Both the position numbers and the translations under genes were made by a program. Shown here in pieces: positions 1 to 64,000 of a DNA stretch of 64,000 nucleotides. This stretch comes from Cyanobacteria bacterium SIG28 (GTDB taxonomy: Bacteria > Cyanobacteriota > Vampirovibrionia > Gastranaerophilales > Gastranaerophilaceae): contig SUTU01000001.1 in the NCBI GenBank assembly GCA_015152525.1, forward strand, positions 1-64,000. The letters are read 5' to 3'. The notes under the pieces were generated by a model. The model had not been told where the DNA came from. It ran no database searches and saw nothing but the letters and a program-made list of their open reading frames with translations. The number at the start of each line of letters is the position of its first letter. The first letter of the stretch is position 1.

Positions 1-15
1 TCGATATTTAAAAGT

Positions 16-40
16 TATACAGTGTGCTGTATAGCTATTT
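16..40 (+). terminator. Probable terminator of a gene left of the window
   Basis: A 7-bp perfect stem (TATACAG/CTGTATA) with a TGTG loop at 16-33 is followed by a T-rich stretch. No coding sequence is visible before it, so it probably ends a gene lying to the left. Confidence 0.4.
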
Positions 41-113
41 TTAAGCATCTTTCACTTTTTATTAAGCAATCGAATGGAATTAAAAATCGCATCATCAGTT
101 GCATCCTAACCTC

Positions 114-126
114 GGGGGGGGGGGGG
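114..126. repeat. Homopolymeric run of 13 G
   Basis: Thirteen consecutive G in an otherwise AT-rich region, about 370 bp upstream of the GLUG-flagellin start. It lies in no credible reading frame. Long G runs are prone to slipped-strand changes in length; any effect on the flagellin would have to be through a promoter not identified here. The exact length is uncertain because such runs are also hard to sequence. Confidence 0.85.
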
Positions 127-173
127 CGAAACCCTATCTATTACTGACTTACAGCTGGTTTGGCAAATTTGAA

Positions 174-208
174 CGTCATTCTCAAGCGAAGGCTGGGAAT
201 CCAACTAA
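174..208. repeat. Half copy of the palindromic dispersed repeat
   Basis: Contains the left-arm signature of the element found complete at 254-375: GTCATTCTCAA, a short hairpin, then GGGAATCCAACTAA. The right arm is absent. The 1-499 region has no gene I can support; it holds this half copy, the G run and one full copy. Confidence 0.6.
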
Positions 209-253
209 TTCCCTTCTGTTATTCTTGCTCGAAAGTACGGAAATCCTGCCTTT

Positions 254-375
254 TGTCATTCTCAAACCGTTAGGTTTGGGAATCCAGCTAATGTTAAAAA
301 TAGCGGGTATAGAAAATGTAAACCAAATAATTATTCAATCAGCTGGATCCCCAAAGCTTCGCTTTGAGGATGACG
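254..375. repeat. MITE-like palindromic repeat, copy A
   Basis: About 120 bp. The left end reads TGTCATTCTCAAA and the right end GAGGATGACGG, so the ends are inverted repeats. Each arm folds into its own hairpin (CTCAAACC/GGTTTGGG on the left, CCCCAAAGC/GCTTTGAGG on the right), followed inward by CCAGCTAA and its complement-like CAGCTGG. The interior (AATGTTAAAAATAGC and on) is shared with the copy at 2679-2781. It has no coding capacity, so mobility would need an enzyme in trans. Confidence 0.7.
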
Positions 376-499
376 GTGAGCTTGTAAGCAACACCAACAA
401 ACCTGCTCCGCATTGTGTAAAAGGGCAAATGAGGTTTGTAGTCTTGACCGACCAACCTGCTCCGCTTGTTGAAAAAAGGGCAAAAGCGAGGTGTGCGGC

Positions 500-2527
500 A
501 TGATAACAATGAACACCAACCTCGCATCACTGATTGCGCAAAAAAGCCTAAAAAACTCTACCTCATCCTTAAACCAAGCGATTGAACGGATGACAACGGG
601 TTACAAAATCAACCACGCAAAAGACAATGCGGCAAACTACTCTATTTCAAACAACATGACCACCAAAATCGGGTCATACCAAGTTGCAGGCGAAAACACT
701 GCAATGGGTATGGATATGGTAACAACAGCGTGTGATACAATTTCTCTAATGCAAGACAAAGCTGAACGACTTCATTCTCTTGCAATACAAGCCAGAAACG
801 GTACCTATGGCGCAACTTCGCTTGCTGCCATAAACCAAGAAGTAAGCGCAATATTGTCAGAAATTGACCGAATTTACGGTACTGCAGAGTATAACGGTGT
901 ATCACTCTTTTCCGGAGAAAAAACCGATGCAGTTGCAAATGCAAGCGCAACACCGGAAGTCGCAACTTTCGCTCTTACACGAGGCGCAACGCCCGAAGGA
1001 AGCTTTATAGCTGACCCTATAACATATACTGACGAACAACTCGAAACAATGCTGGCAAACGGAGAACTTGTTGTCCTTGATAGCGATACGGCAACCCTTT
1101 CAGCGGATGTTGACTACCTGATTATGGACAAAGCCGGACTTCAACAATTAGCTAACCTTGTTAACAACAATATTGATACCTCTGGTATAACTTTCATCTT
1201 GGGTGCTGATATCGATTTGAGTGGTGAAAACTGGACACCGATTGGGAATTGTTCAGCAAACCCAAACTATCAATTTAAAGGTGTTTTTGACGGTAATGGT
1301 CATGTTGTCAAAAATTTGAATATTGAAAGTGAAGCTGACTCCCAAGGTTTGTTTGGGAGTGCTGCAAATGGTTCAGAGATAAAAAACGTCGGACTTGTTG
1401 GTGGAAGTGTTAAGGGTAAAAATTTTGTCGGAAATCTAGTAGGGAACGCTGACAATTCAACAATCAGCAACAGCTATGCGACAGGAACAGCTACTGGAAC
1501 AGGTGATAATGTCGGAAATCTAGTAGGGTTCACTAGCAGTTCAACAATCAGCAACAGCTACGCAACAGGGACAGTTAGTGGATGTAGCAGTGTCGGTGGG
1601 CTTCTTGGGAAAGGACACAACAGTTCAATCAACAATAGCTACTCGACTGGGAATGTTACAGGAACTAGTGGCAATGTCGGTGGGCTTGTTGGGATGGCTT
1701 ACGTTTCTAGTTCAATCAGCAACAGCTACGCAACAGGGACAGTTAGTGGAAGTAGCGGTGTCGGTGGGCTTGTTGGGGTTGGAGACAGTTCAATCAGCAA
1801 CAGCTACTCGACTGGGAATGTTACAGGAACTGGTGACAGTGTCGGTGGACTCACGGGGGATGCTGGCGGTTCAATCAGCAACAGCTATGCGACGGGAACA
1901 GCTACAGGAACAGCTAACCTTGTCGGTGGACTCATTGGTGCTGGTAGCGGTACTATAACCAATTGTGCATCTGTGCAATCAGATTCATATGCCACACAAA
2001 TGACAGAAGAAGAGATTTTATCAGCATCTAATCTCGAGTCGATGGGATTTACAGAAGCTGAAGGTTGGACTATTGTTAACGGTATGCCTACAATCGCTAC
2101 ACCATATGCTACAAATTCCAAACCTGAATCCGATACACTAGCTGATGGTGCAGGTGTCTTATTACAAATAGGTATCAACGCTGATAGTTCTTGCCAAATA
2201 GGGTTTGATACAAGATTTACTTACGATTTATCAGCAGTTGGGGCTGATATTAGATCTAATGAGGCTTTGACAGCAATAACCAATTTTGTTAATCTGCTTT
2301 CAGAGAAACAAACCGAACTCGGTGCTGTTCAAAACCGCTTGGAATCAGCGCTTGAGTCGATTGAGGTTAATATTAATAATTTGACCTCCTCTCGTTCGAC
2401 TTTGCGGGATGCTGATATTGCAGAGGTTTCGAGTACATATATCCAACAACAGATTTTGCAACAAGCAGCGGCAACTCTGCTTGCAACAGCCAACCAAACA
2501 CCTTCAATAGCTTTAGGGTTGATTTAG
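500..2527 (+). CDS. Flagellin with an inserted GLUG-repeat domain
   Basis: 675 aa. Residues 1-150 are a flagellin N-terminal D0/D1 region (NTNLASLIAQ, TTGYKINHAKDNAANYSI, QARNGTYGA). The last 90 residues are a flagellin C-terminal region (GAVQNRLESALESI, SSTYIQQQILQQAAATLL). The centre contains FKGVFDGNGHVVKNL followed, at about residues 318-490, by seven or so degenerate units of the type ISNSYATGTVSG-GGLVG, matching GLUG motifs (Pfam PF07581), which occur in large bacterial surface proteins and probably form a beta-solenoid. The two other flagellins here have 289 and 340 residues, so the extra length is the insert. I chose ATG 500 over GTG 491: GCGAGG lies 8 nt before it, and the N-terminus then aligns with the other flagellins. 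The DNA is visibly richer in G+C than its neighbours and stands alone between dispersed repeats, suggesting transfer or recent recombination. Filament incorporation is unproven. Confidence 0.9.
   Translation: MITMNTNLASLIAQKSLKNSTSSLNQAIERMTTGYKINHAKDNAANYSISNNMTTKIGSYQVAGENTAMGMDMVTTACDTISLMQDKAERLHSLAIQARNGTYGATSLAAINQEVSAILSEIDRIYGTAEYNGVSLFSGEKTDAVANASATPEVATFALTRGATPEGSFIADPITYTDEQLETMLANGELVVLDSDTATLSADVDYLIMDKAGLQQLANLVNNNIDTSGITFILGADIDLSGENWTPIGNCSANPNYQFKGVFDGNGHVVKNLNIESEADSQGLFGSAANGSEIKNVGLVGGSVKGKNFVGNLVGNADNSTISNSYATGTATGTGDNVGNLVGFTSSSTISNSYATGTVSGCSSVGGLLGKGHNSSINNSYSTGNVTGTSGNVGGLVGMAYVSSSISNSYATGTVSGSSGVGGLVGVGDSSISNSYSTGNVTGTGDSVGGLTGDAGGSISNSYATGTATGTANLVGGLIGAGSGTITNCASVQSDSYATQMTEEEILSASNLESMGFTEAEGWTIVNGMPTIATPYATNSKPESDTLADGAGVLLQIGINADSSCQIGFDTRFTYDLSAVGADIRSNEALTAITNFVNLLSEKQTELGAVQNRLESALESIEVNINNLTSSRSTLRDADIAEVSSTYIQQQILQQAAATLLATANQTPSIALGLI
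1455..1975 (+). repeat. Tandem DNA repeats encoding GLUG units
   Basis: Imperfect units of roughly 70-95 bp, each beginning near TCAATCAGCAACAGCTA and carrying GTCGGTGGGCTTGTTGGG-like stretches. Some unit pairs are almost identical in DNA as well as protein, so copy number could change by recombination while keeping frame. The repetition also keeps a second frame open (1578-1958), which I do not regard as a gene. Confidence 0.85.
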
Positions 2528-2601
2528 GGCTGTTTTGGGGTTGCGTTAGGGTTGATTTAATGTTGATTTAGAAAAACGCTTTTGTTGGTCGAAAGTCTTT
2601 C

Positions 2602-2641
2602 CTGTCATTGCGAAACCGCTTAGGTTGAAGCAATCCAACTA
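2602..2641. repeat. Half copy of the palindromic dispersed repeat
   Basis: GTCATTGCGAAACCGCTTAGG followed by GAAGCAATCCAACTA is the left arm of the element, with the GCAATCC variant of the arm. The 2528-3145 interval carries no gene I can support. It consists of this half copy, the full copy at 2679-2781, another half copy at 2850-2881 and an octamer repeat at 2969-2990. The first 50 bp also repeat the flagellin 3' end motif TTAGGGTTGATTTA. Confidence 0.55.
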
Positions 2642-2678
2642 GTAGTTTAAATCAACCAACTGTAATACATTTACCCCT

Positions 2679-2781
2679 GAAGCAATCCAGCTAATGTTAA
2701 AAATAGCAGGAATAGAAAATATAAGCCAAATAATTATCTGACCAGCTGGATTGCTTTGAGCTTTGCTCCCGAAATGACAGG
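2679..2781. repeat. MITE-like palindromic repeat, copy B
   Basis: Shares with copy A the interior CCAGCTAATGTTAAAAATAGC, then ATAGAAAAT and CCAAATAATTAT, and the right arm CAGCTGGATTGCTTTG ending in GAAATGACAGG. Together with copy A it brackets the GLUG-flagellin gene in the same orientation. Confidence 0.65.
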
Positions 2782-2849
2782 AAATTATTTTATAACACTT
2801 ACCAAGTACAGCAATGACAAGATTTGTTTATTTGACGATATTTCAAGAG

Positions 2850-2881
2850 GCTGGATCTCCGACCTTCGGTCGAAGATGACG
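2850..2881. repeat. Half copy (right arm) of the palindromic repeat
   Basis: GCTGGATCTCC, a hairpin around GACC-TTC-GGTC, then GAAGATGACG: the right-arm layout of the element with a different hairpin sequence. Confidence 0.5.
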
Positions 2882-2968
2882 AACGAGCTTGTAGGCAACA
2901 CCAACCAGCCTTTACATTTACCCCCGAGGATGACGGCAAACCGGTAGCTTTCATCACTCAAAATATTA

Positions 2969-2990
2969 ACCCCTTTACCCCTTTACCCCT
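2969..2990. repeat. Octamer tandem repeat ACCCCTTT
   Basis: Nearly three copies of ACCCCTTT run directly into GAAGATGACG, the end signature of the palindromic repeat. The same octamer on the other strand adjoins the repeat copy at 47147-47265, so the two sequence types travel together. Confidence 0.6.
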
Positions 2991-3145
2991 GAAGATGACG
3001 ATAAACTGGTAGCACCCACCAACCAGCCAAAATATATTTACCCCTCCTCCCCCTTTTTTTTCAAAAAATAGCCTTCAAAATAGCCAATTTGTTTAATATA
3101 AAATTTTTACAAACTCGTTAAATTTAATAAAAACGAGGAGGATAT

Positions 3146-3805
3146 ATGTTTAAATTTCTATTGTTATTTTCATTGTTGCTATTTATACAACCATCATATG
3201 CTGATTTTATCAGAATGACTAACAATGCACCTAATTATATGGGCTATAATTCTTTTAAACCTAATCATTCAACAATAGGTATTAATGGAACAAACAAAAT
3301 TAAAAATAGGTACTTAACTCGCAGACGACCGATAAACAATGCTTATCCTTACGGATACACTTCAATACCGCATAATGAACTTAACGCTTTAGAAAAATAT
3401 GCATTTAAAAAAAACTTCAAAAGAGAAACAGATATAGAACGCCTGCAACGATTAGAAAGTCTTGCTTTCGGTGCTATTCAAGAAGGTGATATCCGAACTC
3501 GTTACCAAAACGTAGAAAATGCTATTTTATCAAGACCTCAACAAACACAAAAGCGTTCTATACTTGGGAATTTAGCAAATTATTTCATCGGACAAGCTAC
3601 CGGTTTTACACCTTCATTAACAAACGACATGACACAAGGATATATTCCGGGACTTACACCATATGGTGGCTCTGGTTCATATTTCCCTTCACCGGCTTTC
3701 AACAACAACCGAGTAGAGCAGTACTCTAACGGGATTTTTGGTGGTGGTTACAGAGTATTTGACAATAATTTTGGCAATGGCAGTTCTGTAAAAATACTAG
3801 ACTAA
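3146..3805 (+). CDS. Secreted protein of unknown function
   Basis: 219 aa. Residues 1-19 are a signal peptide (MFKFLLLFSLLLFIQPSYA, cleavage likely after the final A). Around residues 70-130 there is a charged helical stretch, ERLQRLESLAFGAIQEGD followed by RYQNVENAIL; RL-RLE-FG-G repeats of this type are, from memory, common in secreted proteins of Melainabacteria and Cyanobacteria. The C-terminus is rich in Gly, Asn, Phe and Tyr. A strong GAGGAGG ribosome-binding site precedes the start. It lies 23 bp before mutL on the same strand, but mutL appears to have its own promoter. No catalytic motif is visible. Confidence 0.85.
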   Translation: MFKFLLLFSLLLFIQPSYADFIRMTNNAPNYMGYNSFKPNHSTIGINGTNKIKNRYLTRRRPINNAYPYGYTSIPHNELNALEKYAFKKNFKRETDIERLQRLESLAFGAIQEGDIRTRYQNVENAILSRPQQTQKRSILGNLANYFIGQATGFTPSLTNDMTQGYIPGLTPYGGSGSYFPSPAFNNNRVEQYSNGIFGGGYRVFDNNFGNGSSVKILD

Positions 3806-3816
3806 AATTTTTGTAG

Positions 3817-3822
3817 TATAAT
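3817..3822 (+). promoter_or_regulatory. -10 box (TATAAT) for leaderless mutL
   Basis: A perfect TATAAT ends 6 nt before the mutL ATG, and no Shine-Dalgarno sequence lies between. Initiation about 7 nt downstream of a -10 box would start the transcript at the ATG itself. No convincing -35 box is present. Confidence 0.5.
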
Positions 3823-3828
3823 TTTCAT

Positions 3829-5616
3829 ATGGGGAGAATTATACAGCTATCAAAACACGTAATAAACCAAATTGCAGCAGGTGAAGTTATTGAGCGACCT
3901 TTTTCTGTTGTCAAAGAATTGGTGGAAAACTCTATAGATGCTGGTGCTACCAAAATTAGCATAGAAGTTTCTAACGAGTGCAGGGATTTACGTATAGCCG
4001 ATAACGGAAGCGGAATCCATCCGGAAGATATTCTTTTAGCTTTTTCAAAACATGCAACAAGTAAAATTCAAACCGGCGAGGATTTATATGAAGTTAAAAC
4101 CATGGGCTTCCGTGGTGAAGCTTTAGCAAGCATTATTTCTATATCTAAACTTACTTGTATAACAAGGACAAAGGATTTTGATTTTGGCGTTAAAGTTGAA
4201 TGCGAAAACTCAGAAGTAAAACAAACAAAAACCGGTTGTGCAGTTGGCACTATAATGGAAATAAGAGATTTATTTTATAATTTGCCGGTTAGATTAAAAT
4301 TTTTAAAAAGTCCTAAAACAGAATTTGCATATATAAGCGAATTTATTCAAGCTATAGCATTAGTTCATCCTAACATCTCATTCGAACTTAAATTTAATGG
4401 CAAAGTTGCGGTTAAAACAACTGCACAAAATGATAATCTATATACAATCAAAGAAATCTTTTCAGCCGATGTTTCTTCAAATATAAAACCGGTATTAAAT
4501 ACGGACAAACTCTCAGGACTTAAGATTACAGGGTTTGTAAGTTCGCCGGATTATACAAGAGCAAGCAAAAAAGATTATTATATGTATGTTAATTCAAGAT
4601 TAGTTAAATGCCCAATATTCCAAAAATCCGTTGACATGGTTTACAGGAACCTAATCGGAAACTCGAGATATCCGTTTATAATACTAAATCTTGAAATCCC
4701 GCCTTCTGATGTTGATGTCAACGTTCATCCGACAAAAAAAGAAGTTCGTTATAGAAATCCTAATCAAATATTCAATTTTATCCAAGCTTCTGTTTCAGCA
4801 GCGTTAAAAAACATTACTGAAAATATTGAGCCCAAACACGTTGAAGAAATAGTTATTGAAGAGCAAAAACCATTAATAATAGAAAAAAACGAAGATGTTT
4901 ATATCCCTTCTGAAGAAAATATTTCAGATATATTTACTAAAAAAACAGAAGAAATTATACCTATTACAACTAAAAAAACTTATCCAAACAACTTACCTCA
5001 AAGTAACAACTTAATAAATAAAACAGAACAAGTTAAGCTTGTTGAAGCTCAAGAATTTACTAATAAAGATAATATTATCGGACAATATAAAAAAACTTAT
5101 ATCTTAATAGAAAAAGATGAAGGTTTAGAAATTGTTGATCAACATATTGCTGACGAACGTTATATTTACGAAAAATTAAAAAAACAAAAAAATATTGATT
5201 GCCAATTATTATTTATCTCTGACGTTATTGAAGTTTCTAATTCAGATATAAGTCTATTGGAAAACAATAAAGATAAGCTTAGTAAATTTGGATATGAAAT
5301 AGAAATTTTATCTGATAATGAAATTATTTTCAGAAAAATTCCGCAACTTTTATCAAAAGTTTCGCCAAAAGAGATTTTAGCGGATATTCTGGAAAACATG
5401 CAAGGCGATATCGATAATTTAGAAGAACGAATTTTGATTACAACATCTTGTAAAGCTGCTGTTAAAGCAAACACCTGTTTAAATCAATATCAAATGGAAG
5501 AAATTATTAAAAACTGGCGAACTTGCGAAAATCCTGAAACTTGCCCGCATGGTAGACCAATATCTAAAATCCTTGAGCACAAAGAGTTAGCTAAATTTTT
5601 CCAACGAAATAAATAA
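3829..5616 (+). CDS. mutL: DNA mismatch repair protein MutL
   Basis: 595 aa, usual length. Couples mismatch recognition by MutS to strand incision and removal. The N-terminal GHKL ATPase has QIAAGEVIERP, VENSIDAGA, DNGSGI and GFRGEALASI (residues 15-102). A low-complexity acidic/lysine linker spans about 330-405. The C-terminal dimerisation domain has DQHIADERYIYE from D437, matching the endonuclease motif DQHAx2Ex4E with Ile for Ala, plus SCKAAVKA and CPHGRP. This MutL is therefore predicted to nick DNA itself, as in bacteria without MutH. mutS is not in the window. Confidence 0.97.
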   Translation: MGRIIQLSKHVINQIAAGEVIERPFSVVKELVENSIDAGATKISIEVSNECRDLRIADNGSGIHPEDILLAFSKHATSKIQTGEDLYEVKTMGFRGEALASIISISKLTCITRTKDFDFGVKVECENSEVKQTKTGCAVGTIMEIRDLFYNLPVRLKFLKSPKTEFAYISEFIQAIALVHPNISFELKFNGKVAVKTTAQNDNLYTIKEIFSADVSSNIKPVLNTDKLSGLKITGFVSSPDYTRASKKDYYMYVNSRLVKCPIFQKSVDMVYRNLIGNSRYPFIILNLEIPPSDVDVNVHPTKKEVRYRNPNQIFNFIQASVSAALKNITENIEPKHVEEIVIEEQKPLIIEKNEDVYIPSEENISDIFTKKTEEIIPITTKKTYPNNLPQSNNLINKTEQVKLVEAQEFTNKDNIIGQYKKTYILIEKDEGLEIVDQHIADERYIYEKLKKQKNIDCQLLFISDVIEVSNSDISLLENNKDKLSKFGYEIEILSDNEIIFRKIPQLLSKVSPKEILADILENMQGDIDNLEERILITTSCKAAVKANTCLNQYQMEEIIKNWRTCENPETCPHGRPISKILEHKELAKFFQRNK

Positions 5617-5625
5617 AAAAGTTTC

Positions 5626-5653
5626 TTGATTTTATCTAAAAATAAATTAAAAT
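5626..5653 (+). promoter_or_regulatory. Promoter TTGATT-N16-TAAAAT, leaderless
   Basis: -35 TTGATT at 5626-5631 and -10 TAAAAT at 5648-5653 are separated by 16 nt. The ATG of the following gene begins 6 nt after the -10 box with no Shine-Dalgarno sequence. Confidence 0.5.
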
Positions 5654-5659
5654 AGTTAT

Positions 5660-6349
5660 ATGTTAAAAAAGATTTTATTAATTTTAGTTTTATTCACTAT
5701 TATACCTGTTATGGCAGAGTATGACCCACTATCTGAAGAACCTATTAATAGTGTGGAAGAATTTTATAGACAAAATAGCGAAAATCCGGAAAACCCTGAA
5801 TTTGAATATCCTACCGATAATCAACCGGAAATTGTTGAAATTCGTCCTACAAAAAATTATTCAAAGATTTATGCAGACTTAGCACCGGCAAGCCACTCAT
5901 ATATGCACGATATAGATCCGGACCAGTATTATGATATGAAAGATGCAACTTGGGCACCTTATCCGTTATTAAGATTAAATTCATACATATACTTTAAAGA
6001 TAGAGCAATCGAACCGGGATACTATTTATTAACTCCAAGAGAACATAAAGGTAAGTGGTATTTATTGTTTAAACAAAACGGTAGAGTTAATCATATAATA
6101 CCGATTTATGAGCGTGATATCGTTGCGGAAGGATTTTATGAAAAACATTTACCAAAACCAAAATTAACCAAAGCTCAAAAAATCCATATGGGTGCTCTTA
6201 GTTTTTTAGGAAAATTTAAAAGTACAAAGCGTAAAGAACAAGTGAAATCATATATGGAAATATCTGATTTAGAAAACCATTTCGTATCAATAATTATATA
6301 TTACGGAAACCACAAATATTCGACTATTTTTAGAACAGTTAAACTATAA
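5660..6349 (+). CDS. Secreted protein of unknown function
   Basis: 229 aa. Residues 1-19 form a signal peptide ending PVMA. An acidic, Pro/Glu/Asn-rich segment (about 25-70) is followed by a compact domain rich in Tyr and basic residues, including EPGYYLLTPREHKGKWYLLF and IIIYYGNHKYSTIF near the end. I do not recognise the family. It has its own leaderless-type promoter and a strong terminator directly downstream, so it is probably monocistronic. Confidence 0.85.
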   Translation: MLKKILLILVLFTIIPVMAEYDPLSEEPINSVEEFYRQNSENPENPEFEYPTDNQPEIVEIRPTKNYSKIYADLAPASHSYMHDIDPDQYYDMKDATWAPYPLLRLNSYIYFKDRAIEPGYYLLTPREHKGKWYLLFKQNGRVNHIIPIYERDIVAEGFYEKHLPKPKLTKAQKIHMGALSFLGKFKSTKRKEQVKSYMEISDLENHFVSIIIYYGNHKYSTIFRTVKL

Positions 6350-6350
6350 A

Positions 6351-6383
6351 AAAGAACCGACAGTGATGTCGGTTCTTTTTTTA
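6351..6383. terminator. Bidirectional intrinsic terminator
   Basis: An 11-bp perfect stem (AAGAACCGACA/TGTCGGTTCTT) with a GTGA loop is flanked by A on the left and T on the right. It sits between two convergent genes and can serve both. Confidence 0.9.
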
Positions 6384-6396
6384 TTATGAAATCTTA

Positions 6397-6675
6397 TTAC
6401 ACTAAAGCTTTTTGAGCTTCAAAACAAGCTTTGCATAAAACATCTCTGCCTTGAGTAGGGTTGAACGGAACTTGTGTTTGCACCCCACATTTTGCACACA
6501 CAGCATCATACATTTTTTTCTTGCCTCTGTGTTGTTGTTTTTTTATCTTTCTGCATTCAGGGCATCTTTTTGGTTTATTAGTCAACCCTTTTTCAGCATA
6601 AAATTCCTGTTCACCTACAGTAAAGACAAACTCTTTACCACAGTCTTCACAAGTAAGCGTTTCATCTTGGTACAT
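6397..6675 (-). CDS. Small zinc-ribbon protein
   Basis: 92 aa with four CxxC pairs: CEDC, CPEC, CAKC and CKAC. The first pair sits in the pattern CEDCGKEFVFTVGEQEFY...KRCPEC, typical of the family of probable zinc-ribbon proteins with a CxxC-x17-CxxC core. Two zinc sites are likely. The start is the internal ATG at 6675 because AGGAG lies 8 nt before it; the longer frame up to 6717 has no ribosome-binding site. Function in this family is unknown; nucleic-acid binding is a guess from the basic linker KIKKQQHRGKKK. Confidence 0.88.
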   Translation of the reverse strand: MYQDETLTCEDCGKEFVFTVGEQEFYAEKGLTNKPKRCPECRKIKKQQHRGKKKMYDAVCAKCGVQTQVPFNPTQGRDVLCKACFEAQKALV

Positions 6676-6786
6676 CACATGTTCTCCTAAATATCTAATA
6701 CCTACAGCGCAAAACACGCTATGCAGATATAATATAACTTTTTTGCACTTAGGTCAAGTTTTTAGGTTTTTGTAAAGTTTAGTAAA

Positions 6787-7224
6787 TTAAACTTTACCTG
6801 TAGAACCAAATCCGCCTTCACCACGTGTAGTCTCAGAAAGTTCTGTAACAACTTCAATTTGAGCTTGCTCATACTTAGCAATTACCATCTGAGCAATTCT
6901 TTCATCCGGTTGAATTGTATAAGCTTCGTTAGAAACATTTACGAGAGGAACACAAACTTCACCCCTATAATCTTCATCAACAGTACCTACACAATTTATT
7001 AAACTAATACCATGTTTTATAGACAAACCTGAGCGAGGACGAATTTGAGCTTCATAACCGTGTTCAAGTTCAATTTTTAAACCTGTCGGAATAAGTTTTC
7101 TCTCCAAGGGTTGAAGCGTAATCGGTTCACTTATTGCAGCACATAAATCCATACCAGCCGCACCCTCTGTTTTATATTCCGGAACAAATTTATTATGTTC
7201 CATTCTAAAAATTTTTAAAATCAT
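6787..7224 (-). CDS. dut: dUTP pyrophosphatase
   Basis: 145 aa, normal for the trimeric all-beta dUTPase. It hydrolyses dUTP to dUMP, keeping uracil out of DNA and feeding dTMP synthesis. The five family motifs are visible in order: EGAAGMDLCA, RPRSGLSIKHG, NCVGTVDEDYRGE, ERIAQMVI and TTRGEGGFGSTG. A GAGGAGAG ribosome-binding site precedes the start. It lies 22 bp after the small gene 7246-7482 on the same strand and may be co-transcribed with it. Confidence 0.97.
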   Translation of the reverse strand: MILKIFRMEHNKFVPEYKTEGAAGMDLCAAISEPITLQPLERKLIPTGLKIELEHGYEAQIRPRSGLSIKHGISLINCVGTVDEDYRGEVCVPLVNVSNEAYTIQPDERIAQMVIAKYEQAQIEVVTELSETTRGEGGFGSTGKV

Positions 7225-7245
7225 TTTCTCTCCTCACAATACTGT

Positions 7246-7482
7246 TTAAGCAGTAATGATAGTTTTTCCGTCAATAACTTCTTTTGGGAAAATTGTAAAT
7301 TCCTGAAGATTTTCAATACCAAGTTTTGCAGTTTTTGCCTCAGCCTTTACGGAATTGGCTGCACCAGCTTTTTCAACAGGATCTTCTACTGTTGGTGCAG
7401 ACATAAAACTATTACTAAATCTTATAAACATGTTACGTCTTGGATTACATTCCGGAACACTTGCAATTGCTGATACTTTCAT
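7246..7482 (-). CDS. Small protein of unknown function
   Basis: 78 aa. The start chosen (ATG at 7482) follows AGGCGGAAAAG; the frame extends upstream to 7536 but that part is basic and lacks a ribosome-binding site. The sequence starts MKVSAIASVPECNPRRNMF and has an Ala/Lys-rich middle. It has no signal peptide or membrane segment and I do not recognise it. It lies directly upstream of dut in the same direction. Confidence 0.6.
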   Translation of the reverse strand: MKVSAIASVPECNPRRNMFIRFSNSFMSAPTVEDPVEKAGAANSVKAEAKTAKLGIENLQEFTIFPKEVIDGKTIITA

Positions 7483-7646
7483 TCTTTTCCGCCTTTTCCT
7501 TAGGGGTAAAGGGGGGAACAAACCCTTTACACACAACTTCCACGTTGTTTATTGTCTAATATAAAACGCAATGTGTCAATAAAAATTAAACATTTGTAAC
7601 ATTTAGAGATTTATGATAGTATATTACTGTTGAAAATCAAATATAT

Positions 7647-7728
7647 GTCGTAGTGGCGGAATCGGTATACGCGCACGTTTGAGGGGCGTGTGGGGAAACC
7701 CGTGCGGGTTCAAGTCCCGCCTACGACA
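7647..7728 (+). tRNA. tRNA-Leu (anticodon GAG)
   Basis: Class II tRNA. The acceptor stem GTCGTAG/CTACGAC is fully paired, with discriminator A. The anticodon arm CACGT-TTGAGGG-GCGTG presents GAG, reading CUU/CUC. A long variable arm (TGGGGAAACCCG) and the T-arm CGGGTTCAAGTCCCG are present. CCA is not encoded here. The last 18 nt are repeated at 7902-7919. Confidence 0.95.
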
Positions 7729-7729
7729 A

Positions 7730-7767
7730 TTAAAAACAATGAGGCTTAATGCCTCAATTGTTTTTAA
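7730..7767 (+). terminator. Terminator after tRNA-Leu
   Basis: Long stem TTAAAAACAATGAGGC / GCCTCAATTGTTTTTAA with a TTAAT loop, one mismatch, and a T5 run inside the 3' arm, starting 2 nt after the tRNA. Confidence 0.8.
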
Positions 7768-7809
7768 TAGATGTATGGTAAGGACGAGAACACTTTTTTA
7801 GGGTTCAGC

Positions 7810-7897
7810 GACCTGTGAGCAGAGTGCGAAGGACTTTTGCGAAAAGAACAAAGTTCTTTGAAGCAAAATCCGTAGGCACGTTTAACGCGAACAGGTC
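7810..7897. other. Long imperfect hairpin, possible structured RNA or mobile-element remnant
   Basis: The outer arms GACCTGT (7810-7816) and ACAGGTC (7891-7897) pair perfectly. Further in, GTGC/GCAC, GGACTTTTGC/GCAAAATCC and AAGAAC/GTTCTT pair around an AAA loop at 7850-7852. The two halves are clearly related to each other. The region is not translated. The intergenic stretch 7483-8039 thus contains the tRNA, its terminator, this hairpin, the tRNA 3' copy, a REP copy and a short tandem repeat. Confidence 0.6.
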
Positions 7898-7901
7898 AAG
7901 A

Positions 7902-7919
7902 CAAGTCCCGCCTACGACA
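7902..7919 (+). repeat. Duplicated tRNA-Leu 3' end (att-like)
   Basis: An exact 18-bp copy of the tRNA-Leu 3' terminus (CAAGTCCCGCCTACGACA, compare 7711-7728), here followed by CCA. Direct repeats of a tRNA 3' end are what integrase-mediated insertion leaves behind. Only about 170 bp separate the copies and no integrase is present, so it would be a remnant. Confidence 0.7.
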
Positions 7920-7931
7920 CCATTTTTAATC

Positions 7932-7954
7932 GGTGCAATAAATTGCACCCTACA
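7932..7954 (+). repeat. REP palindrome, copy 1
   Basis: GGTGCAATAAATTGCACC (8-bp arms) followed by CTACA. One of four copies surrounding the RAYT gene. Confidence 0.8.
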
Positions 7955-7995
7955 AGCTTTTTGACACAATTTTATAATGTTGTGCAAGTATGCCC

Positions 7996-8023
7996 AACCG
8001 ACAAACCGACAAACCGACAAACC
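7996..8023 (+). repeat. Short tandem repeat AACCGACA
   Basis: About 3.5 exact copies of the octamer AACCGACA, ending a few bases before the ribosome-binding site of the next gene. It lies in the 5' untranslated region, where copy-number change could alter expression. Confidence 0.7.
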
Positions 8024-8039
8024 AGAAAGGAAAGTTTAT

Positions 8040-8462
8040 ATGAAAAAAGTTTTTATAGTAATTGTGGCATTAATCTTTAGTTTAACATTATTTAGTGTTG
8101 TAAAAGCAGAGATGACCTCATCTCAATTTGTACAACTTCATAATAAATTCTTAAATTCATTAAATACATGTACTCCTGTAAAAGTTTATATTCCTGGAGA
8201 AGATTGTTATGAGATAGGCTTTACAGGTCAAAAAGTATGTGATAATGGTTACACAAGAGAAGTTATCGGCAAAGAAGGTAACACTTGTAAGGTGATCGAT
8301 AATAATAGAAAATGTTATTTTCCTTTAAGTATTACTTCGAAACTATCAAATGGCGGGAAAAAAATTACAAACTCTATTGAGTCAGGAAATATAGATATTA
8401 GTTCTTCAGACCCAAGTATTATTTGGGCAGAACAAATGTATAATAAGTATTGTAGCTATTAA
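8040..8462 (+). CDS. Small secreted cysteine-containing protein
   Basis: 140 aa starting MKKVFIVIVALIFSLTLFSVV with a typical signal peptide (cleavage after VKA, about residue 24). The mature part has six cysteines (in TCTPV, DCYE, VCDNG, TCKV, KCYF and near the C-terminus), suggesting disulphides after export. The start follows AGAAAGGAAAG; an in-frame ATG at 7977 would read through the tandem repeat and is unlikely. No family recognised. It sits between REP copies and may be part of the accessory patch. Confidence 0.82.
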   Translation: MKKVFIVIVALIFSLTLFSVVKAEMTSSQFVQLHNKFLNSLNTCTPVKVYIPGEDCYEIGFTGQKVCDNGYTREVIGKEGNTCKVIDNNRKCYFPLSITSKLSNGGKKITNSIESGNIDISSSDPSIIWAEQMYNKYCSY

Positions 8463-8576
8463 TTATACTCCAATCTTAACAGCATTCTCATATTGTAGTA
8501 TTCCTGTGTAGACTGTTTCATAATATAAACCATGCGTTGAAAAATATTGTTAGGCAACGTTTTTTGTGGTATAGCC

Positions 8577-8599
8577 TGTAGGGTGCAATTTATTGCACC
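8577..8599 (-). repeat. REP palindrome, copy 2
   Basis: TGTAGGGTGCAATTTATTGCACC, the inverted orientation relative to copy 1. It ends 5 bp before the RAYT stop codon. Confidence 0.85.
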
Positions 8600-8603
8600 A
8601 AAA

Positions 8604-9143
8604 TTATTCACACACCATTGAATTTATCTGATGTTTATCTTCAAAATTACACCAATCAATATTATAATAACCACTTTGTACAAACTTTTTAAAAGATGAA
8701 TATTCCCAATCTTTTGGTGCAATGTTGTAATGTTTCATTGAATTGTAATGGATATAATCAATATGTTTATGTAAATCTTCCTCATTTCTAATTATATGGT
8801 CATAATATCTTCTTTGCCAAATACCTTTTTCACCACGTTTTATTGAAGATTCTGATAAATTTTTACATACAAAACTATTATTAATGTTTGCTGAAAAATA
8901 ATACTTAATTGATCTTATAATGCTTGGAATATCACTAGGGTTTTCCGTAACTAATATCAAATGACAATGTTCTTTTAAAATTGATATTGCAATTATTTCA
9001 AAATTAAACTTTGATATTGCTTGTTTAAAACTATCTTTTAATAACTGAACATTAGATAACAAAACTTCTCTACGATTGTATGTTACAAAAGTAATAAACA
9101 CTGGATTATTAGAACTATTGAAATATCTTCTATAATTGCTCAT
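8604..9143 (-). CDS. REP-associated tyrosine transposase (RAYT, IS200-like Y1 family)
   Basis: 179 aa. Single-strand DNA nuclease/strand transferase of the HUH superfamily. The HUH motif is EHCHLIL; the Y1 catalytic region and the family signature RRYYDHIIRNEEDLHKHIDY followed by IHYNSMKH are intact, as is the early FVTYNRREVL. The ATG at 9143 (MSNYRRYFNSS) is chosen; the frame extends to a GTG at 9182, but that codon lies inside the REP palindrome. The gene is flanked by one REP copy on each side in inverted orientation (8577-8599 and 9166-9188), as expected of a domesticated transposase acting on its cognate REPs. It appears intact. Confidence 0.92.
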   Translation of the reverse strand: MSNYRRYFNSSNNPVFITFVTYNRREVLLSNVQLLKDSFKQAISKFNFEIIAISILKEHCHLILVTENPSDIPSIIRSIKYYFSANINNSFVCKNLSESSIKRGEKGIWQRRYYDHIIRNEEDLHKHIDYIHYNSMKHYNIAPKDWEYSSFKKFVQSGYYNIDWCNFEDKHQINSMVCE

Positions 9144-9165
9144 ATAATTTATTATATCATAATTT

Positions 9166-9188
9166 GGTGCAATAAATTGCACCCTACA
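9166..9188 (+). repeat. REP palindrome, copy 3
   Basis: GGTGCAATAAATTGCACCCTACA, about 22 bp upstream of the chosen RAYT start and inverted relative to copy 2. Confidence 0.85.
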
Positions 9189-9217
9189 TACTACGCAAAT
9201 TCAATTATAAAAATTTA

Positions 9218-9718
9218 TTAAGATGCTTGCATCATTATAGCTCTTATCATTACAAAAACGTAAATTATTATAAAAATTGCAATAATTATCCAACGATACG
9301 TATATATAAATTTGAATATATGCAAAATAGACCAAAATATTGAACCAAATATTTTATCAAAAATATATTCATTTTTCCCTTTGGGTAACAATCCCTCATG
9401 CCAAGCATAATAACCAGCTTGATTAATAAAATGCTGTATATTTTTATTATTTATCCAAGAATATTTATTTTTAATAAATTCTTTAAAATCTATTTTTTTA
9501 TATTCAGAATTTTTATATGCCTTTTCATATTCATCATATAATATATTACTTATTTCTTTTCTTACACTCTCTATATAATTTACAATTTCAGTCTGTTCTG
9601 TTTCCTTATAATCTTTTAGTAAAAACTGCGCTTTTTCTATGAGAGGAGTACCCAATTCAGGCCCCCACTCTAAATCTTTTTCTAATAATTTATTATATAA
9701 TTCTGCGTCTATATCCAT
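9218..9718 (-). CDS. Small membrane protein of unknown function
   Basis: 166 aa starting MDIDAELYNKLLEKD. The first 120 residues are acidic and helical; one or two membrane segments follow at the C-terminus (SIFWSILHIFKFIYTY, then WIIIAIFIIIYVFVMI), a tail-anchored layout. An upstream extension to 9793 is open but the chosen ATG lies exactly 6 nt after an extended -10 box (TGTTATAAT), which argues for a leaderless start here. It sits between REP copies. No family recognised. Confidence 0.72.
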   Translation of the reverse strand: MDIDAELYNKLLEKDLEWGPELGTPLIEKAQFLLKDYKETEQTEIVNYIESVRKEISNILYDEYEKAYKNSEYKKIDFKEFIKNKYSWINNKNIQHFINQAGYYAWHEGLLPKGKNEYIFDKIFGSIFWSILHIFKFIYTYRWIIIAIFIIIYVFVMIRAIMMQAS

Positions 9719-9724
9719 ACTCAG

Positions 9725-9733
9725 ATTATAACA
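9725..9733 (-). promoter_or_regulatory. Extended -10 box, leaderless
   Basis: On the minus strand TG-T-TATAAT ends 6 nt before the ATG at 9718. There is no Shine-Dalgarno sequence between them and no clear -35. Confidence 0.5.
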
Positions 9734-9824
9734 TAAATTAAACCTATTATGGCAGAGTTGGAAGTCAGGCAATGCCAGACAAAAATTAAGCACACTTCTC
9801 TAATACAATTTTCATATTGTAGCC

Positions 9825-9847
9825 TGTAGGGTGCAATTTATTGCACC
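9825..9847 (-). repeat. REP palindrome, copy 4
   Basis: TGTAGGGTGCAATTTATTGCACC, same orientation as copy 2. The preceding 20 bp (CATATTGTAGCC) also resemble sequence near 8490. The rest of 9719-10031 shows only the promoter at 9995-10023. Confidence 0.8.
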
Positions 9848-9994
9848 AAATTTTCATTCTTAATACAATTTTCATATTATAATACACCTGAGCCGATAGG
9901 TCTTGTTTGGCTATTGACATTGAACATAACAAAAGTCTGTAACATATTAATTCAATACTCACAGACGCAAGCTACTAAAATTATAAAAAACTCA

Positions 9995-10023
9995 TTCACA
10001 TATCTTGGTTTATGTTATATAAT
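9995..10023 (+). promoter_or_regulatory. Promoter TTCACA-N17-TATAAT for the AsmA-like gene
   Basis: -35 TTCACA (9995-10000), 17-nt spacer, -10 TATAAT (10018-10023). The start codon follows 8 nt after the -10 box with no Shine-Dalgarno sequence, so the mRNA would have almost no leader. Confidence 0.6.
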
Positions 10024-10031
10024 AGTAAAAA

Positions 10032-13000
10032 ATGCTAAGATTAAATAAATATTTGCTTATATTAATAGGGTTCTATGTATTTTGGATAGGAGTTCTGCCA
10101 TTTGTATTAACAAATTCGCTAAATTTGTTATGTAAAAATTTATCACACAATTCCCAGTATGAACTCCAAATTCAAAAACCTAAAATTTATTTATCACCTA
10201 TTCCAAATTTAGTTTTTAAAGCTGATAAATTGGTTGTCAAAACAAAAAACAATTCAGCCAACCTCGATTTAGATAATATAAAATTGAATCTGAGAATCTT
10301 ACCGTTAATATCAGGAAATTTTCATTTTAATACCATAAGTATATCTTCTATAAATTCCCAATTAAGTATAAAAAATAAAATAGAATTTGATAAAGATTTT
10401 TTTAGCAATTTAGCTAAAAATAACATCATTATTAATTCCGTTAACATACAAGATTTTAATTTTAAATTTAACGGAACAAACGTTAAAGAGTCTGTAGATT
10501 ATGCCGGTAAAAATTTTATATTTGAGAACAAAAATCGTCATACAAAATTAACTCTAAAAAGCTGTTTGCAAGCTGCACAAAAGAAAACAAACATTAATGC
10601 AAACTTATATTTACCTAAAAATAACGATATAAATAAAACTGTATTTGAAATAGATGCTTCAAACATAGATATATCTTCATTAAAAGAGCCTTTCAAACAT
10701 TATTTACCGCAAAATATCAAAAATTTGAGTGGTATAATAAACATTTTTGCTAATAAAGGTGAATTAGTTACAGAATTCCGTAACTGTAAAGTTTTAATGA
10801 AAGAGCCTAGTGAATCAATAATATTTCCAAGTTTAATGCGAATGAAATCCATTTTTAGTATCAATAGCCAAACTATATTTTTTAAACACATAGAACTGGA
10901 TTCACAAAATATTCATATAACAATGGATGGAAAAATAACAGATTATTTAAATTCCACATTGCCAATTTTAGATTTTAATATCAGAATCAATAAATCAAGA
11001 ATAGAAGACATTATAAAAATTTTTCCTGCATTTAAGATAGAAGAAATCGATTTTTATAAACTAAAAAAATATGGATTTTACGGGAATATTTTAGCAAATT
11101 TATCAATAAAAGGTCGGTTACCGGAACCTGAAGTTTTTGGTGATGTTTTTATTAATGACGGTGTTTTAATCAAACGAATACCTAATTCATCAGCCGGCGC
11201 AACAATTAAATTATCTTTTAAAGGAAAAAGTTTTCTTTTTGATGTTAATGTTCCGACAGGCGGTATTGAAAAAGTTTGGGTTAAGGGGACTCAACAATTG
11301 TACAGTGTTAAGTTTGCAGATTTTATTGTAAGAAGCACTTCTAATGTTGATTTGAATATAATGCAAAGTGTCGTTAATCCTCTCCACGAAATCCTTAATT
11401 TCATTGTTGGTCCTTTACCGATACTTAATCTTACCGGCAAAGGCTCTATTGATATTAATGTTAAGGGAAACCGTAAAAATTCTCATATATGGGGTTGGTT
11501 AAAACTAAAAAATAATAATACGCATTTTAAACAAATGTCAGATCTAATATTGTCAGGTGGCAACATTGAACTTATCTTTAACGATAATAATGTGTCTGTT
11601 AAAACAATTAACACTTCTGTTAATAATAAAGCAATAAGTATTTCCGGCAATAGCAGTTTATCAGGGGATTTTTCTTTTGATATTAAGTCAGAAAATCAAC
11701 CGCTGGCAAAAATTTATAATTCGATAAGAAATTCAACTTTGGTTACTGATATAAATAAAATGTTACCAAAGTTAGATAAAATAGAAGGTTCTATTGATAT
11801 AGACTTATCTATGAGCGGGATGATAAATGATTACAATAAAATTAAATTGTATGAAAATTTATTTCTAAAAGGAATTATCGCCCTAAAAAACAATAGTATT
11901 TGGATAAACAATGCTCAAATAAATGCCATAAATGGCGACGTTAATTTAAACAACAAGGCTGTTAATACAGAAATTACAGCTGAAATCGGTAACTCACCAA
12001 TTAATATTGATGTTAAATCTAAAAATGATTTTGTTGATATTGAATTTAATATTCCTAAGTTAAATCCAAATTTGTTATTAGAAAATAAAAGAATTGCACC
12101 AAAAACATACTTACCTTTAGTAGAGGTTGATGGTAAATATAAAGGTAATGTGAATAAGATTGATTACGAAGGATTAAAATTAAATGTAAAAATATTGGAA
12201 TCTCTTCCAGAAAGTATTTTGAAACTTTCTCAAGGGTTGATTGCTTTGAATAATAACAAATTAACTCTCAAAAAAATAAAGGGGTATATAAGCAATCCAC
12301 AAAATATTTTATATGCAGATTTATCAATAGTTGATATTTTTTCAAGAGAAACTCAAACAAGTGGTATTATAAATTTAAAAATACCTCAACTATCAATATT
12401 AAATGAAATTATAGATAGTCGTATATTTCCTGAAAAAATTGAAAATACTTTAAAAAACTTTGCCTTTGAAGAAGGTGATTTAGATTTAACTTGGAAAGTT
12501 TTCAACAATAATGTTAATGCCCAAACTGATTTATCCGGTATTGTTTTAAAATATAAGCCTCTTGAATTACCACTTAATGTTATAAACGGTAACTTAGTAA
12601 TAAAAAATAACACCTTAAAACTTGATAAAATAAATGTTTTGGCTGATAACATGCCGCTTTTGGTTGATGGTGATATAAAAAATGTATTTGATAACAAGCA
12701 ATTTAATTTGTATATAAATTCTAAGCCTCAACAAGAATTTATTGATAAATATATTAATAAAAATCAGGTTTATCCTATTAAAATCAAAGGTGATATTGTT
12801 TATTGGGCAAGAATAAAAGGTATAGCTAATAATTTTGATTTAAAATCTGATATAACAATGAGTAAAAATTCCAGCTTTTATCATTTTGGTGCAACTGTTG
12901 GCGATATAGAAAATTCCATAGCTCTGTACTTAGATACCAAAATAACTAATGGGAATAACTTTAAAATCAGAGATTTTTCATATGATAAGTTGGTTGATTC

Positions 13001-14378
13001 TTTGAACGGAAAACAAACTCGCATTAATATGTTAAAAGCTAAAGGCGATGTAGAAGTATTACAAGATGATATGAATTTCGATAATTTTGCCATAAAAACA
13101 ACAAACCCGACAGATGCAAGAATTTTTAATATAATTTTTAGAAAACCAAATATTAAACAAGGTCAATTTACATCAGATTTAAAACTAAACGGATTACTAT
13201 CAAACCCTAAAATTATTGGCAATTTCCACATTTTTGAATCTAATATTCCATTTTTAGATACCGCAATGAAAAATATAGAATTAATCTTTAAAGATAAGGT
13301 CGTTAACATTAGCTCAAAAGGCGAAGTTATGGGTAATGAAGTTGCTTTTGAGGGTGTATTAAAAAACAAATTATCTTTACCTTATCATTTAGAAAAAGGG
13401 GAATTATATACCAAAAATCTGGATTTAAACAACATCGTTAATAAAATAAAAACCTCTCAAGTTGATGACGTTTCAACATTTGAAACTTTTGAAAACTTTG
13501 ACATTAAGTCTATAACTTTTGACAATCTTAAATTTAAAGCAGATACGATAAGTCTAAGAAATATTGTTGCAACCGATTTTGAAGCTATTACAAAACTTAA
13601 TTCAGAGGCAGACTTTAATGTTGAAGAGTTTAAATTTAACATTGCGCAAGGAATTTTAAGCGGTAAATACGGATACAATCTGGGAAACAGTGATATGTCG
13701 ATTAATTTGTTGGCAGATAAAATTAATGCTAACGATTTAACCTTAGCTTTATTTGACTTAAACAATCAAATCCATGGTGATATGACCGGAAGTGTTGATA
13801 TAACTTGCAATGGCGAAGATTTTGATAAGTGTATGCAAACACTTAACGGCAGTACGACATTTAATGTTAAAAACGGCAGAATGCCAAAATTAGGCTCTTT
13901 AGAATATCTGTTAAAGGCAAGTAATCTTGTTAAAGGTGGTATAACAGGGATTTCCATTAATGGTGTGATTGACTTAATTTCACCACTAAAAACCGGTGAA
14001 TTCTCTGATATATATGGTTCTGTAATAATAAAAGACGGGGTTGCAGAAAATATTGAAATATCAAGTAAAGGGGATAAACTTAGTTTGTTTATTGATGGAA
14101 CATATAATTTCTCAACTTCGATAGCTAAAATGGAAGTTCTGGGACTTTTAGCCCGTAAAATTCCGACCATTCTGGGACCTATCGGTAATGTTTCAATAAA
14201 TACGCTATTTAATGTTATACCTGGAATTGATTTAACTAAAGATAGTCCATTTATTGATAAAATCAATAAAATCCCTGGAATAGAACTTTCTGAAAAGGAT
14301 TACAGAAAGTTTGTAGCCGAAATTATGGGCGATATTGATGGTGAAGATTACGTTACCAGCTTTAAATGGATTAATTAA
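10032..14378 (+). CDS. Large AsmA-like envelope protein
   Basis: 1448 aa. One N-terminal membrane anchor (LLILIGFYVFWIGVLPFVL) is followed by a very long beta-rich region with repeated hydrophobic/polar alternation and motifs such as GKGSIDINVKG and GSTTFNVKNGRM. The C-terminus (SINGVIDLISPLKTGEFSDI, SKGDKLSLFIDGTYNF) matches the AsmA-like C-terminal domain seen in YhdP-type proteins. Such proteins bridge the periplasm as grooved beta structures and carry phospholipids to the outer membrane; this role is inferred from family architecture. The protein supports a diderm envelope. Confidence 0.82.
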   Translation: MLRLNKYLLILIGFYVFWIGVLPFVLTNSLNLLCKNLSHNSQYELQIQKPKIYLSPIPNLVFKADKLVVKTKNNSANLDLDNIKLNLRILPLISGNFHFNTISISSINSQLSIKNKIEFDKDFFSNLAKNNIIINSVNIQDFNFKFNGTNVKESVDYAGKNFIFENKNRHTKLTLKSCLQAAQKKTNINANLYLPKNNDINKTVFEIDASNIDISSLKEPFKHYLPQNIKNLSGIINIFANKGELVTEFRNCKVLMKEPSESIIFPSLMRMKSIFSINSQTIFFKHIELDSQNIHITMDGKITDYLNSTLPILDFNIRINKSRIEDIIKIFPAFKIEEIDFYKLKKYGFYGNILANLSIKGRLPEPEVFGDVFINDGVLIKRIPNSSAGATIKLSFKGKSFLFDVNVPTGGIEKVWVKGTQQLYSVKFADFIVRSTSNVDLNIMQSVVNPLHEILNFIVGPLPILNLTGKGSIDINVKGNRKNSHIWGWLKLKNNNTHFKQMSDLILSGGNIELIFNDNNVSVKTINTSVNNKAISISGNSSLSGDFSFDIKSENQPLAKIYNSIRNSTLVTDINKMLPKLDKIEGSIDIDLSMSGMINDYNKIKLYENLFLKGIIALKNNSIWINNAQINAINGDVNLNNKAVNTEITAEIGNSPINIDVKSKNDFVDIEFNIPKLNPNLLLENKRIAPKTYLPLVEVDGKYKGNVNKIDYEGLKLNVKILESLPESILKLSQGLIALNNNKLTLKKIKGYISNPQNILYADLSIVDIFSRETQTSGIINLKIPQLSILNEIIDSRIFPEKIENTLKNFAFEEGDLDLTWKVFNNNVNAQTDLSGIVLKYKPLELPLNVINGNLVIKNNTLKLDKINVLADNMPLLVDGDIKNVFDNKQFNLYINSKPQQEFIDKYINKNQVYPIKIKGDIVYWARIKGIANNFDLKSDITMSKNSSFYHFGATVGDIENSIALYLDTKITNGNNFKIRDFSYDKLVDSLNGKQTRINMLKAKGDVEVLQDDMNFDNFAIKTTNPTDARIFNIIFRKPNIKQGQFTSDLKLNGLLSNPKIIGNFHIFESNIPFLDTAMKNIELIFKDKVVNISSKGEVMGNEVAFEGVLKNKLSLPYHLEKGELYTKNLDLNNIVNKIKTSQVDDVSTFETFENFDIKSITFDNLKFKADTISLRNIVATDFEAITKLNSEADFNVEEFKFNIAQGILSGKYGYNLGNSDMSINLLADKINANDLTLALFDLNNQIHGDMTGSVDITCNGEDFDKCMQTLNGSTTFNVKNGRMPKLGSLEYLLKASNLVKGGITGISINGVIDLISPLKTGEFSDIYGSVIIKDGVAENIEISSKGDKLSLFIDGTYNFSTSIAKMEVLGLLARKIPTILGPIGNVSINTLFNVIPGIDLTKDSPFIDKINKIPGIELSEKDYRKFVAEIMGDIDGEDYVTSFKWIN

Positions 14379-14422
14379 TTTGTGGTGTTTATGATAAACT
14401 ATTATAAGTATGGAGAAAAAGA

Positions 14423-14641
14423 ATGAATGTAGATAAATTAATCATAACACCAATCGTTCCGAAAGCCTCAAAAGTTGTAATAAATGATTTAACAGCTTCA
14501 AGAGCATCCGATTTAATAAAAGATAAACTTGAAATATCCAGACCTCGAATTGGTGATACAAACAAAAAAGCTTTAAAACATTTCAAATTACCTAAATTTT
14601 TACGAGGTTTTGTTAATCCGGAAACAAGAGTTATAAAATAA
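14423..14641 (+). CDS. Small basic protein of unknown function
   Basis: 72 aa starting MNVDKLIITPIVPKASKVV, with a lysine- and arginine-rich C-terminal half. GGAGAAA precedes the ATG at good spacing, supporting translation. It lies 45 bp after the AsmA-like gene and 41 bp before the ABC exporter on the same strand. No membrane segment and no recognised family. Confidence 0.6.
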   Translation: MNVDKLIITPIVPKASKVVINDLTASRASDLIKDKLEISRPRIGDTNKKALKHFKLPKFLRGFVNPETRVIK

Positions 14642-14682
14642 TTTACTACCCTTGTGTATTTTGGGGACATATGAGGTAATTT

Positions 14683-16419
14683 ATGATTTATAAATGTTTT
14701 AAGAAATTTTTCAAATACTATAAAGAGTTCAAGTATAAATATATAGGCTATTCTATTTTATCTATAACTGCAGCTTTTTTAGAGCTATTAGGCGTTGCCT
14801 TAGTTTACCCTTTTGTTGCAGAAATTTTATCAGGTAATTCTGAACATGCATATAATACTAAATCTTTGTTAATTGGTTTGGGAATAATTTTCTTATTTCT
14901 ATTAAAAAATGCATTTATGATATTATTTGTTAATTTGCAAGCAAGATTTACAAATAAATTATCGGCTTTTATTAAACAAAAGTTCATGCTTTATTTCTTA
15001 TATTCAAGATATCAAGATACATATAGAATATCATTAGCACAAAAAGGAAAAATACTTGGACTTTTGACACCTAATTTTGTTAATAACTTTATATTGAGAT
15101 TGCTTAATTTAACGATTAATATTTTTATATTTATAGCAATTTCGCTATTTTTAGCCATAAAATTTCCTTTAGCAACATTACTAACTGTAATTTTTGCAAT
15201 ATTAATGATAAGTTTTCAAAATCATATTTATAAACCTATGGTTACAAAACTATCAAAGGAAATTTCAGAATTAGTTTTTTTACACAATCAAGCGTTTAAC
15301 GAAGCAGTACTAAATTTAAAAAATATTAAAATAGCTAATAACGAGAATTATTTTAACAATAATTATGTAAAAACTCTTAATAACCTATTAAACACAGATA
15401 GAAAATTAGTTTTTTTAAACCAAATTCCTCCTTATGTTTCTGAACCTTTTTCAATAATGCTATTATTTGTTTTATTAGTAATTATCTCATTACAAACATA
15501 TACATCACCGGAGAATTTAATTGCATCATTCGCATTAATAGCATCGGCTATGTTTAGGTTAACACCAACCATTTCCAGAATTCAAGTAAATTTTAACGGA
15601 ATAAACTCTGCTTTACCTCAAGTAATTGAATTTATTGAAATTTACGAAAAATATAAAATATATGAAAAAACTAAACTTATTGAAAAAAAAGAAATTCTAA
15701 CTTTAAAAGACAACTTAGAACTAAAAAATATTTGGTTTAAATATATTGAAGACAAAATTATATTAAAAGATATAAATTTAAAGATAAATAAAGGTGAATT
15801 TATCGGTATAGCCGGTGCTACAGGTGTTGGTAAAACAACGTTAGTTGATATTATTGCGGGTTTATTTGTTCCTACATCAGGAAAATTACTTCTTGATGGT
15901 GCTAAGTTTAATGGGAATTTAAACATCGGCTATATTCCGCAAGAGTTTAAGCTAATTCAAGGAAACATCAGAGAAAATGTTGCTTTTGGCAATTCAATTA
16001 TTGATGATGAAAGAGTAATTGATTCTCTAAAAAAAGCTCAACTATATGATTTTATAATAGATAACTATAAAAATGGAATATATGAAGCACCATTTACCGA
16101 TTCTGTAGGTTTTTCACAAGGTCAAAAACAAAGGTTGGCTATCGCAAGAGCCTTATATTCAAATCCTGATATATTGATTTTAGATGAAGCAACTTCTTCA
16201 TTAGATTTGAAAACAGAAGATGAAATTTGTAATGTTTTAAACCAATTAAAGGGCGAAAAAACAATAATTGTAATAGCACACAGACTTTCAACAATCAAAT
16301 CAGCTGACAGAATTGTTTATATGGAAAACGGAACCATATCCGCCATTGCGCCTTTTGAAAATTTAATAAACATTTCACAAGGTTTTAAAGAACTGGTAGA
16401 AATTGCAATGAAAAAATAA
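14683..16419 (+). CDS. ABC exporter, fused membrane and ATPase domains
   Basis: 578 aa half-transporter. The N-terminal 320 residues contain about six membrane helices; the ATPase domain (350-578) has Walker A GATGVGKTT, signature FSQGQKQR, Walker B ILILDEATSS and the H-loop IAHRLSTIKSADRIVY. The layout resembles PglK/MsbA-type lipid-linked oligosaccharide flippases. The convergent neighbours handle sugar nucleotides, which makes a polysaccharide precursor a reasonable but unproven substrate. GAGGTAATTT before the ATG is the ribosome-binding site. Confidence 0.93.
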   Translation: MIYKCFKKFFKYYKEFKYKYIGYSILSITAAFLELLGVALVYPFVAEILSGNSEHAYNTKSLLIGLGIIFLFLLKNAFMILFVNLQARFTNKLSAFIKQKFMLYFLYSRYQDTYRISLAQKGKILGLLTPNFVNNFILRLLNLTINIFIFIAISLFLAIKFPLATLLTVIFAILMISFQNHIYKPMVTKLSKEISELVFLHNQAFNEAVLNLKNIKIANNENYFNNNYVKTLNNLLNTDRKLVFLNQIPPYVSEPFSIMLLFVLLVIISLQTYTSPENLIASFALIASAMFRLTPTISRIQVNFNGINSALPQVIEFIEIYEKYKIYEKTKLIEKKEILTLKDNLELKNIWFKYIEDKIILKDINLKINKGEFIGIAGATGVGKTTLVDIIAGLFVPTSGKLLLDGAKFNGNLNIGYIPQEFKLIQGNIRENVAFGNSIIDDERVIDSLKKAQLYDFIIDNYKNGIYEAPFTDSVGFSQGQKQRLAIARALYSNPDILILDEATSSLDLKTEDEICNVLNQLKGEKTIIVIAHRLSTIKSADRIVYMENGTISAIAPFENLINISQGFKELVEIAMKK

Positions 16420-16422
16420 GGC

Positions 16423-16788
16423 TCAAATATTCGGATTAATATTGTATTTTATCATAAAGTCCGCATCTCGTTCTTTATTTATTGCATACGCGGTTTTTAG
16501 TCCGCTTGGTTTTATATCATTAATTAGTATTCTTTCACCCATTGGTATATCGGATAAAATATGGTCATATCTTAATCCGGTTTTTTGAAGAAAAGTTTTC
16601 AAATCGTTAAGAAATTCACCTTTTCTTGCTGTTAACAAAATAATTTTATCTTCATTAGGCAAATTATCAAAAAAATCTTTAACACCATCTAATATAGTAT
16701 CTTCACCGTCTATCAGATAGCCGTTATGTTTTACAATAGTGCCATCTACATCAATTAACCATGTTTTAGCAAGTGGTGATAATTCCAT
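16423..16788 (-). CDS. HAD-family phosphatase
   Basis: 121 aa, a minimal capless HAD fold. The nucleophile motif is DVDGT (D13, D15), motif II is LLTAR, and the acidic motif is ILINDIKPSG. The start codon overlaps the stop codon of the gene before it by one base, so translation is coupled. The small phosphatase next to a nucleotidyltransferase suggests removal of a phosphate from a sugar or polyol precursor; the substrate cannot be told from sequence. Confidence 0.87.
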   Translation of the reverse strand: MELSPLAKTWLIDVDGTIVKHNGYLIDGEDTILDGVKDFFDNLPNEDKIILLTARKGEFLNDLKTFLQKTGLRYDHILSDIPMGERILINDIKPSGLKTAYAINKERDADFMIKYNINPNI

Positions 16789-18290
16789 TATAAAACCTCG
16801 TTTAATTTAACAATACCGTTATAAAACGCACCGCAAATTGAGTCATAATCTTCCCAAGCATATGTAGTTAAAGATAGCCAAATTAGCGTATGTAAGATTT
16901 TTATCTTAGTTTTGTTTACTTGAGGTAATAAATCAAAGAAATATTCCTCCATATCTGACCAATTGTTAGGTTTAATAGCAAATTCCACATCTTTTTCTCT
17001 AATATCTAAAGTAAATTTCTTTAGATTAAATTGGTCATATTCGCCTTTTAAAGAGTAATAAATCTTAGCCCAGTCATAGTCAACATCGCCATAAAGCTTA
17101 GTATTACCAAAATATCCTCGAGGATCTATAAGAATAACTTTCATATTGAATGTATCAAAAAGCATATTTGAGAATGTACAATCACCATGAATAAGTCTAA
17201 ATTCAGTCGGATAATACTTCTTCACGCATTCTATAAATTCATTTTTATTATAAAAAATATTTTTATAATATTGTCCGTTTATTTTTAGAAATTCATCATT
17301 TGCAAATGGAATTAAATCTCTAACTTGTTCTAACCTATCAAAAGTCTTTGTAATATAGTTATTTTCTACATCATCATTGTTTGCAGGTATTGGTGGTTCT
17401 AGTTCGTGCAATTTATTTAACGCATTTACAATATGTTCCAGAATTTCTTTTTTCTGAGATTTAGTCAAACAGTCGTATTCATAAATATTTTTACCTTGAA
17501 TCAATTTCATAATCAAAGGCTCAAATTCATAGATTTCAGGAATATTTTCAAAATCAAAATTTTTGATATGTCTATACCAAGCAATTTCATCAATAGCTAT
17601 CTTACGCCCTTGCTCAGTTATACCCTTTTTTATAACCTTATCACCATTAAATTCAATTGAATTAAACGGTCGACACTTACGTTCTGTATGATTATTATCA
17701 GAATAAGATAATAATGTTCCGATTTCTTTTGTTCCATACAAATCAAGTGTTTTAAAATCTATTTTTTGTTCTTGCAACCAAGGCACAAAAGCACCCTCTT
17801 CCGGTATATTATCAAAATAGCTTTTGTTTTTAAATACAAATAATCCGGCAACCCCATTTTCTTTGGAAGGTTGTTTTATAAATTCATTATCAATAAATGC
17901 CCAACGACATTCAAAATCTTTAGAAATTCCTATATAATTATCATCTGTATCAGGAATATGAAATTCATTTGGTAAAATTAAATCGCACCAAACAATCATG
18001 AATTTTTCATTTTCATCATAGTCTTTTAAAGCAGTTTTTATTCCGGAAATCGTACCGGATTTCTCAGCTTTAATAATTTCATAATTATAATCTTTGCCAA
18101 AAGCTTTCAAATATTTTTCTAATACAGAACTTTTATAATCTGCAATGATTTTAAATTCTGCTTCAGGAAATTTCTTTAAAATATAAAAAATTATCGGCAA
18201 ATTATTTACAGGTACCAAACACTTAGGTTTATTATGGGTTAGCCACTCTAATCTGGAACCTTTACCACCTGCTTGAATAATTATTTTCAT
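16788..18290 (-). CDS. Nucleotidyltransferase fused to an APH/choline-kinase-like kinase
   Basis: 500 aa with two domains. Residues 1-230 are a sugar-nucleotidyltransferase fold: the nucleotide loop QAGGKGSRLEWLTHNKPKCL is at 7-26, with a later VWCDL metal site. Residues 230-500 carry the APH/choline kinase catalytic loop IHGDCTFSNMLFD (D370, N375) and the metal motif LIDPRGYFG (about 388-396). One chain could thus phosphorylate a small molecule and activate it with CTP or another NTP, as separate LicA and LicC do for choline. The downstream HAD phosphatase is co-translated. GGAGGAG precedes the ATG. The substrate is unknown. Confidence 0.88.
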   Translation of the reverse strand: MKIIIQAGGKGSRLEWLTHNKPKCLVPVNNLPIIFYILKKFPEAEFKIIADYKSSVLEKYLKAFGKDYNYEIIKAEKSGTISGIKTALKDYDENEKFMIVWCDLILPNEFHIPDTDDNYIGISKDFECRWAFIDNEFIKQPSKENGVAGLFVFKNKSYFDNIPEEGAFVPWLQEQKIDFKTLDLYGTKEIGTLLSYSDNNHTERKCRPFNSIEFNGDKVIKKGITEQGRKIAIDEIAWYRHIKNFDFENIPEIYEFEPLIMKLIQGKNIYEYDCLTKSQKKEILEHIVNALNKLHELEPPIPANNDDVENNYITKTFDRLEQVRDLIPFANDEFLKINGQYYKNIFYNKNEFIECVKKYYPTEFRLIHGDCTFSNMLFDTFNMKVILIDPRGYFGNTKLYGDVDYDWAKIYYSLKGEYDQFNLKKFTLDIREKDVEFAIKPNNWSDMEEYFFDLLPQVNKTKIKILHTLIWLSLTTYAWEDYDSICGAFYNGIVKLNEVL

Positions 18291-18353
18291 AACTCCTCCA
18301 TTTATTTAATTTTAGCATAAATGAATTATAAAAAACATTATACATTTTAGTTT

Positions 18354-19466
18354 TTAAATCATTCTAATGAATTTTGAAAACTGCTTTAAGGATTCTTGCA
18401 GAACTTTTTTATCTATACAAAAACCTATTCTTACCGTATTTTCGATTTCAAAAACTTCACCCGGTAAAATTGCAATACCTGTTGTTGCCTGAAAATCTTT
18501 ACATAAAAGCTTTGACGGAATTTCCTTTTTATAACGAATAAGAGCCGTTGTTCCGCCTTTAGGAATATTTGTCTTAAAATAAATATCGTTATTTATCCAA
18601 TCGTTAAGAATTTCCAAACCTTCTTTGATTATTATAGAATTTCGCATAGCAATTCTGTTTCTGTTTTCAAGAGCTACTGATGCAAAAAAATCATTAAGAA
18701 TCCCAACACTTATAGTATTGTACTCTCTATGTTTGTTAATTTCGTTAATCAAATCCTCTCTTGCACAAATCCACCCAACTCTTAACCCGGGTAAAGAATA
18801 TGTTTTAGACATGCTTCCTGTTGAAATCCCTTTTTCATAAATATCTGCTATTGATTTTGAATAAGCCGACCCAACATGGTTTAAACCTCTATAAGCCTCA
18901 TCTATTAATATCCAAATGTTATTATTTTTCGCAATAAGCGCTATTCTTTCCAACATTTCATCAGGAATTACGGCACCTGTCGGATTATTTGGATTACACA
19001 AACAAATTAATTTTGTTTTATGCGTAAGACTGTTTTCCAGTTCTCTCAAATTCGGAAGCCAGTTATTTTCTTCTCTTAAACCAAGCAATTTAACTTTTGC
19101 GCCCAAAGCTTTCGGAACAGAGTAATGCTGTTGATAAGTAGGGATAAAGCAGATTACTTCATCACCTTTTTCCAACAAAGATTCAAAAACCAATTGATTT
19201 GCACTTATTGCACCATGCGCAACTGTAATATTTTGTAAATTTTTATTCAAGTATAACGATTTAATAGCATTTTTCAATCTATCAGAGCCATGAATATCAC
19301 CATAAGTAAGATTTGTTTGAAATATTTCAAGCGGTTTGTCGCATCCGCATAAAGCCATTAAATCCCTTATGCTTAAAGGTTTAATGCACGATGTGGTTAA
19401 ATCACATTTTGCACTTGGACAATACCTATTCATCCATTCTTCAATTTTAAATGTATCAATTCTCAT
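18354..19466 (-). CDS. PLP-dependent aminotransferase, class I/II
   Basis: 370 aa, fold-type I. Landmarks: CNPNNPTG (N161), the cofactor aspartate in IDEAY (D189), the Schiff-base lysine in GSMSKTYSLPGLR (K221) and a late VRIGF arginine. The N-terminus is rich in cysteine. The family converts amino acids to 2-oxoacids; the substrate is not clear, and relatives of this subgroup occur in specialised amino-acid pathways as well as central metabolism. It starts 6 nt after an extended -10 box. It lies upstream of the fusion gene but has its own promoter. Confidence 0.9.
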   Translation of the reverse strand: MRIDTFKIEEWMNRYCPSAKCDLTTSCIKPLSIRDLMALCGCDKPLEIFQTNLTYGDIHGSDRLKNAIKSLYLNKNLQNITVAHGAISANQLVFESLLEKGDEVICFIPTYQQHYSVPKALGAKVKLLGLREENNWLPNLRELENSLTHKTKLICLCNPNNPTGAVIPDEMLERIALIAKNNNIWILIDEAYRGLNHVGSAYSKSIADIYEKGISTGSMSKTYSLPGLRVGWICAREDLINEINKHREYNTISVGILNDFFASVALENRNRIAMRNSIIIKEGLEILNDWINNDIYFKTNIPKGGTTALIRYKKEIPSKLLCKDFQATTGIAILPGEVFEIENTVRIGFCIDKKVLQESLKQFSKFIRMI

Positions 19467-19472
19467 AAAAAT

Positions 19473-19481
19473 ATGATAACA
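19473..19481 (-). promoter_or_regulatory. Extended -10 box, leaderless
   Basis: On the minus strand TG-T-TATCAT ends 6 nt before the aminotransferase ATG at 19466. No Shine-Dalgarno sequence. Confidence 0.45.
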
Positions 19482-19511
19482 TAGATTTATGGATTACATG
19501 GAGAGAATTTT

Positions 19512-20537
19512 ATGAAAAAAATATTTAGCATTTTGTTATCGTTGTTAATAACAGCACAGTTATCAGTTTCAGCTGCAGGTATTGAAATATTACCAACTAT
19601 GCAATCCAAAAGCAGTGCACAAGACAGAGTTTGGGTTGGAACCTTTCAGTTAGTCTGGAATGATTTTATTAACAAAATAATATTTAACCCTGTAAGATTT
19701 AGAGAAGGTACACCGGCAATGGTTGTAGATTTGAACAAGCAAGATTTTACAACCGAAGATATTTCAGATGCTTCATACTATAAATATACAGGTAAAGTTA
19801 ATTCAAAAACTAAGAAAACCATAACAAAAGCTATAAAGAAAAAATTTAAAGAAACAAGTGATATTTTAGATGATCTTGATTTAACACCAAGAAACGATAA
19901 ATATATCATTTACGCTATGCTAAAAAAGGATTTTGAGTTTATAAATGCTTTTGACAAGTTGGATAAATCACTTTTTGGTGAAGATCAAACCGCTGAATAT
20001 TTCGGAATTGATGCAAAAACCAACAAGTTTTTAGGCAAAGGGGTAAACGTATTATTTTATAACTCACCGGAAGATTTTGCAGTAATGTTGGCAACCAAAT
20101 CTAATGATGAAGTTTATATCTATAAAAATTCTTCGAACAAACCTTTTAACTATCTTTATGACGATATGCAAAAAAAGACATTAGCATACACCGGTGATAA
20201 AGTGTTCGGTAAGAGAGATGAATTAAAAATCCCTAATATAAAATTCTTTGAAGAAAAATCTTTTGATGAGATTATCGGCAAAAGAGTTATGGGAACTTAT
20301 TTAATAATTGATCAAGCGATTGAAACTGTTAAATTCAATATGAATTATAAAGGTGTTGAATTAAAAAGTGAAGCTGCAATGACAATAATGACTACAGCTT
20401 TAATGCCTCAAGAAGAACCTAGATTGTTCTATTTTGACGATACTTTTGTTGTGTTCTTAAAAGAGCATAAAAAAACAAAACCTTATTTTGCTCTAAGAGT
20501 GAACGATATTTCAAAATTCCAAGAGACTCACAAGTAG
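19512..20537 (+). CDS. Secreted protein, possibly serpin-like
   Basis: 341 aa with a signal peptide (MKKIFSILLSLLITAQLSVSA, cleavage near residue 21). Two late stretches recall serpins: GVELKSEAAMTIMTTA looks like the hinge of a reactive-centre loop, and PRLFYFDDTFVVFLKE like the strand that follows it. The length also fits. The N-terminal half does not show the usual serpin signatures to my eye, so the assignment is weak; otherwise it is an unknown exported protein. A GGAGAG ribosome-binding site precedes the ATG. Confidence 0.75.
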   Translation: MKKIFSILLSLLITAQLSVSAAGIEILPTMQSKSSAQDRVWVGTFQLVWNDFINKIIFNPVRFREGTPAMVVDLNKQDFTTEDISDASYYKYTGKVNSKTKKTITKAIKKKFKETSDILDDLDLTPRNDKYIIYAMLKKDFEFINAFDKLDKSLFGEDQTAEYFGIDAKTNKFLGKGVNVLFYNSPEDFAVMLATKSNDEVYIYKNSSNKPFNYLYDDMQKKTLAYTGDKVFGKRDELKIPNIKFFEEKSFDEIIGKRVMGTYLIIDQAIETVKFNMNYKGVELKSEAAMTIMTTALMPQEEPRLFYFDDTFVVFLKEHKKTKPYFALRVNDISKFQETHK

Positions 20538-20576
20538 TTTGAACTGGAAATATCGTAATAGGGTCATTGTTAATAA

Positions 20577-20603
20577 TGTAATTTTTTATTACAGAATTTT
20601 TCT
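20577..20603 (+). terminator. Probable intrinsic terminator
   Basis: A 6-bp stem TGTAAT/ATTACA with a T5 loop is followed by GAATTTTTCTTTT. It is modest in strength. Confidence 0.45.
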
Positions 20604-20695
20604 TTTGCATAAAAATATATTAGAATAATAATTGATATAAAGAGTTAATCTATTGATTGATTTGGGAGTTTAGTATTTAGTTGGAACAAATTTGA

Positions 20696-22660
20696 ATGAG
20701 AAGAAGAAGAAAAAATTTTGATATTTATATTATTATATTTTTATTAATCATGCTGATTGGTCATTTGATTTACAATAGCATAACTGCGGAAGATAGAGGA
20801 ATTACAGCTTATAAAGAAGCATTGGAAATCTATAAAAATGCTGATTTTGAAAAAGCTTATCAACTTTTTGCAAAAGTTCCGTCGGGATCCGGTTTAAAAG
20901 AATCTGCTTTATTCAGACAAGCAAGATGCGCTACAAACATGGGTAGAAAAGAACTTGCTATAAAAAAATATGATAAAATTGTCCATTCTCATTCTAAATC
21001 AACAATAGTTCCAATAAGCCAATATAATATGGCAAATTTAATGTACGAAATTAACGATAAAAGAGCAAAAAGTAATTTTAAAGGAATTATAAAAAAATAC
21101 CCTACAAGTGATTATGCAATTGCGTCAGAGTATTTTATAGGAATGTTGGAATTACAGAATTTGCCTGAAAAAGAAAAATATAAAAAACAAGCTATCGAGC
21201 GAGCTGCTATAAATTTTAAAACTTATATACAAAAATCGCCAGGCGGAAGATACTCTTTAAAATCAATTGAACAATTAAAGAAATTGGATATTAAGTTAAA
21301 AAATTACGACAATCTTTTAATTGCCAAATCTTACTATGAAAACGGCGAATATGATAATGCCAGAGATTTTTTAAATAAAACAACTTTGGCTGAAAGTTGG
21401 ACAGATTTTGCCAAAACTGAGTTTAAACTTGGCAATTATGATAAAGTGAAATACTATACTGATTTAGGTTTAAAAAAGCATGCTAATTCTGTAAAACAAG
21501 AAGATTTATATGAAGTTATTGATAATTATATCTTAACATATCCAACAAGAACAGAAGGTATAAAATCTTTAATTGCAGGAAATTATAATTCCGGTGGCGC
21601 CGATTATATAGATTTTTTAAATTGTAATGATGTTGTTACAACTAACGCTAAAATAGCCTGCTTTAATACTTTTTATGAAAAATACCCTAATGGACAATTC
21701 TCTGCAGAAGCCCTCTATAACATATTTTTGTCAAAATATTTACAGAAAAAATATAGCGAAGCTCAAAGATTGGGATACTTGCACTTAGAAAAATTTCCAA
21801 ATGTAAAGTCAAGCCCTGCAGTAACTTATTACATGGGTAGAATTGCTAATAACCTTAAACACTATGAAGTTTCTACTAACTATTTAAAACGGGTATTGTC
21901 TAAATATCCGGATTCATATTATGCATATAGAGCAAACTACAATTTATATAAGGCAGATGGCGTATTGCCGTTTATTGAATTAACTCCAAAACCTGTTGTG
22001 TTTCCGTTTAAAAAATCTGTAGAAAATAATCTTGTAGTAAAACTGGCATTATTGAAAGACTACGACTTAGTTGAAGAACTTTGTAAAAAGGATAAATTTA
22101 TTCAAAGCTGGGTAGCATACCAAAAAGGTAATTATACAATATCTTCTATTTTGGCAAGAAAAGCAATGGAAGAATTAACTGTTAAACCGCCTTTTAGTGA
22201 TTTAAGATGGAGATTGATTTATCCATTGCACTATTATGATAAAATTTCTGCCAGCAAGAGAACTAATAACTCTATTATTCTTCAATCCATATTAAAAGAA
22301 GAAAGCCATTTTAACCCTGAAGCTAAAAGTTTTGTTGGTGCGTCAGGACTGATGCAATTAATGCCGGCAACTTTCTCTGAAATAGCTAAGTATAATGGCA
22401 TATCAGGTGATATTTTAGACGAAATTAGCAACATAAAAGCAGGTAGTTTATACTATGAAAATCTTAGAAAAGCTCTTAACGAAAAAGATTTGTATGCAAT
22501 TTCTGCTTATAATGGCGGTATTGGTTCTGTAAAAACTTGGATGAGTAAAATTAATTATTCAGACACTGATGAATTTGTTGAACAAATTCCTTATCCGGAA
22601 ACTAAGAATTATGTAAAAAAAGTTCTTCGTTCTTATTGGGTATATGGAAATATTTATTAA
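20696..22660 (+). CDS. Soluble lytic transglycosylase with TPR-like superhelix
   Basis: 654 aa. A single N-terminal membrane segment (IYIIIFLLIMLIGHLIY) anchors it facing the periplasm. Residues 35-500 are helical repeats of TPR type (for example ALFRQARCATNMGRKELAI). The SLT catalytic domain begins near 526, with the catalytic glutamate in KEESHFNP (E536), GASGLMQLMPAT and AYNGGIGSVKTW. It cleaves the glycan strands of peptidoglycan with formation of anhydro-muramic ends. The layout follows Slt70. The Shine-Dalgarno sequence is weak. Confidence 0.94.
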   Translation: MRRRRKNFDIYIIIFLLIMLIGHLIYNSITAEDRGITAYKEALEIYKNADFEKAYQLFAKVPSGSGLKESALFRQARCATNMGRKELAIKKYDKIVHSHSKSTIVPISQYNMANLMYEINDKRAKSNFKGIIKKYPTSDYAIASEYFIGMLELQNLPEKEKYKKQAIERAAINFKTYIQKSPGGRYSLKSIEQLKKLDIKLKNYDNLLIAKSYYENGEYDNARDFLNKTTLAESWTDFAKTEFKLGNYDKVKYYTDLGLKKHANSVKQEDLYEVIDNYILTYPTRTEGIKSLIAGNYNSGGADYIDFLNCNDVVTTNAKIACFNTFYEKYPNGQFSAEALYNIFLSKYLQKKYSEAQRLGYLHLEKFPNVKSSPAVTYYMGRIANNLKHYEVSTNYLKRVLSKYPDSYYAYRANYNLYKADGVLPFIELTPKPVVFPFKKSVENNLVVKLALLKDYDLVEELCKKDKFIQSWVAYQKGNYTISSILARKAMEELTVKPPFSDLRWRLIYPLHYYDKISASKRTNNSIILQSILKEESHFNPEAKSFVGASGLMQLMPATFSEIAKYNGISGDILDEISNIKAGSLYYENLRKALNEKDLYAISAYNGGIGSVKTWMSKINYSDTDEFVEQIPYPETKNYVKKVLRSYWVYGNIY

Positions 22661-22720
22661 TTATATTTGATAAAACCTCATTTTTATGAATTAATAAATA
22701 TAGTAATAAGGATTAAGCAT

Positions 22721-23332
22721 ATGACAAAAGGTTTATTTATAACATTCGAAGGTGGCGATGGTTGCGGTAAAACCACTCAAATAAAATTAATAGATGAATA
22801 TTTACAAAACAAAGGATATAAAACTCTTTTAACTCGAGAACCCGGTTCAAAAGGTTTGGGAATAAAACTAAGAGAAATCTTACTAAATTATGACGGTGAA
22901 GTATCACCAACTTGTGAATCATTCCTGTTTCTGGCTGATAGAGCACAACATGTGGATTGTATAATAAAACCTGCATTGGAAGCCGGCGTTATCGTTCTTT
23001 GTGATAGACATACCGATTCAACTGTAGCTTATCAGGGTTATGGTAGAGGATTGGATATTGAACAGATTCATAGATTAAATAAAATTGCCACCAGTGGATT
23101 AAAACCTGATTTAACAATTGTATTGGATGTTGATGTAGAAACTTCTCAAGCAAGAGTCGGTAATGAAAAAGATAGAATGGAATCAGCCGGCGTTGAGTTC
23201 TTTGAAAGAGTTAGAAACGGTTTTTTAGAAATTGCTAAGCTGGAACCTAATAGGGTTAAAGTTATTGATTCAAAACAATCTATAGAACAAATTCATCAGC
23301 AGATTTTGGAGTTAATAAAAAATGAATTTTGA
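22721..23332 (+). CDS. tmk: Thymidylate kinase
   Basis: 203 aa. Phosphorylates dTMP to dTDP. P-loop [11 protein letters not shown] at about residues 9-19, the nucleoside motif [18 protein letters not shown], and a C-terminal LID region. I start at ATG 22721 ([12 protein letters not shown]), preceded by AAGGAT, rather than the longer frame from 22667. Its last 11 bases overlap prfB, implying translational coupling. Confidence 0.96.
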
Positions 23333-24377
23333 TGAATTGGAAGTACGTGTTAGCAAAAATATAAAAGACCTTGCTTCTTTGAATTCAAATCTTGATGAAC
23401 TTGAATTAAAACTTCAAGATCCATCAGTTTGGACTGATCAGAAGTTAGCATCAGAAATTGGTCAACAAGTTAGAGAATTAAAAGAAAAAATTTCACTTTT
23501 TAATTCTTGGAAAACCACAATAGAAGATTTTAAGACTGCACAAGAAATCGGCGATGAAGATCTTTTAAATGAATCTGAAACAATGCTGGTTGAGTTGGAA
23601 AAACAACTTGATAAATATGACATCCAACTAATGCTATCCGGTGAATACGACGAAGCAGATGCTTTTGTAAGTATAAATGCCGGTGCCGGCGGTACAGATG
23701 CTCAAGATTGGGCAAATATGCTTCTTAGAATGTATACTCGTTGGGCAGAGAACCGAAATTGGAAAGTGGAACTTATTGATAAATCTGACGGCGAAGAAGC
23801 TGGAATTAAATCCGCAACTATAAAAATTAGCGGCAAATTTGCTTATGGCTACGCTAAAGCTGAAAAAGGCGTACACAGATTAGTAAGAATTTCACCGTTC
23901 AACGCAAACGGAAAACGTCAGACAAGCTTTGCCTCTTGTGAAGTATCACCGATTATAGCTGATTATGAAAAAACTATTATAATACCACCTGATGACTTGG
24001 AAATTGACACAATGCGTTCCGGTGGTGCCGGTGGACAAAATGTCAATAAAGTAGAAACTGCCGTTAGAATTTTGCATAAGCCAACAGGTATTGTTGTTAA
24101 GTGTCAGCAAGAACGTTCTCAATTACAAAACAAAGAAAATGCGATGCAAATGCTCGCATCCAAACTTCTTGAAATTCGTCAACGTGAACACGAAAAAAAA
24201 CTGGCAGAACTAAAAGGCGAAAACTTCGATATTAATTTTGGCTCACAAATTCGCTCATACGTTTTTCATCCGTATAAAATGGTTAAAGACCATAGAACAG
24301 GCTACGAAGTTGGCAATGTTGATGCAGTTATGGATGGTGATTTAGACAATTTTATTGAATCTTATTTAAAGCAATAA
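23322..24377 (+). CDS. prfB: Peptide chain release factor 2
   Basis: 351 aa. Recognises UGA and UAA stop codons. The stop-codon tripeptide SPF is in [18 protein letters not shown], and the peptidyl-tRNA hydrolysis motif GGQ in [15 protein letters not shown]. The N-terminus is about 14 residues shorter than E. coli RF2 and the gene reads in one frame from ATG: the CUUUGA programmed frameshift site used by many prfB genes for autoregulation is absent. GGAG lies 11 nt upstream inside tmk. Confidence 0.97.
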
Positions 24378-24390
24378 ATTTATCGATAAA

Positions 24391-24648
24391 TTATGCTTGA
24401 TAATCAATATTATTACCAAGTTTATTTAAAATTTCCTTTTGGTTATTTATAATAATTTCTTGATTTTCAAGAACTTTATCAAGCATTATATTATTGCGAG
24501 CAACCGTTCTAAGCGTAATTTCTTGAGGCTCTTTAACTAAACTGGTTAAATATATTACAGGTGTATCCTGATTTAATAGTTTTAACCTGTCTTTTACTTC
24601 TTGCGGTGAAATGTTGTAAATATTTGAATTACTAATTCCTGCTGTCAT
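24391..24648 (-). CDS. Small protein of unknown function
   Basis: 85 aa starting MTAGISNSNIYNISPQEVKD. The C-terminal half is a likely amphipathic or coiled-coil helix rich in Asn, Ile and Glu (NIMLDKVLENQEIIINNQKE). AGGAGG precedes the start. No signal peptide; family not recognised. Confidence 0.7.
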   Translation of the reverse strand: MTAGISNSNIYNISPQEVKDRLKLLNQDTPVIYLTSLVKEPQEITLRTVARNNIMLDKVLENQEIIINNQKEILNKLGNNIDYQA

Positions 24649-24791
24649 ATAAAACCTCCTATTTTTACGTACATAAAAACCCCTAAAAATTAATTTTGCT
24701 ACTTTAAATTTTTATAATAAATTTAATCTACAATAGCAAAAATTATTTTTAGAAGTTTTATAATAAAAAAGACGTCGAGGAACAGTTAGTT

Positions 24792-25271
24792 ATGAAAACA
24801 AATTCAATAAAAACAGGGATAGTAGGCATGTTATTGGTAGGTTTGACATCTTGCGAAAAACCTGCTTTAAAAAAATCAACCTATCCATTGTTAACAAAAT
24901 CAACTATGGAAGTTGTTGATTCTTTTGCAAAAGAAGGGAAAAAAATACTTAACAATCCTGAATATAAATGCTATGCAGTAGATACAGTGCCCATTGAATT
25001 TTTTATGACCTCGTCAATGCTGGAAAAAAGACTTAATAAGCGTGCGGACTTAGCTATGCCTAAAACAAAAATCGGCGAAAAACTGGAAGAAAAAAGAAAG
25101 CTTATTGGCAAAGTCCTACATTACGAAAAACAAACGGTTGACATCAATGCACCTAATTACATTAAACCAAAAGCTGTAATAGACAATTCTCACTATTATA
25201 GTTACTCTTGGCATGAAATCGAACATGTTCCTGTTAAATATTATGGAATACCAAATCCTAAGCTAAAATAA
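24792..25271 (+). CDS. Putative lipoprotein
   Basis: 159 aa. The N-terminus MKTNSIKTGIVGMLLVGLTSC has a lipobox (LTSC, Cys21) for lipid attachment. The mature part is basic; the C-terminus contains SHYYSYSWHEIEHVPVKYYG. GAGGAA precedes the ATG. No known family. Confidence 0.8.
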   Translation: MKTNSIKTGIVGMLLVGLTSCEKPALKKSTYPLLTKSTMEVVDSFAKEGKKILNNPEYKCYAVDTVPIEFFMTSSMLEKRLNKRADLAMPKTKIGEKLEEKRKLIGKVLHYEKQTVDINAPNYIKPKAVIDNSHYYSYSWHEIEHVPVKYYGIPNPKLK

Positions 25272-25299
25272 TAAAATATAAAAACTACAGAATTAAAAA

Positions 25300-25812
25300 T
25301 CACTTATTTTGATCTAATATTCTTGATAAAGATTTAATTTTCTGCATCCCAAGAGCTTTTTCAGAATGTATAATATTATAATTTGTATCTACAATACAAA
25401 ATAAGCCACACGCATTATAAAAATCAACAATAGGTTTTGCTTTAGATTCCGGTAAAACATCACCAACAGGAATACCATATTCTTTCATTTTTGCTAATTC
25501 AGCATCCGGCGCATAAGATATAGCACCCATTTCCGGAAGTTGTTTAAATTCATAATAATAATTGTATTTATCTGAAGTTTTTATTAAATTTATTTCTTGA
25601 ATAAAATTCTGTAGATAAGGACAGTTACATTCTTCTATCAAATAGAAAACTGTTTTTTTATACGGATTATGAGCAATAGATTTCAATTCATAAAACTTTT
25701 TAACAGATGATGTCGACGCTTGTGTTGCCGAAACAATTGTTATAAAAGAACTGAAAAATATAATTAATAAAATTAATGAATTTAAAGCTTTGTTTTTTAT
25801 TAAAAAATTCAT
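25300..25812 (-). CDS. Secreted protein, possibly thioredoxin-fold
   Basis: 170 aa with an N-terminal signal/anchor (LILLIIFFSSFITIVSATQA). The segment KKTVFYLIEECNCPYLQNFIQEIN resembles the beta strand plus active-site region of thioredoxin-like proteins, but CNC replaces CxxC and later motifs are not certain. A second cysteine pair occurs at NACGLFC. I place the start at ATG 25812, with AAGGA 7 nt before it, rather than two codons earlier. Confidence 0.72.
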   Translation of the reverse strand: MNFLIKNKALNSLILLIIFFSSFITIVSATQASTSSVKKFYELKSIAHNPYKKTVFYLIEECNCPYLQNFIQEINLIKTSDKYNYYYEFKQLPEMGAISYAPDAELAKMKEYGIPVGDVLPESKAKPIVDFYNACGLFCIVDTNYNIIHSEKALGMQKIKSLSRILDQNK

Positions 25813-25856
25813 AATCATTCCTTTTAATATTTTTATTGTTTACCATATATTAATAT

Positions 25857-26093
25857 TTATAAATCAACTTTAGATATATCTGTTAATACTGAAAACTCAA
25901 TTTCTAAAGCCTGCGCAATCTTAGCCAAGGTTTCCACAGTTGGTGAAGCCTTGCCAGTTTCTATTTTCCATATTGTATTTCTACTAATATTTGCCTTTAA
26001 TGCAAGTTCTTCTTGAGAAAAACCTTTTTTCAATCTCTCAAATTTGACTTTAAGACAAATTTTCTCATTAATCATATTATAGTTAACATTCAT
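25857..26093 (-). CDS. XRE-family transcriptional regulator
   Basis: 78 aa, essentially one helix-turn-helix domain: KFERLKKGFSQEELALKANI then SRNTIWKIETGKASPTVETL. The best start is ATG 26093 (MNVNYNMINEK): a promoter with -35 TTGATA and -10 TATTAT places the -10 box exactly 6 nt before it. A palindrome covers this promoter and that of the divergent gene, so the protein probably represses its own synthesis and that of 26180-26488. Regulators of this size also occur as antitoxins; the partner here is not a recognised toxin. Confidence 0.88.
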   Translation of the reverse strand: MNVNYNMINEKICLKVKFERLKKGFSQEELALKANISRNTIWKIETGKASPTVETLAKIAQALEIEFSVLTDISKVDL

Positions 26094-26099
26094 ATTATT

Positions 26100-26128
26100 A
26101 TAATATGATATTGACATATTAGTATCAA
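26100..26128 (-). promoter_or_regulatory. Promoter of the XRE gene (TTGATA-N17-TATTAT)
   Basis: Minus-strand -35 TTGATA at 26123-26128, 17-nt spacer, -10 TATTAT at 26100-26105, then 6 nt to the ATG at 26093. Confidence 0.65.
26106..26127. promoter_or_regulatory. Palindromic operator between divergent genes
   Basis: TGATA and TATCA arms are separated by 12 nt, with partial symmetry inside. The palindrome spans the -35 box and part of the spacer of the forward promoter, and the spacer plus most of the -35 box of the reverse promoter, the ideal position for a dimeric HTH repressor acting on both. Confidence 0.6.
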
Positions 26129-26139
26129 CTCGCTATAAT
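26111..26139 (+). promoter_or_regulatory. Consensus promoter TTGACA-N17-TATAAT
   Basis: A perfect -35 (26111-26116), 17-nt spacer and perfect -10 (26134-26139) drive the small gene starting at 26180. It is the best sigma-70-type promoter in the window. Confidence 0.8.
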
Positions 26140-26179
26140 AAACATATTGCACATAAAAGTTGACAAAGAGGATAAAAAA

Positions 26180-26488
26180 ATGAACATTAAAAACCTGGAA
26201 AACAAGTTTAATAAATACACAGACAGGCTTTATAACAAATCTTTTAGAAATAGTAAGTCTTTAAATGAGGCTATAAAAAAAAGCATGAAAAGAACTGCAT
26301 TAAAATTGTTTTTTGCAAACATAAATTTGACAGCTATTCATAACTGTATAATAGAAAGTAAAAATGAAAATTTATTTAAAGACACTGATTATGATTTTTA
26401 TAGTCAAAATTTTAACAAAATATGTTGTTTGATAGAAGAAATACTGAATACTTTAGAAGATATATTCATAAAAAAGGCTGAGATATAA
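26180..26488 (+). CDS. Small helical protein of unknown function, divergent to the XRE gene
   Basis: 102 aa, predicted almost wholly helical: basic first half (SLNEAIKKSMKRTALKLF) and acidic second half (KICCLIEEILNTLEDIF). AGAGGAT lies before ATG 26180; the frame extends up to 26147 but that part is leader. It is transcribed from the consensus promoter under the putative operator. The pairing with a small XRE protein invites comparison with toxin-antitoxin or phage-type switches, without sequence proof. Confidence 0.75.
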   Translation: MNIKNLENKFNKYTDRLYNKSFRNSKSLNEAIKKSMKRTALKLFFANINLTAIHNCIIESKNENLFKDTDYDFYSQNFNKICCLIEEILNTLEDIFIKKAEI

Positions 26489-26506
26489 TTCTCAGCCTTT
26501 TTTTTA
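26473..26506. terminator. Bidirectional intrinsic terminator
   Basis: Stem AGGCTGAGA/TCTCAGCCT with loop TATAAT, flanked by A6 on the left and T8 on the right. The stop codon of the forward gene lies inside the hairpin. It also serves fusA from the other side. Confidence 0.9.
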
Positions 26507-26525
26507 TTATAATCTATATTTTAGA

Positions 26526-28613
26526 CTATTTGCTTGCTCCAGCCTTCTCGATAATTTCTTTTTCGATATTTGCAGGAACTTGTTCGTAGCATTGGAATTC
26601 CATAGAGAATGTACCACGACCTTGAGTGTTTGATCTCAAGTCAGTTGCATAACCAAACATGTTAGCCAAAGGAACAAGAGCTCTAACAATAACGTTACCT
26701 GTGTTACCTTGAGGTTCTTGACCTTCTACTCTACCACGTCTTCTTGAGATATCACCAATAATAGTACCGGTAAATTCATCAGGAATTTCGATTTCAACTT
26801 TCATCATAGGTTCTAAGATACAAGGTTGAGCTTTTCTGGTACCTTCTTTAATCGCCATAGAACCGGCAATTTTGAACGCCATTTCAGAAGAGTCAACTTC
26901 GTGGTAAGAACCATCATAAAGTTCAACCTTAACGTCTATCATTGGATAACCAGCTAAGATACCGCCTTCAAGAGCTTCTTCCATACCTTTTCTTGCAGGT
27001 TCGATGTATTCTTTAGGAATAGCACCACCAACGATTTTGTTTTCGAATACGAAACCTGCATTTTCTTCTGCTGGAGAAATTCTGATTTTAACGTGTCCGT
27101 ATTGACCTTTACCACCTGATTGTCTAGCGAATTTAGAATCTTGTTCAGCGTTACCACGGATAGTTTCTCTGTAAGCAACTTGTGGTTTACCGATGTTAGC
27201 TTCAACTTTGAATTCTCTTAACATACGGTCAACGATGATATCTAAGTGTAATTCGCCCATACCGGAAATAATTGTTTGACCGGTTTCAGCATCAGATTTA
27301 ACCCTGAATGATGGATCTTCTTCTGCAAGTTTTTGAAGAGCAATACCCATTTTATCTTGGTCAGCTTTTGTTTTTGGTTCAATTGCAACAGAGATAACCG
27401 GTTCAGGGAAAGTCATTCTTTCAAGGATAATAGGTGCTTTTTCATCACATAATGTATCACCTGTAGTAGTGTCTTTCAAACCAACTGCTGCACAAATATC
27501 ACCAGCATATACTTCAGTTTCTTCAAGTCTTTGATCAGCGTACATACGAACAAGTCTTGAGATACGTTCTTTTTTACCGTTTGTTGAGTTAAGAACATAA
27601 GAACCGGAAGTAATTACACCTGAGTAAACTCTTAAGAATGTTAAACGACCTACGAATGGGTCAGTCATAACTTTGAATGAAAGAGCAGAAAATGGTTCAG
27701 AGTCTGAAGAATGTCTTTCAGTTTTTGTACCGTCCTCTAATTCACCTTCAATAGCTTTAACATCAACAGGTGATGGCATATAATAAACAACGTTGTCTAA
27801 CAATAATTGAACACCTTTGTTTTTGAACGCTGTACCACAGTTTACAGGAACTATTTTGTTATCACAAACTGCTTTTCTCAAACCTGCTCTTAATTCTTCA
27901 ACAGTAATTGAATCCGGATCTTCGAAGAATTTTTCCATTAAAGCGTCATCTTCAGAAGCAATAGCTTCAACAAGAGCTTCTCTGTATTCTCTGGCTTTAT
28001 CAGCTAAATCTGCAGGAATTTCTTCTACTTTAATATCTGTACCTAAATCGTTAGTGTAGATGTGAGCTTTCATTTCAAACAAATCTACAATACCTTTGAA
28101 GTTATCTTCATTACCGATAGGTAATTGAATAGGATGAGCATTAGCACCTAATCTGTTTTTAAGTTGATCAACAACTCTATAGAAGTCAGCACCTGTTCTA
28201 TCCATTTTGTTAACGAATACCATACGAGGAACTTCGTATCTGTTAGCTTGTCTCCAAACTGTTTCTGATTGTGATTGAACACCACCTACTGCACAGAATA
28301 CAGCAACAACACCGTCTAGTACACGAAGTGAACGTTCTACTTCGATTGTGAAGTCAACGTGGCCTGGTGTGTCGATGATGTTGATTTGGTGACCTTTCCA
28401 TTCAGCTGTTACTGCAGCAGATTGGATTGTAATACCTCTTTCCTTTTCTTGTTCCATAAAGTCAGTTACAGCAGCACCGTCGTGTGTTTCACCGATTTTG
28501 TGAGTTTTACCTGTGTAGAAAAGGATACGTTCAGTTGTAGTGGTTTTACCAGCATCGATGTGAGCAGCAATACCAATATTTCTGATTTTTTCTAATGGAG
28601 TTTTTCTAGCCAT
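26526..28613 (-). CDS. fusA: Elongation factor G
   Basis: 695 aa, full length. GTPase driving ribosomal translocation and, with RRF, recycling. G1 [10 protein letters not shown], the switch-I region [19 protein letters not shown]3 DTPGHVDF and G4 NKMDRTGA are present, followed by domains II-V ([12 protein letters not shown] in domain [20 protein letters not shown] in V). It stands alone, not beside rpsL, rpsG or tuf. The 215-bp region upstream has a candidate -10 TATAAT on the minus strand at 28755-28760 and a long leader in which I recognise no known regulatory RNA. Confidence 0.98.
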
Positions 28614-28828
28614 TGTCTTTTTCCCTTTTTATATTTTACTACTACTATTTATACTGTCATTTTGGATTGTCAGTTTATAAAACGACCTACTTTGCCAGTC
28701 AAGATTATTGTCGCACGAACATACTTTACTCGCAAGTAGTTATAAAAAGAAATCATTATAATACTCATATTGAATAAATACTTAAATTAGTGTTATTATA
28801 AAAAAGCATTCAAAACAAGGAGAATTTT

Positions 28829-29620
28829 GTGAATATACTTGTTATTGGCTCAAATCTTATTACCGAAGAAATTACAAAACTGTGCAATAAATCAAAAATT
28901 CATAACAAAGTATTTTCTGCTTCAAACGATATTTCAGAGAATATCCCAAATATAGAATATAAAACTTTTCAAGATTTGGCCAACAAAGCTAAAAAATTAC
29001 AAGTAGATGTAAGTATTATTTGTGATAAGAGTTTAATACAAGAAGGGTTGACAGAATTTTTTAACAAAAATTATCTAAATACAATTTCTGTTAACAAAAA
29101 ATGGCTAAATTTAGAAACTTCTCGTACTGCTGCCAAACAATTAATGGCTCATTACCAAATAAACACTCCTGAAACAATAAAAGCACCACTTACTTTTCCT
29201 ATAGTTTTAAAAACTGATGAGCCAAATACAGACTTTATTGCAAAATCTATGCAAGAGCTAGTTGATAAAAAAAGTAAAATAACACAAAAAACCTTTTTAG
29301 AAGAATATCTCGAAGGAACAGAAACCAACATTTTATGTTTTTGGGACGGTAAAAATTTATGGACAAACTCTTCTGATAAAAGCTTCTCAGAGGTTCAAAC
29401 AGATAGATTTGAGCTTTTAAAAACAAAATTAAACTTCATGTTATCAGATGAAAAAGCTGATTTTATCGGGATTTTCAATATTAAATTAATTTGGGCAAAA
29501 AATGATTGGTATGTACTGGAATTTATAATGCATCTTAACGAAACCTTTGAGATAAACATAAAAACAGATTTTCTGTACTTAATAAATTCTGCAATATACC
29601 AAAAGTTAAATGAAATCTAA
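28829..29620 (+). CDS. PurD-like (GAR synthetase) homologue, reduced
   Basis: 263 aa with GTG start after AAGGAGAA. The start MNILVIGSNLITEEITKLC and the order of segments follow phosphoribosylamine-glycine ligase: an N-terminal Rossmann-like part, then an ATP-grasp region with FPIVLKTDEPN and FLEEYLEGTETNILCFWDGK. It is far shorter than PurD (about 420 aa), and the substrate loops and the usual C-terminal domain are missing. It is therefore probably not a working PurD; it may be a diverged ATP-grasp ligase or a decaying paralogue. It ends at a strong terminator. Confidence 0.72.
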   Translation: MNILVIGSNLITEEITKLCNKSKIHNKVFSASNDISENIPNIEYKTFQDLANKAKKLQVDVSIICDKSLIQEGLTEFFNKNYLNTISVNKKWLNLETSRTAAKQLMAHYQINTPETIKAPLTFPIVLKTDEPNTDFIAKSMQELVDKKSKITQKTFLEEYLEGTETNILCFWDGKNLWTNSSDKSFSEVQTDRFELLKTKLNFMLSDEKADFIGIFNIKLIWAKNDWYVLEFIMHLNETFEINIKTDFLYLINSAIYQKLNEI

Positions 29621-29623
29621 AAA

Positions 29624-29658
29624 AATGACCTCGATTTAAATTCGAGGTCATTCATTTT
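29624..29658. terminator. Bidirectional intrinsic terminator
   Basis: An 11-bp stem AATGACCTCGA/TCGAGGTCATT lies between convergent genes, flanked by A-rich and T-rich runs. Confidence 0.88.
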
Positions 29659-29659
29659 T

Positions 29660-30928
<1,269 letters not shown>

Positions 30929-31093
30929 CTACTCCTTCAAATTTGCAACGCTAACTTTATACTTATTATCATCTATAGAAACAATAGCCCATCTTAGAGG
31001 ATTAACATTATGTTTCTTTAATTCAGTTTCAAAATATTCAACGGTTGGTTCAGCTTTAAAAGGAATTTCAACCGTTATGGATTCTACCTGCAT
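30929..31093 (-). CDS. 54-aa conserved-looking small protein upstream of ahcY
   Basis: Reads MQVESITVEIPFKAEPTVEY and continues to a C-terminal VSVANLKE. The ATG at 31093 follows GAGG at 7-nt spacing, and the stop codon overlaps the ahcY Shine-Dalgarno with 3 nt between the genes. Codon use is normal and the alternating hydrophobic pattern suggests a small beta-alpha-beta fold. I do not know the family. The tight coupling implies a role linked to the methyl cycle. Confidence 0.75.
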   Translation of the reverse strand: MQVESITVEIPFKAEPTVEYFETELKKHNVNPLRWAIVSIDDNKYKVSVANLKE

Positions 31094-31130
31094 CCTAAAA
31101 CCTCATTAATTTAAATGATGATCAATAAAG

Positions 31131-31158
31131 ATTATAATATATAAATAGCTATAATCAA
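31131..31158 (-). promoter_or_regulatory. Promoter TTGATT-N16-TATAAT of the ahcY operon
   Basis: Minus-strand -35 TTGATT (31153-31158) and -10 TATAAT (31131-31136). The leader to the ATG at 31093 is only about 30 nt, too short for a SAM or SAH riboswitch. Confidence 0.5.
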
Positions 31159-31344
31159 TATAATAAAGTTACAATTTTAATAAACACCCTATTGCAATAA
31201 AAGAAATAATATGAGATAATAAAGTTAAGGTGGAATTATTAAGTTAGTTTTTTAACCTTTGGTTGAGGATAGAGTTTGTTAAAGCTTATTTTCCTGCCGT
31301 TTTTGTATTACAAAACCCGAAAAAAAGGATGTTGTTTCACGTTT

Positions 31345-34300
31345 ATGAGTGAATTTAGATTTAATTATGATTTCTTAAAGAAAAACGCGACTGCAGGAAG
31401 TTGGCGCCGTGGTTATGAAGTTTACCAAAAAGATTTAATATTAGAAGCTTATGCTGAGAAAAACTTTTACAAAGGTAAAGTTAAAGGAAATTATCAAGAT
31501 TTTTACGTTACCGACTTGATTTTTAAAAAGAATAAAGTTGAAGCTCGTTGTAATTGTCCTTTAAAGGAAGAGTGGTGTAAACACTCAGTTGCAGTTGCTC
31601 TAAAAGCAATTGAAGAAGGTGCTTTTGATAAATTTGCACAAGAAAAATTTAATATAGAGCCTGATTTAAGCGATATTGTAGCACCTGAATTAACAGAACC
31701 TAAAGGAAACTACATTTTCCATTTCAATCCAAAGCGTCGCCAAAATTTCTTCTCTATTCTTGTTAGAGATAGGAATACTAACAAGATAGTTCGTTCGATA
31801 GAAACTATTTTAAGAGCACTTATCGAATTACAACGAACTGGCGAGAATTTTGAATTAAACGATGAACAAAAGGCAGAAATAGCACTTTTTCAAACACTTT
31901 TAAAGATTGCAAAGCAGGATAAAAAAGCCGGTTGGTATGATATTCCGATAACAAAATTTGCGCCGGTATTCCCATTAATGGCTGAACTAGAAGAAGTTCT
32001 TGACGAAAAAACTAAAGAACGGATTATGTTTACCGACAAAACTTGGGATTTGAATCTTGATGTTTCTACAACAAATGTGAATGGCGGAACAAATATTGTA
32101 TTAGAATTATTTTGGACAAGACCGGATAAAGATGAAACTTACCCGTTTGAAGAAATAAAATATTTTTCACGACAAATTAAATGGGGTAGATATCAAAACT
32201 TAATATTCCCAATAAATATTGCAATGAACGAGCTTCCGCAAAGCATTATTAAATCAACATTTACGGATCTTAAGGATGCAGATGGCGGTAAATTTGTTTA
32301 CGAAGAGTTACCGCATTTAAAAGAAATAATGAACGTTACAATAGCTGAAAACATTAGTAAATTACTGTTAGAACATCAGCCGCCGTTAAACATTGTAACG
32401 CTAGGAATTGATTATGACCAATCCTTAAAAGCTTCATTAGAATTTGATTATTCAGGCGTAAGAGTACCATACTCAAAAACCAATGATAAATCACCATACT
32501 TGTCTGTTAAATCTAAAGAAGAAGACTTAGTATATTGGATAAAACGTGATTATCAACACGAGCAATTAGCATACAATATGCTACTGGCTTGTAAATTTGT
32601 ACCGATGCAAACAAACAACTTGGCACTGGAAAAAGAAAACGCCATTGATTTTTACAATTATTACATCCAACAAGCAGGTGAAGGTTGGAAATTTGAAGAA
32701 CGTGATGATATGAACTTCTTTAAATTACTTAAAGAACCGTTCAGAATGTGTGCTAAAATAGATTTCTCTGAAGAATCTGTTGATAGTATGGAAATTCAAA
32801 TCTATGGTCAAGTAGGCGAAGAGATTATTAACTTCGACGACATATACGAAACAATCCAAAGCGGTGAAAAATATTCAAGAGTTCGAAGTTTAGGGTTTGT
32901 TGAGTATCCGGCACAGAATATTTATCAAATAATGCGTTCATTTAACTCTTTTGACGCATACAGAAATAATGACAACACGTTTTTAGTAAAAACATATCGT
33001 GTAGGTTTGATTACAGAACTTCAAAACCAAGGTTTTGAGCTTGTAATGAGCGATAAATTTAAAAAATTCTGGGAACAAATTTCCACCTTCTCTACAACAT
33101 CAGAAGGTATTGATTTGCCTAAAGGTGTTAATGCTGAATTTCGTGAATACCAAATTAAAGGCTTTAATTGGCTTTGGTTTATGTATCAATACGGCTTAAA
33201 TGGTATATTGGCAGATGATATGGGGTTGGGTAAAACACTGCAAGCTTTAGCTTTATTACAGAAAGCTAAAGAAGTTGACGGACCTGAACCAACTTTGGTT
33301 ATTGCACCAACTACTGTTGTATTTAACTGGGAAGCTGAAATTCAAAAATTCACACCGGAGCTATCTTGCCTTAAAATTTCCGGTGCTGACAGGAAAACTT
33401 TATTCAAAGAAATTCCAAACCACGATATTATTATTACGAGTTATGCACTGGTTAGACGTGATATAGCTAAATTAAAAAAATATAAATTCAGATATGTAAT
33501 CTTGGATGAATCTCAAAACATCAAGAACGCAATATCTCAAACAGCACAAGCTGTTAAAGAATTAGTTTCTGACCATAAACTGGCTTTATCAGGTACACCT
33601 ATTGAAAATAAACTTGAAGAACTTTGGTCAGTTTTCGACTTCTTGATGCCGGGCTTCTTGTTTAATGTTGCAGAATTTAACTATAGATACGTAACACCAA
33701 TAATGGAAAGACAAGATAAGACCGTTGAAAAACGTTTAAAACTACAAATCTTCCCATTCATCTTAAGACGTATGAAACGAGATGTAGCAAAAGACTTGCC
33801 GGATAAAGTTGAAAATATGGCATATTGTGAACTTACAGATGAACAAAGAGATTTCTACTTAGAAGTTCTGGATAGCACTAAAGAAGAATTGTTCAAGAGT
33901 ATTGAACTTAACGGGCTTGAAAAGAGCAGAATGTCTATATTCTCAGCATTACTTAGACTTAGACAAATTTGTTGTCATCCTAAATTATACGATAAAGAAC
34001 ATGTTAAAGGTGTTATCCAATCAGGTAAGTTTGAATATCTGAAGGGTATGCTTGAACAAATTATTCAAGAAAAACACAGAGTATTGCTATTCAGCCAATT
34101 TGTAGACATGCTTGATATCATTAAAGGTTGGTTAGAACGCTCCGGAATACCTTATGAATACTTAACAGGTAAGACAAAAGATAGACAAAAAGCTGTTGAA
34201 AACTTTAATAATAATCCGAATATTCCAATATTCTTAATAAGTTTGAAAGCCGGCGGTACCGGATTAAACTTAACCGGTGCTGATTACGTAATTCACTATG

Positions 34301-34533
34301 ACCCATGGTGGAACCCTGCAGTAGAAGATCAAGCTACTGACCGTGCTTATCGTATCGGTCAAACTAAAAAAGTATTCGTTTATAGACTTATTACTAAAAA
34401 TACTGTTGAAGAAAAAATTCAAAAGATTAAAGGTAGAAAACGAGATCTTGTAGACAGCGTAGTTTCTATCGATAGAAATATCGTTAAATCTTTAACAATG
34501 GAAGACATTAAAGATATCTTCTCAGCTGATTAA
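31345..34533 (+). CDS. SWIM zinc-finger SNF2-family helicase
   Basis: 1062 aa. The SWIM zinc finger near the N-terminus is CNCPLKEEWCKH (CxCx7CxH). A long middle region of unknown role is followed by the SNF2 ATPase: DDMGLGKTLQAL (Walker A), IITSYALVRRD, DESQNIKN (motif II), LSGTPIENKLEELWS, and the second lobe with SLKAGGTGLNLTGADYVIHY and ATDRAYRIGQ. Such proteins are double-stranded DNA translocases that remodel protein-DNA complexes, as RapA does for RNA polymerase; the target here is unknown. The frame extends to 31276, but the start at MSEFRFNYDF fits the family better; AAGGATG is 14 nt upstream. Confidence 0.93.
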   Translation: MSEFRFNYDFLKKNATAGSWRRGYEVYQKDLILEAYAEKNFYKGKVKGNYQDFYVTDLIFKKNKVEARCNCPLKEEWCKHSVAVALKAIEEGAFDKFAQEKFNIEPDLSDIVAPELTEPKGNYIFHFNPKRRQNFFSILVRDRNTNKIVRSIETILRALIELQRTGENFELNDEQKAEIALFQTLLKIAKQDKKAGWYDIPITKFAPVFPLMAELEEVLDEKTKERIMFTDKTWDLNLDVSTTNVNGGTNIVLELFWTRPDKDETYPFEEIKYFSRQIKWGRYQNLIFPINIAMNELPQSIIKSTFTDLKDADGGKFVYEELPHLKEIMNVTIAENISKLLLEHQPPLNIVTLGIDYDQSLKASLEFDYSGVRVPYSKTNDKSPYLSVKSKEEDLVYWIKRDYQHEQLAYNMLLACKFVPMQTNNLALEKENAIDFYNYYIQQAGEGWKFEERDDMNFFKLLKEPFRMCAKIDFSEESVDSMEIQIYGQVGEEIINFDDIYETIQSGEKYSRVRSLGFVEYPAQNIYQIMRSFNSFDAYRNNDNTFLVKTYRVGLITELQNQGFELVMSDKFKKFWEQISTFSTTSEGIDLPKGVNAEFREYQIKGFNWLWFMYQYGLNGILADDMGLGKTLQALALLQKAKEVDGPEPTLVIAPTTVVFNWEAEIQKFTPELSCLKISGADRKTLFKEIPNHDIIITSYALVRRDIAKLKKYKFRYVILDESQNIKNAISQTAQAVKELVSDHKLALSGTPIENKLEELWSVFDFLMPGFLFNVAEFNYRYVTPIMERQDKTVEKRLKLQIFPFILRRMKRDVAKDLPDKVENMAYCELTDEQRDFYLEVLDSTKEELFKSIELNGLEKSRMSIFSALLRLRQICCHPKLYDKEHVKGVIQSGKFEYLKGMLEQIIQEKHRVLLFSQFVDMLDIIKGWLERSGIPYEYLTGKTKDRQKAVENFNNNPNIPIFLISLKAGGTGLNLTGADYVIHYDPWWNPAVEDQATDRAYRIGQTKKVFVYRLITKNTVEEKIQKIKGRKRDLVDSVVSIDRNIVKSLTMEDIKDIFSAD

Positions 34534-34706
34534 CCTTATTTTTCTTGTTACCTCAAAACTCACATTTTGATTATTTTATATTGTGCCCGTATTTAGATTG
34601 TTAAGTTTTGTTACAATATAAATAAAAAAAAGGCAATTAAGAGAAATAAAAATACTTTATATTAATGTAAGGTAAAAGGTTAACAATTTTATTGTAGGAG
34701 GTCGAA

Positions 34707-35672
34707 ATGTCTACCAATGACATCTCACTAGGAACAGGGTTAGGCACTCTGGGATTAAATTCACCGGGCATGTATAGTTCATATGCCGGAATAGCTCCAT
34801 ATTCATTAAGTTTTGGAGGTTTGGGATCATTAGGTGCTATGGGTGCTATGGGCACACTAGGTACTTTAGGAACAATGGGGACTATGGGATACAACCCAAT
34901 GTTGATGGGTATGTATAATCCAGTGTATTACAGTCAGTTAATGAACCAAATGGAAACAAACCAAGCTCACCATTCTGCTGATATGCAAGCTTTAACTTTA
35001 CAAAATGAACTCCGTGCCTACCAAAATACAGATAATGCTACAATAAATAAAATTGTTACAAATGCAAGCGTACAACAAAATATTACAAACCTATATAATG
35101 CTGTTCAAAGCAAAAATCTAGACGGTATTTGTGATGCATTTGATAATTTAAAAATGCAAATTCTTTCAACTTATGGTGCTAATATTGCAGCAAGAGGTGA
35201 TAAAGAAAATGCAGATAAAGCGGCTACAAGAATTATAGAAACACTATACAGAAGTATGACTAATAGCGACTTAAGAACAGATATTGCTAAATGTGGTGAA
35301 AAAGCTGCAACAAATGGTTTTATGCAAGGATTTCGTCCTGGACATCACGACAGATATGTTGATGAAACACTGCATCATTGCTTTGGTTCTTCAATAGATA
35401 GAAAACAATCTAAAGATGAACAACAAGAACTTGGTAGATATGTCGGTAAAGCCGCTAGGGTAGTTGAAAAAAGTGCAATCGGTGCCGGTATAGGTGCGGC
35501 TGGCTATACAGCTCTTTGGGGATTAAGTAACTTAATTCCATTTATAAGTCCTAAATTTAACTTTAAAGCAATGGCAAGATTTGGTAAAATTGGCGGTTTA
35601 GCAGCTGCAGGGATTTCAATTTACAACTTGTTCGCTAAAGACAAAGTTAATCTTGGTCCGATTACAACATAA
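34707..35672 (+). CDS. Gly/Met-rich repeat protein of unknown function
   Basis: 321 aa. Residues 1-70 are low complexity with repeated GAMGAMGTLGTLGTMG units, followed by Met/Tyr/Asn-rich sequence. The middle (80-215) is helical. The C-terminal third has two hydrophobic glycine-rich segments, SAIGAGIGAAGYTALWGLSN and FGKIGGLAAAGISIYNLF, that could form a membrane hairpin. There is no signal peptide. AGGAGG at ideal spacing gives strong translation. Family not recognised. Confidence 0.78.
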   Translation: MSTNDISLGTGLGTLGLNSPGMYSSYAGIAPYSLSFGGLGSLGAMGAMGTLGTLGTMGTMGYNPMLMGMYNPVYYSQLMNQMETNQAHHSADMQALTLQNELRAYQNTDNATINKIVTNASVQQNITNLYNAVQSKNLDGICDAFDNLKMQILSTYGANIAARGDKENADKAATRIIETLYRSMTNSDLRTDIAKCGEKAATNGFMQGFRPGHHDRYVDETLHHCFGSSIDRKQSKDEQQELGRYVGKAARVVEKSAIGAGIGAAGYTALWGLSNLIPFISPKFNFKAMARFGKIGGLAAAGISIYNLFAKDKVNLGPITT

Positions 35673-35688
35673 CTTATTTTCAATAAAA

Positions 35689-35717
35689 AAACCTGTTCAT
35701 TTTGAACAGGTTTTTCT
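35689..35717. terminator. Bidirectional intrinsic terminator
   Basis: Stem ACCTGTTCA/TGAACAGGT with TTT loop, A6 before and T5 after, between convergent genes. Confidence 0.92.
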
Positions 35718-35722
35718 TTATT

Positions 35723-35896
35723 CTAAACTTTACGTTTACGAGCTGCTTCTGATTTGCGTTTTCTTTTAACGCTAGGCTTTTCATATCTTTCACGTTTCTT
35801 TACTTCAGAAAGAATACCAGCTTTTTGGATTTTCTTTTTGAATCTACGTAAAGCGCTTTCGATACTTTCGTTTTCGCCTACTTTAACTTCTGCCAT
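35723..35896 (-). CDS. rpsU: 30S ribosomal protein S21
   Basis: 57 aa: [20 protein letters not shown], then [20 protein letters not shown] and a very basic C-terminus. Part of the 30S platform near the anti-Shine-Dalgarno, affecting initiation. I start at ATG 35896 behind GGTGGTG; a longer frame to 35989 would cross the gene boundary with lepB. Confidence 0.97.
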
Positions 35897-35972
35897 CGTA
35901 TATTCACCACCTTTATTAGCTTCATTGTACAAAAACATAATAAAACAAACAGTTTCAGATTGCAAGCATAGC

Positions 35973-36614
35973 TTAATTAAGCTTGCCAAGGCGATTTAGA
36001 GGCCAGAAGGTAAAGACAGCTCTACCAATAAATCTGTCTTTCGATAAAGTCCCCCAAAAACGGCTATCTTGAGAGTTTCCTCTATTATCACCCATCATAA
36101 AATATTCACCCTCAGGAATAATAAATGGCCCGCAATACATATTATCATAACATTTGTGATAATCGTATTCGCTCATGATATATTCTTCACTTAAGCGTTT
36201 ATCGTTAATATAAACGTGGTGAGCACCTTTTTCATCAGCTTTAATTTCAAATTTTTCTCCGGGTAAACCAATAACTCTTTTAATATAAGCTACGTCCTTG
36301 CAGAAAAAACCGGTTAAGCGACTAAAGACTGCAAGAGGAGAATATTTTAATTCCACAAATGGTGGATAAAATATCATAATATCGCCTCGTTTTGGTTCAT
36401 TTTCAAAATTTTGATTTTTTATGATATTAGGGAATTTAGTTAATTTCTCAACGACAATACGATCACCTTCTATCAAGGTTGGTTTCATCGAGCCTGAAGG
36501 AATCCAGCGTAATTCCGCTATAAAAAATCTGATAATTATAACGGCTACAACAACAAAAATTATTGTATCAATTGTTTCTTTAAACTCAGCTTTAAATTTT
36601 TCTTTATCAATCAT
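35973..36614 (-). CDS. lepB: Signal peptidase I
   Basis: 213 aa. Cleaves signal peptides at the outer face of the inner membrane. One N-terminal membrane helix ([17 protein letters not shown]), nucleophile Ser42 in PSGSMKPTL, general base Lys112 in [11 protein letters not shown], and the box E signature [11 protein letters not shown]. The ATG overlaps the preceding stop codon (ATGA), so it is coupled with the polyprenyl synthase homologue. Confidence 0.96.
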
Positions 36615-37396
36615 AATTCTTTAACCAAACTCTCTAATTCTTCTTTATAAATATTATTAGAAAAATCTTCTAAAATCCTAAACATTTTCTCCTTGTAATT
36701 ATCTAATAATAACGTTGTTTTTTCAATACCTAAAACATCTATTGCAGTAAGAATTCCATTCTGTTTATCAAGAGCAGCAGATACCTTGTTTAAATCGTTT
36801 TTTATTTGAAAACATACACCATATAAATCGCCAAAATATTCAGCTGTTCTTAAATCAATATTTAAAAGCAAAGCACAACTTTTAAAAACAGAAGAAAATA
36901 ATATTGCTGTTTTATTTCTGCAAATTTCAATATATTCATCTTCTGTTGGCAATTTTGTTCTTAAAAAGAATTGCTGAATTTCTGCCTCACACATTTTTTT
37001 TATACAGTCTTTAAAAAGCCTTATTATTTCTATATTTTCAATGTCTAATAATTTTTCCACAGCTAATGCTGTTAAATAATCACCTGACAATATCGAAATT
37101 TTAGGCGTATGTTTGTTTGATATAGTTGTTTTTCCACGTCTTAAAGTAGCATTATCCAAAACATCATCGTGTAATAAAGAAGCATTGTGAATAATTTCTC
37201 CAACCGCTAATATTTTACAAATTTCATTTGTAATTACAACATTTTGAGATTTTAAATACAAAAGACAAAGAGTTGAACGTATAAACTTTGAACCGGATGA
37301 AACGAAATCTTTTAAATTTTCATCCGGCAGCGGATCTGTAAAACCCTCAACCATTATATTTTTTACAATCTCAAGCTCTTTATCTATAATTTTCAT
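36611..37396 (-). CDS. Polyprenyl diphosphate synthase homologue, partly degenerate
   Basis: 261 aa. The first aspartate-rich motif is intact (LLHDDVLDNATLRRGKTT), followed by LSGDYLTALAVEKL. At the second, FQIKNDLNKVS stands where active enzymes have a DDxxD-type sequence, and the protein is some 40-60 residues shorter than usual. The family chains isopentenyl diphosphate into the long prenyl tails of quinones or lipid carriers. Loss of the second motif suggests a regulatory subunit of a heteromeric synthase or impaired activity. Four-base overlap with lepB. A possible extended -10 (TGATAAGAT) ends 6 nt before the ATG. Confidence 0.82.
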   Translation of the reverse strand: MKIIDKELEIVKNIMVEGFTDPLPDENLKDFVSSGSKFIRSTLCLLYLKSQNVVITNEICKILAVGEIIHNASLLHDDVLDNATLRRGKTTISNKHTPKISILSGDYLTALAVEKLLDIENIEIIRLFKDCIKKMCEAEIQQFFLRTKLPTEDEYIEICRNKTAILFSSVFKSCALLLNIDLRTAEYFGDLYGVCFQIKNDLNKVSAALDKQNGILTAIDVLGIEKTTLLLDNYKEKMFRILEDFSNNIYKEELESLVKEL

Positions 37397-37439
37397 AAAA
37401 AAATCTTATCACAAATATTGACTTATGTAATCAGACAAA

Positions 37440-37470
37440 CGGGGCGAAAATGCTTTGCATTTTCGCCCCG
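37440..37470. other. Perfect GC-rich hairpin downstream of the flagellin gene
   Basis: A 14-bp perfect stem CGGGGCGAAAATGC / GCATTTTCGCCCCG with TTT loop. It has no T run on either side, so it is not a classic intrinsic terminator. It lies about 90 bp beyond the flagellin stop and may stabilise or end that mRNA. Confidence 0.75.
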
Positions 37471-37562
37471 TTCAACACATGAGTTTTATAAACTCGCACC
37501 CCTAATCAACCAACTTGCACAAAATGAAGTTGTTTCTATATTATTCATCTCTTTTTCCTATC

Positions 37563-38585
37563 TTAAATCAAATTCAACGCAATACTTGGCAACTGGTTAG
37601 CTGTTGACAACAATGTTGCTGAAGCTTGTTGCAAGATTTGTTGTTGAATATAAGTAGAAGATTCAGATGCAATATCAGTATCTCTCAATGTAGATAATGA
37701 TGATGTTAAGTTTTGAGATTGTACATCTAATGCAGTGATAGCAGATTCAACCCTGTTTTGAGCTGCACCAATCTTAGTTGCTCTTTCTGAAATTTCATTA
37801 ATTGCTTCATCAATAAATTTCAACATATTATTTGCTTCACAGCCTTCTGTACTTTGTAATATGAAGGTTGCTTTTTCATCTTCTTCATTATATGTATCTA
37901 GAACTAAACCTGAACATGCAGCTGCAAGCATTTCCATGCCGGCTTTATCATTAAGGTTTGTACTTGCTGATACAGAAGCACCTTTAGCAGAAGATAATAT
38001 ACTGGATAAGTCAGTATAACTAGGAATATTAGCAAATAATCCGCTTACGCTGGCATCAGAGAAACATCTAACATGTAAATTTATTATTGAATTATCTTCT
38101 GCATATAAACCTACTTGAAGATTAATACCGTTAGCTGTCATACCTACATCCGGTCCTCCTTCTTGATATGACATTAATTTGATACCATTAAATTCACTGT
38201 TTGCAGAAATACGTGAAATTTCTTGTAATCTCGCATAAACTTCTGCTTGAATTGATTTTAATGATGCTGAACCATAAGTTCCGTTTGCAGCTTGTTCTGT
38301 CAAATCTCTTACACGTTGTAAGTGGCTTGTTAATAGTGAGTAAGTTTCTTCTGCTGTTGTTAACAAGTCCATACCGGTTGCTGCGTTATTTGCCGCAACA
38401 TCAAGTGAACTGATTTGAGTTTCCCATTTGTTAGCAATTGAATAACCTGCAGCGTTGTCTTTTGAATGGTTAATCTTGTAACCTGTAGACATTCTTTCTA
38501 GCGATGAATTCATGCTAGTAGTCGCATTGTTCAAACTTCTCTGCGCAATAAGAGATGATAAGTTTGTGTTGATTGTGAGTGCCAT
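37563..38585 (-). CDS. fliC: Flagellin
   Basis: 340 aa. Filament subunit exported by the flagellar apparatus. N-terminal D0/D1 MALTINTNLSSLIAQRSLNN, MSTGYKINHSKDNAAGYSI and LTEQAANGTYGS; C-terminal GAAQNRVESAITALD and STYIQQQILQQASATLLSTA. The central variable part (about 140-250) is short and has two cysteines. AGGAGAT precedes the ATG. The 455-bp stretch upstream to 39040 contains no gene; it is a long leader with several GGA-loop hairpins described separately. No other flagellar gene adjoins it. Confidence 0.97.
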   Translation of the reverse strand: MALTINTNLSSLIAQRSLNNATTSMNSSLERMSTGYKINHSKDNAAGYSIANKWETQISSLDVAANNAATGMDLLTTAEETYSLLTSHLQRVRDLTEQAANGTYGSASLKSIQAEVYARLQEISRISANSEFNGIKLMSYQEGGPDVGMTANGINLQVGLYAEDNSIINLHVRCFSDASVSGLFANIPSYTDLSSILSSAKGASVSASTNLNDKAGMEMLAAACSGLVLDTYNEEDEKATFILQSTEGCEANNMLKFIDEAINEISERATKIGAAQNRVESAITALDVQSQNLTSSLSTLRDTDIASESSTYIQQQILQQASATLLSTANQLPSIALNLI

Positions 38586-38590
38586 TTTTT

Positions 38591-38853
38591 GATCTCCTTT
38601 CTTGATACGTACTTAATACACTCTAGCCCCCTGTTCCTTAGGCGGCATTTTAAGGTAATGTTGCATAAGCAACACCCAGTTATCGGCATCTTTGACCGAT
38701 TGTATACTCTCTTTCTTCTTTAATATGTACTTTCCTTGTACTGATAAACGGACGCTCTTGTCTTCACCTTTTTATAAACGATTCACCTACACATTTTCAC
38801 AAGATATACTTCTCATCCATCGAGAATCTTGCAAAAAACTTACATTCCTTGTA
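38591..38853 (-). promoter_or_regulatory. Flagellin leader with multiple GGA-loop hairpins (candidate CsrA target)
   Basis: In mRNA sense there are four short hairpins with GGA in a 7-nt loop: TAC-AAGGAAT-GTA (38841-38853), TTCTC-GATGGAT-GAGAA (38810-38826), GTAC-AAGGAAA-GTAC (38727-38741) and CCT-AAGGAAC-AGG (38630-38642). The Shine-Dalgarno AGGAG at 38594-38598 lies in a fifth weak hairpin (ATC/GAT). CTACAAGGAATGT and GTACAAGGA are close to the CsrA consensus RUACARGGAUGU. CsrA repression of flagellin, relieved by FliW, is established in Bacillus subtilis; neither gene is in this window. Confidence 0.6.
38680..38687 (-). promoter_or_regulatory. Candidate flagellar sigma-28-type -10 (GCCGATAA)
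   Basis: On the minus strand GCCGATAA matches the FliA/SigD -10 consensus exactly, and TATA lies 15 nt upstream where TAAA is expected. The leader would then be about 90 nt and include only the last GGA hairpins. The same bases can also pair with an upstream ATCGG. Confidence 0.35.
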
Positions 38854-39040
38854 GTTGTTTATCAGATTTGTGATATATACTTCTTATACTTACATTATTG
38901 CAACAATAGATAAATAAAGTAAACTCTTTTGAATTATTTTTTTACAAATATTAATTAAACTTAAAATTTGTTTACAAAAGAATACCCAAAAGGCAATTAT
39001 TTAAACAATAAATACTTTATATATACAAGGAGAGCTAACT

Positions 39041-39571
39041 ATGGTCGAAGCAGCAAATTATAAACTAGGTGAAACCGTAATATTAAACACCGGTGAAAAA
39101 GCTACAGTTGAATTCTCCGGATATTTTAACGATTATTTAACTGTTGAAGTTAATGGTGAAACTAGACGAGTTCATAAAAACGACCTTTTCGGAATGAATA
39201 ATAATTTATCAACAGAGCATTTGGATAATCAGCTTACTTTTGAACAGAAATGGTTTAAGCATTATCAAGATAGGATTGCAGAAAATAAAGAAATACTGAA
39301 AACAAACGAAGAAGTTATAAAACTTAAATCTTCTCTACTAGAGTCAATACTATCAGCATTTGGTGTAGAAAATTTAAAGGATATAACAAATACCAGTGCC
39401 TATAATACAGCAAAAGGTTATGCTGAAAATTTATCCGATTTAAAAAAATCAACTCGTAGTGCAAAAAACCAAATATATTATTGTGCTCATAGAGCGTTTG
39501 ATTTCGCTTTAGATATGGGTGAGACAAAGAATATGATTGCATTGTTTAAAAAAGTTGTTACTAGAAATTAG
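39041..39571 (+). CDS. Cytoplasmic protein of unknown function
   Basis: 176 aa. Residues 1-50 look like a small beta-barrel or SH3-like domain (YKLGETVILNTGEKATVEFS, then DYLTVEVNGETRRVHKNDLF). The rest is helical and charged, with coiled-coil potential around 75-105. No signal peptide. AAGGAGAG precedes the ATG. Not recognised. Confidence 0.78.
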   Translation: MVEAANYKLGETVILNTGEKATVEFSGYFNDYLTVEVNGETRRVHKNDLFGMNNNLSTEHLDNQLTFEQKWFKHYQDRIAENKEILKTNEEVIKLKSSLLESILSAFGVENLKDITNTSAYNTAKGYAENLSDLKKSTRSAKNQIYYCAHRAFDFALDMGETKNMIALFKKVVTRN

Positions 39572-39606
39572 TCCAAATGTTTAATAGTTAAAAAAGATAA
39601 TTCAAG

Positions 39607-39637
39607 TAATACTCCTAAAACAAGGAGTATTATTTTT
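39607..39637 (+). promoter_or_regulatory. Hairpin covering the ribosome-binding site of the 2-hydroxyacid dehydrogenase
   Basis: A 10-bp stem TAATACTCCT/AGGAGTATTA with loop AAAACA is followed by T5. The Shine-Dalgarno AGGAG (39623-39627) is the 3' arm, and the ATG is at 39638. The structure looks like a terminator of the gene before and at the same time hides the next ribosome-binding site. Confidence 0.65.
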
Positions 39638-40645
39638 ATGAAAATGTTAATGTTTGATTATAGAGAGTCTGAAAGCGAATTTTTTGAAAAAAACGATTTT
39701 CCGGACTTTGATATAACTTTTATCAAAGAACCGTTAAATGAGATGACAAATTTAACAGACGAACAATATGAGGAAACTGATATTATAAGTGTGTTCATTA
39801 ATTCATCTGTAACAGAAGAAGTTATAAAAAAGTTTAAAAATCTAAGAATTATAGCTACTCGTTCAACGGGATATAATCATATAGATTTAAAAACTTGTAC
39901 ACAAAATAATATTGCAGTATTTAATGTTGAACAATACGGTAGAGCTGCAGTAGCAGAATATACAATAGGTTTAATAATAAATTTAGTCAGAAATATTCTT
40001 CCTGCATATTTAGATGTTCAAAAAAATCTTGTAAATCATCCAAAGTACGAAGGTCGTAATTTGTCAGCTTTAACACTCGGAATAGTTGGTTGTGGATCTA
40101 TTGGCGCTGCAGTTGCAAAAATAGCCAAATCATTTGGGATGAAAGTCTTAACGTATTCCTATATGAAAAACAGCGATGTTAATGACATACTAGAATACGT
40201 ATCTTTAGACGAATTATTATCAAATTCAGACATTATCACGCTTCATATTCCATACACTAAAGATACATATCATTTTTTAGGAAAGAATGAGTTTAATAAA
40301 ATTAAAGACGGTACGTACATAATCAACACAGCACGAGGCGAACTAATTGATTTAGTTGCACTTTACGAAAACATGTTAAACGGAAAAATTAAAGGTGCAG
40401 CATTAGATGTTTTAGAATGTGAATACAAGGTTTTGTATGACGAAATACTAAACAATTCAAACGAAATAGATCAAAAGTGCATTACAAGTGCTTTTGCTAC
40501 ACAAAAACTTTTGGGAATGAATAATGTTATTATTACTCCTCATATAGCTTACAACACTAAAGAGTCAGTAGAAACACTTTTAGAAAATACTTTTAACAAT
40601 ATTCGTGATTATATAAAAGGTGAGCACCACTTGAGGGTTTGCTAA
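39638..40645 (+). CDS. D-2-hydroxyacid dehydrogenase (lactate dehydrogenase type)
   Basis: 335 aa. Interconverts a 2-oxoacid and D-2-hydroxyacid with NADH. The NAD site is LGIVGCGSIGAAVA (about 148-161). The catalytic Arg is in NTARGELID, the Glu in LDVLECEY, and the His in ITPHIAYNT. Relatives include D-lactate dehydrogenase, which would fit a fermenter; the exact substrate is open. Its ribosome-binding site sits in a hairpin. Its stop overlaps that of the convergent rarA. Confidence 0.92.
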   Translation: MKMLMFDYRESESEFFEKNDFPDFDITFIKEPLNEMTNLTDEQYEETDIISVFINSSVTEEVIKKFKNLRIIATRSTGYNHIDLKTCTQNNIAVFNVEQYGRAAVAEYTIGLIINLVRNILPAYLDVQKNLVNHPKYEGRNLSALTLGIVGCGSIGAAVAKIAKSFGMKVLTYSYMKNSDVNDILEYVSLDELLSNSDIITLHIPYTKDTYHFLGKNEFNKIKDGTYIINTARGELIDLVALYENMLNGKIKGAALDVLECEYKVLYDEILNNSNEIDQKCITSAFATQKLLGMNNVIITPHIAYNTKESVETLLENTFNNIRDYIKGEHHLRVC

Positions 40646-41868
40646 ATATACTTTTTATTAATTAATTCATCCGGCATAAATTGTTGATATTCATCAGGAT
40701 GATCATGAGAATATTTATAACCTTCGCCAAATCCGTATTTTTTTGCATCAGCATAATGTGCATCACGTAAATGCATTGGCGGTGAGAAATCTAAACCACT
40801 TTCGATATCTGCCAGAGCTGAATCAATAGCCATAATAACTTTATTTGATTTTGGAGCATTCGCTACATAAACCACGGCATTAGCCAAAGGAATTCTTCCT
40901 TCCGGTAAACCGATTAATTCAACGGCTTTATATGCATTTATAGCAATATTCATTGCATTTGGATCTGCTAATCCAACATCTTCTGCTGCACAAACAATTA
41001 AACGTCTTGCAATAAACCTTGGGTCTTCCCCTGCTGATATCATTTTTGCCAAATAATAAATTGCAGCATTTGCATCAGAACCTCTTAAACTTTTTTGAAA
41101 AGCTGACGCACAGTCATAATGCTCTTGAGTTGAATATCTTGTATTACGTCTTTGAGTAATGCTTTCTAAAATATCAATAGTTAATAATCGGGTATCATTT
41201 GAAAAATTACTTGCAAAATAAGAGTTTTCAACAAGGTTTAAAGCACACCTTGCATCACCTCTTGCATTATTCACAATAAACTTTATAACATCATCTTCAT
41301 ACTGAATAGGTTGATAATTTTTCTCTAAATACTCAAATCCTTTATTTATTATCTTTGACATACTTACATCATTAATAGGGTTTAAGCGTATAACCTGAAC
41401 TCTTGAAAGTAATGCCGGTACAACTTGAAAAGACGGATTTTCTGTTGTCGAGCCGATTAAAAATAGCGTACCGTTTTCAAGGTGTGGTAAGAGCGCATCT
41501 TGTTGAGTTTTTGAGTATCTGTGGATTTCATCTATAAATAAAATAGTTTTTTGTCCTACTCTTAATGCTTCTCTGGCTTTTTCAACAGTTTCTTTAATTT
41601 CTTTAACTCCTGAAGTTACGGCAGATAACTCAATAAACTGAGCGTTTACCTTCCCTGCAATTAGCCTTGCTAAAGTCGTTTTTCCGCACCCAGGTGTTCC
41701 CCAAAAAATCAAGGAAAACAAACGCTGTGTTTTTAACAGATTTAATAACGGAGAATTTGGTGCAACAACATTTGATTGACCTAAAAAATCATCCAAAGTC
41801 TTTGGACGTAAAATTTCTGCCAACGGAATTTGTTTATTCATATCCTCTAACTGCGTAAATAAATCCAT
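40642..41868 (-). CDS. rarA: Replication-associated recombination ATPase RarA
   Basis: 408 aa AAA+ clamp-loader-like ATPase (MgsA/WRNIP1 family) acting at stalled forks. Landmarks: LAEILRPKTLDDFLGQ, Walker A GTPGCGKTTLARLIA, Walker B LFIDEIHRYSKTQQD, sensor LIGSTTENPSF, and the C-terminal tetramerisation domain with GSDANAAIYYLAKMISAGED. The start ATG at 41868 has no Shine-Dalgarno sequence but a TAAAAT box ends 6 nt before it. Confidence 0.96.
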   Translation of the reverse strand: MDLFTQLEDMNKQIPLAEILRPKTLDDFLGQSNVVAPNSPLLNLLKTQRLFSLIFWGTPGCGKTTLARLIAGKVNAQFIELSAVTSGVKEIKETVEKAREALRVGQKTILFIDEIHRYSKTQQDALLPHLENGTLFLIGSTTENPSFQVVPALLSRVQVIRLNPINDVSMSKIINKGFEYLEKNYQPIQYEDDVIKFIVNNARGDARCALNLVENSYFASNFSNDTRLLTIDILESITQRRNTRYSTQEHYDCASAFQKSLRGSDANAAIYYLAKMISAGEDPRFIARRLIVCAAEDVGLADPNAMNIAINAYKAVELIGLPEGRIPLANAVVYVANAPKSNKVIMAIDSALADIESGLDFSPPMHLRDAHYADAKKYGFGEGYKYSHDHPDEYQQFMPDELINKKYI

Positions 41869-41874
41869 AAAAAC

Positions 41875-41880
41875 ATTTTA
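41875..41880 (-). promoter_or_regulatory. -10 box (TAAAAT) for leaderless rarA
   Basis: The minus-strand TAAAAT ends 6 nt before the rarA ATG. The divergent rlmH gene starts 34 bp away with a similar arrangement (TACAAT at 41903-41908, 6 nt before its ATG). Confidence 0.45.
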
Positions 41881-41914
41881 GCACAAAGCTAATTTCTTGT
41901 ATTACAATATAATT

Positions 41915-42385
41915 ATGAAAATAAAAATCATCGCATTAGGTAAAATTAAAGAAAAATTTTTAAAAGACGGCATTGAAGAATTTTTAAAACGCTTAACCTC
42001 ATATGCTACTGTTGAGGTTGTTGAACTCGTACCAATTGAGATTAGAGATGAGAATTTAACAGCAAAAGCACTGGAACAAGAAGGCTTAAAGATATTAGAT
42101 AACATTAAACAAGATTCATACGTCATAACTCTTGAAATTCAAGGAAAACAATTATCTTCTGAAGAATTTGCTCAAAAAATAAATGAAATATCGATTTCCG
42201 GAATTAATGAGCTTGTTTTTGTAATAGGTTCGTCTTGCGGAATATCACCAATCGTATCACAAAGAGCAAACTTTAAACTAAGTATATCTAAAATGACTTT
42301 TTTACATCAATTTGCAAGATTATTATTAATCGAACAAATTTATCGAGCTTTTAAAATCTTAAAAAAAGAAACTTACCACAAATAA
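41915..42385 (+). CDS. rlmH: 23S rRNA (pseudouridine1915-N3)-methyltransferase
   Basis: 156 aa SPOUT methyltransferase. The start MKIKIIALGKIKEKFLKDGI, LDIQG-type segment LEIQGKQLSSEEFA, the SAM-binding knot VFVIGSSCGIS and the C-terminal LLLIEQIYRAFKILKKETYH are all typical. It modifies helix 69 of 23S rRNA. Start chosen by family; there is no ribosome-binding site. Confidence 0.95.
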   Translation: MKIKIIALGKIKEKFLKDGIEEFLKRLTSYATVEVVELVPIEIRDENLTAKALEQEGLKILDNIKQDSYVITLEIQGKQLSSEEFAQKINEISISGINELVFVIGSSCGISPIVSQRANFKLSISKMTFLHQFARLLLIEQIYRAFKILKKETYHK

Positions 42386-42424
42386 AACTTCTTTTTACCA
42401 ACTTTATCATTACAAAAAGTATGG

Positions 42425-42497
42425 TGCCGACAAAGAGACTTGAACTCTTGACCTATCCATTACGAATGGATTGCTCTACCAACTGAGCTATATCGGC
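42425..42497 (-). tRNA. tRNA-Thr (anticodon CGT)
   Basis: Acceptor stem GCCGATA/TGTCGGC, D-arm AGCTCAGTTGGTAGAGC, anticodon arm ATCCA-TTCGTAA-TGGAT with CGT, T-arm with GTTCAAGTC, discriminator A, and CCA encoded immediately after (42422-42424 on the minus strand). Confidence 0.96.
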
Positions 42498-42550
42498 AAC
42501 CGCTAACTTTTGACTAATTAAATTTTACTTAATTGTATTCAGTAAGGTGT

Positions 42551-43543
42551 TTACAATCTTGATATTAAAGCTTCTGTAAACTCTTTACACCCCACATTAC
42601 CACCAATATCTGCTGTTTTAATATTAGCTTCGAGAGTTGCAAACAAAGCTTTTCTTATTCGTTCTCCAGCTTCACGTTCATCGATATAATTAAGCATCTC
42701 AATAGCAGACATCAACATCGCTGTTGGGTTAGCCTTATTTTGACCGGCAATATCGGGCGCTGAACCGTGTACCGGTTCAAAAACAGCATAATCTTTACCT
42801 ATATTAGCCCCTAAAGCTATACCCAACCCGCCTATCAAACCGGCACAAAGGTCGGAAACAATATCGCCGTAAAGGTTTGGCAACAACAATACGTCAAATT
42901 GATTTGGATTTTGGACTAATTGCATACAGCAATTATCAACCAAAATTTCTCTAAAGCTAATTTGCGGATATTTTTGGGCAATATTTCTGGCTGAATCTAA
43001 AAACAAACCGTCAGATAATTTACAAATATTTGCTTTGGTAACAACACAAACTTCTTTGCGATTATTTTTAACTGCATAATCAAAAGCAAATTCTGCAATA
43101 CGTTCTGAAGCGAAGCGGGTAATTCTTTTAATACTTTCTGCAGCATCTTCATCAATTTGACGTTCAATTCCCGCATAAAGATCCTCAGTATTTTCCCTTA
43201 CAACCACAATATCAACGTTGTCATAACGAGTTTTAATACCGGGTAAGTTATAACAAGGACGTAAGTTTGAATACAAATCCAACTCTTTTCTCAACTGTAC
43301 GTTAACAGAACGAAATCCTTTACCAATAGGAGTTGTAACCGGTGATTTTAATGCAACCTTGTTAGCTTTAACTGAATCAATCACCCTTTGCGGAAGCGGT
43401 GAGCCTTCAGTTTCTGCAACATCAGCACCTGCTGTCTGAACATCCCAATCGATTTCCACACCGGCTGCTTGAATTATTTTAACAACAGCTTCTGAGATTT
43501 CAGGTCCAATACCATCACCTTTTATTAATGTTACTCTTTTCAT
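42551..43543 (-). CDS. NAD-type isocitrate dehydrogenase family protein
   Basis: 330 aa, beta-decarboxylating dehydrogenase. LIKGDGIGPEI at the N-terminus, LDLYSNLRPC, VVRENTEDLYAGIE, the metal site NLYGDIVSDLCAGLIGGLG, and the cofactor region EPVHGSAPDIAGQNKANP. The ENTEDLYAGIE signature favours isocitrate over isopropylmalate. It would supply 2-oxoglutarate, possibly linked with the ferredoxin oxidoreductase at 52631-55209. AAGGATAAAGT precedes the ATG. Confidence 0.92.
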   Translation of the reverse strand: MKRVTLIKGDGIGPEISEAVVKIIQAAGVEIDWDVQTAGADVAETEGSPLPQRVIDSVKANKVALKSPVTTPIGKGFRSVNVQLRKELDLYSNLRPCYNLPGIKTRYDNVDIVVVRENTEDLYAGIERQIDEDAAESIKRITRFASERIAEFAFDYAVKNNRKEVCVVTKANICKLSDGLFLDSARNIAQKYPQISFREILVDNCCMQLVQNPNQFDVLLLPNLYGDIVSDLCAGLIGGLGIALGANIGKDYAVFEPVHGSAPDIAGQNKANPTAMLMSAIEMLNYIDEREAGERIRKALFATLEANIKTADIGGNVGCKEFTEALISRL

Positions 43544-43583
43544 ACTTTATCCTTAATTTTAAATACTATAACTATCCAAATAC

Positions 43584-43886
43584 TTAAGCTTTAACAGAGG
43601 ATTTTTGCTCAATATAAGCCATCAAACCTTTTGTTAATTGATCCGGACAGCTTGTAGGTCTGCTACCGCAAGGAATACCTTGCAATTTACTTATCACCTC
43701 TTCAACCTGCCAACCTTTTACAAGCATTCTTATTCCGGTTAAGTTTCCAGCGCAACCGCCTACAAATTCAACATCTTCAATTACATTATCTTTAATAAGA
43801 ATTTGCATCATCTTACTGCAAACACCTTTAGGCTGATATTGAACTACATCAACACCATTTACTTCTTTTATATTAATATCGCTCAT
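43584..43886 (-). CDS. TSCPD-domain protein
   Basis: 100 aa: VQYQPKGVCSKMMQILIKDN, GGCAGNLTGIRMLVKGWQ and CGSRPTSCPDQLTKGL. The TSCPD domain also ends certain B12-dependent ribonucleotide reductases; this is the stand-alone form (TIGR03905-like), function unknown. Conserved cysteines suggest metal or redox binding. GGAGGAG precedes the ATG. Confidence 0.9.
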   Translation of the reverse strand: MSDINIKEVNGVDVVQYQPKGVCSKMMQILIKDNVIEDVEFVGGCAGNLTGIRMLVKGWQVEEVISKLQGIPCGSRPTSCPDQLTKGLMAYIEQKSSVKA

Positions 43887-43960
43887 AATAATACTCCTCC
43901 ATATAACATTTAATCTGTTACTACATTATATCATATCGTATAAAAATATTTCAAATAATA

Positions 43961-44605
43961 TTATGCACCCTGAGTATCAGATAGAGCATTTCCTAAATTA
44001 TATGTTTTATAGATATTTGAATATAGTTTGGCTGCTTCTGCCGCATTAGATTTTTTAGAATATTCCAAAAGTGCATTTATACCTTTAGAATTTATTACAC
44101 CATCAGCTTTCATCGGATCTGTTGTTCCCTTACTTAAAACATCCGCTGCAACAATATTTGAAGCGTATTCCGTAACATCAATATTTCCGTCTTTGTTTAT
44201 ATCAATAGGCTCTGCTGTTAAATTATTACTCATCAAATATCTTTGTTCAAATTCTTTAACTGACATCTGCTTAACTTGCCCCATTTCTTCATAAGCAGTA
44301 CCTAAAAGAGCTCTGGTATTCATAACCGAATTTGGCAAATATCTGTATTCATATTCAAGTGGTGGAAGGTTACTTAAATATTTATCATTATCCTCTATAA
44401 ATTCTTCTAACTTATCAATATTTTTCTCTACCGCATCTGCAGTTTGAGAGAAATCTAAAATCGGTGCCGGTTTTGAATTGTAATTTGAAATAATTTTTTC
44501 TATCGCAACTTGATGATTAGAAACAACATTTCTGCCGTAACGTTCGGAATCATCCTTTATAACACCGTCATATTTACCATTGGAACCTGTTATCTGAAAA
44601 GACAT
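43961..44605 (-). CDS. Protein with an EF-hand loop, unknown function
   Basis: 214 aa starting MSFQITGSNGKYDGVIKD. Around residue 135 there is a canonical calcium loop, DINKDGNIDVTEYA, and later DPMKADGVINSKGINALLEY that may be a second, degenerate one. No signal peptide. The start is placed at 44605 behind GGAGG. The N-terminus and loops recall cell-surface or dockerin-like proteins, but the family is not recognised. Confidence 0.75.
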   Translation of the reverse strand: MSFQITGSNGKYDGVIKDDSERYGRNVVSNHQVAIEKIISNYNSKPAPILDFSQTADAVEKNIDKLEEFIEDNDKYLSNLPPLEYEYRYLPNSVMNTRALLGTAYEEMGQVKQMSVKEFEQRYLMSNNLTAEPIDINKDGNIDVTEYASNIVAADVLSKGTTDPMKADGVINSKGINALLEYSKKSNAAEAAKLYSNIYKTYNLGNALSDTQGA

Positions 44606-44723
44606 AGAACCTCCACTAACACACATATATTATATAAAACCTTTGAATGAAAAAATATTGCCTAATCGGTTATTATCTTTACAAAAGTTAACCTATTTTT
44701 TTAAACTATAATCCGCAATTTGT

Positions 44724-46202
44724 TTATATTTCAACTAATACTAAATATGAAGTATCTTTTTCATATTCATATATTATCTTAGCATTATTTTTTATCCAGT
44801 TCTTTAACCAAGGTATTACCGGCTTTTTGACATAATCATTTGGATAATAAAACCAATAACTATTACCTTTAGGTAAAATTTTCAAAACACTGTAATACCA
44901 TTCTTCACCATAATCACTAAGATTAATTCGTACTAATTTTATGTCCTTATTCAAGAATTTATAATAATTACCATAAAAAACAAGCTCTGACAAAGACGCA
45001 TCGTTATAAACTATTAATTCATGCCCCTTATAATGTTTAATTAATTCTTGCATCGTACTTCTGGGATCTTTCCTTTTAAAAATTGGATTATAAGGAATAT
45101 TTTTTATGTAATTAAAACCATAACCGGAAAGAAATACTAACATACTTGACATTAATATAGTACTAATTAATTTATTTTTCTTAAAATCTATGACAAAAGA
45201 ATACAAAACAAATACTATTAATATAGGTATTAAATATAACGAAACCCTTTCTTTTATCGGATATATGTGCAAAAACGAAGCAATTCCAACAAATAAGAGC
45301 GATATGTTAAGTAATTGGTCAATAGATTTATTTCGTTTATACGCAATATAAATACCTATTAAAAATAATAATAAAGGTATAACCGCATATTTGCATGCAG
45401 TAAAAACAAACTCAAAATTATTTAATAAGAGATTAACATTTTTAGACAAATTAAACCCTAAAAAACCTGGTGCCCACATATCAAAATAAGTTCCGAGCAT
45501 AATCTCTTTGGCAGGTTTTAAGGTATAAATATAATACAAAGCGTTCGCAATTAACATCGGAACACTTACTAACACTAACAATAATCGTTTTTGAGAATAT
45601 TTAATAAAATTAAAAAGCAGAAAAGCACCTATAACAAACATCGTTGGTAGGGATATAAATGGAAAAATCAACAACATTAATGCAATCGCAAAACATTTTT
45701 TCTTATTACCACTTAAATCTATTATATTTATTTTACTAAACATCAAAAATGATAAAATAATCATTAAAACATCTGATGAATACTGCTTAAACTCTTGTGC
45801 GTAATATATAAGTTGAAAATTAAATGAAAATAAAAATGTACCGACTAAAATACAAAGCTTATTACTAAAAATTTTATCTAACAGCAAGTAAAAGAAAAAG
45901 ATTGCTAATATTGAAGATAAACAAGGAATAAATCGAAGAGCATATTCAGGATAATTTGGAAATAAGTTAAATATATATTTTGAAATTATCATAAATATAG
46001 GCGGTGCCGATTGAATTAAATCTAACACCCCAAAATATGAAATATAACCTTTACCTAATATATTGCTAGCTAAAGAGCATTCGTCATGCCAAAAAGGTCT
46101 ATTAAAAAAATACACGTCTAATCTTAGAAACATGCCAAACAGCATGATAATCCCAAGCAACGAATAAAACAAAGCTTTTCTATTTATTTGTTCTATCTTC
46201 AT
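44724..46202 (-). CDS. Membrane glycosyltransferase, GT-C (GT39-like)
   Basis: 492 aa with about 10-12 membrane helices. The first periplasmic loop carries RPFWHDECSLA, the acidic motif typical of GT-C enzymes that use polyprenyl-phosphate sugars. The soluble C-terminal domain (about 370-492) is periplasmic. It would add sugar to protein or lipid at the outer face of the inner membrane. ATG 46202 is chosen because GGGAG precedes it. Acceptor unknown; flagellin or pilin glycosylation is only a thought. Confidence 0.85.
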   Translation of the reverse strand: MKIEQINRKALFYSLLGIIMLFGMFLRLDVYFFNRPFWHDECSLASNILGKGYISYFGVLDLIQSAPPIFMIISKYIFNLFPNYPEYALRFIPCLSSILAIFFFYLLLDKIFSNKLCILVGTFLFSFNFQLIYYAQEFKQYSSDVLMIILSFLMFSKINIIDLSGNKKKCFAIALMLLIFPFISLPTMFVIGAFLLFNFIKYSQKRLLLVLVSVPMLIANALYYIYTLKPAKEIMLGTYFDMWAPGFLGFNLSKNVNLLLNNFEFVFTACKYAVIPLLLFLIGIYIAYKRNKSIDQLLNISLLFVGIASFLHIYPIKERVSLYLIPILIVFVLYSFVIDFKKNKLISTILMSSMLVFLSGYGFNYIKNIPYNPIFKRKDPRSTMQELIKHYKGHELIVYNDASLSELVFYGNYYKFLNKDIKLVRINLSDYGEEWYYSVLKILPKGNSYWFYYPNDYVKKPVIPWLKNWIKNNAKIIYEYEKDTSYLVLVEI

Positions 46203-46326
46203 AAAATCTCCCACTCCAATACGGTTTATTATACAAAAAAAAGAAACTTATTACAATGTTCTACTGATAAACAACAAAATTAACCTCAAGTTTTAGTTAT
46301 GTTATAATTAAAACGAAAGAGGGTTT

Positions 46327-47058
46327 ATGATTATATTTTTAGGTAAATGTGTTCAAAATTTATTCGCAAGTTTGAAATATACATTTTCAGGCAATACCCG
46401 TTTCTGCTCTGTTATATCACAAGCAGCAGCAATAAGTTATGATTCACTAATAATATCACTGGTTATAGTTTTTGTATCTGCTGCTGTTATAGCTATACAA
46501 GTTTCTAAACAATTTTTAATGACAGGTGCTGAAGCATACGTTGGCGGTTCAATTGCAATCGTTATGATAAGAGAAATTGCCCCCGGCTTTGTCGCTTTAG
46601 CAATAGGTGCCAGAGCAGGAACTGCAATATCTGCTGAAATTGCAAACATGCAAGTTACATCCCAAGTTGATGCAATAAAAACATTAAAAATAGATCCTGT
46701 CGGATATTATTTTTCACCAAGAATAATCGCTTCCGCAATTACTGTACCAATGGTAGTATTAATCGCTGAACTTATAGGCATTTTAGGCGGATTAGTAGTA
46801 TCACACGCAACAATAGGGCTACATCCTGCAAGATATATTAATTCTGTATGGCTATGGTTAAGCACAAAAGATATTTATATTAGTTTACTCAAAGCTTTTA
46901 TTTTCGGAATTTTAATAGCTCTTGTTTGTGCAACACAAGGTTATGAAACCAAAGGTGGCGCCAAAGATGTTGGCATATCAACAACAAAAGCTGCGGTATT
47001 ATCAACGGTTTATATGCTCATTGCAGATTTTATTATTAACTTAATTTTCTATTTGTAA
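46327..47058 (+). CDS. mlaE: MlaE-family ABC transporter permease
   Basis: 243 aa. Inner-membrane permease of the Mla/TGD lipid transport system that keeps outer-membrane lipid asymmetry. Features: VIAIQVSKQFLMTGAEAYVG, MIREIAPGFVALAIGARAGT, IANMQVTSQVDAIKTLKIDP and the helices that follow. A -10 TATAAT at about 46302-46307 and GAAAGAGGG lie before the ATG. The ATPase and MCE-protein partners are not adjacent, unlike in many genomes. Confidence 0.93.
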   Translation: MIIFLGKCVQNLFASLKYTFSGNTRFCSVISQAAAISYDSLIISLVIVFVSAAVIAIQVSKQFLMTGAEAYVGGSIAIVMIREIAPGFVALAIGARAGTAISAEIANMQVTSQVDAIKTLKIDPVGYYFSPRIIASAITVPMVVLIAELIGILGGLVVSHATIGLHPARYINSVWLWLSTKDIYISLLKAFIFGILIALVCATQGYETKGGAKDVGISTTKAAVLSTVYMLIADFIINLIFYL

Positions 47059-47078
47059 ATTTTTCTCTTGTCATCTTC

Positions 47079-47114
47079 GGGGGTAAATGGGTAAAGGGGT
47101 AAAGGGGTAAAGGT
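47079..47114. repeat. Octamer tandem repeat AAAGGGGT
   Basis: Four imperfect copies of GGGGTAAA/AAAGGGGT, the reverse complement of the octamer at 2969-2990. Region 47059-47402 has no gene and consists of this, repeat copy D and the pckA terminator. Confidence 0.65.
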
Positions 47115-47146
47115 AACCAGTCTGTTGGTAGCACCTACCAGCTTGC

Positions 47147-47265
47147 CGTCATCCTCAAAACGTCAGTTTTGGGGATCCAGCCAGTGTTAAAAAATATAAA
47201 TAAAAATACAGTCTCTATAATTCTTTAATTAGCTGGATTCCCGCACTGTCGTGTGAGAATGACGG
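47147..47265. repeat. MITE-like palindromic repeat, copy D
   Basis: 119 bp with terminal inverted repeats CCGTCATCCTCA / TGAGAATGACGG. Inner arms GGGGATCCAGCCAG and TTAGCTGGATTCCC. The interior contains TGTTAAAAAATA, as in copies A and B, but is otherwise diverged. Confidence 0.75.
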
Positions 47266-47350
47266 AATAAGGTTGGATTCCCTGCACAAACACTGAAAAC
47301 TGTATGTATTAACGAATTGTTTGACACATATAAGAATGACGTAATTAAAA

Positions 47351-47383
47351 AAGGCGGATTTTTCAATTTGAAAAATCCGCCTT
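47351..47383. terminator. Intrinsic terminator of pckA
   Basis: Stem AAGGCGGATTTTTCAA/TTGAAAAATCCGCCTT on the minus strand, 20 bp beyond the pckA stop, with T residues after it on that strand. Confidence 0.85.
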
Positions 47384-47402
47384 AAACCATTTAAGTTATT
47401 AA

Positions 47403-49061
47403 TTAAACTGAAGCTAAAGCTGTAGCTTGATTAACAACATTTTGAAGAGCTTCTAAAGCATCAGCAGGTAATCTATCGATACCGGCTTTTTCTGTTTCTC
47501 TAGATTGAACAAATTGAATTCTGTCGTTCATACGAGCAACAAATTCAGATGCATATTCTTTATTAGAGAATGAAGCGTCAAAACCTTCAACATCCATAAT
47601 TTCGATATCTGAGAAGTTTTCCCATTTATGGAAGTTTGCAGTTTTACCAACAATTGCCTCAATAATACCTAAAGTATGTTTAGGTTGAACTTTTGTACCC
47701 ATAAATTCACCAGTGTTCAAGATATAGCAATCTACACCGTCTTCAATAAGTTGTTTGAATCTTGTGTAGTCAGTTGCTAGAGGATAAACTCTGAATGGGT
47801 TAGCATAAGGTTCAACAACCAATGCGTTAGGGTCAACACCTGCTGCAAGTCTTTCTGCAGAAGAACGTTTTGTTGCTAAAGTTGCACCCATAGCTGAACC
47901 TAAAGCAGCTCCTGAAAGTTTTAATACTGGAGGAATTGTAGGATCTTTCATTAACCAGAAAATAGCATTGATAGGTTCATTAATTCTATCAACTCTGTTT
48001 GGCGACCATAATTTAGATTTTACAGCACGACCGTTACCATTTCTGATATCTTCTGTAACAGAAACAACTTTACCGTCAGCAAGAGCAATAGCACCGTTGT
48101 TTTGTTGAGTTAAGATGTATTTGTTATCATCACAACCGATTGGATAATCTGCTGTCTTATCGAAGTATGCAGGTTCTAATGCGATTGTATATTTGTCTTC
48201 AACATTGATAATGAACGCATCATCGTGAAGAACTGTAATATCAAATTTACCACCGTGTTTAGCGTGAGTAATAGTTGATTTACCTGAACCTGAAAGACCA
48301 AATACAGCAACTTGGAAAGAACCTTCAGGAAGGTTATATCTTTTCATACCACCGTGGCAAGATGCATAACCGTTTCTAGCAGCTGAACCCCAAGCCAAAG
48401 TTAAAGTACCTTTTTTGTGTTCACCAAAATATCTCATACCCAAGATAGCAGCACAGTTGTGTTCAGGATCAAAGAATGTCAAACCATAAGGGAAATCAGG
48501 GTGTGTCCAATCAGGATCTGAATAAACATAGATATCACCTTCGTTGTATAATTTTGATTCGCTATACATTCTAGCATATTCTTCATTTATGTATTGGAAG
48601 TTTAATAACCAAGAATACATAACATTTTCAAAACCTTCAGGAATTAATAAGTGTGCTTTGATCATGAAATCATTATCAAGACCTACTACTGCTTCGGTTT
48701 TGTACATTAATTTATCACGTGATGAATAAATAGCTTCACGAATAATTGGTAATAAAGTTTTTAAATCACAAGTTGGTTCACCAACAATTTTTCTTGCAGC
48801 TGCACAACGTCCAACTACAGTACCGTCATTGAATAACAATTGGTTTGCACCAGCAGGTAAACCTAATTTTTCAGGTTCAAAAACAGGCATGCCTGTTAAT
48901 TCAATTGTACCTGATGACATTTTTGCGAGTTTGTAAGCTTCTGCTACAGATTTAACTTCTTCAACATTATTGCCGAAGAAAGGCGCTGTAATTGTAGCAC
49001 GAGCAGCTGACATTAACTCTTTTAATTCTTCTGAATTTGTGAAAAATTCAACTGTACTCAT
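47403..49061 (-). CDS. pckA: Phosphoenolpyruvate carboxykinase (ATP type)
   Basis: 552 aa. Interconverts oxaloacetate + ATP and PEP + CO2 + ADP; in fermenters it often runs toward oxaloacetate. P-loop kinase-1a motif FGLSGSGKSTITHAKHGG, the metal motif VLHDDAF, and RMNDRIQFVQSR near the C-terminus. Longer N-terminal sequence than the E. coli enzyme. AAGGAGAAAAATT precedes the ATG. It is divergent from the sigma-factor gene. Confidence 0.93.
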   Translation of the reverse strand: MSTVEFFTNSEELKELMSAARATITAPFFGNNVEEVKSVAEAYKLAKMSSGTIELTGMPVFEPEKLGLPAGANQLLFNDGTVVGRCAAARKIVGEPTCDLKTLLPIIREAIYSSRDKLMYKTEAVVGLDNDFMIKAHLLIPEGFENVMYSWLLNFQYINEEYARMYSESKLYNEGDIYVYSDPDWTHPDFPYGLTFFDPEHNCAAILGMRYFGEHKKGTLTLAWGSAARNGYASCHGGMKRYNLPEGSFQVAVFGLSGSGKSTITHAKHGGKFDITVLHDDAFIINVEDKYTIALEPAYFDKTADYPIGCDDNKYILTQQNNGAIALADGKVVSVTEDIRNGNGRAVKSKLWSPNRVDRINEPINAIFWLMKDPTIPPVLKLSGAALGSAMGATLATKRSSAERLAAGVDPNALVVEPYANPFRVYPLATDYTRFKQLIEDGVDCYILNTGEFMGTKVQPKHTLGIIEAIVGKTANFHKWENFSDIEIMDVEGFDASFSNKEYASEFVARMNDRIQFVQSRETEKAGIDRLPADALEALQNVVNQATALASV

Positions 49062-49207
49062 AATTTTTCTCCTTCTTTTAATGAATTATAAGTGTAGTTA
49101 ATACCCTTATTATGTACTATACAAGGTTAATTATACCTTAAAATCATTTTCATTTCAACATTATTTGATGTATTTTTTGTTAAATTATTTGCATTTTTAT
49201 CATAAAA

Positions 49208-49236
49208 TTGATAATCATAAGTAAATATGATATTAT
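49208..49236 (+). promoter_or_regulatory. Promoter TTGATA-N17-TATTAT (extended) of the sigma-factor operon
   Basis: -35 TTGATA (49208-49213), 17-nt spacer ending in TGA, -10 TATTAT (49231-49236). Transcription would begin near 49243, which rules out the in-frame ATG at 49227 and supports the TTG start. Confidence 0.65.
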
Positions 49237-49265
49237 ATAACAGCACAGCATATGGAGAGCGTATT

Positions 49266-50090
49266 TTGCCTAGCAACTTACCCAATGAAAAAACATACAA
49301 CAAAATTAGTGAATGGTTGATTGAATACCATTCCACTGAGGAGTTGCGTAAAAAAATGAAATGCAAGGCAAGAATTGTGGCTCAAATGATACCGGTCGTG
49401 AAAAAAATTGCAAGAACAATCGCCAGACGTGCAAACGACCCTATAGATGATTTGGTTCAAGCCGGTTGTATCGGATTATTAAAAGCTATTGATAATTTTA
49501 GTCCCGAAAAAAATGATAATTTCAAGGTTTACGCCGGTTATCTGATAATTGGTGAAATGAAACATTATTTACGGGATAAACTAAACACAATAAGAGTTCC
49601 ACGGCATATTCAAGAATTATGCATCCGTATAAACAATTTTACTCAAACACTCACTGCTGAAGAAGTTGATCAATTAACTTCAGATGATGTAGCATATGCT
49701 CTGCAAATACCGACAAAATCAGTCGACTTTGCTATGCAAATTGACAGACGACGCGCAACAATATCGTTAGAAGAAGTTTACAAATCAGAAAATAATAAAA
49801 CACTTAGTTATGAAGAGATTTTGTCTGACAATAATTTTAAGGAAGCATCTGAATATGAAGATGCACGTATTATTTTCGACGAGATTTTGGGTCAACTTCC
49901 GGACGAAGAAAAAGTGCTTGTAGACATGTATTACAAACTTGATATGTCGCAAAAAGAAATTGCTGTAGCTCTGCAAATTACACAAATGGGTGTTTCCAGA
50001 AAACTTAGAAAAGCTTTCAACACCATAGCTGAAATCATGGCTCAAAAAGAGATGAGCAGACTTGATAAAGAAAAAGCCGGAGATAATTAA
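49266..50090 (+). CDS. Sigma factor of the SigB/SigF group (group 3)
   Basis: 274 aa. Region 2: PIDDLVQAGCIGLLKAIDNF and YLIIGEMKHYLRDK; the stretch IRVPRHIQELCIRI after it is the SigB/SigF-type region 3 start. Region 4: LPDEEKVLVDMYYKLDMSQK and EIAVALQITQMGVSRKL. The start is TTG 49266, six nt after GGAGAG; the promoter excludes upstream starts. The stop overlaps the start of the prepilin peptidase gene. In cyanobacteria SigF controls type IV pili and surface structures, which fits the operon; the regulon here is inferred. Confidence 0.9.
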   Translation: MPSNLPNEKTYNKISEWLIEYHSTEELRKKMKCKARIVAQMIPVVKKIARTIARRANDPIDDLVQAGCIGLLKAIDNFSPEKNDNFKVYAGYLIIGEMKHYLRDKLNTIRVPRHIQELCIRINNFTQTLTAEEVDQLTSDDVAYALQIPTKSVDFAMQIDRRRATISLEEVYKSENNKTLSYEEILSDNNFKEASEYEDARIIFDEILGQLPDEEKVLVDMYYKLDMSQKEIAVALQITQMGVSRKLRKAFNTIAEIMAQKEMSRLDKEKAGDN

Positions 50091-50986
50091 TGGAAGAATT
50101 TATGGGTTATTATTACCTATTTTGGGTTTGTATATTTGGACTTTGTTTAGGCAGTTTTTATAATGTAGTTATCTTACGTTCACTTTCTGATGAAAGCATC
50201 ATTTTCCCACCTTCTAAATGCCCAAAATGTCAAAACAAACTAAAAGCATGGCATAACATTCCTATTCTTTCATATATATTACTTAGAGGGAAATGCGCTT
50301 ATTGCAAAGAAAAAATCAGTATTCAATACCCAATTATTGAATTTATTACAATGTGCCTTTTTGCATTTACATATATTAAATTCGGACTTACTTGGCAAGC
50401 TCTTTTGGGAATAATTCTATCTTCCTGTTTACTTATAATGACTGTTACTGATATAAAAGAACAACTGGTTGATTGTAACATTGCAATTGGTCTTTCAATT
50501 ATCGGGCTTGTGTATAATTGGCTAGTTAACGGTACACCGGTTGATTCAATTTTAGGCTTACTGGCAGGCGCACTTATAATGGAATTATTGGCTAGATTTG
50601 GTTACTTAATAGCTAAAAAACGAGCTTTTGGTGAAGCCGATACATATGTAGCCGGTGCACTTGGTGCTTGCTTTGGTGTAAACGGTTTATTGACAGTATT
50701 AGCATATTCACTTATAGCATCGATGTTTTTTATACTGCCTATGTTCTTATACAAACAGTACAAACTGAACAATAAATTTACTTGTATTACATTTATATTA
50801 TTCACCTTATCATTATTGGTATTTAAATTTTATTTCCAAAACTTTATTATGCTAAGTTTAGTTGCAATTATAGGTTTAACACTTTGCTATTCCATTCTCA
50901 AAGGAATTAAAGAAGAAACGACAAGCACTTATCTACCTTTAGTTCCGGCTTTTACGCTAGGTGCTTTGTACTATTTTTTCTTTTAG
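50090..50986 (+). CDS. pilD: Prepilin peptidase (type IV leader peptidase, A24)
   Basis: 298 aa, about eight membrane helices. Cleaves and usually N-methylates type IV prepilins and related pseudopilins. The cytoplasmic zinc loop has CPKC and CAYC (about 44-75). The two catalytic aspartates lie in TDIKEQLVD (T-D start, about residue 123) and FGEADTYVAG, a GEAD variant of the usual GxGD. GGAGAT before the ATG; one-base overlap with the sigma factor gene, so they are translationally linked. Confidence 0.94.
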   Translation: MEEFMGYYYLFWVCIFGLCLGSFYNVVILRSLSDESIIFPPSKCPKCQNKLKAWHNIPILSYILLRGKCAYCKEKISIQYPIIEFITMCLFAFTYIKFGLTWQALLGIILSSCLLIMTVTDIKEQLVDCNIAIGLSIIGLVYNWLVNGTPVDSILGLLAGALIMELLARFGYLIAKKRAFGEADTYVAGALGACFGVNGLLTVLAYSLIASMFFILPMFLYKQYKLNNKFTCITFILFTLSLLVFKFYFQNFIMLSLVAIIGLTLCYSILKGIKEETTSTYLPLVPAFTLGALYYFFF

Positions 50987-50994
50987 GCTAAAAT
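50966..50994 (+). promoter_or_regulatory. Promoter TTGTAC-N17-TAAAAT, leaderless
   Basis: -35-like TTGTAC (50966-50971) and -10 TAAAAT (50989-50994), with the next ATG exactly 6 nt later and no Shine-Dalgarno sequence. Confidence 0.5.
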
Positions 50995-51000
50995 TATTAC

Positions 51001-51408
51001 ATGCTTAATTGTGTATCATATCCAAATTGTAATAGAAACTATTGTGTGTTTGATGAAAAACGTATCTCTGATAAAAAAGATTTACAAGTTATCAAATCAG
51101 AACTTGATAATCCAAAATCAAGTCAAGAAGTGCTGGAAAGTTTATATGCTTTAAACATTATGATAGACGAAGGCACAGACATTAAAGAAATAAATGATAA
51201 ACTTTACCCAAGTTTATCAAAATACAATCAAACAAAAGACCCTAATTTACAAGTCTTTTTAGCCGGAATTTATCGCAAAACCAAAGTTCCTGATGCGTTT
51301 GGTCCGCTATGCGCAATGCTTATTCAAAATTCCATAAACCCACCAAAGAATTGTTATTTTGATCCTAACGAAGAAATTGGCGGTGCAATATTAGACTACT
51401 TGGCATAA
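51001..51408 (+). CDS. Small protein of unknown function
   Basis: 135 aa. The N-terminus has three cysteines in MLNCVSYPNCNRNYCVFDEK, suggesting a metal site. The rest is helical with a HEAT-like feel (VLESLYALNIMIDEGTDIKE, LQVFLAGIYRKTKVPDAFGP). No signal peptide. It appears to be leaderless and ends just before a strong terminator. Confidence 0.78.
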   Translation: MLNCVSYPNCNRNYCVFDEKRISDKKDLQVIKSELDNPKSSQEVLESLYALNIMIDEGTDIKEINDKLYPSLSKYNQTKDPNLQVFLAGIYRKTKVPDAFGPLCAMLIQNSINPPKNCYFDPNEEIGGAILDYLA

Positions 51409-51427
51409 AAATAGAGCACAAAAAAAA

Positions 51428-51460
51428 GCCGGAAAATTTCCGGCGTTCTAATTTGTTTTT
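51428..51460. terminator. Bidirectional intrinsic terminator
   Basis: Stem GCCGGA/TCCGGC, extendable through AAATT, preceded by A8 and followed by a T-rich stretch, between 51001-51408 and the convergent flagellin. Confidence 0.85.
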
Positions 51461-51579
51461 TGGAATAAATGTATATTCCTGATTTTTGGAATATGTTGAA
51501 ACTCTTTCGAGTTTTCGGGGTTCAATTTGTGATACTAAATTAGTATCGACCTTGCTACTTCTTATATGCGGAATTATTT

Positions 51580-52449
51580 TTATAGTAAATTCAATGCAAT
51601 ACTTGGTGTTTGGTTTGCAGTTGATAATAAAGTTGCAGCAGCTTGTTGAAGAATTTGTGCTTGAATATAGTTTGAAGATTCTTCTGCAATGTCCGCATCT
51701 CTTAAAGTTGATAATGAAGAAGTAATATTTTCTGATTGTACATCAATAGACTCAATAGCTGATTCAATTCTGTTTTGAGCAGCACCAAGTGTAGTAATAC
51801 GACCTGAAATAGTATTAATTACATTATCAATAGTTAACAACATGTCAGATTGATTACCAACAATATCACCATCTTCATTAAGACCGGCACAAGCATTAGC
51901 TACAGCCTCTGCATCAGTCATATTAAATAAACTTGCAACGTCAGCAGCCGCAAATAAAGACTCGTCTAAAACGATTTGGCTATCTTCTGAGTTATATAAA
52001 CCAACTTGCAGAGCAATTTCACCGATAGAATTGTTCATCATTTTTAAACCGTTAAATTCACAGTTTTTAGAAATACGGTCAACTTCTTCTAATCTGGCTT
52101 TAATTTCTGATTGAATTGCCTTTAATGATTGAGAACCATAAGTTCCGTTAGCAGCTTGCTCTGTCAAATCTCGAACACGCTGAATGTGTGAAGTTACAAG
52201 CGCATATGTATCTTCAAGAGTTGCCAACATATCTGCACCGGTAGCAGCGTTGTCAGATGCAACATCTAATGATCCCAACTGTGTTTCCCAATTTCGCGCA
52301 ATTGAATAACCGGCAGCATTGTCTGCAGCGTGATTAATTTTGTAACCGGTTGTCATTCTTTCAATAGCTGTGTTTAACGAACTTGTTGCTTTTGCTAAGT
52401 TTGTTTGTGCTACCAGCGATGAAATGTTTGTGTTAATTGTAAGTGCCAT
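51580..52449 (-). CDS. fliC: Flagellin
   Basis: 289 aa, the shortest of the three here. N-terminal MALTINTNISSLVAQTNLAK, MTTGYKINHAADNAAGYSI and LTEQAANGTYGS; C-terminal GAAQNRIESAIESIDVQ and SNYIQAQILQQAAATLLSTA. The central domain is minimal. GAAAGGAG precedes the ATG. In the leader, GGAC-AA-GC-AAGGAA-GC-GTCC (52484-52503) places GGA in a hairpin loop, and TTG-GGATG-CAA (52470-52480) does so again, as in the other flagellin leader. It stands alone. Confidence 0.97.
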   Translation of the reverse strand: MALTINTNISSLVAQTNLAKATSSLNTAIERMTTGYKINHAADNAAGYSIARNWETQLGSLDVASDNAATGADMLATLEDTYALVTSHIQRVRDLTEQAANGTYGSQSLKAIQSEIKARLEEVDRISKNCEFNGLKMMNNSIGEIALQVGLYNSEDSQIVLDESLFAAADVASLFNMTDAEAVANACAGLNEDGDIVGNQSDMLLTIDNVINTISGRITTLGAAQNRIESAIESIDVQSENITSSLSTLRDADIAEESSNYIQAQILQQAAATLLSTANQTPSIALNLL

Positions 52450-52469
52450 AAATACTCCTTTCTGGCTCT

Positions 52470-52503
52470 TTGCATCCCAACCCGGACGCTTCCTTGCTTG
52501 TCC
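52470..52503 (-). promoter_or_regulatory. GGA-loop hairpins in the flagellin leader
   Basis: Two adjacent hairpins with GGA exposed: a stem of GGAC/GTCC plus GC/GC closing AAGGAA, and TTG/CAA closing GGATG. Both lie 20-55 nt before the ATG. They parallel the hairpins of the 38585 flagellin leader. Confidence 0.5.
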
Positions 52504-52598
52504 TATACTGTCTTAATTCCACATTTGTAGAAATCAATAACACTTAGCGATAAACTTTTTTACAAAAGTTTACAAATAATGGCTGAAAATATTGTTAA

Positions 52599-52607
52599 TG
52601 CTATACT
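52599..52607 (+). promoter_or_regulatory. Extended -10 promoter of the oxidoreductase operon
   Basis: TG-C-TATACT about 24 nt before the ferredoxin-subunit ATG; no clear -35. Confidence 0.4.
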
Positions 52608-52630
52608 TTTACATGAGATTGGAGAAATGA

Positions 52631-52837
52631 ATGAGCTTAATAAAAATTAATAATTCACGCTGTAAATCCTGTTATCTTTGCGTTACAACTTGTCCTAAAA
52701 ACCTTATAAAAAAATCTGACAAAACAAATCGACTAGGCGATTTTTTAGTAGAATTTCAAGATAAAAACAATGAGTGTATAGGTTGTGCCATGTGTGCAAA
52801 ACGCTGTCCTGATATGGCAATAGAGGTTTATAAATAA
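52631..52837 (+). CDS. 2-oxoacid:ferredoxin oxidoreductase, delta (ferredoxin) subunit
   Basis: 68 aa with two 4Fe-4S binding motifs: C11xxC14xxC17xxxC21 and C49xxC52xxC55xxxC59P. It passes electrons from the TPP subunit to external ferredoxin. GGAGA precedes the ATG by 6 nt. First gene of a four-gene operon whose members touch or overlap. Confidence 0.93.
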   Translation: MSLIKINNSRCKSCYLCVTTCPKNLIKKSDKTNRLGDFLVEFQDKNNECIGCAMCAKRCPDMAIEVYK

Positions 52838-53919
52838 TGACGGATATCAACGAAAAAATACTAATAAAAGGGAATTATGCAATAGCTCAAGCTGCAGTTA
52901 ATGCAGGTTGTCAATGTTATTTTGGTTACCCGATAACTCCGCAAACTGAAATAGGTGAATACTTAAGCGGAAAAATGCAAGAATTAGGCAGAGGATATGT
53001 TTGTGCAGAAAGTGAACTAGCTGCAATAAATATGGTTCTAGGCGCAGTATCAACAGGCGTTAAGGCGATGACGACATCTTCATCTTGTGCCGTTGCGCTA
53101 ATGCAAGAAGCTCTTTCATACGCTTGTGGTGATGAATTACCCGTAGTTTTAGTTAACGTAATGAGAGCCGGTCCGGGATTAGGTTATATTTATCCGGCTC
53201 AAGGTGATTATAATCAAGCTGTTTACGGTGGCGGAAACGGTGATTATAAAATTATTGTTTTAGCACCGTCAACCGTTCAAGAGTGCATTGATTTAACCTA
53301 CAGAGCTTTTTATTTGGCACAAAAATACAGAAATCCGGTAATTCTATTAGCTGACGGATTGTTAGGACAAATGATGGAACCAGCCAGTTTTGGCGAATAT
53401 CCTTATCCTGAAATAGATAATTCTTCTTGGGCTTTAACCGGTGCAAAAAACAGAAACGGTAGAATTATCGCATCAGTTGCGCCTGATGAAAAGAAACAAA
53501 ATCAACATATCTATAATCTGTTTAAAAAATTCGAAGCCATAACACAAAACGAAACTGATTATGAAGAATTTATGACAAAAGATGCAGACATAATCTTAAC
53601 TGCATTCGGTTCTATGACAAGAAATATAAAGGCTGCAATGAATGTTTTAAGAAACAAAGGTTTAAAAGTAGGCTGTCTCAGACCAATCACACTTTCACCA
53701 TTCCCGCATAAACGAATTGCAGAATTAGCATCTGAGGGTAAAGATTTTGCAGTTGTCGAAATGAATATGGGACAAATGTTTAAGGATGTAAAATATGCCG
53801 TAGAGGGCAAATCCAAAGTTTCTTTAATCAATAAACCTGTAGGTGAGTGGTTAAGTGTTGAAGAAATTGTTGAAGCTGTTTTAGAGGGGGTACGAGTTAA
53901 TGAGCTTACAAGAGTCTAA
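52837..53919 (+). CDS. 2-oxoacid:ferredoxin oxidoreductase, alpha subunit (KorA/VorB type)
   Basis: 360 aa. KGNYAIAQAAVNAGCQCYFG, GYPITPQTEIGEYL and GLGYIYPAQGDYNQAVYGGG are characteristic of the pyrimidine-binding alpha subunits of 2-oxoglutarate or 2-oxoisovalerate oxidoreductases. The enzyme decarboxylates a 2-oxoacid to an acyl-CoA with reduction of ferredoxin. Substrate specificity cannot be fixed by eye; the gene order delta-alpha-beta-gamma occurs in both kor and vor. Start overlaps the delta stop. Confidence 0.93.
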   Translation: MTDINEKILIKGNYAIAQAAVNAGCQCYFGYPITPQTEIGEYLSGKMQELGRGYVCAESELAAINMVLGAVSTGVKAMTTSSSCAVALMQEALSYACGDELPVVLVNVMRAGPGLGYIYPAQGDYNQAVYGGGNGDYKIIVLAPSTVQECIDLTYRAFYLAQKYRNPVILLADGLLGQMMEPASFGEYPYPEIDNSSWALTGAKNRNGRIIASVAPDEKKQNQHIYNLFKKFEAITQNETDYEEFMTKDADIILTAFGSMTRNIKAAMNVLRNKGLKVGCLRPITLSPFPHKRIAELASEGKDFAVVEMNMGQMFKDVKYAVEGKSKVSLINKPVGEWLSVEEIVEAVLEGVRVNELTRV

Positions 53920-54673
53920 TTTAAAACAAGTTTTTGGAATACCAAAATGCATGAAAGAAGATTTTAGATTCACATTCTGCCCCGGCTGTGATCATGGTGT
54001 TGCGGTTAGATTAGTTGCAGAACTTATTGATGAGTTTGATTTAAGAGAAAAAACTATTGCAGCTACATCAGTTGGTTGTTCAGTTTTTATATATAATTTT
54101 ATAGATGTAGATTCCGTTGAAGCACCTCATGGCAGATCTTTGGCTTCTGCAACAGGTATAAAACGAGCTCAGCCGGATAAATTCGTATTTACATATTCCG
54201 GCGACGGTGATTTTGCTTCTATTGGTTTGGCTGAATCAATGCACACTGCCTTAAGAGGCGAAAAAATAACAAGTATTTGTATTAATAATACTACATACGG
54301 TATGACAGGCGGTCAACTTGGTCCTACAACATTAATGGGACAAAAAACAATGACTTCGCCAAACGGCAGAAACAAAGACTATTACGGATACCCGATTAAA
54401 ATTGCAGAACAGATTGCCTTATGCGAAGGTACTGCATTTTCTGCCAGAGTAGCCTTAGATAGCATTCCGCACATAAATCAAGCTAAGCAAGCTTTAAAAA
54501 AAGCTTTTGAAGTTCAACTTAACGGACTCGGTTTTGGGTTTGTAGAATTTCTCTCATCTTGCCCTACAAACTGGAAGATGACGCCACAAGAAGCACACGA
54601 AAGAGTGAGGGATGAAATGATACCAATTTATCCGCTAGGAGTATTTAAAGACATTACCGCAGGAGAAAATTAA
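53900..54673 (+). CDS. 2-oxoacid:ferredoxin oxidoreductase, beta (TPP) subunit
   Basis: 257 aa. FCPGCDHGVAVRLVAELIDE at the N-terminus; the thiamine-diphosphate and magnesium site is SGDGDFASIGLAE followed by ICINNTTYGMTGGQLGPTT. Overlaps the alpha gene by 20 nt, indicating coupling. Confidence 0.94.
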   Translation: MSLQESNLKQVFGIPKCMKEDFRFTFCPGCDHGVAVRLVAELIDEFDLREKTIAATSVGCSVFIYNFIDVDSVEAPHGRSLASATGIKRAQPDKFVFTYSGDGDFASIGLAESMHTALRGEKITSICINNTTYGMTGGQLGPTTLMGQKTMTSPNGRNKDYYGYPIKIAEQIALCEGTAFSARVALDSIPHINQAKQALKKAFEVQLNGLGFGFVEFLSSCPTNWKMTPQEAHERVRDEMIPIYPLGVFKDITAGEN

Positions 54674-55209
54674 TGGAAAAGAATTTTATAATCGCAGGTT
54701 TTGGTGGTCAAGGCGTACTTTTAGCAGGTACAATTTTGGCGAATTCATTTATGTTGGCGGGTAAAAACGTTACTTGGTATCCGTGCTATGGTGCAGAAAT
54801 GCGGGGCGGAACTGTTAATTGTGAAATTGTTGTTTCTGATAATGAAGTTAGTTCTGTTCACAAAAAAGATACTGATTATGCTTTGGTATTAAACCAACAA
54901 TCTTTTGATAAGTTTGTGGCACGAATAAAATCCGGCGGGACTGTTATTGCCAATTCAACTTTAGTAGCTGATACTCGTCCAAGAAATGACATAAATTATG
55001 TATTCGCACCAATGGGCGATTTAGCAAACGAATTAGGCACAAGTAAGGTAACAAACATGGTTGCATTAGGTGTTCTTTCTTCTGCTATAGACGTTGTTGA
55101 TAAAGAATATTTAGCACTTGGCTTTGAAAAAGTTATGGGCGAAAAGAAAAAGGATTTAGTTCCGCTAAATAAAACTGCACTAGAAGCAGGATATAAAGCC
55201 TTGAATTAA
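54673..55209 (+). CDS. 2-oxoacid:ferredoxin oxidoreductase, gamma subunit
   Basis: 178 aa. IIAGFGGQGVLLAGTILANS, WYPCYGAEMRGGTVNCEIVV and VTNMVALGVLSSAI are typical of the gamma subunit, which binds CoA in this family. The start overlaps the beta stop by one base. A weak AAACCCT/AGGGTTT hairpin follows downstream (55259-55305). Confidence 0.93.
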   Translation: MEKNFIIAGFGGQGVLLAGTILANSFMLAGKNVTWYPCYGAEMRGGTVNCEIVVSDNEVSSVHKKDTDYALVLNQQSFDKFVARIKSGGTVIANSTLVADTRPRNDINYVFAPMGDLANELGTSKVTNMVALGVLSSAIDVVDKEYLALGFEKVMGEKKKDLVPLNKTALEAGYKALN

Positions 55210-55327
55210 GATCTTAACACCTTTAAGTTATTGTTTTATTTTGCCTTATAATATCTAAAACCCTAAAACAGACATTTTATTTTATCTAATTTCAGGGTTT
55301 CAGTACATATTTATTTTTTATTGAAAA

Positions 55328-57457
55328 TTATAAGATATTTGGAAGATCCTGACTATAAACAACACGTTTCCAGTGGCTAATATCACCCATCTCATTTTGA
55401 ACTGCATCTCGCAATAATTCGATTAACATTTTAATATCATCCTCGTTTTCAGGATTAATATCATAATTATTTAATAAGTTATTAAATATATTTGTAAATG
55501 TAGCTATTTCACCGTATAACTTACCGGAACCCGGAACATTTTTTTCATCAACATAAACACCGTTATTTATATCAATATCAACAACTGTAGGCGGAAACAA
55601 CATGTTTACAATGGCATTATTTTCAACAATATCATCAATCTGAGTTTTATCAATTTGTAATTCATTAAATGCTTTTTCGCACCTTTCTTCTGTTGTTATT
55701 AAATGTGTCCCAAAAGCTGAATACGCATCTCTATTTGCAGACATGTCATAAGGCTCTATTTGATTAGCGACTGCTGTGTATACACCGCCTAATATACGGT
55801 ACAATTCATCCATAGTGGTATTAGACTCAAGGAATAAGCTATTTCGCATTTTTGTAATTATATCTTCTCTTTTTTGCATAACATCTAAATATAAGTCATT
55901 AACTTTAGTAACTCTGCTCGCTTGAATATATTGAGCAACAGCATTCACTGTTTTTTCTGAGTTTCTTTCTTTTCCTTGAAACTCTGGATAATCAATAAAA
56001 TATTTGGAAAGCACTGAACTATATCCTATTAAAAATCTGGCTCTCTGGCTTATTTTTTCTTCATTATTATTTCTTTTATCAGTAAAATCATCAACAATAG
56101 TTACAAAAGGTGTTTCCATACAACTTGCAAAATATTCACTGTCATTCAATAATTCTGCTACCAGACTATCAAAAGCTTCTTGATTACCACTTCTTACAGC
56201 TTCAACAAAAGCCTTTTTATCTTCATCTAATAATGTAATACCAAATATATCGAATAACACAGATAAATCTGTTAATAAAACTTCTTCAAAATTTTCAGAA
56301 TTAACATCACCCAAATTAGTTATAACACTTTTATTTTCTAGCATTTCACCTTTATCATTACCAAACGGATCTAAAGGATAAATTGGCAAAGCTACATTTG
56401 AAATCCTTAACGGACTCATACCCAAACGCCATTCCGGAAGTTCACCACCTGATGTTTCTTCTAAACCGGATTTTGCAGTTTCTACTCTTGCTTGATAATT
56501 TTCTTCCATTATTTTATCAATTTCTTCCGGTGTAAGATTTGGATTATCAAGAGGAGATGAATATGCTTCGGAAACAGAATTGGCACCGGGTATAATTGCT
56601 TCAATCCTATCTCTCATTAAATTTATATAGTAATCAGCGTCTTCTTGTGCTATTTTATAACCATACATAATACCTCCCGGAACATTAGGATGTGGCGAAC
56701 TTGTATGATAAACAATTCGAGGATCAACTGTATCCAGAACTTCACATACAGCCTTCCAAGCTGCTCTTATATCATTCTCTGAAATACCATATTCTTCTGA
56801 CAGTCCCTTGAGAAAATTAACTTCAGTCCATTCATGGTTCTCGTCATAATAACCCCTTGTTTCATCATCTATTTCATGTAATTCTACAAATGTATAAGAA
56901 TCAAGTTCTAACTCATCTGCTTTAATTTTAACTTCTGCAGGTATATGACCAATAACTTCTTTTATTAATGTGGTAGCAAATGTTTTATCAGTAGGAACTG
57001 ACATAGTTTCAATAGCTTCGATTATTCTTTTAAATTCGCTTCGTGTAAAAGAATAACTACTGTTTGTTGTTTTTCTTGAAGATGTAGCATTATTAACCAC
57101 AGGGGAAGACGCAGGTGCCTGGGTTGACACTTGCGCCGGAGCCTGAGTATCAGTTTCAACGGTTTCACCTTCTGCCATACTTAACTCAACATTAATATTA
57201 GCCAATTTGAAAGTTATTGTTCCGCCGCTCAAATTTACATTTGGACCTTCAACAGCAACCCCTTGCGATTTTAGCTGTTCAACAACAGCTAAAACGGCAT
57301 TAACACCCTCATTTTTCATAAGGTTATAAATCTGCTGAATATCAACAGCTAATTTTACATCCTTATCTGCTTGGACTGTTCCTGTTGTTTCGATTTCGTT
57401 TTTATGTTTGTTATAAAAATCTACATAAGCGTTATAATTTGTGTTAATGTTTACCAT
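55328..57457 (-). CDS. 709-aa protein of unknown function with flagellin-like start and leader
   Basis: Starts MVNINTNYNAYVDFYNKHK, reminiscent of the INTN motif that opens the flagellins. There is no signal peptide. A Thr/Ala/Ser-rich linker lies at about 110-140 (TQAPAQVSTQAPASSPVVNN), followed by a long acidic, mostly helical body with no motif I know. AAAGGAG precedes the ATG. The 358-bp region up to 57815 holds no gene; it contains the leader with a GGA-loop hairpin (57588-57611) and TTTGTAAAC at about 57711-57719, also found upstream of two flagellins. Export through the flagellar system is a hypothesis. Confidence 0.8.
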   Translation of the reverse strand: MVNINTNYNAYVDFYNKHKNEIETTGTVQADKDVKLAVDIQQIYNLMKNEGVNAVLAVVEQLKSQGVAVEGPNVNLSGGTITFKLANINVELSMAEGETVETDTQAPAQVSTQAPASSPVVNNATSSRKTTNSSYSFTRSEFKRIIEAIETMSVPTDKTFATTLIKEVIGHIPAEVKIKADELELDSYTFVELHEIDDETRGYYDENHEWTEVNFLKGLSEEYGISENDIRAAWKAVCEVLDTVDPRIVYHTSSPHPNVPGGIMYGYKIAQEDADYYINLMRDRIEAIIPGANSVSEAYSSPLDNPNLTPEEIDKIMEENYQARVETAKSGLEETSGGELPEWRLGMSPLRISNVALPIYPLDPFGNDKGEMLENKSVITNLGDVNSENFEEVLLTDLSVLFDIFGITLLDEDKKAFVEAVRSGNQEAFDSLVAELLNDSEYFASCMETPFVTIVDDFTDKRNNNEEKISQRARFLIGYSSVLSKYFIDYPEFQGKERNSEKTVNAVAQYIQASRVTKVNDLYLDVMQKREDIITKMRNSLFLESNTTMDELYRILGGVYTAVANQIEPYDMSANRDAYSAFGTHLITTEERCEKAFNELQIDKTQIDDIVENNAIVNMLFPPTVVDIDINNGVYVDEKNVPGSGKLYGEIATFTNIFNNLLNNYDINPENEDDIKMLIELLRDAVQNEMGDISHWKRVVYSQDLPNIL

Positions 57458-57587
57458 TGTTCACTCCTTTCTTCTTTGATTTAATATCAATTTCTTCATC
57501 TCAAAAATATTCACAGGTAATACTGTACAGAAATTAATAAATTTCTGCATTTTTAAACTCTCAATATAAATTTCTCTCTAAGAATCT

Positions 57588-57611
57588 GACCTCTTATTCC
57601 TCGCTCAGGTC
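57588..57611 (-). promoter_or_regulatory. GGA-loop hairpin in the leader of the 709-aa gene
   Basis: Stem GACCT/AGGTC closing a 14-nt loop that contains GAGGAATAA, about 130 nt before the ATG. Less compact than the flagellin hairpins. Confidence 0.35.
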
Positions 57612-57772
57612 ATTACTCCTTTTTGTTTATTCACTCCAAAAATTCTTTATACTGTAAATAACGTTTTTTTATTTTTTTAATTTTAAAAATCAAAAAATTT
57701 GTTACAAAGTTTACAAATCTAAATTAAAAAAATTACTTATAAAAATACAAAACAAAATTATCATTTTTGTTA

Positions 57773-57778
57773 TATAAT
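57773..57778 (+). promoter_or_regulatory. -10 box (TATAAT) of the NhaD/ArsB-type gene
   Basis: A TATAAT box 37 nt before the ATG at 57816, with AAGGAGG as Shine-Dalgarno. No clear -35. Confidence 0.45.
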
Positions 57779-57815
57779 TGGGCTTGTATAGATTATTAAT
57801 TCTCAAGGAGGAATA

Positions 57816-59141
57816 ATGGAGAGTATTTTAAGCATGATTCAACCTCATGCACTGGTTGTTTCAGCTACAATTCTTATTGTGGCATATATATTTATTGCCA
57901 CTGAAAAATTACCTAAAATGACTGTAGCTTTAGTAGGTGCTTCACTAACATTGTTACTTGGGCTTTTAGGACAAAGTGCAAAATTAGACGGGGAATTGAA
58001 TCCGCATTATTTCATTAATTATGTTGATTTCAACGTTATTTTCTTATTAGTTTCAATGATGATTATTGTTAGCATTGCAACAAGAAGCGGAATATTCACT
58101 TGGGTTGCTAACGAAATGTTAAAGAAAACAAAAGGACGTCCGGTAGCAATTCTAATATCATTGGCTTTATTCACAGCTGTTGCATCAGCTTTTTTAGACA
58201 ATGTTACAACAGTTATTCTTATCATGCCGGTAACTTTTGCCATAGCAAAAGAACTTGATATTAACCCTATTCCGTTTTTGATTACAGAGATATTAGCATC
58301 AAATATTGGTGGAACTGCAACCCTAATCGGTGATCCGCCAAATATTATTATCGGAAGCGAAGGTAATTTATCATTTATGGCATTTATCCAAGAATTAACA
58401 GTAATTGTTGCAATAATCTTAGTTACGGTAATCGCAATCATGACTTTTTGGTTTAAAAAGTATTTACACGCTACTGAAGAAAACATGGCAAAAGCTGTAG
58501 ACATGGATAATTCTAAGACTATAACCGATAAGGCGCTAATGTGGCGATCTTTATTTGTATTATTTTTAGTAATCTTAGGTTTTGTTACTCACGACGTAAC
58601 TCACATCCAAACTTGTGTTTGCGCAATGGCTGGTGCAAGTATTTTATTGTTATTTGAAAAACCTCACGAAATTTTACACGATGTTGAGTGGAATACAATA
58701 TTCTTCTTTATCGGTCTATTCGTAATTATTGGTGGTTTTGAAGCTGCCGGCGGTATTGAATTAATGGCAAAGTGGTTACTTGATATAACTCACGGTTCTC
58801 AATCTATAGCATCAATGGTTATTCTTTGGGGTTCAGGAATTCTATCAGGTATAATCGACAACATTCCATACACAGCTACAATGGCACCAATGATTGCAGA
58901 AATCTCACTTGAAAAAGGTGCTGATTTTGCATATCCACTATGGTGGTGTTTATCTCTTGGCGCTTGCTTAGGTGGCAATTTAACTATTATAGGTGCTGCA
59001 GCAAACGTTATCGTTTCCGAAACTTCTGCTGCTACAGGACATCCGATTAAATTTATGGAATACCTAAAATATGGTGTTGTGATTACTTTAACATCACTTG
59101 CCCTAAGCACCGGATATATTTGGATTAGATTTTTACACTAA
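57816..59141 (+). CDS. NhaD/ArsB-family ion transporter
   Basis: 441 aa, about 11-12 membrane helices. Conserved stretches: FLDNVTTVILIMPVTFAIAK, ASNIGGTATLIGDPPNIIIG and SGIIDNIPYTATMAPMI, including the inverted-repeat DNxP motifs of the ion-transporter superfamily. Members are Na+/H+ antiporters (NhaD) or arsenite/organic-anion permeases; no ars genes adjoin, so Na+/H+ exchange is the likelier role. Confidence 0.9.
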   Translation: MESILSMIQPHALVVSATILIVAYIFIATEKLPKMTVALVGASLTLLLGLLGQSAKLDGELNPHYFINYVDFNVIFLLVSMMIIVSIATRSGIFTWVANEMLKKTKGRPVAILISLALFTAVASAFLDNVTTVILIMPVTFAIAKELDINPIPFLITEILASNIGGTATLIGDPPNIIIGSEGNLSFMAFIQELTVIVAIILVTVIAIMTFWFKKYLHATEENMAKAVDMDNSKTITDKALMWRSLFVLFLVILGFVTHDVTHIQTCVCAMAGASILLLFEKPHEILHDVEWNTIFFFIGLFVIIGGFEAAGGIELMAKWLLDITHGSQSIASMVILWGSGILSGIIDNIPYTATMAPMIAEISLEKGADFAYPLWWCLSLGACLGGNLTIIGAAANVIVSETSAATGHPIKFMEYLKYGVVITLTSLALSTGYIWIRFLH

Positions 59142-59160
59142 TTATTAAATATAAAGCAAA

Positions 59161-59195
59161 AGAGGGGGCTGGCGTATAACGCCAGCCCCTCTTAA
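59161..59195. terminator. Bidirectional intrinsic terminator
   Basis: Stem AGAGGGGGCTGGCGT / ACGCCAGCCCCTCT with one bulged G and loop ATA, between the transporter and the convergent GH13 gene. Confidence 0.9.
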
Positions 59196-59207
59196 TATCC
59201 ATTTTTT

Positions 59208-61445
59208 TTATCGAGTACGTTTAAGAATACAGAAAGAATTCGGCGCTAGACGAATATTTTGATGATAATAATCTATTGTCCCTCTGTCTTTATTGGTATA
59301 ATCTGAACCGCCATAACGCCACGAATCACTATTGAAAATTTCTTCCCAAACACCTTCCGGAAACTCATGCATTCCAAAATTATCTTGGAATTTATCACCA
59401 AGTTTCTTTATTACTAACACCTCTTCAGTACCGAACTTCAAATGGTGAGTTAGAACATTATTTTGACAATCTTTATAAGATTTCACTATTCGTCCTTGTT
59501 GTAAAGCCATTGAAGAATTAAATACCTCTACTAAATCTTTTGAAAAATTCTTCATTTGATATTCATAACTGTCCTTTATCTTAACACTATCAATAATAGA
59601 ATCTTTTCTTGCAACTTTTTCAGAAGTATCATATCCTTTATCAGTTATGTTGTCAGGACCGTCAAACTGTCTAAAGAATTTAAATCTTGATAAATTCATT
59701 TTATCATCACCCTGGAAATACAATTTGGGACCCGGTGTAGTCATAATTATTCCAAAAGCCAGTTTATGTCGAGCTTTAGCAACATTAAAAGCGTTTTCAA
59801 TATCTTTAATATACAAACTTTCAGAATGTTTCAAACCTTGATCTCTTAAAATACTTTGTAAATCTTGATGAGTAAATCTATAAATATCACCATCACCCAT
59901 AAGTTCAGCTAATTTTTGGGATACACGAGCAGCAGCTTGCCCTCTTTCTGCATCATTCCAGCCTTCAACTTTTGCTCCAAGGTTTAAATATGTAGCCATA
60001 ACTTTAGGTATTAAGCGAGTACCGTCTTGATTACCAATCTCATCATGAGTCATCATAAATTTTACCCTATATTCTGAATTTCTTATTGCGTTATCTAAAT
60101 CTTCTAAATGGATATTATGCTGTATTAAATTTCTGTGCAACACATCTTTAAGGTTAAAATCCCATTCACTATCAAAGCCTATTTTTACCGGTCCTTTTAG
60201 TCTATAAGTATTATTTCTTAACCCATCAATTTTGTTATTAATATCAGCTAAATTATTTTCATGAGATTCAAACCTGTACCCTTTTTCGGTAACATGCCCC
60301 GCATTATTTCTACCATCTTCTGCAATAATAAACACATCCGGATTATGATAAGCTAACTCTTCCTCCAATTGTTTTAGAAACAGATCCGAATGACAATGCT
60401 GAGTCATATCTAACCTTATTCCGTCTACTTTAAACTCATTCGCCCACCATAGAGCAGCATTAATCATGTAATCACGAACATACTTACTATCTTCTTGTTC
60501 ATAGTTAAATACATCACCCCATTGTCTTTTCCAGGACTCAGCATATTTATCGATATAAGGTCCGGTTTTGCTAAGATAGTTACCGTCTGCACCAATATGA
60601 TTTGGAACCATATCTATAATTACGTGCATTCTTTTATTATGTATATAATCTATTAATTCTTTAAGCTTATCCGGTCCGCCTAATTTTTCATTAACGGCAA
60701 ATTTTCCGACACCATCATATCCCCATTGGAGTGAAAAAGTATTCTCAACCGGCATAATTTCAATCGCATTAGCTACCTTATCTTTTGCGATTTTATCAAT
60801 ATATGCTTTTGCTTTATCAAAAGTCCCTTCTTGGCTTAATGTAGGAATATTCACCTCTTCTATTATTAGTCTATCCAACCCTCGTAACCTTGCGTCATTT
60901 TTCCTTGTAATTCTTTCAGGATCATAACCGTTTATCCAACGTGTATTTTTCCAATCGTAAGCTTTTTGATCATAAACCTGACTCCAACCATTAATATGAG
61001 GTTGTTTTTTTGCAAAAGGATCTTTTACAAAATTTGTTTCTTCAGAGCTTTTTTCAATAATATATCTATAACTTGCCCCTGGTGAAGCATCTACATCATT
61101 TGCTTCAAAAACCCCGTCGCCTTTATTTTCCATTTCATAAATAGTAGATTTTTCAGTTTTTAAACCTGTAGAAGCTGTTAGTCCCAATATTAAACTTAAT
61201 ATTTTTTTTATTTTATCAATATTAAAGTTTATGTTATTAGTATTTACACCACTTCCGTTTGCAATCTCAACAAAAACACGTTTTGCATCCGGAAAAGAAA
61301 ATAGCTTAAAATTCGTTTTTCCGGTTTCTTTTATATAATTAGCCCCCCAACTAACATGCTCACTCCACTTATGACCAAAAGACGGTTTTTTTTGTTGTTT
61401 TTCCCTTAAATTACCAATAGTTGCATTAATCCCCATTACTTTCAT
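59208..61445 (-). CDS. GH13 alpha-glucan enzyme (paralogue 1)
   Basis: 745 aa. N-terminal CBM48-like beta domain (KLFSFPDAKRVFVEIANGSG). TIM barrel with the four GH13 regions: DMVPNHIG, GIRLDMTQH (nucleophile Asp), IIAEDGRNN (acid Glu) and MTHDEIGNQDGT (Asp). The C-terminal beta domain has VWEEIFNSDSWRYGGSDY, as in branching enzymes and their relatives. No signal peptide, so it acts on internal glucan or maltodextrin. Which reaction (branching, hydrolysis, trehalose release) cannot be told. AGGAGA before the ATG. About 100 bp downstream of its paralogue. Confidence 0.9.
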   Translation of the reverse strand: MKVMGINATIGNLREKQQKKPSFGHKWSEHVSWGANYIKETGKTNFKLFSFPDAKRVFVEIANGSGVNTNNINFNIDKIKKILSLILGLTASTGLKTEKSTIYEMENKGDGVFEANDVDASPGASYRYIIEKSSEETNFVKDPFAKKQPHINGWSQVYDQKAYDWKNTRWINGYDPERITRKNDARLRGLDRLIIEEVNIPTLSQEGTFDKAKAYIDKIAKDKVANAIEIMPVENTFSLQWGYDGVGKFAVNEKLGGPDKLKELIDYIHNKRMHVIIDMVPNHIGADGNYLSKTGPYIDKYAESWKRQWGDVFNYEQEDSKYVRDYMINAALWWANEFKVDGIRLDMTQHCHSDLFLKQLEEELAYHNPDVFIIAEDGRNNAGHVTEKGYRFESHENNLADINNKIDGLRNNTYRLKGPVKIGFDSEWDFNLKDVLHRNLIQHNIHLEDLDNAIRNSEYRVKFMMTHDEIGNQDGTRLIPKVMATYLNLGAKVEGWNDAERGQAAARVSQKLAELMGDGDIYRFTHQDLQSILRDQGLKHSESLYIKDIENAFNVAKARHKLAFGIIMTTPGPKLYFQGDDKMNLSRFKFFRQFDGPDNITDKGYDTSEKVARKDSIIDSVKIKDSYEYQMKNFSKDLVEVFNSSMALQQGRIVKSYKDCQNNVLTHHLKFGTEEVLVIKKLGDKFQDNFGMHEFPEGVWEEIFNSDSWRYGGSDYTNKDRGTIDYYHQNIRLAPNSFCILKRTR

Positions 61446-61523
61446 ATACTTCTCCTATATACACACACTATATTTATTAAAAACCTGTAAAAATAAAATT
61501 TGCTACTTAATAAATAAAAAAAT

Positions 61524-61550
61524 TACCGTCTTTTTTGACGGCATTTTTTT
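61524..61550. terminator. Intrinsic terminator between the GH13 genes
   Basis: Stem CCGTC/GACGG around T6, with T runs on both strands. It follows the 61550-63823 stop, so the second GH13 gene in transcript order probably has its own promoter. Confidence 0.8.
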
Positions 61551-63823
61551 TATTTAATTTTTTGTAATATTATCACCGAATTCGGTGCAATTGTCAAGTT
61601 TTGTTTATTTCGATTTATTGTTGAGTTTTTCCCTTCATTAACATTATTACCGCCACCATAAATTTCACTATCCGAATTAAATACTTCTTTCCAATTACCA
61701 TCAGGAAATCCTGAATACCAATAATTTTTATCATGTAAAGTATTACCAAAGTTTTTTATAACCAAAACCTCATCATCATCTTTTTTTAATTGATGAATAT
61801 GAATATTATTTTTAAAATCATTCCAAGTATTTATCATATCACCGCTTTTTAAAGCTTTTGAACCTTTAACTAAACCTATTAAATCTGAAGAAAATCTTCT
61901 AATTTCTTCAGAATGAGAAGTTTCACTCTGAGGTACACTGTCAATCATAGAATCTTTTCTTGCAATAGCTTCCAGAGTGTCATATCCCTTCTGGTTTATT
62001 ATAGACTCTACATATCCTTTTTCATTTTCTCTATCATAACTATCAGACGAAAATTCCCTAAAGAACTTAAACCTTGATAAGTTCATCTCGTCATCACCTT
62101 GGAAAAACATCTTTGGACCAGGAATTGTCAAAGGTACTGCCAAACTTAATTTATGTCTGGCTTTCGCTATATTAAATGCTGTTCTTAAATCACCTGTTGT
62201 TATAGTTGCAGAATCTACCATTCCATGTTGTCTTGCAAAAGTTTTTAACTTATCATCACTAACAGTATTTAAGTCGTTTTGAACAGAAAACTCTGCTAAT
62301 TTTTGTCCAAGATGTGCTGCTCTTTGACCTTTTTGAGCATCGCTTTCACCTGGCACTTTAAAAAACAAACCTAATTCTGCAGCTATCGCTTTTGGTATAA
62401 GTCTTGTTCCGTCAATATTGCCGATTTCGTCATGACTCATTACATATTTAACTCTATATTTTGAATTTTTTATCAAATGATCAAGTTTCCACATATCCAG
62501 ATCTTTTGAATCAGCTAAAGTATCTTTAAGCACATGCATCAATGGAAAATCCCATTCAGTGTCATAACCAAGTTCTGCAGGATATGTCTGCCAGTTTTTA
62601 TAAGCGATATTATTAACATTTTCATCTATCATACCCAAAGAATCTTCATGCGATAACTTATAGGTATTATATTGAGTTGTTGCAAACTTGTTATCACGCC
62701 CGTCTTCTGCTATCAAAAATACATCCGGATTATGATGATTTACTTCTTCAACAATCTGTTTTAACAAATAATCAGATGCACAATTTTTCGTCATATCAAG
62801 CCTTAGACCATCAACCTTAAATTCATTAACCCACCAAAGCATGGCATTTGCCATCCAATCTCTTACATATTTGTTATTATGTCCTTCATAATTTGGAACA
62901 TCGCCGAACTCACCGGCATTTTTTCTGTAAGGACCTGTTTTAGGTAAATAATTTCCATCCGGTCCAATATGATTAGGCACTGCATCCATAATTACATTTA
63001 AGCCGTTTCCGTGGGCATAATCTATAAGTTCTTTAAGTTCTGCTTGAGTTCCCATTTTAGGATTTACGGCAAATTTATCAACACCGTCATAACCCCACTG
63101 AAGTGAAAAAGTATTTTCTACAGGCATAATTTCAATTGCAGTAGCATATCCTTTTGAGACAATATTATCAATGTACCCCTTAGCTTTTTCAAAAGATCCT
63201 TCTTCCGATAACGTTGGAATATTAATTTCTTCAATAAACAAGTCTTCTAAGCCTCTTAGTTTTTCTTCAGGTTTTCTTACAATTCTCCTAGAATCTTTGC
63301 CTTCTAACCAATCTATACTTTTCCATTCATAATTATCAGAATCATAAATCTCACTCCAACCGTTTACATCAGACTGTTGTTTAGAATACGGATCTTTTAC
63401 TATATTAATATTTTTTGCGCCATCTACAACTATATATCTGTATTGAGAACCTGCGCTAGCATTTATATCTTTTGCCTCATAAACACCCTCACCTTTATGC
63501 ACCATCGGATAAATTTTAGTTTCGTTATCTTCTTGATTTAATGCATCTATTGATAAGGCTGCACCTTGTGCAAACACAACTTGAGCCACTCTCTCCCAAA
63601 TTTTACCAAACTTAGTACCTGCTTTATTAGCAACTTCTACAAAAACAGCTTTTGCATCCGGAAAAGAAAATAGTTTAAAATTAGCTTTTCCGGTTTCTTT
63701 CACCAAATTTGCACCCCAACTGACATGCTCACTCATTTGACGTTTAAAAGACTGATTGTAATCTCTATTTTTATTATCATTATTTCTATTAACAGCTAAT
63801 GCAGAAATCTTATCTACTCTCAT
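61550..63823 (-). CDS. GH13 alpha-glucan enzyme (paralogue 2)
   Basis: 757 aa, collinear with the neighbour at 59208-61445 over its length, evidently a tandem duplication with considerable divergence. GH13 regions: DAVPNHIG, GLRLDMTKN, LIAEDGRDN and MSHDEIGNIDGT, all catalytic residues retained. N-terminal KLFSFPDAKAVFVEVANKAG. C-terminal NWKEVFNSDSEIYGGGNNV. No signal peptide. GGAGAGGAA before the ATG. It lies 48 bp after era on the same strand. Confidence 0.9.
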   Translation of the reverse strand: MRVDKISALAVNRNNDNKNRDYNQSFKRQMSEHVSWGANLVKETGKANFKLFSFPDAKAVFVEVANKAGTKFGKIWERVAQVVFAQGAALSIDALNQEDNETKIYPMVHKGEGVYEAKDINASAGSQYRYIVVDGAKNINIVKDPYSKQQSDVNGWSEIYDSDNYEWKSIDWLEGKDSRRIVRKPEEKLRGLEDLFIEEINIPTLSEEGSFEKAKGYIDNIVSKGYATAIEIMPVENTFSLQWGYDGVDKFAVNPKMGTQAELKELIDYAHGNGLNVIMDAVPNHIGPDGNYLPKTGPYRKNAGEFGDVPNYEGHNNKYVRDWMANAMLWWVNEFKVDGLRLDMTKNCASDYLLKQIVEEVNHHNPDVFLIAEDGRDNKFATTQYNTYKLSHEDSLGMIDENVNNIAYKNWQTYPAELGYDTEWDFPLMHVLKDTLADSKDLDMWKLDHLIKNSKYRVKYVMSHDEIGNIDGTRLIPKAIAAELGLFFKVPGESDAQKGQRAAHLGQKLAEFSVQNDLNTVSDDKLKTFARQHGMVDSATITTGDLRTAFNIAKARHKLSLAVPLTIPGPKMFFQGDDEMNLSRFKFFREFSSDSYDRENEKGYVESIINQKGYDTLEAIARKDSMIDSVPQSETSHSEEIRRFSSDLIGLVKGSKALKSGDMINTWNDFKNNIHIHQLKKDDDEVLVIKNFGNTLHDKNYWYSGFPDGNWKEVFNSDSEIYGGGNNVNEGKNSTINRNKQNLTIAPNSVIILQKIK

Positions 63824-63871
63824 TTCCTCTCCAAAATAAAAAAATACTACTATCTAAAAAACACTTAAAAT

Positions 63872-64000
63872 ATCAGTTTTCTGAAACATAACCAAAAGTT
63901 TTTAAAACTTTATCCTTCTTTCTCCAGTCTTTTTCGACCTTTACTTCTAAACCTAAAAAGACTTTCTTATCAACTATTTTTTCCAACTCTATCCTTGCTT
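63872..64000 (-). CDS. era: GTPase Era, 3' end only
   Basis: The minus strand is open from the window edge to TGA at 63872. It encodes 42 residues: ARIELEKIVDKKVFLGLEVK, then VEKDWRKKDKVLKTFGYVSE and a final N. This is the C-terminal KH domain of Era (pattern EKxxxKKVFLxLxVKVxKDWR and LxxxGY), which binds the 3' end of 16S rRNA during 30S assembly. The GTPase domain lies outside the window. Confidence 0.9.

Follow-up and report, generated by a model that had tools for sequence, protein, structure and literature searches.

The outer domains of flagellins are known to be very diverse (PMC7018530), and a survey recorded 61 domain types within them and 17 flagellins labelled Peptidase_M26 (PMC5595980). 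Such outer domains have been reported to take part in adhesion elsewhere (PMC10256154), and mucus binding by FliD and by flagella is known from several bacteria of the gut and lung (PMC4009794). Among the Gastranaerophilales, flagella are known in some members from gene content (PMC4040986). Flagellins with exotic outer domains are already known, and the GLUG solenoid described here is a newly noticed outer domain of a real flagellin family; among open-licence papers, no report on GLUG flagellins or on giant FliDs was found.

The window is the 64,000-nucleotide stretch of DNA that was analysed, positions 1-64,000 of contig C6 in a 1.89-Mb genome of 26 contigs that is 99.9% complete (G000 in the coordinates given below). 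At 500-2527 a single uninterrupted frame encodes 675 amino acids when read from the ATG at 500, or 672 when read from the ATG at 509. The former is likely the better-fitting start, because GAGGTG lies just ahead of it and the resulting MITMNTNL aligns with MLSINTNL of relatives; an identical GAGGTG precedes the start of a giant GLUG flagellin on contig C16. As originally predicted, this one frame retains both flagellin ends, with Flagellin_N and Flagellin_C each well above the Pfam cut-offs (Table 1). The FlgL model TIGR02550 also scores the protein, at 83.7 bits, which is below its cut-off of 127.2, and the genome's true FlgL is a separate gene that the tree places on a very long branch away from all flagellins. 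Judged by its sequence, the window protein is a flagellin and not FlgL.

Table 1. Coordinates of the features discussed. Plain positions refer to the window; residues are numbered from the ATG at 509.
Feature	Position	Strand	Evidence or remark
Block of dispersed intergenic repeats, upstream	180..480	.	Best matches (86-95%) flank the C16 giant GLUG flagellin on both sides
GAGGTG, likely ribosome binding site for ATG 500	489..494	+	Sequence reading
GLUG-solenoid flagellin gene	500..2527	+	Frame, Pfam, composition
N-terminal filament-core helices (part of D0/D1), Flagellin_N	500..925	+	PF00669, residues 1-139, 1.3e-28, 100.3 bits (cut-off 26.6); model helices 3-30, 37-96, 102-125
Predicted beta-solenoid outer domain (M26_N/GLUG-type beta-helix), residues 187-489	1067..1975	+	AlphaFold2 pLDDT mostly 90-98; VIA
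Seven GLUG units, 26-29 aa	1379-1462, 1463-1546, 1547-1627, 1628-1714, 1715-1792, 1793-1873, 1874-1954	+	PF07581, 7 stretches, 2.2e-17, 62.6 bits (cut-off 20.5)
168-bp higher-order tandem repeat, 1.8 copies	1545..1848	+	89% match; strongest tandem signal
Low-confidence return linker, solenoid to C-terminal core, residues 490-547	1976..2149	+	pLDDT <50
C-terminal filament-core helices (D1/D0), Flagellin_C	2270..2521	+	PF00700, residues 588-671, 3.2e-16, 59.9 bits (cut-off 23); model helices 584-663, 665-671
Copies of the same repeat family, downstream	2684..2751; 2842-2911	.	88% over 68 bp; 76%
Ordinary flagellin, 340 aa, short middle	37563..38585	-	Comparison gene
Ordinary flagellin, 289 aa, short middle	51580..52449	-	Comparison gene
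2084-aa flagellin	G000:C16:5609-11863		Two GLUG arrays, flanking modules like those of the giant FliD
Giant FliD-like gene, ~16.7 kb	G000:C17:72977-89657		Tandem IN-type modules; FliD_N and FliD_C at ends

The gene is richer in G+C than its surroundings, as had been noted (0.437 against 0.322 for the window). Its GC3 is raised as well, to 0.345 compared with 0.20-0.26 in the twelve other genes tested, and the excess therefore does not merely reflect the content of glycine and threonine. It stands outside the main flagellar cluster of its genome, and a scan for sigma-28-like promoters gave scores similar to those of shuffled controls for both flagellin classes. This solitary position and unusual composition would suit a flagellin-like secreted or minor protein located outside the filament, for which the conserved ends are merely an export signal, and non-structural secreted flagellin paralogues have indeed been reported, such as FlaC of C. 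jejuni (PMC5466977). However, all 37 relatives scanned have conserved the two filament-core ends in full, the C-terminal D0 helix included, as has the window protein, and a role solely outside the filament is improbable.

The fold of the exposed middle was predicted with AlphaFold2 from an alignment of 37 relatives. Between residues 170 and 430 the pLDDT mostly exceeds 90, and short strands continue in solenoid order until approximately residue 485. The D0 and D1 helices are present in the model, the ends of D0 at low to moderate confidence, and comparison with filament flagellins yielded a VIA Z of about 19 over residues 1-667. For residues 187-489, Foldseek and VIA returned 3n6z from B. ovatus (Z 29.5), 7uvk (28.9), 6xjb (27.5) and 7uvl (27.4); the alignment of the solenoid to the M26 beta-helices and 3n6z covers about 260 residues, and polysaccharide-active beta-helices are the next-ranked matches (Z 17-18). 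The model thus bears out the earlier proposal for the exposed middle, in that the outer domain can confidently be predicted to be a GLUG beta-solenoid, with the beta-helices of M26 IgA1 proteases as its nearest solved relatives. For the C16 giant flagellin, the middle with its two solenoids was modelled from a single sequence at a mean pLDDT of just 47.8.

Similarity to these proteases does not extend to their chemistry. The HEXXH zinc motif is absent from all 67 long-middle flagellins, window protein included, and Pfam found no match to the catalytic M26 family in the window protein or in the 37 scanned relatives; M26-type protease activity, as well as flagellinolysin activity, is therefore rejected. 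Nineteen of the 37 relatives do match PF05342 (Peptidase_M26_N), which is the non-catalytic part. A different connection to IgA can be envisaged, in which the solenoid acts in immune evasion or interacts with secretory IgA, as a relative of the substrate-gating beta-helix of M26 IgA1 protease that works as a lure or a shield. In addition to the ranking of the solved folds, the N-terminal domain of the pneumococcal enzyme, which contains the helix, touches the Fab of IgA1 (PMC7695701), and the variable middles described below are compatible with immune selection. Yet GLUG solenoids are common in proteins unlinked to IgA, for example in archaea, and the missing zinc motif and catalytic family weigh against this connection too, such that it must be considered quite improbable.

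The genome encodes the main components of a flagellum. A PF00669 profile search identified seven flagellins and FlgL, the former comprising five ordinary flagellins (289-368 aa), the window gene and the 2084-aa flagellin on C16. Relative to the length of more than 1000 aa that defines giant flagellins, the window protein lies below, whereas its C16 paralogue lies above. FlgK, FlgL, FlgG, FlgH, FlgI, FliD, FliS and FlhA are all present, with contig C14 carrying hook-associated, ring and rod genes together with an ordinary FliD of 579 aa. Two full FlhA genes were observed, on C26 and C15. Furthermore, there are stand-alone ORFs like the C-terminal part of FlhA, of 285 aa (G000:C17:92567-93424, near the giant FliD) and 491 aa (G000:C5:21000-22475), which are possibly extra export docking partners. 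Contig C15 additionally holds, at 92726-93973 (G000:C15:92726-93973), an ORF in which a long tract of GNTGNTGNTGGRTT-type repeats precedes a J-domain-like end.

Both GLUG genes are flanked by short dispersed intergenic repeats, a mosaic family with palindromic parts around CAGCTGGAT; those beside the window gene have 112 matches genome-wide, the best of which lie next to the C16 GLUG flagellin. The gene had been described as sitting between mobile-looking repeats. Dispersed repeats are found on both sides of it, but they are short intergenic elements, and no transposase was seen among the ORFs adjoining the window gene.

Rather than the lone oddity that it had been taken for, the solenoid-bearing flagellin is one of a large family in the order. 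GLUG was found in 40 of the 65 genomes of the genus, where the readable GLUG frames of 500-820 aa are flagellins. A search of related genomes for flagellin plus PF07581 found the architecture to be widespread, with Flagellin_N, GLUG and Flagellin_C in one frame in 37 of 37 relatives scanned. In total, 67 distinct long-middle flagellins were collected from 43 genomes or records (68 rows, two of which are the window gene), belonging to several genera of the same family and to family f6, with a frameshifted giant one in f7; some genomes have ordinary flagellins only. The middles measure 310-1846 aa in these proteins and 43-127 aa in 30 ordinary flagellins, which were hand-picked, so that the comparison of lengths is not an unbiased census. 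Named relatives include MAGs from rumen, roe deer, yak and goat and a Candidatus Gastranaerophilales MAG, and their habitats are rumen, rectum and colon.

In the tree of the ends, the genus has its GLUG flagellins in a single group (SH-aLRT 91), and the flagellin of the Candidatus Gastranaerophilales MAG groups with the family of the window gene. On this basis the window genome probably belongs to that order of non-photosynthetic cyanobacteria. The GLUG flagellins of g14, g23 and f6 are placed among other flagellins of those groups. Repeated capture of GLUG middles by flagellins is thus likely from these sequences; in an AU test, a single clade of GLUG flagellin ends was not rejected (p 0.152), though the tree needs several changes.

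This spread also bears on whether the gene might be an assembly chimera or a decaying gene, as could be suspected from its location at the start of contig C6, with dispersed repeats close by and a G run at 114-126. The frame is nevertheless uninterrupted, and the same architecture recurs in dozens of unrelated assemblies, including positions far from the ends of long contigs (for example at 373 kb of the 477-kb contig G064:C1), which contradicts an assembly join as the source of the two ends and leaves an artefact or decay scarcely credible.

The manner in which the solenoids vary differs from what the original prediction had proposed. The DNA units are not near-identical: pairwise comparison of eight units of 78-87 bp gave identities of 43-91%, mostly 55-80%, and the longest exact repeat in the gene is 38 bp, with copies at 1545 and 1713. 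Slippage is doubtful because most units have diverged to this extent, and in-frame expansion or contraction of the repeats is a possible, minor route of variation. In relatives, by contrast, it is the solenoid as a whole that is replaced while the ends on either side are conserved.

In almost all pairs from one genome, the middles differ more than the ends do. In genome G168, three such genes lie at three loci (L163, L164 and L165), with near-identical ends and different solenoids: at the DNA level, they share 97-100% identity in the initial 540 bp and mostly 93-100% in the final 600, while the solenoids are locally just 30-65% identical. One copy adjoins flagellar rod genes, another a methylthiotransferase-like gene and the third an exonuclease-like gene, and the copies are therefore unlikely to be mere strain variants of one locus, though these are metagenome assemblies. 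Exchange of solenoids between conserved ends would leave this pattern, as would homogenisation of the ends around diverging middles. Similar but weaker cases are found in G034 and G011. In the window genome, the ends of the two GLUG flagellins are 47-54% identical, and recent swapping is thus seen in relatives and not there.

GLUG modules are not confined to the filament protein. FliD_N occurs in the genus in an ordinary FliD of ~585 aa and, in most genomes, in one or more giant frames as well. Complete giant frames, with FliD_N and FliD_C at their ends, reach 6148 aa (G044), 6137 aa (G038) and 5411 aa (G002), and others measure 5708 aa (G350, from another genus), 5285 aa (G034), 4155 aa (G003), 3511 aa (G047) and 2425 aa (G062); several giant FliDs of relatives carry GLUG arrays. 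The interpretation of giant GLUG ORFs as free adhesins devoid of flagellar ends was accordingly wrong for several of them, which are FliDs. FliD or flagellin ends were not found in the ORFs of 11,061 aa (G225:C5), 8,905 aa (G266:C1), 6,347 aa (G080:C1) and 4,702 aa (G076, edge-cut), and the first three, very large GLUG ORFs of related genera, are probably other surface proteins. The giant FliD-like gene of the window genome is interrupted by an assembly gap (an N run at L184:11267-11276; the gene comprises L184:6978 onward and L188:3-1655) and has no GLUG match; it is made of modules similar to the ones in the C16 giant flagellin (E 7e-17).

Both the divergence of the solenoids and their presence in the cap bear on the main rival explanation, in which the solenoid is chiefly mechanical and has no specific ligand, forming a bulky coat that makes the filament stiffer or thicker and so suited to swimming through mucus or digesta. 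P. aeruginosa PAO1 requires outer-domain contacts for motility in viscous media (PMC10256154), giant flagellins give rise to thick filaments in marine bacteria (PMC6248924), and the gut habitats of the named relatives would fit such a purpose. A purely mechanical layer, however, predicts a conserved outer surface, whereas divergence is much faster in the solenoids than in the ends, even among genes of a single genome, and it gives no reason for FliD, at the tip, to bear GLUG modules. A purely mechanical role is thus unlikely.

We consider it rather probable that the window protein is a genuine flagellin whose displayed solenoids constitute an exchangeable surface module, one that binds something in the gut and varies the exposed surface, and these two effects may be what selection acts upon. 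The conserved ends would allow the chain to pass the flagellar export channel and to pack in the filament core, either alone or mixed with the five ordinary flagellins of the genome. By virtue of those ends, the solenoids would then project from the filament, so that the filament, or a segment of it, presents them outward, although their bulge could hinder packing. By analogy with flagella in general, the array would bind a target in the gut, which may be mucus, fibre or particles, or other cells. Variation across the lineage would arise mainly when entire solenoids are swapped and the conserved ends stay, changes in repeat copy number being a possible minor source.

A wider and more tentative view is that these flagella are modular binding appendages, in which both the flagellins of the filament and the giant FliD caps bear GLUG solenoids and whole solenoid cassettes pass between conserved flagellin ends, giving a cell a repertoire of filament surfaces resembling an adhesin or antigenic-variation system. 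The flagella of these non-photosynthetic gut cyanobacteria may thus combine propulsion with the role of variable organs for binding to surfaces. An obscure but widespread solenoid repeat is now tied to an organelle of known geometry, where display is testable, and the three G168 genes, a natural set of near-identical ends with different solenoids, offer a handle on the purpose of flagellin outer domains and on cassette exchange. The giant FliDs, in turn, pose the question of how a chain of the 600 kDa class can travel through the flagellar channel, and of what role so large a tip fulfils.

Among described systems, giant flagellins (PMC6248924) similarly retain D0/D1 ends around a large repeated insert, and the 2084-aa paralogue on C16 passes their 1000-aa mark; in those proteins, however, the insert is a DE/DX region with no named relatives of solved fold, in contrast to the GLUG beta-solenoid of the 675-aa window protein. 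Flagellinolysin and the 'Peptidase_M26' flagellins (PMC5595980) likewise carry a domain of another secreted family within the hypervariable region. Unlike flagellinolysin, the proteins described here lack HEXXH and a catalytic domain, and their M26 match is to the non-catalytic beta-helix. Since about half of the scanned relatives match PF05342, the 17 surveyed flagellins bearing the M26 label may be of the GLUG-solenoid kind, in which case some flagellins previously counted with an M26 peptidase domain would be non-enzymatic. The predicted solenoid fold is shared with 3n6z and with the N-terminal beta-helix of M26 IgA1 proteases (6xjb, 7uvk; Z 27-29.5), but here it is joined to flagellin ends, with neither the catalytic middle nor the C-terminal domain of those enzymes. 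Finally, as with the FliD cap adhesins of P. aeruginosa and C. difficile (PMC4009794), a candidate binding module is located in the tip protein of relatives, in the form of GLUG modules; yet whereas a reported FliD has about 474 aa (PMC5072837), the complete FliDs found here extend to 6148 aa and contain GLUG and other modules.

Follow-up and report, generated by a model that had tools for sequence, protein, structure and literature searches.

Introduction

The REP palindromes of bacterial genomes and the REP-associated tyrosine transposases (RAYTs) have for some time been treated as a pair, and it is already published that inverted REPs bound RAYT genes, that the two co-evolve, that RAYTs occur in about 25% of species, and that there are REPs without RAYTs (PMC2817692, PMC3733652, PMC6006769, PMC8266576). 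The published range of REPs comprises stems of 6–9 bp and loops of 2–3 bp, within which perfect short-loop palindromes fall, and those carrying GTAG are reported from eight phyla, including the Cyanobacteria (PMC3733652). An earlier, sequence-only reading of the DNA treated here held the arrangement to be known mainly from gammaproteobacteria, which is true of the first papers but no longer of a literature with GTAG REPs in Cyanobacteria and RAYTs in a quarter of species.

Among the described systems, that of E. coli (the TnpA_REP REPtron, group 2 / subclass 2.2) is represented by the structure 4er8, in which TnpA_REP is bound to a REP hairpin; its REPs number in the hundreds, and their bulge has been published as needed. 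The REPtrons of Stenotrophomonas maltophilia and Pseudomonas (group 3 / subclass 2.5) have short perfect palindromic REPs with GTAG (in S. maltophilia an 8-bp stem and a 3-nt loop), IS200/IS605 insertion sequences have a Y1 transposase and terminal hairpins, and in neighbouring Cyanobacteria GTAG-tagged REPs are described as the GTAG-12, GTAG-15 and GTAG-16 repeats (PMC3733652). Among the matches listed by a literature search for RAYTs or REPs in Gastranaerophilales or Melainabacteria there was no paper that treats this system.

In the window, by which we mean the whole stretch of 64,000 nucleotides that was analysed, there is a region which is very probably a REPtron, that is, a single-copy RAYT between two inverted GTAG-tagged hairpins of its own, with two further local copies and about a dozen dispersed ones.

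Results

The features of the region, in their order along the window, are as follows.

7646..7729, plus strand: tRNA-Leu(GAG), also the neighbour in three relatives; an 18-bp part of its 3′ end is repeated at 7902–7919
7932..7953, minus strand: REP1, GTAG-tagged hairpin, outer copy, 12 bp past the copy of the tRNA-Leu 3′ end
8040..8462, plus strand: small gene of 140 aa, located between REP1 and REP2, without a family match; by eye, its N-terminus has a signal-like stretch
8578..8599, plus strand: REP2, GTAG-tagged hairpin that borders the RAYT unit downstream
8604..9143, minus strand: RAYT of 179 aa, with the HUH residues H59/H61 at 8961–8969 and Y130 at 8754–8756
9166..9187, minus strand: REP3, GTAG-tagged hairpin that borders the RAYT unit upstream
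9218..9718, minus strand: small gene of 166 aa, located between REP3 and REP4, without a family match; by eye, its C-terminus has a hydrophobic stretch
9826..9847, plus strand: REP4, GTAG-tagged hairpin, outer copy

That a RAYT stands here with four palindromes, two flanking it in inverted orientation with CTACA and two nearby, had been claimed from the letters, and the observation is confirmed: GGTGCAATAAATTGCACC or its complement is found in four exact copies (at 7932, 8582, 9166 and 9830), and a search of both strands with up to three mismatches gives eight matches, which are the same four sites seen from either strand, where 100 shuffles gave 0.09 on average. CTACA after or TGTAG before every copy makes the tagged element GTAGGGTGCAATTTATTGCACC which, read from GTAG to hairpin, consists of an unpaired GTAG, directly followed in all four copies by a perfect 8-bp stem, with a TT centre; in an energy model its single strand folds as tag plus hairpin, with seven of the eight base pairs formed and a four-base loop, and none of 200 shuffles equals this fold. 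The order along the plus strand is minus, plus, RAYT, minus, plus, and the gene with the inverted REP2 and REP3, whose tags point outward, forms a RAYT unit of 610 bp (8578–9187), outside which both small genes lie; two inverted REPs with GTAG heads likewise bound the gene in the seven cognate relatives. The window's only neighbouring GTAG-outward pair encloses the RAYT and is thus no REPIN (a small mobile unit of two closely spaced inverted REPs, taken here as a short GTAG-outward pair without a gene), while short GTAG-outward pairs are present in genome G061. CT, the published cutting site, stands 0–1 nt before GTAG in REP1, REP2 and REP4. Around REP4 there are, besides, near-exact direct repeats of 21 bp at 9801–9821 and 9861–9881 (TAATACAATTTTCATATTGTA / ...ATTATA), with a weaker third copy at 8477–8497, and an Rfam search of the window gave tRNA only.

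The RAYT reads from the ATG at 9143 without internal stop; a 192-aa ORF has a GTG start that falls inside REP3 and is improbable as the start of the gene. The protein scores 44.9 bits with Pfam Y1_Tnp (cut-off 23) and 121 bits with NCBIfam REP_Tyr_transpos (cut-off 80), and 4er8 is both its best PDB sequence match (E 6.5e-20) and the best fold match of its predicted model (E 3.6e-9), a model of mean pLDDT 68 whose C-terminal third is poorly predicted. In the alignment with 4er8, the H59-C60-H61 of the window protein falls on the HUH and its Y130 on Y115, the catalytic tyrosine of E. coli TnpA_REP (PMC8266576); H59, H61 and Y130 are invariant in the RAYT alignment A2. Family model, sequence match and predicted fold all identify the gene as a RAYT. 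W109, Q110 and R119 align in turn with W94, Q95 and R104, residues that contact GTAG or are conserved with that contact (PMC6006769). A Glu right before the stop is the C-terminal end of 49 of the 59 full-length RAYTs and, by analogy with the E. coli tail residues G160 and E161, which touch GTAG (PMC8266576), would play the same contact part. The family signature had been called intact, which was slightly too strong: for the motif published after the tyrosine, NP(L/V)(R/K)xG (PMC2817692), the window RAYT reads NSMKHY; NPMKHY is found in L202 of the same clade and NPVKHG in other clades.

In comparison with the described systems, the locus has in common with the E. coli REPtron the HUH-Y1 fold, the aligned HUH and tyrosine, the W, Q and R of the GTAG contact and the C-terminal tail, but differs from it in a Cys as the middle residue of the HUH, in copies that number only 2–17, and in a REP that lacks the bulge, its 8-bp palindrome being perfect and its AT centre short. 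In that anatomy the hairpin resembles the REPs of group 3, although the best solved match of the protein is the E. coli group-2 enzyme, a weak distinction given that no group-3 structure is solved; GTAG-15 differs from it in its large loops, a comparison that rests on the text description of that repeat (PMC3733652). An E. coli-like enzyme paired with perfect palindromes, the protein being placed here by its nearest structure, is a variant within the range, because a majority, not all, of the REPs of subclass 2.2 are said to be bulged.

The inheritance of enzyme and hairpin was followed in RAYT loci of the source genome and its relatives (53, one of them without a tblastn match) and of genomes with the exact 22-mer (30). 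An outward-facing tagged hairpin stands within 110 bp of 45 of the 59 full-length RAYTs in the tree, on both sides in 27, and the detector, so defined, found none at the remaining 14; in 20 control loci there was one GTAG-hairpin in 78,097 bp. The window RAYT groups with seven relatives, 63–84% identical, in a supported clade (96/86), every member of which has GTAGGGTGCAAT hairpins, whose centres are mainly ATTTAT or ATTTTT, with single copies ATTCAT or decayed; in the seven relatives, hairpins of this family have been kept at either side of the gene. The next sister lineage has hairpins of the type GTAGCGTGCATTTTAATGCACG, in which both sides of the stem are changed, and those of two sister RAYTs are GTAGGGTAGACTTTAGTCTACC and GTAGGTCAGGCATTGCCTGAC. 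Other RAYT lineages have other hairpins and therefore the hairpin follows the enzyme: several RAYT lineages are represented in the one genome G024, each accompanied by the hairpin proper to it, the RAYT tree requires 18 changes for the 16 stem types, where 200 shuffles require at least 29 (mean 32.5), and the Mantel r is 0.56, a value that none of 2000 permutations reached. Hairpin type thus follows RAYT lineage, not genome.

This tracking bears directly on the notion that the palindromes are only transcription terminators or other hairpins of gene expression, to which the RAYT is near by accident. REP4 does score as terminator-like and REP2 lies between convergent genes, yet REP1, REP2 and REP3 are not scored as terminators, and the unpaired GTAG is common to all four copies and to the hairpins of the sister lineages, which together with the lineage-bound stems makes such a role on its own very unlikely.

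In genomes that have the cognate RAYT, two sister REP families are commoner even when the copies flanking the gene are left out of the count (p 0.009 and 0.006 in a one-sided rank test inside the genus). The window family shows a weaker effect, with a mean of 4.25 copies where the cognate RAYT is present (8 genomes) and of 1.85 in 33 genomes of the genus (p 0.027); seven of the 8 had been found via the 22-mer itself. In L055, L056, L150, L155 and L284, which belong to one clade, and in L270, the RAYT reading frame itself contains a REP hairpin, which encodes, for example, VGQVCPT; REPs inside RAYT genes that leave the frame unbroken have been published for subclass 2.4.

The source genome (G000) measures 1.89 Mb in 26 contigs, and the genome-wide count that the sequence-only reading proposed was carried out on it: 25 sites fit GGTGCAATNNATTGCACC at up to two mismatches against none for the reversed control, and 17 tagged copies, nine of them exact, fit GTAGGGTGCANNNNNNTGCACC, so that the palindrome is not confined to the locus. 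Outside the window, all 13 tagged copies fall outside the called ORFs (of at least 80 aa) of their loci; REPs being defined as dispersed, extragenic and usually in more than 100 copies, these are dispersed and outside ORFs, but 17 only. A search of three relatives with the joined proteins of flanking genes gave, for L025, orthologues of the gene to the right of the REP (glgC-like by eye) that have no REP beside them; as the DNA immediately before them fails to align, this does not amount to an empty site. Six of the dispersed REPs (L021, L022, L023, L024, L028) have a common 3′ stretch, GTTCTTTCTTCTCAAA, 15–20 nt past the hairpin, and two of the six have nearly 100 bp in common, running into other palindromes in a mosaic-like manner.

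Of the 57 genomes searched, 21 have at least one tagged copy and 27 a RAYT match. It had been proposed that the palindrome should not be equally common where this RAYT is lacking, and the exact 22-mer, centred on ATTTAT, was indeed found in the source genome, with its cognate RAYT, and in none of the other 56; the separation is not clean, however, for looser variants, which reach 11 copies in G016, where there is no RAYT match at 89% completeness, and 10 in G006, likewise without a cognate RAYT. The eight genomes with a cognate RAYT have 17, 5, 3, 7, 2, 8, 3 and 5 copies, flanking ones included; in G079 these are only the pair that flanks the RAYT, and in G078 and G081 all are local.

The same unit is found in the assemblies ‘Cyanobacteria bacterium’ SIG32 and SIG26, in ‘Candidatus Gastranaerophilales’ bins and in one yak-colon bin, by which the AT-rich source genome would belong to the Melainabacteria, order Gastranaerophilales. 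Beyond these, among the matches listed (at least 100 stretches), the exact 22-mer, for which the chance expectation in 257 Gb is 0.03, also appears in bins of Campylobacterota, Alphaproteobacteria, Patescibacteria and Tannerellaceae, and of the 32 genomes reached in this way, 24 have a RAYT match at E 1e-6 and eight have none. In the Campylobacteraceae bin G069 it stands 48 bp from L268, a RAYT of a far clade with internal stops, and the AU test rejects a single clade for the eight RAYTs to which this hairpin is nearest (p 7e-5); either the hairpin is old and has been kept, or it has arisen twice. Contamination of bins may account for single cases such as that of Tannerellaceae, where there is one copy. 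In a Patescibacteria bin, six tagged REPs lie within 2.3 kb without a RAYT match (L157, G058:C140 19140–21431).

The surroundings of the unit were compared in three relatives that keep it by the same tRNA-Leu, where it aligns at 82–89% with the window. In L200 the order is dut, tRNA-Leu, a 98-aa gene and REP2-RAYT-REP3, after which the tRNA 3′ end recurs together with a decayed REP1; L202 has tRNA-Leu, REP1 about 10 bp on, a 180-aa gene, REP2-RAYT-REP3 and a flgC-like gene (by eye); and in L181 the tRNA 3′ end recurs, likewise together with a decayed REP1, between tRNA-Leu and an 83-aa gene, which REP2-RAYT-REP3 follows. The small genes of the window have no tblastn match at these loci. Since the unit aligns across relatives and the small genes do not, the RAYT is stable beside tRNA-Leu, and it is the pocket between them that turns over. 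The gene at 10032, matched in 34 of 57 genomes, has upstream of it in 20 relatives neither dut, tRNA-Leu, RAYT nor the small genes, and therefore synteny through it is uninformative on insertion.

This stability weighs on the possibility that the whole REP-RAYT-REP unit hops as a small IS200-like insertion sequence. Its borders are inverted, it is found beside dut, flgC or tRNA-Gln in different genomes (the last two by eye), and one RAYT lineage is present twice in G020, both times with the same REPs; against this, the NCBIfam IS200/IS605 model gives 37.6 bits, below its cut-off of 55, inverted GTAG-tagged REPs with dispersed solo copies set the locus apart from IS200/IS605, each full-length RAYT in the source genome is of another lineage, and the three relatives have the unit at one and the same tRNA. 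We consider such hopping unlikely.

It had also been suggested that the small secreted and membrane genes moved with the REPs, in which case the outer REP pairs (7932/8599 and 9166/9847) would bound cassettes. From tRNA-Leu or REP1 to REP2 there is a different small gene in each of four genomes, and a block of 541 bp with a small LprI-family gene (L021 1308–1848 in G000, L286 1325–1865 in G077) is 97% identical between the two, the dut region being at about 72%, and in G000 stops 3 bp short of a REP tag. The membrane gene (9218..9718), however, is in none of 56 relatives and has no match in the viral contigs searched, the secreted gene (8040..8462) is in one of the 56 by a weak match (G022, 29% over 73 aa) and has none in the phages searched, and in G077 neither the pocket gene nor the block, which has another context there, carries this REP on both sides. 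The joint movement of genes and REPs is thus not upheld, and cassettes of this kind must be considered very unlikely; a shared cassette was likewise rejected in the comparison of 7932–8599 with 9166–9847, where only the REP ends align well. By its identity, the 541-bp block looks like a recent transfer.

We likewise regard it as very unlikely that RAYT and REPs keep open a pocket of gene exchange beside tRNA-Leu, with REP1 and REP2 as the borders between which small genes are replaced, different in each species (140 aa in the window, 180 aa in G078, 83 aa in G067). The 3′ end of tRNA-Leu recurs as an exact 18-bp repeat (7711–7728 and 7902–7919, at a distance of 191 bp), and similar copies are present in L200 and L181 but absent from L202; the repeat looks like the scar of an insertion at the tRNA end, and such insertion could explain the turnover of the pocket without movement driven by REPs. 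Elsewhere, GAACAGGTCAAGA or a near variant, with more around it, is dispersed (window about 7842–7905, L029, L181), near tRNA-Leu and, in other places, near a REP, and is apparently another small repeat family.

Discussion

The reading of the locus as a RAYT with its cognate REPs has held up, and the REPtron has its basis in what was found here: the protein family with its match to 4er8, the catalytic residues by alignment, the anatomy of the flanking hairpins, their dispersal, and the inheritance of enzyme and hairpin together. If the enzymes of E. coli, Stenotrophomonas and Marinomonas are taken as guides, the RAYT would bind the REP as folded single-stranded DNA, through the GTAG tag and the stem-loop, Tyr130 would cut near it, and the covalent intermediate would be joined elsewhere, in such a way that REPs would be copied or moved at a low rate, the RAYT itself having probably been passed on for the most part vertically, near tRNA-Leu.

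The locus is very probably a REPtron of the ordinary kind from a lineage new to such elements, the Gastranaerophilales, where this known type has hardly been described; its unusual points are the low number of REP copies (2 to 17) and the exact 22-mer beside a RAYT of a far clade in Campylobacterota.

In summary, the locus and its relatives add a dense sample of RAYT-REP pairs from outside the proteobacteria, in which one genus, its neighbours and a few remote genomes hold 45 RAYTs with a nearby REP and 16 stem types. Within one clade, the same 22 letters or a near variant have been kept while the enzyme drifted to 63% identity, and the letters recur by a RAYT of a far clade, which makes the reading of the palindrome by the enzyme testable by swapping pairs; the relatives offer, to this end, many natural pairs of enzyme and hairpin for tests of recognition.
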